Source of the DNA: a virus
DNA length: 26,874 nt
IMG/VR virus record: IMGVR_UViG_3300008261_000758
Coordinates: 1 to 26,874 of that record
Strand: one strand, 5' to 3'
The notes under the pieces are model-generated. The model searched no databases, was not told the DNA's origin, and was given only the letters and a program-made list of their open reading frames with translations. Shown here piece by piece: positions 1 through 26,874 of this stretch (position 1 is its first letter; each line of letters starts with the position of its first letter). The translations under genes were made by a program, and so were the position numbers.

Positions 1-2
1 TA

Positions 3-167
3 ATTAATCTATCAGTATTTGGAAATCCATTTATTGCCGTTGGCGATATTGTATCAGTAAAGTATTTATATCAAGGGTTAGATGGTACACAAAAATTTAT
101 AGTTACAAACGTTAGACATTCGTTTAGCGACGGGCTGGATACGGAGATCACATGTCGATCATTATAG
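3..167 (+). CDS. 3' end of a tail-tip/minor tail protein (partial)
   Basis: An open frame runs in from the window edge and ends at the TAG at 165-167, giving 54 residues of a C-terminus. The visible part is beta-rich, with 'GNPFIAVGDIV' followed by 'KFIVTNVRHSFSDG' and 'TEITCRSL'. Segments of the form 'valid/origin of a coordinate ... vGDiv ... f.V..v.h.f..g..T...' close many phage tail-tip or baseplate hub proteins, so I read this as the end of a minor tail protein. Virion genes follow directly, which supports the reading. The N-terminus, and therefore the true family, is outside the window. Confidence 0.5.
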   Translation: MNLSVFGNPFIAVGDIVSVKYLYQGLDGTQKFIVTNVRHSFSDGLDTEITCRSL

Positions 168-191
168 TCGACCAGATGATATAATAATAAA

Positions 192-968
192 ATGACAAAA
201 GACACTAATAGAGTTGACGGAAAATCGGTTGTTGTTGGGCCTCCAATTGTTTTGCCAAAAAATTCTCCTGACCGTGTTTTTTTAAGAAGAACAGTTGGAA
301 TAGACATTGAAGAAGGTTTTAATTCAAACGGAGTTAGTCCATTTCTTATGGGTTCAGGCTCAGGAATCGGTGGTCCTGGCGGAAGCACCCCAGTAGATCC
401 AAATCCACCAGGAGCAATAAGCGATATACCACAATTAAGCGATATTGAAAATATTACCTATCAACAATATTATAACAGCGCTAACGCAGTAAGAATTAAA
501 GCTATTATTAAAATTAGAAACTCTAGTAAAAATAAAGCAAATGTTATAGGAGTAGATGCAAGAAACCAGCCAAGTGGTAAAACATCTTCAGCAGATCCTG
601 TAATACCAGTAGGATTTACACAGCCTTCTCCTTCCGTTCCTTCAGTTGCTTTTGACAGAACTGGAACAGCAGTAGCTTGGGGATGGAACAATGTATCTGG
701 ATTAGGATCTTATCAATCAGTTACTTATCAGTGGGAAATAAGATCATCTTCAAGTGTTACAAGTACAAAAATAAGTTCGGGAACAAAGACATACGTCTCT
801 GGCGGACTATTATCAATAGGAGATAGTGGAAAAACTAGAAATTATAGAGTTAGCTCGGCGCAAGGAGATACGGCTGCAACAGCTTCTCAAAGATGGCTAC
901 GAGTTAGAGCGGTTGTTTTGGCGACAGATGGCAAAACATATTATTCGGGATATTCTACACCAATCTAA
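192..968 (+). CDS. Putative minor tail / virion structural protein
   Basis: 258 residues, ATG start 24 bp after the preceding stop. I do not recognise a catalytic domain. The first third has a Gly/Pro-rich linker (about residues 53-75, 'GSGSGIGGPGG', then a PNPPGA stretch), followed by a segment 'ITYQQYYNSANAVRIKAI'. The C-terminal half is Ser/Thr-rich and beta-like ('VTYQWEIRSSSSVTS', 'RWLRVRAVV', 'GKTYYSGYSTPI'), resembling an Ig/FN3-type surface domain. There is no signal peptide or membrane segment. Its place between a tail-tip gene and large fibre-like genes suggests a minor tail component or adaptor; this is inference from context. The next gene follows after an 8 bp gap with a GGGGA ribosome-binding site. 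Confidence 0.5.
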   Translation: MTKDTNRVDGKSVVVGPPIVLPKNSPDRVFLRRTVGIDIEEGFNSNGVSPFLMGSGSGIGGPGGSTPVDPNPPGAISDIPQLSDIENITYQQYYNSANAVRIKAIIKIRNSSKNKANVIGVDARNQPSGKTSSADPVIPVGFTQPSPSVPSVAFDRTGTAVAWGWNNVSGLGSYQSVTYQWEIRSSSSVTSTKISSGTKTYVSGGLLSIGDSGKTRNYRVSSAQGDTAATASQRWLRVRAVVLATDGKTYYSGYSTPI

Positions 969-976
969 GGGGAATC

Positions 977-1900
977 ATGATAAAGGGAACATACATATAT
1001 TACGAAGATGGCCAAGAGGTATATAGGTCTGAAAACGTTATTACTAAATACGGCAAAAGGTTTTTAACAAACTTTATAGCTGGAAGAGATTCGTTTGCAT
1101 CAAAGTCCATGGCCTTTGGAATTGATAGTACGGCAGCCCTAGATACAAACACAAGATTAGGTTTTGAGTTTTACAGAACCCCTGTTCTTTTTGGAAGTAC
1201 AGACATACAGACATTAAATGATACATCGACATATGCCGTAGTATATAAAGCAACAATCCCACAGGATGTTTCTGGTTACATTACAGAAGTTGGTTTGTAT
1301 CCAGAATATAAAGAGTCCCTGGCCTCTTATGATAGTAAGTTTATAGCAGATTTTGAAAACCAGCTAGACTGGACCAACTTTCCATTGATAACAACAACAG
1401 ATGCTAGAGTTGGTCAATATCTTTTGTCTATGTCTTCAAATGGAACGTCGGCACAAGAATATAAAACAAATGTACAGCCCATAGATCTTTCAGGTTATAG
1501 TGTTAATGATACATTAAGGTTAGCCTATGTAAAAAATGATGCCAACCTACAAAACATTATAATTAAGTTTTATAGCTCAGCGCTAGACTATTATTCTGTA
1601 ACCGTCACACCAGAAGCGGGGACTGGATATAAAATATCGTCTGATATAACTATAGATAATTTATTTTTAAATGCCAGCACAGGAAATGTTGATCCTTCTA
1701 ACATTAATCAAATTGGAATTGTTGTAACACCAGTTTCTGCACAATCAACATCCGTAGGCCTAGATGCTTTAAGAATTAACGATGAAGATACTTTTAGCCC
1801 AAACTTTGGTTTAATTAGCCGCTCAGTTTTATCTACACCATTAGTTAAATTAGCTGGAAGGCAAGTAGACGTAGAATATAGATTGGATTTAGGATTCTAA
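977..1900 (+). CDS. Putative tail fibre / virion structural protein
   Basis: 307 residues. The N-terminus ('MIKGTYIYYEDGQEVYRSEN' then 'VITKYGKRFL') has the look of phage fibre proteins that begin with a short beta hairpin and a 'N.It..Gk.f..n..aG' segment. The middle ('TYAVVYKATIPQDVSGYITE VGLYP', residues about 86-110) is the pattern of a virion protein domain in which an expected value change is followed by 'EVGLY', common in tail collar or fibre proteins. The rest is Ser/Thr/Asn-rich, consistent with beta-sandwich folds, and may include a carbohydrate-binding-like segment (about residues 120-260). It ends 1 bp before the next start, so the two are probably co-translated. A receptor-binding or fibre role is inferred from these patterns and the neighbours. 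Confidence 0.55.
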   Translation: MIKGTYIYYEDGQEVYRSENVITKYGKRFLTNFIAGRDSFASKSMAFGIDSTAALDTNTRLGFEFYRTPVLFGSTDIQTLNDTSTYAVVYKATIPQDVSGYITEVGLYPEYKESLASYDSKFIADFENQLDWTNFPLITTTDARVGQYLLSMSSNGTSAQEYKTNVQPIDLSGYSVNDTLRLAYVKNDANLQNIIIKFYSSALDYYSVTVTPEAGTGYKISSDITIDNLFLNASTGNVDPSNINQIGIVVTPVSAQSTSVGLDALRINDEDTFSPNFGLISRSVLSTPLVKLAGRQVDVEYRLDLGF

Positions 1901-1901
1901 T

Positions 1902-4352
1902 ATGGCTTATGAAGATCTAGATGACTATAGCGTAGGTGCTGCTGGCAGCGATACGTTTGATATTGTCATCCCAGATCTAGATCCTTCTAGTGCATATCCA
2001 ATTCAATTTAGATGGCAGTTTGCAGATAAAACATCAGGACTATGGTCTGTCTCTAAAGTGCTATACACTCCAGAGATTGCTCGACCAGAGTCAACAAACG
2101 TTGTAGCGGTATGGAATGGAACTAACCTAGAAATTTCATGGGAAGCTCCAAATCTTGCAAACGGATTTACAATATATTTAACCTCTGGAGCAACGACAGT
2201 ACCATTTGGCTATACGTTAGATAAAACAAAAACTACACAAAAATTTATTATTTCTTCAAGAGATTTAATTAATAACTTTGCAAGTGTTCTCCCAACAACC
2301 TTAACTGGTTTGCTAAAAACTACTTACATAGATACATCTACTGTTGGAACAGCGTTTGCCATACCTCCTTATGCGGATGCTATTTCTAATCAAAATATTT
2401 TAGATGCAGATTGGTCAGTACTTTCCGTTTCAAATGGATTTACAGTTTCTTGGGGTGGAACATTAGTTTCTTCTGCTGAATATAAATACACCGAGGTCCA
2501 CACTTCATCTTCTCAGGCAGGCACTTATGACATAGTGTATTCTGGCATAGGTCCAGCTATTGTAACGGTTGCATCTTTATCTACAAACTATATTAAAATC
2601 AAGCACGTATCTGTTACAGGATTAAAGTCTAGTTTTTCAAACGTCAAACAGGCAGTGCCATTTGATCCAATAGTTTTTGATGACACTCCGCCAACTAATA
2701 ATTTTTCCCTAGGCACTGCTACAGTAACTGATGATTCAAACGGATTATTTTCTTTTGACAAAAAGGTATTGTTTACGTGGACAGAAAATGCAGACAGCAG
2801 CACATCTGGATACAGAATAAGATTTAGAATTGCTGGATCAGGATCAGTTTATACGTACATGTCTGTTCCAGGAAAAGAAAAAACTTCTACCTATATATAT
2901 GGTTTAAAAGGCGGCAAATCTTATGAAGTTGCAGTAAGCACATTTGATATCTATGGTAATACTAATGAAACGCAATGGCAAACTTATCCAAACATAGTAG
3001 CTCCAGTAAGCAATTCTCTTTTGCCAGATGTTGCAATTACAGCTGGAGATATGAAATTAGGATATGGAATCAGTTCAGATAATTCTAAAAAAGGATTGTA
3101 TATTGCCCCAGATAACTACTGGTATGTTCAAGGAAACACAAACGTATCAAGTGCTGCATACTTATCAGTTGGAGGCGCAACGGATAAACTGGTTTGGAAT
3201 GGAACAAGCCTATCCGTAACTGGAACTGTTAATGCAAATGCTGGCAATTTTACTGGCTCTATTCAAGTAGGAGGCCAATTTAAACTTACTACTGCAACAG
3301 GAACTAAAATTGAAATGGGAGCTCTTACAAATGCTTCAGGGGCATATACAGGTGGAGTTGGTATTCAAGGAACAGATGCAAATGGTACTCTATTTCAGCT
3401 GGACACATCTTCTGGAATTATTGCTAATAAGGGAACAATTGGCGGATGGACAATCAGCGAAACAGAAATAAAAAGAGGAAATACCAGCCTAGGGGCAAGC
3501 GGTGCAATTTCAGCAGGAGCCGCTGGACAGTTTTCCGTATCATCAGCAGGAGCTCTTAGCGCAACAGGTGCTACTATAAGCGGAGAGATAAAAGCAACCT
3601 CTGGATTTATTGGAAGTACAAATGGATCAACAGCAACTGGTTTTAATTTTAATGCTACACAAATTACTTCAGTTGGTTTCCCATCAGGATCATCACAAAT
3701 TATACTAGATGGATCAACTGGAACAATTTCGGGCGGAAAAATTAATGGTACATTAATTACGGGATCAGATATTACTATGAGTGGTTCGGCAACACAGTAT
3801 GGCACTTCGACAACAAAATTATTATTTTCAGCATCAGATTATAAAATAGCTGCTGGATCATCTACTTTTACCTATCCAAGCAACACTGGTTATTACGATG
3901 GAGACGGAGAATGGGTTAGTACAGGTGCTTCAACTATCGTTACAAATAATGATATTAGATTTACAGACAACACGTGGGGTGGAGCAGTACCAACTGTAGG
4001 CGTCTCAACATTTTCTTACGGAGAACTTTGGCTAGGCTCAGGAAATGGAACTACAACCGCAGGAACAGTAGATTTATTTGCAAACTTCCCTGGAGATTAC
4101 ATTGGAATAAGTCTTACAGCTAACTCAACAACTCAAAACATAATTATAAAAGGCCCTGCTGGCGCAGGATTTGGATCATCATACGTGCACAGAAGCAGTG
4201 CTACAGACTCAAGCAAAGAGTCTCCAGCATTTCTTCAGGTAGACTCTGGTGGCAGACTAACTAGAGGAAGAGCTATATTTTCAGGTGGTTCATCTGCTCC
4301 AAGTTCAGACATCGGCCTACAAGGCGATCTATACTTTTCGACTGCGAGTTAA
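1902..4352 (+). CDS. Large tail protein with FN3-like domains and a beta-rich stem
   Basis: 816 residues. Residues about 60-145, 165-250 and 255-365 look like consecutive fibronectin-III/Ig-like domains (for example 'LEISWEAP', 'FTVSWGGTL', 'VLFTWTENADSSTSGYRIRF'). From about 375 onward the protein changes to a Gly/Ser/Thr/Ala-rich stem with repeating 'G.. .A..g.ftG' turns ('VNANAGNFTGSIQVGG', 'GTIGGWTISETEIKRG', 'GTISGGKINGTLITG'), typical of tail-tip J-like or fibre shaft regions. The C-terminus ('SSDIGLQGDLYFSTAS') resembles a distal tip module seen in virion proteins. No enzyme motif is visible. It lies 5 bp upstream of the next adhesin-like gene. I infer a structural, receptor-facing role; whether it is the central tip protein or a side fibre cannot be told here. 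Confidence 0.6.
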   Translation: MAYEDLDDYSVGAAGSDTFDIVIPDLDPSSAYPIQFRWQFADKTSGLWSVSKVLYTPEIARPESTNVVAVWNGTNLEISWEAPNLANGFTIYLTSGATTVPFGYTLDKTKTTQKFIISSRDLINNFASVLPTTLTGLLKTTYIDTSTVGTAFAIPPYADAISNQNILDADWSVLSVSNGFTVSWGGTLVSSAEYKYTEVHTSSSQAGTYDIVYSGIGPAIVTVASLSTNYIKIKHVSVTGLKSSFSNVKQAVPFDPIVFDDTPPTNNFSLGTATVTDDSNGLFSFDKKVLFTWTENADSSTSGYRIRFRIAGSGSVYTYMSVPGKEKTSTYIYGLKGGKSYEVAVSTFDIYGNTNETQWQTYPNIVAPVSNSLLPDVAITAGDMKLGYGISSDNSKKGLYIAPDNYWYVQGNTNVSSAAYLSVGGATDKLVWNGTSLSVTGTVNANAGNFTGSIQVGGQFKLTTATGTKIEMGALTNASGAYTGGVGIQGTDANGTLFQLDTSSGIIANKGTIGGWTISETEIKRGNTSLGASGAISAGAAGQFSVSSAGALSATGATISGEIKATSGFIGSTNGSTATGFNFNATQITSVGFPSGSSQIILDGSTGTISGGKINGTLITGSDITMSGSATQYGTSTTKLLFSASDYKIAAGSSTFTYPSNTGYYDGDGEWVSTGASTIVTNNDIRFTDNTWGGAVPTVGVSTFSYGELWLGSGNGTTTAGTVDLFANFPGDYIGISLTANSTTQNIIIKGPAGAGFGSSYVHRSSATDSSKESPAFLQVDSGGRLTRGRAIFSGGSSAPSSDIGLQGDLYFSTAS

Positions 4353-4357
4353 TATAA

Positions 4358-7300
4358 ATGCCAAAAACTTTTCTTAAAAAATCCACGGGATGGACTGAAA
4401 TGAAGTCTATCTTTGTTAAAAAATCAACAGGGTGGACTGAAACAAAAAGTATATTTATAAAAAAACTTGTTAGCGGAGTTCTCACGTGGGTTAAAGTTTA
4501 TACTAAAGCATCTTTGCCAGACACTACAACTGCCCCATCTATAAGAACAACAAATACGGGCGCTGGAACCATTTATGATGGTCCAGTAGCCGTTAGTCCA
4601 AGATTTTTAAATGACAACTTATATGGCAAAGACGGAGTATATACAAACTATACTTCTATTTTTGGAAGAAAGTTTACAAAAGCAGATGCAGCATCCGCTT
4701 TGCCAGCAGAAAGAACCACAGTAGTTACGGGAGATTTATTTACTTCAGGAGGTGGAGTTACTGAAGCAGATAGAACTGCGCTTGACGGAAAATATTTATT
4801 TTATGAATTAAGTGTTCAAAATGGTTCTACTGCAAATCAAATTCAGCCAATCTCTCCAGCACTTAAAATGATTAAACGAGCTCCAGCAACAACAGATTTT
4901 CAATGGACTGGAGTAGAGCAGGCTGGAACAGAGCTTGTTCTAAATTATGTTTATGAAAATTATTATTACAACAAAATAGATCCAAATCTATCCTATATAA
5001 AATGGTGGAGAAACACCACCGATGAACCTGGCGGTGATTTAATTAAAACAGAAACTATTGCAGCAACATCTACTGGAGCAACATCCACTTCTAGATCAGG
5101 GACAAGCCGCTACACCCCAAGTGCTATTACAGATTCTGGAAAATATATTATAGCTGAAACCACTGCGGTAAATTCAAATACTGTACATTTTGGCTATACA
5201 GACAACTATAGCGTTGCTTCATTTTCAACAGGAATAATTGGTGCACCACTTGTTTTTTCTAATGTTGAAGTACAAGATGAAAATGGTGAAAATGGTTTAG
5301 ACAATAGAGGCCGATGGCCAGTAGGCACATTAAATAGATATGCATGGACACTTGATGGATATGATGCCAGCACTACTATAAGAATTAGATATAGAATGTA
5401 TAATTATGATACAGATAGATACTACAAAATTTCTACAGGTTTAATTCAAGCAGATACCGATGCTGGAGCAGAAGCTGCATATGATTCATATGTTAGCACT
5501 CCAGGAGCCAGTAATTACATAAGCAGTGTTTCTGTAAGCGGAACTACAGCAACATGCTACGATTACCTTGATCTAATTGATACTTCTGTTTTTAATGGAG
5601 GAGGCTCAGGCCCTACTTGGTGGCTAGAGATAGAGTTAAGTGCTACCAAGGGTATAGGAAGAGTTTATGAATTAGGATATACAGGCGGATATGCTACTTA
5701 TTATACTGGAAAAGCAATTGATTCTTCAATCTCAGTAAGCCCTACCACTGCTGCAAGAAATGCAAATGTAACAATTTCTGGATCTTTAATTGGATACCCA
5801 GCTACTCCATCTACAAATGGATATCCCCGTCAATATAAAGTTGATTACGGAGATAACTCAGACAGCGGATGGTTACCAGTAGGAGAGTACGCATCGGGCA
5901 CATTAAATCCAACATTTAGCTTAACAAAACAATATTCTGAAGCAGGATCATATACCGTATCAATCGAAACAATACCTTATTATGAATCTTCTACAGCTTC
6001 TCTTACAGTAACCTCATCAAAGGTTCCCCCAACAATGGGAACCCCAACTCTATCAGCCGCAGGGGCTTTTGTAGTTGGATCGAGAAGGCTTTCTGTTCCA
6101 TTTACAGCAGTCACAGACTCTGGACCTGCGTATCAAATTTACTGGCATTATAGCTCAGATACTCCTGGTGTTTCTGTTACTCCCGATGGGTCAAGAACAA
6201 TAAGCCCCGTTTTAGATGAGTCTGGACCAGACGCTATTGGAAGGTGTTATGTTTTTATTAGATCTTCAGCTACAACTACAACAACAGGAACAACTGCACC
6301 TTCAACAACATTAAGTAATTGGAGTGCTGGTACTTATATTGATATATCTGGTACCAGAACTTTAACTTATAATAAAAATACTACTGATACCGTAGAAAAC
6401 CTACCTTCTAACTCAAGCGGAACCGACCCATGGAATGGATGGGCTACAACAGTATCTTCAAACACTCCAACTAGAACAGGGCATACCTTTAACGGATACA
6501 ATACTCAGGCAGATGGAACAGGCACTAATTATGCAGCAGGTGCAGCAATTACTTTAACTTCAGCCGTAACTCTATATGCAAAATGGACAGCAAACACCTA
6601 TGCCGTTACTTACTACGGCAACAGCAACACTGGAGGATCTGTCCCAGATGCTCAAACAAAAACACATGGAGTTAACCTTACACTAAGAACAAATGTAAAT
6701 ACTTTAACCAGAACTGGTTACACTTTTGCTGGTTGGAACACAAATTCAAGCGGAACTGGAACAGATTATGCAGCAGGTGCTACATACAGCGGCAATACAG
6801 CATTAGATCTTTATGCTAAATGGACAACTAGTGTAACTTTATACACAGTTACATTTAGCGCAAATGGTGCAACGGGATCACCTTCTAAATCAACTGCACC
6901 ACAAACTACAGAAGGAGGATCAGTTACTCTTGCTACAATAGGAACCATGGGTGGAGGAACCAATAGAATTTTTGGTGGTTGGAGAACTGGTACTACTTCT
7001 GGAACTGTATATGCATTCGGCGCTAGCTTTACTCCTACCTCTAATATAACCCTATACGCATATTATGGGACTCAGCCAACGTGTTCTGCGCCTACTCTTT
7101 ACTTTAGAAGATATCCAAATAACAGTAGCACTAGCTACGAGTACTTTGCAGACTATCCAACTCCGTCAGGAGCGTATACTGAAATAATAGGAATGCAATA
7201 TGAAATTTATTCAGCAAACTCTACAAGTGGATCTACAGTAACGGGAGGAGCTGGTACACTTGCCTATCCAACTGGAGGAGATACTTACCCATATCAAAGC

Positions 7301-7456
7301 ACAAGGGATGGAACGTACTGGTCTTTCCTTGTAAGATCTGGTGAAGGCAGTAGAACCACGGCAGCGGTGGGAACAAGGTTCGGTAGAGTCAGAGTTAGAA
7401 TGAGAGGAATTGATGGGGTTAATTATCCAGGAACATATACCTCACCACTATTATAA
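4358..7456 (+). CDS. Adhesin-like virion protein with PKD-like domain and InlB-type repeats
   Basis: 1032 residues, the largest gene here. The N-terminus carries a short tandem repeat (units FLKKSTGWTEMKSI and FVKKSTGWTETKSI, residues 5-32). About 450-560 is PKD-like ('KVDYGDNSDSG' ... 'YSEAGSYTVSIETIP'). About 680-900 holds three repeats of the Listeria-Bacteroides (InlB B-repeat) type: 'TRTGHTFNGYNTQADGTGT' ... 'LYAKWT', 'TRTGYTFAGWNTNSSGTGT' ... 'LYAKWT', and a diverged 'IFGGWRTGTTSGTVYAFGAS' ... 'LYAYYG'. A further beta domain closes the protein. Such repeats are known from bacterial surface and secreted adhesins and also occur in phage virion proteins. There is no signal peptide or LPXTG anchor, so export as a bacterial adhesin is unlikely. 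Placed at the end of the tail module, it is most simply a host-binding fibre or decoration. Confidence 0.65.
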   Translation: MPKTFLKKSTGWTEMKSIFVKKSTGWTETKSIFIKKLVSGVLTWVKVYTKASLPDTTTAPSIRTTNTGAGTIYDGPVAVSPRFLNDNLYGKDGVYTNYTSIFGRKFTKADAASALPAERTTVVTGDLFTSGGGVTEADRTALDGKYLFYELSVQNGSTANQIQPISPALKMIKRAPATTDFQWTGVEQAGTELVLNYVYENYYYNKIDPNLSYIKWWRNTTDEPGGDLIKTETIAATSTGATSTSRSGTSRYTPSAITDSGKYIIAETTAVNSNTVHFGYTDNYSVASFSTGIIGAPLVFSNVEVQDENGENGLDNRGRWPVGTLNRYAWTLDGYDASTTIRIRYRMYNYDTDRYYKISTGLIQADTDAGAEAAYDSYVSTPGASNYISSVSVSGTTATCYDYLDLIDTSVFNGGGSGPTWWLEIELSATKGIGRVYELGYTGGYATYYTGKAIDSSISVSPTTAARNANVTISGSLIGYPATPSTNGYPRQYKVDYGDNSDSGWLPVGEYASGTLNPTFSLTKQYSEAGSYTVSIETIPYYESSTASLTVTSSKVPPTMGTPTLSAAGAFVVGSRRLSVPFTAVTDSGPAYQIYWHYSSDTPGVSVTPDGSRTISPVLDESGPDAIGRCYVFIRSSATTTTTGTTAPSTTLSNWSAGTYIDISGTRTLTYNKNTTDTVENLPSNSSGTDPWNGWATTVSSNTPTRTGHTFNGYNTQADGTGTNYAAGAAITLTSAVTLYAKWTANTYAVTYYGNSNTGGSVPDAQTKTHGVNLTLRTNVNTLTRTGYTFAGWNTNSSGTGTDYAAGATYSGNTALDLYAKWTTSVTLYTVTFSANGATGSPSKSTAPQTTEGGSVTLATIGTMGGGTNRIFGGWRTGTTSGTVYAFGASFTPTSNITLYAYYGTQPTCSAPTLYFRRYPNNSSTSYEYFADYPTPSGAYTEIIGMQYEIYSANSTSGSTVTGGAGTLAYPTGGDTYPYQSTRDGTYWSFLVRSGEGSRTTAAVGTRFGRVRVRMRGIDGVNYPGTYTSPLL
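4370..4465 (+). repeat. 42-bp tandem repeat, 2.3 units, in the adhesin-like gene
   Basis: Two adjacent 42-bp units (4370-4411 and 4412-4453) encode FLKKSTGWTEMKSI and FVKKSTGWTETKSI; a third begins as FIKK (4454-4465). The DNA copies have diverged mostly at synonymous positions while the protein unit is kept, so the repeat is probably selected at protein level rather than a recent slip. The Lys/Trp content at the extreme N-terminus suggests an attachment segment to the virion, which is a guess. Confidence 0.75.
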
Positions 7457-7617
7457 TGATATCAACAGACGATAAAAGATATTTAATTTTTTCTAGGTTA
7501 AAAAACCTAGAGGGATTAAAAAATAGAAAAATTAGCCAAGACCCAGAGGTATTTGAGTCTATTGAAGATTTAAACTCACAGATTCAGGCATTGACTAATA
7601 TGCTTGAAATGCTATAA
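7456..7617 (+). CDS. Small hypothetical coiled-coil-like protein
   Basis: 53 residues; the ATG overlaps the previous stop (TAATG at 7454-7458). The sequence is charged and helical, with heptad-like leucines in the second half ('IEDLNSQIQALTNMLEML'). I do not recognise a family. Short coiled-coil proteins after the large tail genes are common in actinophage-like genomes, but no function can be assigned. The 3' end contains a good promoter (7591-7618) for the following genes, and the 5' half contains a perfect 8-bp inverted repeat. Confidence 0.6.
   Translation: MISTDDKRYLIFSRLKNLEGLKNRKISQDPEVFESIEDLNSQIQALTNMLEML
7492..7511. repeat. Perfect inverted repeat inside a small gene
   Basis: TCTAGGTT-AAAA-AACCTAGA: 8-bp arms around a 4-base loop, with no mismatch. 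It sits within the reading frame of the 53-residue protein (codons for FSRLKNLE). It lacks a T-run on either side in the right place to be a simple intrinsic terminator on the + strand, so it may be an mRNA hairpin, a protein site or chance in A+T-rich DNA. Confidence 0.5.
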
Positions 7618-7618
7618 T
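7591..7618 (+). promoter_or_regulatory. Sigma70/SigA-type promoter
   Basis: TTGACT at 7591-7596 and TATAAT at 7613-7618 with a 16-bp spacer, overlapping the end of the upstream small gene. Transcription would start near 7625 and reach the strong ribosome-binding site AAAGGAGG (7622-7629) of the gene at 7636. If the start is really that close, the leader is very short. The match to consensus is good (one mismatch in -35, none in -10), but A+T-rich DNA yields such matches by chance. Confidence 0.5.
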
Positions 7619-7635
7619 ATGAAAGGAGGAACAAA

Positions 7636-7872
7636 ATGACAACAATGCTAACAAATGAAGAAAAATTAAACATAGTTAATCAGCACATTAAGTCTGTAGA
7701 GTATAACCTATACGGGCACAGTCTGGATTTAATTCAAGCAAATGCAGTGTCATCGCCAGATGCTGGACAAATTACTGCAATTAATGCTAGAATTGCTGAA
7801 GCAAATGCTGTAAAAGCAGCGCTAGTTACTGAAAAAAATTCATTAACTGTAGTAGTAGTAGAACAGGAATAA
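7636..7872 (+). CDS. Small hypothetical helical protein, virion module
   Basis: 78 residues from an ATG preceded by one of the strongest ribosome-binding sites in the window (GAAAGGAGG). The protein is Ala/Asn/Val-rich and predicted helical by eye: 'TNEEKLNIVNQHIKSVEYNL' then 'AINARIAEANAVKAALVTEK', ending in a Val run. No transmembrane segment, Cys motif or known domain is recognised. The strong site and its own promoter-like sequence suggest it is made in quantity, as a structural or scaffold-like protein might be; that is inference. It is followed by another small coiled-coil gene 3 bp downstream. Confidence 0.6.
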   Translation: MTTMLTNEEKLNIVNQHIKSVEYNLYGHSLDLIQANAVSSPDAGQITAINARIAEANAVKAALVTEKNSLTVVVVEQE

Positions 7873-7875
7873 AAA

Positions 7876-8049
7876 ATGGCAGATAAAGCTGAACTAATTA
7901 TAACAGCTTTACAGCAAAGAATTGGGGAGATTGTCTCAAACTATGAGACTCAGATTGCAATTCTTCGTGCAGAAATTACAACAATTATGCAGCAACAGCA
8001 AGAAAAAGAAGAAGCGGTAAAAGAATACGAAAATTCTTTGCCTCTATAA
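7876..8049 (+). CDS. Small coiled-coil protein
   Basis: 57 residues, ATG at 7876, stop at 8047-8049. The sequence is almost entirely a charged and Gln-rich helix ('LIITALQQRIGEIVSNYETQ' followed by 'ILRAEITTIMQQQQEKEEAV'), with heptad-spaced hydrophobics that suggest a coiled coil. I do not recognise a family. It lies in a run of small genes between the adhesin-like genes and the late-region terminator, so a minor virion or assembly function is plausible but unproven. The next gene follows 11 bp later with an AAGGAG site. Confidence 0.6.
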   Translation: MADKAELIITALQQRIGEIVSNYETQIAILRAEITTIMQQQQEKEEAVKEYENSLPL

Positions 8050-8060
8050 GGAGATAAGCA

Positions 8061-8108
8061 ATGGCAACAAATTCATTTATACCAGTTACATTTAACGACG
8101 GGGAGTAA
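8061..8108 (+). pseudogene. N-terminal stub of a broken virion protein
   Basis: A start with a good ribosome-binding site (TAAGGAGATAAGCA) opens MATNSFIPVTFNDGE and then hits TAA at 8106-8108. 'M.t..FiPVtF.dGe' is the usual beginning of a small actinophage virion protein, in which a 'kLn.m..n..wlf.n' stretch normally comes next. The matching C-terminal part starts straight away in the -1 frame (8108-8353). I read this as one gene missing an internal piece, not as a real 15-residue peptide. Confidence 0.6.
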
Positions 8109-8353
8109 AAGCGGGCACCCCACAGAACACTCCTATTAATTTTGGAGATAAGTTTACTCAGTCTGAATTGTCTTCAAGTAAGGTATATATTTCTACTGGG
8201 ATAAGGGCTTCCGTAACAGACAAGGATGTTATAACCGCAAGCGTAGGTGGAGTAAGTACAGGAAATCCAACGCTATATGTTAATTTTAACGGAGACAATA
8301 CTCGCACCATATACGTAGATGTAATAGCAATCTGCATGAGGGATATCGTTTAG
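8108..8353 (+). CDS. C-terminal fragment of the same virion protein
   Basis: Open from the break near 8105 to the TAG at 8351-8353; the first ATG-like start is only at 8168, in the middle of the domain. It reads 'KAGTPQNTPINFGDKFTQSE', then 'KVYISTGIRASVTDKDVITA', and ends 'VNFNGDNTRTIYVDVIAICM' RDIV. The 'H-type' ending 'tlYVnfngdnt...yVdwiA..mr' is known from small tail or capsid-decoration proteins of actinophages. Joined to the stub at 8061 it would be one protein lacking its middle. It is the last gene before the terminator at 8399. Family assignment is from memory of the pattern and is moderate. Confidence 0.55.
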   Translation, partial: KAGTPQNTPINFGDKFTQSELSSSKVYISTGIRASVTDKDVITASVGGVSTGNPTLYVNFNGDNTRTIYVDVIAICMRDIV

Positions 8354-8358
8354 ACCCC

Positions 8359-8386
8359 TTGACAAGCACCACCAATATGTTACAAT
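8359..8386 (+). promoter_or_regulatory. Promoter ahead of the replication region
   Basis: A perfect TTGACA -35 box (8359-8364) and TACAAT -10 box (8381-8386) separated by 16 bp; using ACAATT gives 17 bp. This is the only consensus -35 box seen in an intergenic region of the window. Transcription would begin around 8393 and read into the DNA-metabolism genes from 8442. The -10 box lies inside the palindrome at 8378-8396, so repression by a dimeric protein is easy to imagine. The terminator begins only a few bases after the predicted start. Confidence 0.65.
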
Positions 8387-8396
8387 TATTGTAACA
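8378..8396. promoter_or_regulatory. Palindromic operator-like site over the -10 box
   Basis: TGTTACAATTATTGTAACA is a perfect inverted repeat: 9-bp arms around a single central T. It covers the -10 element and probable start point of the promoter at 8359-8386, the classic position for a repressor site. The regulator is unknown; the two small HTH-like proteins in the window (9231-9713 and 20032-20178) are candidates only by presence. No second copy was noticed elsewhere in the window. Confidence 0.6.
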
Positions 8397-8398
8397 TC

Positions 8399-8424
8399 AA
8401 AGTCACGTACCCGTGACTTTTTTT
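8399..8424 (+). terminator. Rho-independent terminator
   Basis: AAAGTCACG (8399-8407), loop TACC, CGTGACTTT (8412-8420), and a T-run to 8424. The stem is 9 bp without mismatch and the tract has seven T. It lies 45 bp after the last virion gene and suits the end of that transcription unit. The T-run is present only in the + direction. Confidence 0.85.
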
Positions 8425-8441
8425 ACATATTAAGGTAGAAA

Positions 8442-8486
8442 ATGAGCAACGATTTAAAATGGATGCTTTCATCCGATCATTTTTAA
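8442..8486 (+). pseudogene. N-terminal stub of the broken metallophosphatase
   Basis: ATG at 8442 with an AAGGTAGA ribosome-binding site gives MSNDLKWMLSSDHF and stops at TAA 8484-8486. 'kWmlSSD.H' is how calcineurin-like phosphoesterases begin (first metal-binding D-x-H block). The rest of the enzyme follows in the -1 frame. The stop sits in T-TTT-TAA-AAC, which could allow slippage, but joining the frames there still leaves out the conserved G-D-x-x-D block. Confidence 0.6.
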
Positions 8487-9100
8487 ACTATCATAAGAGC
8501 GATAGCAAAGATCTTATTGTTCCGATGATGCGACATGAAGCAAAGGGCGCAAGAGATTTTTATGCAAAGACAAGAGAGATGCTTCCAGATGCACAACTTT
8601 TTTCAGCGCTAGGAAACCACGACATACGAGTATTTAATTACGTAGACGCAAAGCTTCCTGATTATATTACTGAAGTTACACCAGAGTCACTCTGGAGTTT
8701 AGACTCATTAGGATATGAGTATATCTATTATAATGAGTTGCCAAAGCGTCGATTTGGGGATATTCACGTTCACCATGGGCTTTCAATTGCAGCAGGTGGG
8801 GCAGTAAGAAAAGATATGGAAGACCTACAGGTTTCTCTTATTCGTGGACACTCACACAGAATTGCTTCACATATGGTAACATATGAACTTAGAAACGGTG
8901 GAGAAGGAGAAACCCTTCGTGGCTATGAGATTGGACATATGTGTGATGAAAAGAGCGATGGAATGAAGTATAGCCAGCACCATGATTGGCAAAAGGGATT
9001 TGCCGTTGCCCATATTGTAAATGATTATCCGCATATTCAAATGATTCATATTGCACCAGATTACTCTTGTGTAGTTGACGGGAAGGTCTTTACATTATAA
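8459..9100 (+). CDS. Calcineurin-like metallophosphatase, lacking its N-terminal metal-binding block
   Basis: The continuous frame gives 213 residues, but the ATG at 8459 falls in the stub's other frame and the genuine protein sequence starts near 8483 ('FLNYHKSDSKDLIVPMM'). Blocks visible: 'SALGNHDIR' (G-N-H-D/E, residues about 56-64), 'IHVHHGLS' (about 101-108) and 'LIRGHSHR' (G-H-x-H, about 127-134). These are the second half of the dinuclear metal site of the calcineurin-like phosphoesterase superfamily, which hydrolyses phosphomono- or diesters. The first blocks (D-x-H and G-D-x-x-D) are missing, although a stub with the very start sits at 8442. As written the enzyme should be dead. Phage homologues often sit near replication genes; the substrate is unknown. 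Confidence 0.8.
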   Translation: MDAFIRSFLNYHKSDSKDLIVPMMRHEAKGARDFYAKTREMLPDAQLFSALGNHDIRVFNYVDAKLPDYITEVTPESLWSLDSLGYEYIYYNELPKRRFGDIHVHHGLSIAAGGAVRKDMEDLQVSLIRGHSHRIASHMVTYELRNGGEGETLRGYEIGHMCDEKSDGMKYSQHHDWQKGFAVAHIVNDYPHIQMIHIAPDYSCVVDGKVFTL

Positions 9101-9285
9101 TGTGGTGTGGAAAATGTAAAGGCAGAGTTTTTGTAGATAGAGTATTTTCTCAAAAACTACATATGGAATTATTTTGTATCATGTGCGGCAAACGCTGGAT
9201 GTGTAATAAAGAGACGAGTGCTTTCGGTAAATGGTTAGACAAAAGAGAAACCAAAAACTCAAAAAACTACGGTATTTCTTCTTAA
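9100..9285 (+). CDS. Small zinc-ribbon protein
   Basis: 61 residues, start overlapping the preceding stop (TAATG). Two Cys pairs, 'CGKCKGR' near the N-terminus and 'CIMCGKRW' about 22 residues later, form a zinc-ribbon arrangement of the kind used for nucleic-acid or protein contacts. The C-terminal part is basic. It overlaps the next gene by 55 bp, a long overlap for this genome, so either this C-terminus or the next N-terminus may be over-extended. No specific function is known to me. Confidence 0.6.
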   Translation: MWCGKCKGRVFVDRVFSQKLHMELFCIMCGKRWMCNKETSAFGKWLDKRETKNSKNYGISS

Positions 9286-9713
9286 ACGATAAGATACACA
9301 AAGTTATTAAAGCATCCAGATCAAAGGATGAGCTTGTCGCTTGGTGCTATCCAGATAAAAAAAGAGTTATGTATTCATACTCACAGGTTGAAAAGTATAT
9401 GGGCAAGGCCTACGGAATAAAAGATGTTTCGGTATTATTAAATAAACATACTGTAACATTGCACGATTATATTTTAGAAGGGAAAATAAAGGCTCCTCAA
9501 AAGATATATCCTATAGGTGATCCAGAGAATAAGAACTGGTCTAAGTATATGTTTTGCGAGAAAGATATATTAGATCTGCACGAGTTTATATTAGATTCAG
9601 GACACTCTGGAAATGTTCCTTCAAAAACAGAGCTCCTGGGGCTTCTCAAACACAACATTATATTGTATACTAAGACAGACAGCGGGTTCATACCAGTTTG
9701 GAAGGCGGAATAA
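9231..9713 (+). CDS. Putative DNA-binding protein, MerR/excisionase-like HTH
   Basis: 160 residues, highly basic at the N-terminus ('MVRQKRNQKLKKLRYFFLND'). The segment 'YSYSQVEKYMGKAYGIKDVS' resembles the helix-turn-helix of MerR/excisionase-type domains, in which 'y.ys..e....' is followed by 'iKa...y.ig...'; here 'ILEGKIKAPQKIYPIGDPEN' and 'YMFCEKDILDLHEF' continue in that style. I infer a DNA-binding role, perhaps regulation of the operon, with modest confidence. The start at 9231 lies inside the preceding gene; a later start would leave the HTH intact. The stop overlaps the next ATG. Confidence 0.5.
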   Translation: MVRQKRNQKLKKLRYFFLNDKIHKVIKASRSKDELVAWCYPDKKRVMYSYSQVEKYMGKAYGIKDVSVLLNKHTVTLHDYILEGKIKAPQKIYPIGDPENKNWSKYMFCEKDILDLHEFILDSGHSGNVPSKTELLGLLKHNIILYTKTDSGFIPVWKAE

Positions 9714-9823
9714 TGGCAAGCAGCAGAATTGTAATTTGCCCAGTTTGCAATAAAGAATTAGAAGTCAGATCAGATTTTGCCCATATGACATTATCTAACC
9801 ATACAAATAAGGAGCACAAGTGA
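9713..9823 (+). CDS. Very small Zn-finger-like protein
   Basis: 36 residues from ATG at 9713 (TAATG overlap) to TGA at 9821-9823. It contains 'CPVCNKELEVRSDFAHMTLS' and then 'NHTNKEH', a C-x2-C ... H-x(6)-H arrangement that suggests a C2H2-like zinc knuckle. It overlaps the next gene's GTG by 4 bp. Such small zinc proteins are common between phage replication genes; no role can be given. Confidence 0.6.
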   Translation: MASSRIVICPVCNKELEVRSDFAHMTLSNHTNKEHK

Positions 9824-10023
9824 CAACGAGAGTTAAGGTGGACCTTTCGTTCACACGTAATTTAGGTAATTACGAAAGCATTAAAATTGGAGTAGGCATT
9901 GAAGATGATCTTCGAGACGGAGAGAATGTAGATGCTGCTACCGAAAGAGTATATAAGTTTGTTGAAGACAAGCTTATTGAAAAAACTCGTGAGGTGGAAG
10001 AAGAATTAAAACGTGGCAAATGA
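9820..10023 (+). CDS. Hypothetical small protein in the replication operon
   Basis: 67 residues from a GTG within GTGA. The N-terminal half is beta-like ('RVKVDLSFTRNLGNYESIKI') with 'GVGIEDDLRDGENVDAATER', and the rest is a charged helix ('VYKFVEDKLIEKTREVEEEL'). The pattern of a short beta sheet followed by a helix recurs in small actinophage proteins placed near the helicase, but I know no function. A ribosome-binding site AAGGAG lies 8 bp upstream, supporting the GTG. It overlaps the next gene by 11 bp. Confidence 0.6.
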   Translation: MTTRVKVDLSFTRNLGNYESIKIGVGIEDDLRDGENVDAATERVYKFVEDKLIEKTREVEEELKRGK

Positions 10024-10330
10024 GAAAGAGCCATACGTACTAATTGGACTATACCTTTCGCTTTACAAAGAGAAATACAACAAGTCTCTTACAGTAAATA
10101 AGTTTAGAGAGAAGTGGGCAATGAATGATGTTATTGAGAGTGTTGGTTTTCAACGTGCTCAAGAACTTTTAATATACTATTTTTCTACCAACAAGACAGG
10201 CCACCCATTAAATTTTTTCTATAACAATTTTGATAGAATAGATGCTTTGAATAAAGAAATTAAAAAAGACAAGTTTAACCGTAGCATTCTATTGAATGAG
10301 ACTAAGAAGATGGTGGAGGGCGAAGAGTGA
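10013..10330 (+). CDS. Putative helicase loader / replisome accessory protein
   Basis: 105 residues from GTG at 10013, wholly alpha-helical by eye, charged, with no Cys and no membrane segment. Conserved-looking stretches include 'YKEKYNKSLTVNKFREKWAM', 'ESVGFQRAQELLIYYFSTNK' and 'GHPLNFFYNNFDRID'. Its stop overlaps the GTG of the DnaB-like helicase (GTGA at 10327-10330), so the two are likely co-translated. In many phages the gene just before the helicase encodes its loader or an origin-binding partner; I infer that role from position and fold class only, without a diagnostic motif. Confidence 0.45.
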   Translation: MANEKEPYVLIGLYLSLYKEKYNKSLTVNKFREKWAMNDVIESVGFQRAQELLIYYFSTNKTGHPLNFFYNNFDRIDALNKEIKKDKFNRSILLNETKKMVEGEE

Positions 10331-11595
10331 ATACAGAAGCAACATTAATCTCTGCTGTATGTAAGAATAAAGATATCAGCACACTATTGGCAGACAATGT
10401 TGACGACCTGTTTACATCACATAGAGATATTTGGGAAAGCCTAAAGTCTTACTATTATAAGTTTAAAGCAGTTCCAGAAGCTGGCGTTCTTATGGAACGA
10501 CATAAAGATTTTGAGCCAGTTGAGGCAAAGGCAGAGACAGGCTACTACTTAGACATACTTAAGAATGAGTTTATTTCAAATAAGCTTAAGACAATTATTA
10601 TGCGTGGAGGATCTGCTCTTAAAGAAGATGCAGCATCTAGGGTTCTTGCACAAATGCAAAGTGATCTTGCTAATTTAAGTCGATACACAAACAACGTAAG
10701 AGACTTAGATGTTGTTGATGTTGAAAACGCAGCACGGCATTATCAAGCAGTTAAAGAACGTTCATCTGTAATGGGTGGAGCACCAGGAATCCTAACGGGG
10801 TTCGATGCAATTGATAAAGCTTATCCAACAGGAATGGCTCCAGGACATTTAATTGTTGCAATCGGATGGCCAGGAAAAGGAAAGACTTGGTTTACCGCTT
10901 ATCTTGCATGCAAAGCATGGGAGCAAGGCTTTAAGCCAATGATTGTCTCTCTTGAAATGTCACCAGAAAATATGCGTGACCGTATCTTTACAATGCTAGG
11001 CTCTGGAATATTTAAAGCAAGTGATCTGTCAAAGGGTGATATCAACATTGATGATTTCCGTAACTGGGGAAACAAGAAGTTTGAGGGAAAAAATAGTTTT
11101 GTTCTCATCTCAAATGAAGGTGCATCAGAAGTTACTCCTGCAACTATTCAAGGCAAGATAGATCAACATAAGCCAGACCTAGTTATCCTAGATTATCATC
11201 AGCTGTTTAATGATAACAAGCGTTCTAACTCTGAAGTAGAAAGAAATAGAAACGTTTCTCGTGAGTTTAAGATGCTTGCAGTATCAAACAACATTCCAAT
11301 TATTGATATTACTGCTGCAACTGCAGACGATATCTCTGATCAAGATAATCCGCCCATGATGAGCCAAGTTGCTTGGTCAAAGGCAATTGAGTATGATGCT
11401 GATATGGCTTTGGCTGTTCACAGATACCCACAAACTAATATGATTGAGATTGTCTCTCGAAAGAATAGACACGGTCACGATTTTAATTTCTATCTAGACT
11501 GGGATATCAACCGTGGTATCGTCAAGGAAATTTACGAGAATCCATTCCAACAGAGTGAATCACAAACAGATAAAACGATTCCAAGTAAGGGTTGA
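10327..11595 (+). CDS. dnaB: DnaB-like replicative helicase
   Basis: 422 residues from GTG. A helical N-terminal domain (about 1-140) is followed by 'GILTGFDAIDKA', the entry of the RecA-like C-terminal domain. Walker A is 'GWPGKGKTW' (about 180-188), the following conserved segment 'MIVSLEMSPENMRDRI' is the DnaB motif H1a, and Walker B is 'LVILDYHQL' (about 284-292). Near the end 'VSRKNRHGHDFNFYLDWD' matches the C-terminal 'K.R.G....v.l..d' signature, with an arginine-finger-like Arg. It should form a ring hexamer and unwind the fork. This gene looks complete, unlike its neighbours primase and dnaE. 'Helicase, DnaB/gp41 family' is safe; the assignment to bacterial DnaB proper is less so. Confidence 0.9.
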   Translation: MNTEATLISAVCKNKDISTLLADNVDDLFTSHRDIWESLKSYYYKFKAVPEAGVLMERHKDFEPVEAKAETGYYLDILKNEFISNKLKTIIMRGGSALKEDAASRVLAQMQSDLANLSRYTNNVRDLDVVDVENAARHYQAVKERSSVMGGAPGILTGFDAIDKAYPTGMAPGHLIVAIGWPGKGKTWFTAYLACKAWEQGFKPMIVSLEMSPENMRDRIFTMLGSGIFKASDLSKGDINIDDFRNWGNKKFEGKNSFVLISNEGASEVTPATIQGKIDQHKPDLVILDYHQLFNDNKRSNSEVERNRNVSREFKMLAVSNNIPIIDITAATADDISDQDNPPMMSQVAWSKAIEYDADMALAVHRYPQTNMIEIVSRKNRHGHDFNFYLDWDINRGIVKEIYENPFQQSESQTDKTIPSKG

Positions 11596-11836
11596 GTTTG
11601 CTGACGATGCTGGAATACCTAGGCTAAGGTACCAGTACGAAAGTATGCTTACTCATGACATGAGAAGTAAAGGCTATGCAAGAGTGCTTGACATAGACAC
11701 TAATTTTTCGGTACAATTTGACGGACAAACGTGGGTGTTCCTAATGACACTTTACGGAGTATATGTAGGAAAGAAGCAGGCATGGCTATCAGAGGGCATA
11801 ACGCAAGGAAAGTTAATTAAGTTGTTGCATAAATAA
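11555..11836 (+). CDS. Hypothetical small protein, 3' end probably lost
   Basis: From a GTG at 11555 inside the helicase end, 93 residues. It shows 'FQVRVEFADDAGIPRLRYQY', 'MRSKGYARVLDIDTNFSVQF' and 'YGVYVGKKQAWLSEG', a compact alpha/beta protein that I do not connect to a named family. The last dozen residues ('QGKLIKLLHK') run into the junction near 11826 where primase sequence begins in another frame, so the natural C-terminus has probably been removed along with the primase N-terminus. It is likely translationally coupled to the helicase. No function is proposed. Confidence 0.5.
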   Translation: MNHKQIKRFQVRVEFADDAGIPRLRYQYESMLTHDMRSKGYARVLDIDTNFSVQFDGQTWVFLMTLYGVYVGKKQAWLSEGITQGKLIKLLHK

Positions 11837-12656
11837 ATCTACAGGTGTTTGGCTGTGCTTTAATCCATCTTGTGGAGAGTCTGGAACATTAGTAGAGCTA
11901 GTTAGACGTGTATTACACAAGAATGATTTTGAGGCTATTAGGTTTATAGCATCTCAAGAAAAAGAAGTATTAAATAACTTTGATGAAATTATGGCTGGCA
12001 TATTTGAAGACAAGCCAGACTTTGAAGAGTTTTCAAAAGATACATTAAAGGAATTATATAATGGATTAGTTAAGTCTGAAAAGGCTAGGGACTATTTTAA
12101 ATCAAGAAAGATAGATACTTCTTCAATGACACATTTCTCTTTAGGTTATTCTGAAAAACAAAACATGGTTACCGTCCCAGTTCACAGCCCAGACGGTATT
12201 CCTATCGGAGTTGTTGGAAGATCAATTGAAGGTAAGTCTTTTAAAAATAGCACTAACCTTCCTAAGAGCAAGACATTGTTTAATGTTCACCGTGCCAAAC
12301 GAATTGGCAGCCATGTTATAGTTGTAGAGTCTAGCTTTGATGCAATACGTGTGCACCAAGCGGGTTTCCCAAATGTTGTCGCAACACTTGGAGGATTCTT
12401 ATCAACCGAGCAACACGGTATACTAAATAGATATTTTAATAAAATAACAATAATGACTGACGCAGATTTGGCTGGCAGGGAATTAGGCCTAAGCATAGCC
12501 AATAGATTAAAAAATAAAGACCTCTTGTGGGCTTCGCATGAATATGGTAAGATATACCCACACGATGCAAAAGATGCAGGCGATATGACCGATGAGGAAA
12601 TTAAAGCTTGTGTTGTAAACGCAGTATCTGATATAGAATACAGATCCTGGGCTTAA
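11829..12656 (+). CDS. DNA primase fragment (half zinc ribbon plus TOPRIM)
   Basis: From the break the frame reads 'INKSTGVWLCFNPSCGESG', the second half of a CHC2-type zinc ribbon (C-F-x3-C-G), then a helical spacer, then a TOPRIM domain with 'VIVVESSFDAIRVHQAG' (catalytic Glu) and 'ITIMTDADLAGRELG' (DxD). This is the layout of DnaG-like phage primases that make RNA primers for the fork. The first half of the zinc ribbon (C-x2-H followed by 'PSf') and the start codon are missing; the first in-frame ATG is at 11991, beyond the zinc ribbon. It lies directly after helicase, as expected. The TOPRIM part looks functional, the gene as written does not. Confidence 0.85.
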   Translation: MNKSTGVWLCFNPSCGESGTLVELVRRVLHKNDFEAIRFIASQEKEVLNNFDEIMAGIFEDKPDFEEFSKDTLKELYNGLVKSEKARDYFKSRKIDTSSMTHFSLGYSEKQNMVTVPVHSPDGIPIGVVGRSIEGKSFKNSTNLPKSKTLFNVHRAKRIGSHVIVVESSFDAIRVHQAGFPNVVATLGGFLSTEQHGILNRYFNKITIMTDADLAGRELGLSIANRLKNKDLLWASHEYGKIYPHDAKDAGDMTDEEIKACVVNAVSDIEYRSWA

Positions 12657-12659
12657 TGC

Positions 12660-12665
12660 TATAAT
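12660..12665 (+). promoter_or_regulatory. Possible -10 box before the gp32-like gene
   Basis: TATAAT at 12660-12665, just after the primase stop, with a small inverted repeat GATGG-N7-CCATC at 12675-12691 between it and the AAGGAG site at 12702. No good -35 box is seen 16-18 bp upstream, so the call rests on the -10 match and on the 57-bp gap, unusual in this compact genome. Confidence 0.35.
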
Positions 12666-12713
12666 AGTAATACAGATGGATTTATACCATCAACTACATA
12701 CAAGGAGAACAAT

Positions 12714-13382
12714 ATGGGAATCGTTAAGGGTTTAAAAGGATTAAATCAAGTAATGGACAAGCCGCAAGCTTCAAGCGGAGATGGAACTAAAGGTCGCTGG
12801 GTAAAACTAGAAGATGGTGAGAGCGTAAAGATTCGCTTCTTGCAGGAACTAGATCCAGATTCACCAACATACAATGAAAAGCTAGGTCTAGGATTTATTG
12901 CCGTAGAGCATACTAATCCAAAAGATTACCGTCGCAAGGCACTATGCTCAATGGATGACCAAGGAAAGTGCTATGGTTGCGAACAACACCGCAAGGACTA
13001 CAAGGCAGGATGGAAGGGTCGTTCACGACTTTACATTAATGTTCTTGTTGACGACGGCAAGGAAGACCCATACGTTGGAATCCTTTCACAGGGTTCAAGC
13101 GGAAAGACAGTAACTCCTACTCTTATTGAGTATGCAGGCGAAATGGGAAGCATTAGTAATCTAATGTGGCGCATCAAGCGAACTGGCACAAAAACAGATA
13201 CAAGTTATACAATTATTCCACTTGCTAAGGATGAAACACCATTCGATTCAAGTTCTCTTGAGCTTTTCAAGCTTGAAGAGACAGCCGTACGTGATATGCC
13301 ATACACAGAGCAAGAGTCATTTTTTGCTGGTGAAAATACTCACGGCGAAGAGTCTTCTGCTTCTAGCAGCGTAGACTGGTAA
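12714..13382 (+). CDS. Single-stranded DNA-binding protein, T4 gp32-like type
   Basis: 222 residues with ribosome-binding site CAAGGAG 8 bp before ATG. The N-terminal region 'GRWVKLEDGESVKIRFLQEL' begins an OB-fold. 'RRKALCSMDDQGKCYGCEQH' (C-x7-C-x2-C-x2-H, about residues 81-98) is a zinc-binding insertion like that in gp32-type proteins of many phages. The C-terminus is acidic and Ser-rich ('GENTHGEESSASSSVDW'), as in SSB tails that bind partners. It would coat single strands at the fork and contact the helicase, primase and polymerase genes that flank it. This is the complete ssDNA-binding protein of the window; a second, SSB-like one is broken at 18143. Codon choice here is richer in C/G-ending codons, fitting a well-expressed gene. 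Confidence 0.7.
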   Translation: MGIVKGLKGLNQVMDKPQASSGDGTKGRWVKLEDGESVKIRFLQELDPDSPTYNEKLGLGFIAVEHTNPKDYRRKALCSMDDQGKCYGCEQHRKDYKAGWKGRSRLYINVLVDDGKEDPYVGILSQGSSGKTVTPTLIEYAGEMGSISNLMWRIKRTGTKTDTSYTIIPLAKDETPFDSSSLELFKLEETAVRDMPYTEQESFFAGENTHGEESSASSSVDW

Positions 13383-13407
13383 CAGGTTAAGAAGGCGGAG
13401 AATTAAG

Positions 13408-14031
13408 TTGAATTTCACACATTTGCATGTGCATTCTTTCTATTCATTAATGGATGGGCTTAATTCTCCTGCCGAACTTGTTAGAGCAGCAAAAGAGGCT
13501 GGTCAAACAGCAATTGCAATAACAGATCACGGAACATTATCTTCACATCGTGAAATGCAAATTGCATGTAAGGATCAAGGTATAAAGCCAATCCTTGGAG
13601 TAGAAGCGTATATATCACCAACAGATAGATTTGATCGCTCCTCTAAAACAGATAAATCAATTCAAGCGTATAACCATATTATTTTACTTGCAAAAAATAA
13701 AAAGGGTCTAGAAAATATTAATACATTGCAAGAGCTGGCTTGGAACGAAGGGTTCTATCATAAACCACGTATTGACAGGGAGATTTTAAATGATTATAGC
13801 GAAGGTGTTATCGTTCTCAGCGGATGTCTTAATGGACTCATTAGTAAGGCTATCGATAAAGGTAACATGGAGGAAGCAGAACTTCTTCTCAAAGGCTTTA
13901 AACAAACTTTCGGACAAGATTTTTACGTGGAAGTGCAATCACATAACCCTGTGGAGATCAACTCCCTAAGATGGATAAGGATGCTGACTTTGATATGTCC
14001 AGAAATATTAAAGATATTAATGATAGATTAA
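13408..14031 (+). CDS. dnaE: DNA polymerase III alpha subunit, N-terminal fragment (PHP domain)
   Basis: The TTG at 13408, with a GGCGGAG site 8 bp upstream, opens the PHP domain: 'FTHLHVHSFYSLMDG' (H-x-H, residues 3-17), 'AIAITDHGTLSS' (D40-H41) and 'KPILGVEAYIS'. Later 'GCLNGLISKAIDKGN' and 'DFYVEVQSHN' match the second PHP part. After about residue 184 (near 13960) the frame runs into unrelated sequence ('WIRMLTLICPEILKILMID') and stops at 14029-14031; the true continuation lies in the -1 frame. The stretch usually carrying 'A...g....ttD.Hy....d' is missing, roughly 30 residues by comparison with remembered DnaE proteins. C-family replicase of bacterial type; the enzyme would copy the phage chromosome. 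Confidence 0.88.
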   Translation: MNFTHLHVHSFYSLMDGLNSPAELVRAAKEAGQTAIAITDHGTLSSHREMQIACKDQGIKPILGVEAYISPTDRFDRSSKTDKSIQAYNHIILLAKNKKGLENINTLQELAWNEGFYHKPRIDREILNDYSEGVIVLSGCLNGLISKAIDKGNMEEAELLLKGFKQTFGQDFYVEVQSHNPVEINSLRWIRMLTLICPEILKILMID

Positions 14032-15644
14032 ACTATCTATATCCAGATAGAAGAATATCTTTCCAAGATTACAATCTATTTATTCAGACTCGTGAAGAAA
14101 TTCAGGCTGATTTTGTTAAGGCTGGATTTACCAGAACAGATATATACGAGAATACGATGGAAATTGCTGATAAAATAGGAGAGTATGACTTTAATCAGGG
14201 CCTAGACCTCCTACCAGTCCCTAAGACTGATGCCGATGAAAGACTAAGGGAACTGTCTCAAAAGGGCTTAGAGAGGCTTCAGAAGGCTTCAGATGATATC
14301 TATAAGGCTCGCCTTGAGGAAGAGCTTGGGGTTATTGCATCAAAGAATTTTGCCTCATATTTCTTGGTAGTAGCAGATATGATTAACTGGGCTAAAGATA
14401 ATGATATTAGGGTGGGCCCAGGCCGTGGCTCTGCAGCAGGCTCTCTGGTCTGCTATGCCCTAGGAATTACAGATGTTGATCCAATTAAATATGACCTTTT
14501 GTTTTTTCGATTTATTAATCCTGAGCGTAATGACTTTCCAGATATTGATACAGATTTTGAAGACCGCCGAAGAAAAGAAGTTAAGGATTATTTAAAGAAA
14601 AAATTTAAACACGTTGCTTCTATATCAACATATACTTATTTTAAAGATAAGGGCGTTGTCCGTGATGCTGCTCGTGTGTTTATGGTTCCTCTCCAAGAAG
14701 TAAACCGTGCATTAAAGCCAGTAGATACATTTGAAGACTTTATTGATTCCCCAAATACAAAAGAATTTAGAACACGATACCCAGAAGTTGTTTGGTTAGC
14801 AGAAAGATTGCGTGGTCGTATTCGTTCTGTTGGTGTACACGCAGCTGGAGTTGTTGTTGCTAAAGATGATATTAGAAAGTATGCACCTGTTGAATCCCGT
14901 GAAGATGCACAGGATAAAGTTTCAGGAAGAATTCCAGTGGTCGCATACGATATGGACACTGTTGCCGATATCGGTCTTATCAAGTTAGATGCACTGGGTC
15001 TTAAGACTTTATCTGTAATGTCAGACACAATTAAATCTATTAAAGAAAGAACTGGCAAGGACATAAACCTTTCAGGCCTTCCTATGGATGATCCAAAAGT
15101 TTATAAGATGCTAAGCGATGGATACACTAAAGGTGTATTTCAAGCTGAAGCAACTCCATACACAAACCTTCTTATTAAAATGGGTGTAGACAAGTTTGAA
15201 GATCTTGCTGCATCGAACGCATTGGTTCGTCCAGGTGCAATGAATACAGTGGGTGCCTCATACATTAAGCGTAAACACGGAGATGAAGCCGTACAGTTTA
15301 TTCACCCAATTATGAAGCCGTTTACCGAGAACACATATGGTGTTATTATATATCAAGAGCAGGTTATGCAAGCTTGCGTCCACCTAGGTGGTATGTCTTG
15401 GTCAGAGGCTGATAAGGTCCGCAAGATTATTGGAAAGAAAAAAGATGCAAAAGAATTCGACCAGTTCAAGGATCGCTTTATTGATGGGGCTTCAAAGCAC
15501 ATTTCTAAGATGAAGTTAAATTTATTTCAGACAGCATTGCCAATAAAATTATTGATCAAAGACCATTTAAAGATTACGCTGACTTCATTGACAAAGCTTC
15601 AAAGAAAGGTAGTGGAATCAATAGCCGTGCTATTGCGGCATTAA
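13971..15644 (+). CDS. dnaE: DNA polymerase III alpha subunit, central catalytic fragment
   Basis: Genuine polymerase sequence runs from about 13966 to about 15510. It has the thumb/palm entry ('YFLVVADMINWAKDNDIRVG'), 'GPGRGSAAGSLVCYALGIT', the palm aspartates 'PDIDTDFEDRRR' (two Asp of the triad, near 14538-14573), 'VGVHAAGVVVA' and 'IGLIKLDALGLKTLSV' (third Asp, near 14975), then fingers 'GVFQAEA', 'VRPGAMN', 'YGVIIYQEQVM' and 'KKKDAKEFDQFKDRFIDGAS'. After 'HISK' (near 15508) the frame gives foreign residues to the stop at 15644, while the true continuation is in the -1 frame. The conserved block that should follow (Phe-Glu-x-Hx-x-Y-x-F-N-K-S-H and 'YWTAWLK') is absent. Its catalytic Asp triad is complete, but the gene is broken at both ends. 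Confidence 0.88.
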   Translation: MDKDADFDMSRNIKDINDRLNYLYPDRRISFQDYNLFIQTREEIQADFVKAGFTRTDIYENTMEIADKIGEYDFNQGLDLLPVPKTDADERLRELSQKGLERLQKASDDIYKARLEEELGVIASKNFASYFLVVADMINWAKDNDIRVGPGRGSAAGSLVCYALGITDVDPIKYDLLFFRFINPERNDFPDIDTDFEDRRRKEVKDYLKKKFKHVASISTYTYFKDKGVVRDAARVFMVPLQEVNRALKPVDTFEDFIDSPNTKEFRTRYPEVVWLAERLRGRIRSVGVHAAGVVVAKDDIRKYAPVESREDAQDKVSGRIPVVAYDMDTVADIGLIKLDALGLKTLSVMSDTIKSIKERTGKDINLSGLPMDDPKVYKMLSDGYTKGVFQAEATPYTNLLIKMGVDKFEDLAASNALVRPGAMNTVGASYIKRKHGDEAVQFIHPIMKPFTENTYGVIIYQEQVMQACVHLGGMSWSEADKVRKIIGKKKDAKEFDQFKDRFIDGASKHISKMKLNLFQTALPIKLLIKDHLKITLTSLTKLQRKVVESIAVLLRH

Positions 15645-16273
15645 ATGCAATTGGCGGTGCGGCATTTGATGATAACCCTAGAACAGGTAATGAAAAAGAT
15701 AGTTACTATGAATACCTAGGTATACCTACATTTAACCTAGAAGGAATACCTCCAAGAATTAAAGCGCAAGCAAGACCAATTGAAGACTTTGAGGACCTAG
15801 GTTCGTTTGTAATGTTTGGAATGGTAAAGTCAATTAAGCGTGGAAACGGATGGGCTAGAGTAGAGCTGGTAGATGAAACAGGATCAATCGGACTGTTTCA
15901 TACAGAACAAACTCAAATTGAAACTAATCAGATGTATTTCATTCTTGTAGGAGATAATCGTATTGCAAGATACATTAAGGTAAGCGATATAGACCCAAAG
16001 GGTGGTGATATATTTGTTGACTATCTTTACAGAAAAGAATATGATCTTGAAGAGGATGAGTATACTGTAATTAACTTTACTCCGTATGTTACCAAGGCGG
16101 GTAAAACAATGAGCCACATTGTGCTTTCTAATAGCAATAAAGAACTAACAAGAGTTATTGCTTTCCCAACAATGTATAAGATGTCCTTAGCAAGAATGCG
16201 TGAAGGAATGAAATGTAAGGTTGTTCTATCTACTTTAGATGATGGAACTTTAATGGTAAAGGAAATAAAATGA
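15509..16273 (+). CDS. dnaE: DNA polymerase III alpha subunit, C-terminal fragment
   Basis: Open from the break (the first ATG is only at 15812, inside the domain). It starts 'EVKFISDSIANKIIDQRPFK', the DnaE segment 'ik.is...a..Ii..Rpf', then 'INSRAIAALNAIGGAAFDD' (tandem helix-hairpin-helix, 'l..Li..GAfD') and, from about 15790, an OB-fold ('FVMFGMVKSIKRGNGWARVE') that contacts template DNA. It ends 'LMVKEIK' with TGA in an ATGA overlap with the next gene. With the two upstream pieces this gives roughly 990 residues; adding the two missing stretches would bring it to the usual DnaE length of about 1100-1160. A clamp-binding motif is not recognised. Confidence 0.8.
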   Translation, partial: DEVKFISDSIANKIIDQRPFKDYADFIDKASKKGSGINSRAIAALNAIGGAAFDDNPRTGNEKDSYYEYLGIPTFNLEGIPPRIKAQARPIEDFEDLGSFVMFGMVKSIKRGNGWARVELVDETGSIGLFHTEQTQIETNQMYFILVGDNRIARYIKVSDIDPKGGDIFVDYLYRKEYDLEEDEYTVINFTPYVTKAGKTMSHIVLSNSNKELTRVIAFPTMYKMSLARMREGMKCKVVLSTLDDGTLMVKEIK

Positions 16274-16479
16274 CAGAAGAAACAAATGCACAGGATATCT
16301 TAGGAGCAATGAATGCAACAAGAGTTCTTGTTTCTGTGCTAGAAACAATTAAAAGTGTTGAGGTTCCAGTAGACACATTTGTAAATTTAAATGCAGAAAA
16401 CCGTGAGTTAAATATTGACTACGATGGAGAAAAAAGAGTATTTAATTTTTCATTAAAGGCAGAAGAAAATAATGAGTAG
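16270..16479 (+). CDS. Hypothetical small protein after dnaE
   Basis: 69 residues, ATG in an ATGA overlap with dnaE. The N-terminal half is helical ('DILGAMNATRVLVSVLETIK'), the C-terminal half an acidic beta hairpin ('FVNLNAENRELNIDYDGEKR' then VFNFSLKAEE). No family is recognised. Coupled translation with dnaE hints at a replisome-associated or regulatory role, without further evidence. It overlaps the next gene by 8 bp. Confidence 0.6.
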   Translation: MTEETNAQDILGAMNATRVLVSVLETIKSVEVPVDTFVNLNAENRELNIDYDGEKRVFNFSLKAEENNE

Positions 16480-16819
16480 CGATAGCGTATTAACAGAGTA
16501 CGGCCTTGATGCGTTTTCTGCAATTCTACACGAAACAGCAATTGAAAAAGGATTCTGGCCCCATGAAATAGATACCAATATTGTATGCACAAAGCTGGCA
16601 CTAATACATTCAGAAGTAACAGAGGTATTAGAAGCTATTAGAAAAAATAAGCCTAGTGCAGAAATTGTAGAAGAAATTGCAGATGTATTAATTAGAACGC
16701 TAGACCTATATGCAGGATTAAGAAATCATGAATGGGTAACAGAAAGCCTTGATGAAATTTTAGAAAACAAATTTAATATAAATAAAGACAGACCACCTCT
16801 TCACGGCAATCGGTTTTAA
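16472..16819 (+). CDS. MazG-like nucleotide pyrophosphohydrolase
   Basis: 115 residues. 'KLALIHSEVTEVLEAIRKNK' (about 44-63) is the E-x2-E helix and 'EIVEEIADVLIRTLDLYAGL' (about 69-88) the E-x2-D helix of the all-alpha NTP pyrophosphohydrolase (MazG/dUTPase) superfamily, which binds Mg2+ and hydrolyses (d)NTPs to monophosphates. Phage members are thought to tune nucleotide pools or (p)ppGpp signalling. The N-terminal 'FSAILHETAIEKGFWPHE' is typical of the phage and actinobacterial branch ('a...giwp'). It looks intact. The metal-binding residues are all present, so activity is plausible; the actual substrate cannot be told. Confidence 0.8.
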   Translation: MSSDSVLTEYGLDAFSAILHETAIEKGFWPHEIDTNIVCTKLALIHSEVTEVLEAIRKNKPSAEIVEEIADVLIRTLDLYAGLRNHEWVTESLDEILENKFNINKDRPPLHGNRF

Positions 16820-16822
16820 TGA

Positions 16823-16828
16823 TATACT
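16823..16828 (+). promoter_or_regulatory. Possible -10 box before recA
   Basis: TATACT at 16823-16828 in the 29-bp gap between the MazG-like gene and recA, the same hexamer as that before the terminase genes (20345-20350). A start near 16835 would leave a 14-base leader with only an A/G-rich ribosome-binding site (AAAGAAAGAG). No convincing -35 box is seen. Confidence 0.35.
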
Positions 16829-16848
16829 ATAAAAAAGAAAGAGTATAA

Positions 16849-17667
16849 ATGACAATAGAAATAGATAGTATCTTAGCTAAGCTAGATCCTAAAACAAGAG
16901 CAAGAGTTCAGTCTGCACAAGACGTTCAGGTTGAAAAACAAATAACGCCAAGTATTGGGTTAAATTTTGCATTGCGTGGTGGGCTAGGCTATGGCAGGCA
17001 AGTTCTTGTATGGGGAAACAAATCTGCTGGAAAGTCTTCTTTCTGTTTGCAGATGATTGCTCTTGCACAAAAAGAGGGAAAGACTTGTGCTTGGATTGAT
17101 GCAGAGGCCTCATACGATCAATCTTGGGCAGAGCAACTGGGTGTAGATTCTTCTTCTCTTATTTATTCTCCAGCAAAAACTGTAAATGATATGGTTGATG
17201 TTGCTACTAAGTTGATGGATGCAGGTGTTGATTTAATTGTAGTAGATTCAATCTCAGCATTGCTTCCAGCTATTTATTTTGAAAAAGACGGAAATGAAAT
17301 GAAAGATTTGCAAGATACAAAGCAAATCGGCGCTGAAGCAAAGGATATGACCCACGCAGTCAAAATGTTAAACTATGCAAACAAAAACACATTACTTGTT
17401 CTCATCTCACAACAACGAAATCAGTTTGGATCTATGCATGCTAGTCACATCCCCACAGGTGGCATGGCAGTCAAGTTCTTTTCTTCCACGGTCATTAAGC
17501 TCTGGTCGTCTGAGGCTGAGGCAATGTGTGGCATAGTAGAAAAGGGTGGAGCATGGTATACGGTAAATGGAGAACGTTTTCAAGGACGTGCAAAGGCTGT
17601 AGCATATTTAAAAGAAAATCCAGATGTTGTAGACAGCTTAATCGGAGAGATAAATGCCAAGCATTGA
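16849..17667 (+). CDS. recA: RecA-like recombinase with an internal in-frame gap
   Basis: 272 residues. Walker A is 'GNKSAGKSS' (about 56-64; the family's usual G-P-E-S-S-G-K-T is altered), 'AWIDAEASYD' the catalytic Glu region, Walker B 'LIVVDSISALLPA' (about 128-140), and 'LVLISQQRNQFGSMHASHIP' the L2/NQ-R region, with 'GGMAVKFFSS' following. After 'KLWSSEAEA' (about residue 225) the sequence jumps directly to 'CGIVEKGGAWYTVNGERFQG', which in RecA belongs about 60 residues later. The intervening 'v..vKNK...P....' strand and helix block is missing although the frame stays open. RecA forms filaments on ssDNA and drives strand exchange; phage copies support recombination-dependent replication. 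This one would probably be inactive as written. Next to MazG-like and nuclease genes. Confidence 0.85.
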   Translation: MTIEIDSILAKLDPKTRARVQSAQDVQVEKQITPSIGLNFALRGGLGYGRQVLVWGNKSAGKSSFCLQMIALAQKEGKTCAWIDAEASYDQSWAEQLGVDSSSLIYSPAKTVNDMVDVATKLMDAGVDLIVVDSISALLPAIYFEKDGNEMKDLQDTKQIGAEAKDMTHAVKMLNYANKNTLLVLISQQRNQFGSMHASHIPTGGMAVKFFSSTVIKLWSSEAEAMCGIVEKGGAWYTVNGERFQGRAKAVAYLKENPDVVDSLIGEINAKH

Positions 17668-17842
17668 TGAATTTCTTAATAAGCCAGAAAAAATATTTTC
17701 TCCAGAACTTGAAAAGCTAGGCGGAGTTAAGCCATGCAGCAAGTGTGACAAGGATTCAGAAGAATATTTTTGGGATGCGGTTAATATGACCATATCTTGG
17801 GAATGTCCAGATGGACATAAGAATTCATTTACGGTTCAGTAA
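17654..17842 (+). CDS. Small zinc-binding protein
   Basis: 62 residues, starting 14 bp inside the end of recA. 'KPCSKCDKDSEEYFWDAVNM' and 'ISWECPDGHKNSF' give a C-x2-C ... C-x3-H zinc-ribbon-like arrangement. The acidic N-terminus ('PSIDEFLNKPEKIFSPELEK') could be a partner-binding helix. Function unknown; it is co-translated with recA and the next gene (TAATG). Confidence 0.6.
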   Translation: MPSIDEFLNKPEKIFSPELEKLGGVKPCSKCDKDSEEYFWDAVNMTISWECPDGHKNSFTVQ

Positions 17843-18150
17843 TGTCAGAAAGATCAGAAGTAAAACGTGATGGTGCTAAGGCTCAAAAAAATAGTGGCCG
17901 TGGTGATTATCAAAAAGGTGATGCCAAGTGGAATCAGTTCCTTGTGGACTACAAAGAAGCAAAAGCATCATTTAATTTAAATAAAGATGTATGGGCTAAA
18001 ATCTGTACAGATACTTTTAAGGTAAGCAGGAATATGCACCCTGCCCTTAAAATTATTATCGGTGAGGATTCCAAGGTTCGTCTTGGAATCATTGAGTGGT
18101 CAGTCTTAGAAGACTTGATCGCATTCTGGGAGGAAAATAATAATGGCTAA
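17842..18150 (+). CDS. Possible small PD-(D/E)XK-type nuclease / DNA-processing protein
   Basis: 102 residues. 'KRDGAKAQKNSGRGDYQKGD' followed by 'FLVDYKEAKASFNLNKDVWA' and a helical end resembles the layout of short PD-(D/E)XK proteins related to Hjc-type resolvases: a basic start with 'sGRG..KGD', a strand ending in D-x-K ('VDYKE'), a Ser/Phe turn, then a helix with 'W.ki'. The match is by pattern only, and the first acidic catalytic residue is not identified with certainty. Its position between recA and ssb supports a recombination role. It could instead be a non-enzymatic DNA-binding protein. The stop overlaps the SSB start. Confidence 0.4.
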   Translation: MSERSEVKRDGAKAQKNSGRGDYQKGDAKWNQFLVDYKEAKASFNLNKDVWAKICTDTFKVSRNMHPALKIIIGEDSKVRLGIIEWSVLEDLIAFWEENNNG

Positions 18151-18306
18151 TCCAACAATAATAGCCGAACATCTTATGACGTTAATGCAGACACAATTGC
18201 AGTAACAACATGGTCTCTATCAAAGAAAGAGTCTGCCCCAGCGTTCGATAACTCCTGGTCAGCCCCTTCTAAATGGGACATTACAGAAGTAGAAGTTCCA
18301 TTCTAA
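18143..18306 (+). pseudogene. ssb: SSB-like single-stranded DNA-binding protein, OB-fold core missing
   Basis: The ATG at 18143 gives 'MANPTI', an SSB-like first strand, then the frame collapses and stops at 18203-18205. From 18166 the -1 frame reads 'RTSYDVNADTIAVTTWSLSK' and ends 'WDITEVEVPF' at TAA 18304-18306. 'RtsyeV.AD.Ia' closes the OB-fold of bacterial SSBs, and a final acidic segment ending I/V-P-F is the conserved SSB tip that binds partner proteins. Most of the OB-fold, by family comparison probably 80-100 residues, is absent between 18163 and 18166. The Cas4-like and RuvC-like genes follow. It would be a second ssDNA-binding protein beside the complete gp32-like one. Loss could be real or an assembly gap. 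Confidence 0.65.
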
Positions 18307-18404
18307 TGAGCGCTTTTCTAATGGGGTTAATGGTTGGGTTTGTAATTGGATACCCTGTAGGTCTATTTCTAGACAAGTGGGATAAAAGGATAAAGAATGG
18401 CTGA
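18306..18404 (+). CDS. Tiny single-pass membrane protein
   Basis: 32 residues: ATG at 18306 overlaps the SSB stop (TAATG), TGA at 18402-18404. 'FLMGLMVGFVIGYPVGLFLD' is a glycine-zipper-like transmembrane segment and the C-terminus 'KWDKRIKNG' is basic, so the topology is probably C-terminus in. Similar tiny membrane proteins are scattered in phage genomes; function unknown. It overlaps the next ATG by 8 bp. A holin is not supported: there is no second segment and no lysis neighbour. Confidence 0.6.
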   Translation: MSAFLMGLMVGFVIGYPVGLFLDKWDKRIKNG

Positions 18405-19278
18405 AGATAAAAATACTCTTGAGCTAATTAGCGATATCACAGAGTTTAATGATCTGCATGAGTTCATGAAAGATGAACACTTAGACAGGGCCCTTTCAAT
18501 TGTGGTAAAATTGTTAATGAATCCTGATGTTCCATCAGCAAAAGCACCGCATTTAATTATGGAGCTTCAGGCAATGTCAACAAAGTTTGCAGTGCTTGCA
18601 TCTGGAGAGATGACAAAGAAATCATTTAGCCCAAGCTCGCTTGGCTATGGACACGGAACATGCCCAAGGTATTGGTATATGGCTTTCTCTGGCGCAATGT
18701 TTATTGATGATAACGATGCGGTTGCTGTTGCTAATATGGCACAAGGCACACAGGCACACGAAAGACTTCAAAAACTTATTGCGTCTATGCCACAGTTTAA
18801 GGCAGAAGAAGAAGAGATTATTAACGAGTATCCACCAATTAGAGGATTCATAGACCTTATTATGGAGTACGATGGTGAAACCGTGATCGGTGAAATCAAG
18901 ACGGCTAAACAAGAAGTGTGGGATACAAGGCAGTCCGAGATGAAGCCTACCGCTAATCATATGCTTCAGCTATTAACATACATGAAGCTTAAGAATGCTA
19001 AAGAAGGATTCTTTTTATACGAGAACAAGAACACTCAAGAGATCCTTGTTATACCAATTTCAATGAATGAAAGAAACACTAAGATAATTGAAGATACCTT
19101 TACTTGGATGTGTGAAGTTTGGGATAACTTTAAAGATGGTGACCTTCCAATGCGCCCCGCAGGTGCTTCAAAATCAAAGATGCCTTGCACATATTGCCCA
19201 GTTAAAAAAGAATGCTATTCAAAAGAAACACCTTTAGGTACTGTTCAAATTGAAAAGTTTGAGGTTCCTCTTGTATGA
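18397..19278 (+). CDS. Cas4/RecB-like PD-(D/E)XK exonuclease with Fe-S-type Cys cluster
   Basis: 293 residues. Signature: one Cys far upstream, 'GTCPRYWY' (about C89), and three at the end, 'MPCTYCPVKKEC' (about C264, C267, C273), the four-Cys arrangement that holds a [4Fe-4S] cluster in Cas4/AddB-type nucleases. Between them 'IRGFIDLIM' (G-x-x-D-x-x) and 'VIGEIKTAK' (E-x-K) are the PD-(D/E)XK catalytic strands, and 'MLQLLTYMKL' is the Q-x3-Y motif. The N-terminal 85 residues are helical. Phages carry such exonucleases for recombination and replication; there are no CRISPR genes or arrays here, so an adaptation role is not indicated. It is intact, placed between the broken ssb and the RuvC-like gene. 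Confidence 0.82.
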   Translation: MAEDKNTLELISDITEFNDLHEFMKDEHLDRALSIVVKLLMNPDVPSAKAPHLIMELQAMSTKFAVLASGEMTKKSFSPSSLGYGHGTCPRYWYMAFSGAMFIDDNDAVAVANMAQGTQAHERLQKLIASMPQFKAEEEEIINEYPPIRGFIDLIMEYDGETVIGEIKTAKQEVWDTRQSEMKPTANHMLQLLTYMKLKNAKEGFFLYENKNTQEILVIPISMNERNTKIIEDTFTWMCEVWDNFKDGDLPMRPAGASKSKMPCTYCPVKKECYSKETPLGTVQIEKFEVPLV

Positions 19279-19553
19279 TTTGCGAAAACAAAGAGTGTAA
19301 GAAAAAGTTTACACCCAAGACGCATAATCAAAAGTATTGCAAGGATGAGTGTTGTAGAATTGCGACTAATAAAAGAATCATGGAAAAGTATTATGAGAAA
19401 AAAGCAATTAAAAATGGGGCTGAAAGGCTTTGCAAGAAATGCAATATACAATTAAGCAGGTATAATAAGAATAACATATGCTCATCTTGTGAAAAGAATA
19501 TCAATACTGGAAATGTTGAGTCTATTATAAAGAGGATAAATGACGTTAGCTAG
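19275..19553 (+). CDS. Small multi-cysteine zinc-finger protein
   Basis: 92 residues, ATG within the end of the Cas4-like gene (ATGA). 'MICENKECKKKFTPKTHNQK' and 'YCKDECCRIATNKR' form an FCS/MYM-like finger found in small phage and bacterial proteins ('C....C...F.p....q.yCs..C'). A second set, 'LCKKCNIQLSRYNKNNICSS', gives C-x2-C ... C-x2-C. Very Lys-rich, so nucleic-acid contact is likely. The function is unknown. It overlaps RuvC by 14 bp. Confidence 0.6.
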   Translation: MICENKECKKKFTPKTHNQKYCKDECCRIATNKRIMEKYYEKKAIKNGAERLCKKCNIQLSRYNKNNICSSCEKNINTGNVESIIKRINDVS

Positions 19554-19902
19554 TTTAAAAAAAATACAAGCCAATAGGGTGTTGGGAATAGACGCATCCA
19601 CCAACTCTATTGCTTTTTGCCTTATGGAAAATGATATTCCTTTGAAGTGGGGAAAGATAGATTTAGTCGGGCAGGATATTTATGAGAAAATATATAACGC
19701 CAAACTAAGAATGAATATGATGCTTGAAGAATTAAAAAGTGATTATATTGCGGTAGAAGGTGCCATACTTGTCAGATCACCCGATGCTGTGATAAAATTG
19801 TCTTATGTCTATGGAGTTGTTATTGCTGAGCTTATGTCTACTGGGTCTAAGGTTATTACTATTAGCCCATCCAGGATACGCAGATTCCTGGTACAAAAAT
19901 AA
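19540..19902 (+). CDS. ruvC: RuvC-like Holliday junction resolvase, N-terminal fragment
   Basis: 'RVLGIDASTNSIAFCLM' (first catalytic Asp, near residue 18) and 'SDYIAVEGAIL' (catalytic Glu, about residue 74) are the RNase H-fold motifs of RuvC, which resolves four-way junctions. Then 'VYGVVIAELMSTGSKVITIS' is the conserved helix and strand. From 'ISPS' (19861-19872) the frame turns into non-homologous residues and stops at 19900-19902. The continuation is in the +1 frame. The start at 19540 is favoured by the AGAGGA site; a GTG at 19578 would trim the leader. Lies directly after DNA-metabolism genes with overlapping start. Confidence 0.8.
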   Translation: MTLASLKKIQANRVLGIDASTNSIAFCLMENDIPLKWGKIDLVGQDIYEKIYNAKLRMNMMLEELKSDYIAVEGAILVRSPDAVIKLSYVYGVVIAELMSTGSKVITISPSRIRRFLVQK

Positions 19903-20035
19903 GTTACGCAATATAAGAAAGCAGAGAACTGCTGATTACTTTAACAGGAAGTATAATTTAAATGTGGTGGATTTTGACGTTGCAGATAGCTTTGGTATTG
20001 CACATTATGCTAACAAAATACTAACAGAGCGATGA
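19862..20035 (+). pseudogene. ruvC: RuvC-like resolvase, C-terminal fragment
   Basis: The +1 frame reads 'HPGYADSWYKNKLRNIRKQR', then 'TADYFNRKYNLNVVDFDVAD' with 'SFGIAHYA' and stops at TGA 20033-20035. 'DvADSfgIa.y' carries the last catalytic aspartates of the RuvC fold (D-x2-D). All acidic residues survive across the two halves; what is missing is the short loop after 'ISPS' that in relatives reads like 'tW.s.iG.k..tk.eK..i', roughly 20 residues. There is no start codon of its own before the conserved part, so it is a fragment, not a separate gene. Confidence 0.72.
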
Positions 20036-20178
20036 AGTTATATCAAAGTAAAGATTGGCTACATAGAAGATATGTGGTTCAAAAGAAAACGGTAACTGAA
20101 ATTGCCGATGAGTGTAAAGTCTCTGCTATGACCATACAGAGATACCTAGAACAGTTTAAATTAATTAGGAGACGATAA
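20032..20178 (+). CDS. Small HTH DNA-binding protein
   Basis: 48 residues, too short for usual gene callers, ATG in an ATGA overlap with the RuvC-like gene. The body 'KTVTEIADECKVSAMTIQRY' is a helix-turn-helix ('t..eIA.e..vs..Ti.r.l'), flanked by basic ends ('LHRRYVV', 'KLIRRR'). Homeodomain/resolvase-like HTH proteins of this size often act as regulators or terminase-related DNA binders. Its stop overlaps the next start. It could bind the palindrome at 8378, but nothing in the sequence links them. Confidence 0.65.
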   Translation: MKLYQSKDWLHRRYVVQKKTVTEIADECKVSAMTIQRYLEQFKLIRRR

Positions 20179-20333
20179 TGCTAAAGGCGGTATATGAAGA
20201 TGTTAGCAATTTTAGTTGCAGTGATTTATATTTAAGATCAGTAGGTGCACCAGCAGGTAATAAGATCTGGGGAGCATGCCATGAAATTGCACATATGTTA
20301 ATTGAAAAGAATATCTCGTACGGCAACTCTTAG
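20178..20333 (+). CDS. N-terminal fragment of a DUF1599/nucleotide-modification-like protein
   Basis: 51 residues with an AGGAG site 9 bp upstream. The end 'KIWGACHEIAHMLIEKNISY' GNS matches the start of DUF1599-like all-alpha proteins ('i..el...LieKN..YGnSal.P.riFs'), after which a D-D-K-L-sR-l helix and a 'D...DliGYl' helix normally follow. Here a TAG comes right after YGNS (20331-20333) and only 23 bp separate it from the next gene. So about half or more of the protein is missing. Members of this family are thought to act on or bind modified nucleotides; the function is not firmly known to me. No downstream frame resumes the domain, though 'SRLK' in the +1 frame (20334-20345) may be a trace. 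Confidence 0.5.
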   Translation: MLKAVYEDVSNFSCSDLYLRSVGAPAGNKIWGACHEIAHMLIEKNISYGNS

Positions 20334-20344
20334 TCGACTGAAAG

Positions 20345-20350
20345 TATACT
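20345..20350 (+). promoter_or_regulatory. -10 box placing a leaderless start at the terminase small gene
   Basis: TATACT at 20345-20350 ends 6 bp before the ATG at 20357, so transcription would begin at or beside the A of ATG. The ATG has no ribosome-binding site, which fits a leaderless mRNA of the kind common in Actinobacteria. The -35 side is unclear, and the deletion breakpoint of the upstream gene lies just there. Confidence 0.45.
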
Positions 20351-20356
20351 GTATTA

Positions 20357-20893
20357 ATGAGCGAAATAGAATTGTCAGAACATTTTGACAGAATGAACAG
20401 GGTAGTTGAAGAACTTCTAAAAGGAAGCACACCCACACAGATTGCCACCACTACAGGAATACAGCGCAAAGAAGTCCTTGAGCTAATCGATGACTGGAAA
20501 GACGTTGTCCATAATGATAGCAACATCAGAGATCGTGCCAGAGAGGCCATCTCGGGGGCGGATCAACACTATGCAATGCTTATCAAAGAGGCCTGGAAAA
20601 CAGTAGAAGATGCAGACCAGTCTGGACAATTAGGAATTAAATCTGGTGCATTAAAGCTTATTGCAGATATTGAGACTAAAAGAATTGCAATGCTACAGTC
20701 TATTGGAGTATTAGAAAATAATGAAATTGCATCACAAATTGCAGAAACAGAGCGCAAGCAAGACATCCTTGTTAAGATATTAAAAGAAGCTACAGCAACA
20801 TGCCCTAAGTGTAAGATGGAAGTTGCAAAACGATTATCCCAAATTACTGGAGTAATTGAATCAGTGCCAGTAGAAGAAGCCGATGTCGTTTGA
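20357..20893 (+). CDS. terS: Terminase small subunit (putative)
   Basis: 178 residues. The N-terminal helices hold a helix-turn-helix ('GSTPTQIATTTGIQRKEVLE', about 23-42), the DNA-recognition part of small terminases. A long helical middle ('MLIKEAWKTVEDADQSGQLG', 'GALKLIADIETKRIAMLQSI') would form the oligomer core, and 'CPKCKMEVAKRL' near residue 155 is an extra C-x2-C. It overlaps the large subunit by 11 bp, the standard order for packaging genes. No sequence signature proves the family, so position and the HTH carry the call. It would bind pac or cos DNA and load the motor. Confidence 0.65.
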   Translation: MSEIELSEHFDRMNRVVEELLKGSTPTQIATTTGIQRKEVLELIDDWKDVVHNDSNIRDRAREAISGADQHYAMLIKEAWKTVEDADQSGQLGIKSGALKLIADIETKRIAMLQSIGVLENNEIASQIAETERKQDILVKILKEATATCPKCKMEVAKRLSQITGVIESVPVEEADVV

Positions 20894-22685
20894 TTTTGCT
20901 GACCTTATCGACATGCTCGATGGAGAGGAGTTCGATGAAAAACCAGTCGATCTTAAAACGTTTGTTAGAAGTCCAGAATACCTTGGGCTTCCAGAACTTT
21001 CCGACTATCAGTACACGCTTATCGAAAAAAGCTCACAGATCTATAAAGAGTCAACGCTTATCAAGCTATTTGGAGAAGAAGAAGGAAGAATAAGATTTAA
21101 GCAAACCGCTAATGAAGTAGTTGCTCAATTAGGAAAAGGTTCTGGAAAAGATTACTGCTCAACTATTGCAGTATCGTATATAGTATATTTACTATTATGC
21201 CTTAAGGATCCAGCCACATATTATGGTAAGCCCCCAGGAGACAGCATTGATATTATTAACATTGCTATCAACTCTCAACAGGCAAGCAACGTTTTCTTTA
21301 AAGGTTTTAAAACACGAATCGACAAGTCACCTTGGTTTGCTGGAAAGTATAACGACAAGGCTTCAGAAGTTAAATTTGATAAAGCTATTACAGTACATTC
21401 AGGTCACTCAGAGCGTGAAGCTTGGGAAGGCTACAACGTAATTGTGGTCATCCTTGATGAAATTTCAGGCTTTGCTATTGATAACACAACAGGACATGAG
21501 CAGGCAAAAACAGGCGCAGCTATATATGATATGTACCGTGCATCTGTAGATTCCCGTTTCCCAGACTTCGGTAAGGTAATATTACTCTCATTTCCTAGAT
21601 ACAAGAACGACTATATACAGCAAAGGTACGATGCCGTAGTAGCACAAAAAGAAACTATTGTCCGTGATCATAAATTTAAAATGGATGAAGACCTGCCAGA
21701 TGATACGCAAGGAAATGAATTTAGTGTTGAGTGGGAAGAAGACCATATCTTATCTTATAAAATTCCAAGAGTATATGCACTTAAGAGACCTACCTGGGAA
21801 GTAAACCCAGTAAGAAAAATTGATGACTTTAAGGTAGCATTTTTTACAAATCCTTTAGACGCATTGTCAAGATTTGCATGCATGCCCCCTGATGCTGTTG
21901 ATGCATTTTTTAAATCAAGAGAAAAGGTTGAGAAGGCTTTTAATAAAGCACATCTTGCTGTAGATAATTTTGGTAGACTTGAAGAGTGGTTTATTCCAGA
22001 TCCAGATAAAGAATACTTTATTCACGTGGACTTAGCGCAGAAGCATGACCATTGTGCGGTAGCAATGGGTCACGTAAACAAATGGGTAAATATTAAAGTT
22101 ACCGACACATATTCACAGCCAGCCCCTATTGTTGAGATAGATGCAGTTAGGTTCTGGACACCAACAAAAGATAAGTCTGTAGATTTTACTGAAGTAAAAG
22201 ATTACATACTTTCATTAAAGACACGAGGATTTAAAATTCGTGTATGTACCTTTGACAGATGGAACTCTCACGATATGATGCAACAACTAAAACAATACGG
22301 CATCAATACAGAGATTCTGTCTGTCGCTAAAAAGCATTACGACGATATGGCAATGATTGTGGCGGAAGAAAGACTGTCTGGGCCGCACATACAGTTACTA
22401 ATAGACGAATTGCTTCAGCTTAAAATTATGAGAGATAGAGTTGACCACCCAAGAAAAGGGTCTAAGGATTTGGCGGACGCAGTCTGTGGAGCTATTTACA
22501 ACGCTATAAGCAGAAGTAAATTTGATACAAACCAAGAAATAAATATACATACATACGAATCTATGAACTACGATAACGATTTTGGGACAGAAAATGATGG
22601 CGAAACAAGCTCATTCAATATGATAAGAGCACCAAGAATGCCAGGTAACTTGAGAGACGCAATGGACAGGATGCAAATAATATGA
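20883..22685 (+). CDS. terL: Terminase large subunit
   Basis: 600 residues, the normal length. Walker A-like 'QLGKGSGKD' (about 82-90, with the terminase-type early Lys), then Walker B with catalytic Glu 'VIVVILDEIS' (about 186-195), give the packaging ATPase. The C-terminal RNase H-fold nuclease shows 'YFIHVDLAQKHDHCAVAMG' (first Asp, about 382), 'RVCTFDRWNSHDMMQQL' (second Asp, about 458) and 'GSKDLADAVCGAIYN' (third Asp, about 533). It cuts concatemers and pumps DNA into proheads. No break is visible here, unlike the replication genes. The first residues 'MSFDFADLIDMLDGEEFDEK' overlap the small subunit. The portal should follow in most phages, but here an accessory segment does, so head genes lie elsewhere. 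Confidence 0.93.
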   Translation: MSFDFADLIDMLDGEEFDEKPVDLKTFVRSPEYLGLPELSDYQYTLIEKSSQIYKESTLIKLFGEEEGRIRFKQTANEVVAQLGKGSGKDYCSTIAVSYIVYLLLCLKDPATYYGKPPGDSIDIINIAINSQQASNVFFKGFKTRIDKSPWFAGKYNDKASEVKFDKAITVHSGHSEREAWEGYNVIVVILDEISGFAIDNTTGHEQAKTGAAIYDMYRASVDSRFPDFGKVILLSFPRYKNDYIQQRYDAVVAQKETIVRDHKFKMDEDLPDDTQGNEFSVEWEEDHILSYKIPRVYALKRPTWEVNPVRKIDDFKVAFFTNPLDALSRFACMPPDAVDAFFKSREKVEKAFNKAHLAVDNFGRLEEWFIPDPDKEYFIHVDLAQKHDHCAVAMGHVNKWVNIKVTDTYSQPAPIVEIDAVRFWTPTKDKSVDFTEVKDYILSLKTRGFKIRVCTFDRWNSHDMMQQLKQYGINTEILSVAKKHYDDMAMIVAEERLSGPHIQLLIDELLQLKIMRDRVDHPRKGSKDLADAVCGAIYNAISRSKFDTNQEINIHTYESMNYDNDFGTENDGETSSFNMIRAPRMPGNLRDAMDRMQII

Positions 22686-22912
22686 GTACGTATCAAGAAA
22701 AAGCTAAAGAGTGTAAGTGTTGTGGTAAGCATGTTCCTCTCCCTACTGTATTAAAAGAATACAATGGGGTAGTGTTGTGCCCGACCACATTTGCTAATGT
22801 TGTTGAATATAAAAGAATTTGGAATCTTGCTGGCTCTAGGCCAATGGGCAACATAAGAAAACATTTCTCAGAATACGTACAGCAAATAGTTGAAAGCTCA
22901 ATTAATGATTAA
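22682..22912 (+). CDS. Small zinc-ribbon protein after terminase
   Basis: 76 residues, overlapping terL by ATGA. 'KECKCCGKHVPLPTVLKEYN' and 'VVLCPTTFANVVEYKRIWNL' give a C-x-C-C ... C set of the kind seen in small phage zinc proteins. The second half is helical ('GNIRKHFSEYVQQIVESSIN'). Function unknown. The following tiny gene starts within its last codons. Confidence 0.6.
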   Translation: MSTYQEKAKECKCCGKHVPLPTVLKEYNGVVLCPTTFANVVEYKRIWNLAGSRPMGNIRKHFSEYVQQIVESSIND

Positions 22913-22997
22913 GAATATATTTTATAGCCTATATGTATTCCTGTATAGAAAGAAAAAGAAAAAAAGAATTAAAGAAAAAGGGGATTACATTTACTAA
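22905..22997 (+). CDS. Tiny basic protein with possible membrane anchor
   Basis: 30 residues from ATG at 22905 to TAA at 22995-22997. 'MIKNIFYSLYVFLYRKKKKK' is a short aromatic/hydrophobic stretch followed by a run of Lys, and the rest is 'RIKEKGDYIY'. The stretch is only about 11 residues, short for a full membrane span. Its stop overlaps the next start (TAATG), suggesting it is translated as a coupler ahead of the two SGNH-like genes. It may be only a translational leader. Confidence 0.45.
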   Translation: MIKNIFYSLYVFLYRKKKKKRIKEKGDYIY

Positions 22998-24001
22998 TGA
23001 ATTTAAAAAATAGATTTCGTGATGCCCTGTTAGGAAAAGCTGATCTGTTTTATAACAGTAGTCAAAGAAATAATTTTCTGTACCCTAGCCTTCAAAATCT
23101 TTCTCAGTCACATACACACGGTCCTAATCTTTGGAGCCAAGCTAAAGAAGAGTACTACATAGATAAAGTACAAAATAAATGTCTTTACAAAGATCACCCA
23201 GATTATGATCTGTTCAGCAAAGAAAATTATTCTATAAATAGAAAGCTATATAGAGGAAGAAATTTTATTGAAGGTGCTCCTGCTGAAATTTTAGTTGCAG
23301 GGTGCTCGCAGACATGGGGAACTGGCTTGCCAGACTCTTTGATTTGGCCAAATATTTTAAAAGAAAGTTTAAATGTAAAAGATGTAGATAATTTAGGTCA
23401 GCCAGGAAAATCAATAAGAGGAATTGTAGAAATAGTTTTTTCTTATTTTAAAGAAGTTGGTCACCCAGAAAAATTATTTATTCTATTGCCACCACTGTGG
23501 AGATTTAGGTTGCCAAGAACTCCAGGTGTTATGGTTTCTCAAGAAACTCATAAAAATGATATTTTAATTGACGGCTCCGTTAACCCTGAATACCACGCTA
23601 AATTTTACAAACTGCCCCTGGTGCTGCATGAAGTAATTACAGAAGAAATTGCTTATGACCAATCTCTTATGTCTTTAAGGTTACTAGAGCAGTACTGCAA
23701 GCAGTCTAACATATTTTTAAGATATGGGTTCTGGGATCCAGACGAAAATTTATTCTTTAAAGAAATTGCTAATAAAAATAAATATTATGAAAGCTATACA
23801 TCTATAGACTCTAGGTGGTTTAACGAAAAAACATTTAGTGGAGATCACCCCAATTGCCATAAAGATCTTGCAGACAATCCAAGTTACAGAATGTTTTGGG
23901 AAATAGCAAACGATTATGATCAACACAAAAACCCTCACATAGGGGCACACGCAAGCATTCATATCGCAGAAAAATTTTATGAGGAGACTTTAAATGGATA
24001 A
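22997..24001 (+). CDS. SGNH-hydrolase-like protein, first of two paralogues
   Basis: 334 residues. 'EILVAGCSQTWGTGLPDSL' (about 97-115) corresponds to SGNH block I: a strand ending G-x-S, Cys replacing the usual Asp. 'VDNLGQPGKSIRGIV' (about 131-145) is like the block with Gly/Asn, 'KLFILLPPLWRFR' (about 156-168) like block III, and 'PHIGAHASIHIAEKF' (313-327) the C-terminal His-containing block. SGNH proteins are esterases, lipases or acetylhydrolases, often acting on glycans. No signal peptide, so it would act in the cytoplasm or on the particle. It overlaps its paralogue by 8 bp and is followed by a carbamoyltransferase, suggesting a joint small-molecule or sugar modification. The match is weak enough that a non-catalytic role remains possible. 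Confidence 0.55.
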   Translation: MNLKNRFRDALLGKADLFYNSSQRNNFLYPSLQNLSQSHTHGPNLWSQAKEEYYIDKVQNKCLYKDHPDYDLFSKENYSINRKLYRGRNFIEGAPAEILVAGCSQTWGTGLPDSLIWPNILKESLNVKDVDNLGQPGKSIRGIVEIVFSYFKEVGHPEKLFILLPPLWRFRLPRTPGVMVSQETHKNDILIDGSVNPEYHAKFYKLPLVLHEVITEEIAYDQSLMSLRLLEQYCKQSNIFLRYGFWDPDENLFFKEIANKNKYYESYTSIDSRWFNEKTFSGDHPNCHKDLADNPSYRMFWEIANDYDQHKNPHIGAHASIHIAEKFYEETLNG

Positions 24002-24992
24002 TCAAGGCGGCAAAAAATATATCGATTGGGATATAAAAGATGGCAAAAGAACAGCCGAAGCTATTTATTCAAACAAATTAGAAAATCAAATTTATGTAAA
24101 TAGAGCTCCAACACTCAGCAAGTTGCTTAAGGAATGGAATAAAGATGATATTCATTACTATTTAAATAACTATGGATTCAGAGACAAAGATTTTTTTGAA
24201 GCCGCAGACTTATTGATAAACGGATGCTCTCAAACATGGGGGAACTCTTTGCCAAAACAATATAGGTTTTCGGACATTGTAGAAGATAACTTTTTGGGAA
24301 CAGTCCATAATATTGCTTATGAGGGTAACTCAGTAGGCTCAGTTGTTCGCTCAACATTTGCTTACATAAAAGAATTTGGAAACCCAAAATACATTTATTG
24401 TATGCTACCACCATTTGAAAGGATTGAATTTATTCCAGACCCCAACACGCTTAATAAGTGGGACTGGGCAGAATATTATAAAAAGTTTAAAAAAACAGAA
24501 ACGGAAGATATCGATTTTTCTCCATTACAGATTGCTACTGTTGATGTCTTTACCCCTATATACGCAAAAGCCCCATACGCAATAGAAGATGTCATGAACC
24601 CACAGTCAGCATATTTTATAAATATGCAAATGCTTTTAATGCTCGAACAATATTGTGACAATGCAGGTATTAAATTTATGTGGTCCTGCTGGAGCAACTC
24701 ATATAGTGTAATGGATTTTGTTGCAGATTTACAAAAAAATAATAAAGATCATCAAAGCTATTTCCATATACCAATTTGGAATTGGCGCCTAGATAAAGAG
24801 AGAAAAGATATTTTAGATAGCTCAGGTTGTCACAAAGATTTAGAGTCGGAGGATAAAATCTTTTTTGATCATGCAAAAGATATTGGGAGAGTTGCAACCA
24901 GTACCCCTCACTGGGGTTCCCACAGGAACGCACACGTAGCAGAAAAAGTTTTATCTGAAATGAAAAATAGATGGGACGGGGTAGTAAAATGA
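23994..24992 (+). CDS. SGNH-hydrolase-like protein, second paralogue
   Basis: 332 residues, a clear relative of the preceding gene: 'LLINGCSQTWGNSLPKQYRF' (about 74-93) with the same G-C-S-Q-T-W-G block, 'VHNIAYEGNSVGSVVR', 'YIYCMLPPFERIEF', a mid-length 'LEQYCDNAGIKFMWSCWSN', then 'CHKDLESEDKIFFDHAKDI' and 'PHWGSHRNAHVAEKV' near the end. Order and spacing of the blocks match the first copy, while the residues between them have diverged, so the tandem duplication is old. It overlaps the upstream gene by 8 bp and the carbamoyltransferase by ATGA. As in the first copy, the catalytic Ser and His candidates are visible, but the acid residue is not settled. Substrate unknown. Confidence 0.55.
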   Translation: MDNQGGKKYIDWDIKDGKRTAEAIYSNKLENQIYVNRAPTLSKLLKEWNKDDIHYYLNNYGFRDKDFFEAADLLINGCSQTWGNSLPKQYRFSDIVEDNFLGTVHNIAYEGNSVGSVVRSTFAYIKEFGNPKYIYCMLPPFERIEFIPDPNTLNKWDWAEYYKKFKKTETEDIDFSPLQIATVDVFTPIYAKAPYAIEDVMNPQSAYFINMQMLLMLEQYCDNAGIKFMWSCWSNSYSVMDFVADLQKNNKDHQSYFHIPIWNWRLDKERKDILDSSGCHKDLESEDKIFFDHAKDIGRVATSTPHWGSHRNAHVAEKVLSEMKNRWDGVVK

Positions 24993-26431
24993 TTATTTTA
25001 GGAGTTAATGAAACCTCTCATGATGCCTCATTGTCTTTAATTAAAGATGGAGAGATACTCTTTGCGGGCCATTCAGAAAGATACAGTAAGCAAAAAAATG
25101 ATTGGTATATTAATGATAGTTTAGTTAAGGACGCTTTGTCGTATGGGGTACCAGATCGTATAGCCTACTACGAAAAACCGCTTCTAAAGGCCTCCAGGCT
25201 ATTTCTAAAGGGCGGTGCAGGAGACTGGAGACCAAGGTTTGATTTGCCAGGTGTGCCAAGAAAGTCTTTTAGCCACCACTACTCACATGCGTGTGCTGGA
25301 TATTATACTAGCAAGTTTACAGATGCAGTTATTGTAGTTTTAGACTCTATGGGAGAATATAACACTTCTACAATTTGGACGGGCAAAGGCGAAAAAATTA
25401 AGTTAAAGTATAAACATAGTTACCCAGTGAGCTTTGGATTATTTTATTCAGCCTTTACTCAACTAATAGGATTAATGCCAAACCAAGAGGAATATATTAT
25501 GATGGGTATGGCGGCATATGGGGACTGGACCAAATACTATAAAAAAGTTAACGATTATTTTCCTTCATATAATAATCAAAAATACAATTTTCATAACGGC
25601 ATTACGGACTGGGGCTGGGTTTCAGAAGAAGATAAATTTGACATAGCAGCAGCAGCTCAAATAGTTTATGAGCAAAGACTTAACGATTTTATGCGTATGG
25701 CTAAATTAATTACTGGCAAGGACAACTTGGTGTTTATGGGAGGCTGTGCATTAAATTCATCAGCCAACACTCTGCTTTGGAAAATATTTAAAGACGTTTG
25801 GATTATGCCAAACCCAGGGGATGCTGGAAGTTCTTTAGGTGCCGCCGCAGCATTATATGGAAAGCATTTAGATTGGAAGACTCCATATTTAGGCTATGAT
25901 ATGGGAGGAACGTATCCTGTTAACGAGATACTTGCACAACTAAAAACAAATAAAATAGCAGCAGTTGCAGTTGGAAGAGCAGAGTACGGACCAAGAGCAC
26001 TTGGTAATAGAAGTATTTTGGCTGACCCTAGAGACCCAGACATTAAAGATAAAGTAAATACAATTAAACAAAGAGAACAATTTAGACCTTTTGCTCCAGT
26101 AGTTCTAGAGGAATTTGCAAGAGAATGGTTTGATATGGATTTTACATCTCCTTACATGCAGTATACGGTTAAATGTAAGTACCCAGAAAAAATACCAGCA
26201 GTTGTTCACGAAGACGGAACCTCTAGAGTACAAACAATTAATAGAGATCAGCATCCAGATCTTCACATGCTTTTAAGAAAATGGTATTGGGACACAGGAT
26301 GTCCAGTGCTTTTAAATACAAGTTTAAATATAAAGGGTCAGCCATTGTTAAATGATCAACAAGACGCTATTGACTGGCAGGCGCATTATGGATATAATAT
26401 ACTAACGGGCAACAATAGCTTAGTTGGTTAA
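24989..26431 (+). CDS. NodU/CmcH-family O-carbamoyltransferase
   Basis: 480 residues from ATG at 24989; an upstream in-frame ATG would overlap the neighbour further. N-terminal Kae1-like fold: 'MIILGVNETSHDASLSLIKD', 'SHHYSHACAGYYTS' (metal-binding H-x3-H, about 95-108), 'VVLDSMGEYNTSTIW' and 'FMGGCALNSSANT' (about 249-261). C-terminal domain: 'AEYGPRALGNRSILADPRD' (about 331-349), the family's hallmark, plus 'REQFRPFAP' and 'LLNTSLNIKGQPL'. Family members use carbamoyl phosphate and ATP to O-carbamoylate sugars or antibiotic cores (Nod factors, cephamycin, tobramycin). It is shorter than the usual 550-600 residues but has all the main blocks. Its last codons form the acceptor stem of the overlapping tRNA. 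The target in this phage is unknown; viral copies occur in several marine phages. Confidence 0.88.
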   Translation: MIILGVNETSHDASLSLIKDGEILFAGHSERYSKQKNDWYINDSLVKDALSYGVPDRIAYYEKPLLKASRLFLKGGAGDWRPRFDLPGVPRKSFSHHYSHACAGYYTSKFTDAVIVVLDSMGEYNTSTIWTGKGEKIKLKYKHSYPVSFGLFYSAFTQLIGLMPNQEEYIMMGMAAYGDWTKYYKKVNDYFPSYNNQKYNFHNGITDWGWVSEEDKFDIAAAAQIVYEQRLNDFMRMAKLITGKDNLVFMGGCALNSSANTLLWKIFKDVWIMPNPGDAGSSLGAAAALYGKHLDWKTPYLGYDMGGTYPVNEILAQLKTNKIAAVAVGRAEYGPRALGNRSILADPRDPDIKDKVNTIKQREQFRPFAPVVLEEFAREWFDMDFTSPYMQYTVKCKYPEKIPAVVHEDGTSRVQTINRDQHPDLHMLLRKWYWDTGCPVLLNTSLNIKGQPLLNDQQDAIDWQAHYGYNILTGNNSLVG

Positions 26432-26482
26432 AGCCCCGAACTCATAATTCGGTAATCGTAGGTTCAAGTCCTACTTGTTGCA
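26409..26482 (+). tRNA. tRNA-Met (anticodon CAT; Ile2 possible)
   Basis: Folds cleanly. Acceptor GCAACAA/TTGTTGC (26409-26415 and 26475-26481, 7/7), D stem GCTT/AAGC, anticodon stem CCGAA/TTCGG with loop CTCATAA (anticodon CAT at 26443-26445), T stem GTAGG/CCTAC with loop TTCAAGT, discriminator A at 26482. CCA is not encoded in full. CAT can be elongator Met or, if lysidine-modified, Ile(AUA). There is no sign of an initiator set of three GC pairs in the anticodon stem. The 5' 23 bases lie inside the carbamoyltransferase gene. Confidence 0.9.
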
Positions 26483-26496
26483 CAGAAGGGGGAAAA

Positions 26497-26784
26497 ATGG
26501 AGCACGAAGATCTAGATTACTATATTGAAATAGGCGCAGTAGATATTAGCGGCGTAGACAAAGATGGAGAAATTTTATTTACTGTTACAGAAAAGGCAAA
26601 ATATTTAGCACCTGATTTGTGGGAAGCTCATGTAAAATTTATAGACAAAGCACTGCTTGATCTTTTTAATAAGAATTTAATAAATGTAGAATATAATGAA
26701 AATTTAGAAGCCACCATTTCCTATACTCCCGAAGCGGAGTCCTTGTTAAAAGAAATTGGGTTAAGTCACAACGATGGGGATTAG
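26497..26784 (+). CDS. Hypothetical acidic protein between tRNA genes
   Basis: 95 residues with a strong GAAGGGGG site before ATG. The protein is acidic: 'DYYIEIGAVDISGVDKDGEI', 'FTVTEKAKYLAPDLWEAHVK', 'FIDKALLDLFNKNLINVEYN', ending 'SLLKEIGLSHNDGD'. The two-part helix/strand pattern resembles small winged-helix-like conserved phage proteins ('vtekak..aP.l...h...vd..l..L...glv.v.y...l.a.i..t..g'), found near tRNA genes in some phages, but I cannot name it. Its last 10 bp overlap tRNA-Asn, so its terminal codons double as tRNA sequence. Confidence 0.6.
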   Translation: MEHEDLDYYIEIGAVDISGVDKDGEILFTVTEKAKYLAPDLWEAHVKFIDKALLDLFNKNLINVEYNENLEATISYTPEAESLLKEIGLSHNDGD

Positions 26785-26850
26785 CTCAGATGGTAGAGCG
26801 TCGAACTGTTAATTCGAATGTCGCAGGATCGATGCCTGCATCCCCAGCCA
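26775..26850 (+). tRNA. tRNA-Asn (anticodon GTT)
   Basis: Acceptor TGGGGAT/ATCCCCA (26775-26781 and 26840-26846, 7/7), T8-A9, D stem GCTC/GAGC, anticodon stem TCGAA/TTCGA with loop CTGTTAA (GTT at 26808-26810), T stem GCAGG/CCTGC with loop ATCGATG, discriminator G, and an encoded CCA (26848-26850). G73 and GTT both suit Asn. Confidence 0.92.
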
Positions 26851-26851
26851 T

Positions 26852-26874
26852 ACCCTTGTAGCTCAGCGGAAGAG
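26852..26874 (+). tRNA. 5' end of a third tRNA, cut by the window
   Basis: ACCCTTG (26852-26858) followed by T8-A9 and GCTCAGCGGAAGAG, which is the start of a D arm ('TAGCTCAG.GG.AGAG'). The anticodon is outside the window, so the amino acid cannot be read. Confidence 0.75.

Follow-up and report, generated by a model that had tools for sequence, protein, structure and literature searches.

We describe a cassette of four overlapping genes in a viral DNA fragment of 26,874 nucleotides (IMG/VR record IMGVR_UViG_3300008261_000758; hereafter the window), which we tentatively favor as a compact RiPP-type pathway: a carbamoyltransferase (C) would carbamoylate a small basic peptide, and two SGNH-fold proteins (A and B) would cleave or edit it. 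Carbamoyltransferases are widespread among the auxiliary genes of phages, and this peptide is now a candidate for their acceptor. Too small for annotation, it came to light through its conservation and was confirmed in loci outside the discovery set. The cassette looks like an undescribed pathway for chemical peptide modification in phages of lake bacteria and, if the peptide is indeed processed, the slot beside the terminase in these phages houses a pathway for a ribosomal natural product. We found no paper linking a carbamoyltransferase, an SGNH/GDSL protein and phage or RiPP for such a set, and a phage-RiPP mining paper mentions none of carbamoyl, SGNH and crocagin (PMC11118758).

Organization and distribution of the cassette

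The four genes at 22905–26431, all on the plus strand, are present and overlap as the initial annotation had described, in the order peptide, A, B and C. The 30-aa basic peptide (22905..22997; MIKNIFYSLYVFLYRKKKKKRIKEKGDYIY, then stop), the proposed substrate or precursor, ends with a TAA at 22995–22997, the final A of which is also the first base of the ATG of A (a one-base overlap). A (334 aa; 22997..24001) is followed by its paralog B (332 aa; 23994..24992) and then by the NodU/CmcH-type carbamoyltransferase C (480 aa; 24989..26431), whose ATG at 24989 overlaps the stop of B and is conserved in relatives, which do not preserve a longer start at 24971.

Outside the cassette on the left lies K4, a 76-aa Cys-containing protein encoded 3' of the terminase gene (22682..22912, plus strand), with a homolog (37% identity) at the equivalent place in Streptomyces phage Gilson, where no cassette follows. 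On the right, a tRNA-Met predicted by ARAGORN (26409..26483, plus strand) overlaps the 3' end of C, and beyond it is K3, a 95-aa protein (26497..26784, plus strand) whose homologs, found in 20 of 30 locus groups, take varying positions around the cassette. The initial annotation had placed the cassette where head genes would be expected, a view that does not survive comparison with a 109-kb relative: there the cassette likewise follows the terminase gene, and portal- and capsid-like genes (assigned by eye) lie about 60 kb away, at 68.9–73.0 kb, so there is no gap in a 'head' slot.

The initial annotation had named absence of the gene set elsewhere as a refuting outcome, and the set clearly does recur: numerous phages have it, as does at least one bacterial metagenome-assembled genome (MAG). 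About 30 viral locus groups, divergent from one another, show SGNH–carbamoyltransferase pairing, far beyond chance. Some cassettes hold two to four SGNH genes, often with a single peptide, and pairs in Roseobacter relatives have no such peptide. That an alphaproteobacterial MAG has a similar set points to exchange between phages and bacteria.

A conserved peptide that tracks the SGNH gene

The gene first described as encoding a 30-residue leader is present, but its product is more than a leader, being conserved, under selection and linked to the SGNH gene. Peptides of this kind, typically 25–33 aa with a mean net charge of +8.7, are present in 26–27 of the 30 discovery locus groups, and in nearly every cassette they end in [FYW]-[IVLMT]-Tyr. 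Permuted motifs, run as controls, gave 0 near the cassette and 1–4 elsewhere. The motif was tested on 69 new loci that had been found with the carbamoyltransferase alone and not used in motif discovery. Small basic ORFs ending in the motif accounted for 54/139 of those touching the cassette and 0/798 of those elsewhere. The last residue was Tyr in 54/54, although the test allowed Phe and Trp. Peptide and SGNH gene occurred together in 38 of the new loci and neither in 22, whereas the SGNH gene stood alone in 1 and the peptide alone in 8 (carbamoyltransferase loci with no SGNH gene detected nearby); the peptide thus accompanies 38/39 of the SGNH-bearing loci. Two genomes of 109–114 kb have exactly one such peptide ORF each, inside the cassette.

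The small ORF might instead be no more than a leader for translational coupling or a conserved region for ribosome binding, as a one-base overlap joins its stop to the following start in 21/27 cases and the window's peptide gene spans the ribosome-binding site. Three lines of evidence largely refute this reading and make it very improbable. Against relatives, the window's peptide has a dN/dS of 0.10–0.28 in its own frame and about 0.6–3.9 in the other frames, and values for the peptide are mostly 0.06–0.28, indicating purifying selection. The gene also moves: it comes after the carbamoyltransferase in two locus groups (L069 and L080) and lies on the opposite strand in a third (L243). Finally, a likely version in the GC-rich alphaproteobacterial MAG (L099; ...RKRDPFVY) reaches a similar ending with different codons. 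A further likely version, ...SDPYIYEE, accompanies two SGNH-like genes in Marine virus AG-345-D19.

Small cationic, aromatic-rich proteins are common in phages, and the N-terminal half of the peptide is both cationic and rich in aromatic residues, as would suit a membrane-active effector (for lysis, exclusion or toxin-like action) that A, B and C arm or disarm. We consider this role quite improbable: helical amphipathicity was not above that of shuffled sequences (mean z 0.63), by which an amphipathic helix was rejected, and conservation is strongest at the C-terminus rather than in the hydrophobic part.

SGNH folds with a predicted catalytic triad

A and B, which had been annotated as SGNH-like paralogs, are 27% identical across 313 residues (E 3e-32), and their AlphaFold2 models bear out the assignment, with an SGNH/flavodoxin-like fold predicted for A (pLDDT 88.1, pTM 0.90) and for B (pLDDT 83.9, pTM 0.88). 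The top structural match in VIA was the crocagin hydrolase CgnD for both A (8a2n_A, Z 14.5 over 210 residues) and B (Z 15.3), with TesA at Z 13.1 and Z 13.5, respectively; Foldseek also matched B to TesA (E 8e-5). The models support an intact predicted Ser-Asp-His triad, formed in A by Ser104 (in GCSQTWG), Asp306 and His314, all invariant (alignment A4), and in B by Ser79 (GCSQTWG), Asp296 and His306. Among 57 aligned relatives, where the region is present, Ser is conserved in 56/56, Asp in 57/57 and His in 56/56. The Asp-His spacing is the canonical DxxH in 14 sequences, with a loop inserted in most others, and, where the structural ranges end on the C-terminal side, His306 of B and His314 of A fall on His328 of CgnD. 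The block II oxyanion-hole glycine, Gly111, is kept in 51/57 relatives; the block III stretch has no conserved Asn in the 57 and reads P-x-x-x-R, with Arg143 invariant. Judging from these sequences, the oxyanion hole may be non-standard or the reaction non-hydrolytic.

At the sequence level the two proteins stand apart. Family searches gave no convincing match of their own and no Pfam hit, tblastn with A, B and two divergent relatives against 50,697 phage records gave zero matches, and a profile run against 84,980 bacterial and archaeal genomes found no confirmed relative; bacterial SGNH relatives were reached only through the carbamoyltransferase neighbor.

The net charges are opposite (peptide +8, A −5 and B −8). 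Such complementarity, together with the tracking of the SGNH gene, would also fit a peptide that serves the SGNH proteins as chaperone, activator or binding partner and docks through its aromatic-Ile-Tyr end while another molecule is the substrate; docking peptides typically have a free C-terminal motif. We judge this improbable, given that a single peptide often serves two to four SGNH genes, that the eight peptide-only loci have no SGNH gene nearby and that docking should presumably accept Phe in place of Tyr at times.

The carbamoyltransferase and its acceptor

The assignment of C to the NodU/CmcH type is confirmed by both Pfam domains, Carbam_trans_N (4.9e-31; 108.8 bits against a cut-off of 24) and Carbam_trans_C (1.3e-55; 188 against 27 bits), and by a match to phrog_1601 (6e-102). 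Its relatives in the PDB are NovN, GdmN and TobZ (E 6e-51 to 2e-42). It can be aligned to NovN and GdmN, keeping an HxxxH-type metal-binding motif and the C-terminal YrdC-like blocks, and His102, His103, His106, Asp284, Arg342, Arg347 and Arg372 (numbered from the 24971 start) are invariant in 28 relatives; we take the roles of these residues, such as metal binding, to be those of the family.

The 30-aa peptide is the most likely substrate of the cassette, and a glycan target is possible. A scheme in which C carbamoylates, and A and B acylate or deacylate, sugars of the virion or host surface, with the peptide as a localizing or anchoring helper, appears unlikely to us. GT61, HAD–nucleotidyltransferase fusions, a GlcNAc-type glycosyltransferase and a weak sulfotransferase match adjoin some cassettes, the carbamoyltransferases of cyanophages and pelagiphages lie within heptose/UDP-sugar clusters, carbohydrate esterases are among the structural matches of A and B, and peptide-free SGNH–carbamoyltransferase pairs exist in bacteria. 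However, most cassettes, the window's included, contain no sugar genes, and the scheme leaves unexplained both the tight linkage of peptide and SGNH gene and the absence of Phe at the last Tyr.

The nucleotide target that the initial annotation had also raised fared worse. Phage carbamoyltransferases that act on modified cytosine are known from the TET-phage literature, and weak Tet_JBP matches occur in relatives, but every one is below the cut-off and resembles general 2OG oxygenases. Thymidylat_synt had no match in seven records, and six long relatives have no thymidylate-synthase-type enzyme; the window itself is a fragment. Carbamoylation of a hydroxymethyl base by C would leave the SGNH genes and the peptide unexplained, and we give it almost no credence.

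A candidate peptide modification pathway

In the RiPP-type pathway that we tentatively favor, the ribosome would make the peptide, strongly basic and ending almost invariably in aromatic-Ile-Tyr. C would activate carbamoyl phosphate with ATP, as do its characterized relatives, and place the carbamoyl group on a hydroxyl, most likely that of the C-terminal Tyr or, alternatively, one that a 2OG-Fe(II) oxygenase, whose gene lies elsewhere, has added to the core. A and B, both acidic, would bind the basic peptide, and their triad would strip it of its leader, in the manner of CgnD in the crocagin pathway, or edit the modification, yielding a small molecule that might act on competitors or on the host, an actinobacterium. 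Substrate, modified residue, order of steps and role of the product are what we infer; the case for the peptide as substrate comes from the motif enrichment, its co-occurrence with the SGNH gene, purifying selection, the opposite charges and the closeness of A and B to CgnD, whose pathway also includes a 2OG oxygenase and the carbamoyltransferase CgnI. Weighing against it, the SGNH fold serves many substrates, the new loci include those with the peptide and no nearby SGNH gene and those with neither, the Roseobacter pairs are peptide-free, glycosyltransferases adjoin some cassettes, and we noticed no gene for a transporter or for immunity. A bolder version, in which C-terminal O-carbamoylation and SGNH release define a new class of phage ribosomal peptide products, used by aquatic actinobacteriophages as a small-molecule weapon or host-control agent, seems to us somewhat unlikely. 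To our knowledge, tyrosine O-carbamoylation would be a new peptide modification.

Comparison with known systems

C resembles the O-carbamoyltransferases TobZ, GdmN and NovN in that both Pfam domains span the whole protein and the blocks HHxxHA, PGDAGSS, GPRALGNRS and RPFAP are held in common, but it is shorter (480 versus 576–702 aa). It shares its PHROG, its phage-borne setting and the frequent nearness of 2OG-Fe(II) oxygenases with the 'Nol-like carbamoyltransferases' of cyanophages and pelagiphages (phrog_1601), to which it is only about 28–35% identical. Unlike the cassette, the S-SSM7, HTVC008M and C48C1 regions have neither an SGNH partner that a profile could detect nor a matching peptide, and in S-SSM7 and HTVC008M the carbamoyltransferase adjoins heptose or sugar-nucleotide genes instead. 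With TesA/GDSL proteins and carbohydrate esterases, A and B share the predicted fold, the block I nucleophilic Ser and an Asp-His pair at the C-terminal end, and they differ in long N-terminal and internal additions, a variable Asp-His loop and invariant Pro, Arg and Cys residues of their own.

The closest parallel is the crocagin pathway of Chondromyces crocatus, with the precursor CgnA, the 2OG dioxygenase CgnC, the hydrolase CgnD, which cuts a basic leader from the 21-aa CgnA, and CgnI (PMC10070186). The differences are several. The phage core is aromatic-Ile-Tyr rather than Ile-Tyr-Trp, and phage peptides end in Ile/Val/Leu/Met/Thr-Tyr with no C-terminal Trp, so the Tyr-Trp pyrroloindoline core is missing. 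Phage hydrolases are usually duplicated, and no sequence-level similarity of A or B to CgnD was found: CgnD was absent from a profile search of the PDB, which returned only TesA/GDSL block I and false spermidine-binding-protein matches, and the link is one of fold and gene company. Crocagin also has the M29-like peptide-binding proteins CgnB and CgnE, whereas no such protein was found in the phages by a search of eight genomes for Peptidase_M29 (no match at E ≤ 1), an imperfect proxy as CgnB and CgnE share <25% identity with M29 and lack a Pfam model. As for oxygenases, those of the 2OG-Fe(II) type occur within the fetched flanks of 17/30 phage locus groups and several, mostly assigned by eye, lie elsewhere in the 109-kb relative, with none inside the window's cassette. 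The two systems are alike in three respects, namely a precursor that is short and basic and has its functional residues in a conserved tripeptide at the C-terminus, a Ser/Asp/His-triad hydrolase (of the solved structures, that of CgnD is the closest to A and also to B), and a carbamoyltransferase, CgnI in one and C in the other.

Cassette organization and phage kinship

The 26.9-kb viral fragment carries four successively overlapping plus-strand genes (22905–26431): a 30-aa peptide ORF starting at 22905, the paralogues A and B (334 and 332 aa; 27% identical, E 3e-32) and C, a NodU/CmcH carbamoyltransferase of 480 aa when read from its conserved ATG at 24989 to its end at 26431. On the 5′ side lie the small and large terminase subunits and a 76-aa protein, and on the 3′ side tRNA-Met, a 95-aa protein and tRNA-Asn; the tRNA-Met gene (26409–26483) begins within the gene for C and shares 23 bases with its 3′ end. 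Outside the cassette, the genes for DNA polymerase III alpha (13408–15644) and a RuvC-like protein (19540–20035) are split into overlapping frames, and each is one ORF in G001, a 109-kb relative (102907–106173 and 2220–2783); the breaks seen in the window probably stem from faulty sequencing or assembly.

Streptomyces phages, Gilson (Stanwilliamsviridae) among them, have a terminase 64–65% identical to that of the window. In Gilson the terminase is likewise followed by a homologue of the 76-aa protein, with no cassette behind. Because a WhiB gene is present in each of the six long relatives, their hosts are very likely Actinobacteria, an assignment drawn from this gene and the terminase kinship. 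Several gene names in G001 were assigned by eye from ORF sequences. In this genome, a putative tail or structural protein with many FFAPPN repeats (locus L260 1–1017 and 1059–6693, from G001:C1 60001–66693) is followed directly 3′ by a gene run resembling, by eye, 2OG-Fe(II) prolyl-hydroxylase-type oxygenases, an adjacency that raises the possibility of hydroxylated proline in a phage fibre.

Fold and recurrence of the SGNH proteins

AlphaFold2 models of A (49 sequences, pLDDT 88.1, pTM 0.90) and B (57 sequences, pLDDT 83.9, pTM 0.88) are SGNH folds, bearing out the SGNH-like label that the initial annotation gave both paralogues. Among the Foldseek matches of B were GDSL proteins, TesA included (E 8e-5), and some family members match Pfam GDSL models (best 5e-5). 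With VIA-align, the best structural match of both was CgnD of the crocagin pathway (A, Z 14.5, 210 residues; B, Z 15.3, 218 residues), followed by TesA/GDSL (13.1 and 13.5); its catalytic His328 corresponds to A His314 and B His306, as judged by counting residues backwards from the C-terminal limit of each alignment. Among 57 aligned relatives the triad is kept wherever the region is present (block I Ser 56/56, Asp 57/57, His 56/56), with canonical DxxH spacing in 14 sequences and a loop between Asp and His in most others. This alignment shows no clear counterpart of the Asn normally found in block III, and the family has its own invariant Pro131, Arg143 and Cys221.

Scanning viral contigs with A, B and joint A/B profiles, down to ~26% identity, yielded loci that form 30 groups at an SGNH identity cut-off of 80%. 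All have SGNH genes and 28 a carbamoyltransferase, in varying order (S-S-C, S-C-S, C-S and S-C; S, SGNH; C, carbamoyltransferase), and the gene set that had been proposed as worth seeking elsewhere does recur. The carbamoyltransferase is far better conserved (64–82% to C) than the SGNH proteins (21–46% outside the closest groups). Marine virus AG-345-D19 (MH319727; locus L094 3906–7208), an unannotated record of a marine single-cell virus, has two SGNH-like genes and then a carbamoyltransferase; the reading frame of the latter seems to be broken close to its start, and a peptide-like ORF at this locus ends in DPYIYEE.

In several bacterial loci found via C, an SGNH gene adjoins the carbamoyltransferase. 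Roseobacter relatives (L163 7114–9836 and L171 7087–9818; similarly L143 and L176) have a GCSFTYG SGNH gene overlapping or abutting the carbamoyltransferase and no peptide at the pair, which may act on other substrates. A GC-rich contig (~60%) of MAG Alphaproteobacteria RI_46 (L099/L270; L270 467–9554), chromosomal or bacterial by eye, combines two radical-SAM genes and a GT-like gene with genes for a carbamoyltransferase, an SGNH protein (Pfam DUF6071) and a peptide whose last residues are RKRDPFVY, possibly a cellular version of the cassette with radical-SAM chemistry.

A conserved basic peptide

The 30-aa ORF was found again 5′ of A in relatives, and searching by profile, then by a plain motif rule, showed that almost all cassettes encode a peptide of this kind: 26 of 30 locus groups by script, plus one at L070 that overlaps its SGNH gene more than the script's cut-off permitted; the L091 locus is truncated at a contig end. 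The peptides are usually 25–33 aa, with mean net charge +8.7, no Cys in 28 of 29 and a C-terminus of aromatic-Ile/Val/Leu/Met/Thr-Tyr. Two genomes of 109–114 kb each hold exactly one such ORF, within the cassette.

Of 27 peptide ORFs, 21 end in a stop codon that shares a single base with the start codon of the following gene. That the ORF is a translation-leader artefact is nevertheless unlikely: dN/dS is low only in the peptide frame (pairwise 0.06–0.28 in all comparisons but one, 0.68 for a more divergent pair; ~0.6–3.9 in the other two frames), and the peptide also takes other positions, namely between SGNH genes, 3′ of the carbamoyltransferase in L069 and L080, and on the opposite strand in L243.

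For an out-of-sample test we used 69 loci collected by carbamoyltransferase alone, with those already seen removed, counting only small basic ORFs and taking as near those no more than 150 nt away from either kind of cassette gene (SGNH or carbamoyltransferase). The motif occurred in 54/139 ORFs near the cassette versus 0/798 elsewhere (Fisher 5e-50; the loci are not all independent), representing 40 distinct peptides, and permuted motifs gave no matches near it. Thr at position -2 was admitted only once these loci had first been inspected; the original rule without it gave 54/167 versus 0/939, with ten repeat loci counted in. The last residue was Tyr in 54/54, though Phe and Trp were also permitted. 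SGNH genes and peptide co-occurred (both 38, SGNH only 1, peptide only 8, neither 22; Fisher 2e-10, 69 loci). Some 22 viral carbamoyltransferase loci (L196-L200, L203, L204, L246, L248-L251 and others) have neither SGNH gene nor peptide.

Discussion

The peptide tracks the SGNH genes, it is basic whereas the SGNH proteins are acidic, its terminal hydroxyl is never lost, and A and B resemble CgnD. Together these lead us to propose, tentatively and at close to even confidence, that the cassette is a peptide-modification set with the peptide as substrate. A docking role for the peptide appears improbable, and modification of DNA bases is unlikely. We infer the modified site, together with the order of steps and the role of the product; the modification would fall either on the Tyr at the C-terminus or on a core residue that has been hydroxylated.

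We retain glycan decoration as a rather unlikely alternative, since GT61, nucleotidyltransferase, GlcNAc-GT and sulfotransferase-like genes adjoin some cassettes and cyanophage relatives of C sit within sugar clusters. The cassettes near GT61 glycosyltransferases and HAD-nucleotidyltransferase fusions (L041, L047, L050, L053, L065, L066, L068) may make a glycosylated form of the product.

In crocagin biosynthesis the precursor has 21 aa; a 2OG dioxygenase hydroxylates its C-terminal tripeptide, CgnD cleaves off its basic leader, and the finishing enzymes include a carbamoyltransferase (PMC10070186). We do not class the cassette as a crocagin pathway, because the Tyr-Trp core is absent from the phage peptide and CgnB/CgnE-like proteins were not found in a search by a weak proxy. 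CgnD is the nearest structural relative of A and B, and both systems have a carbamoyltransferase.
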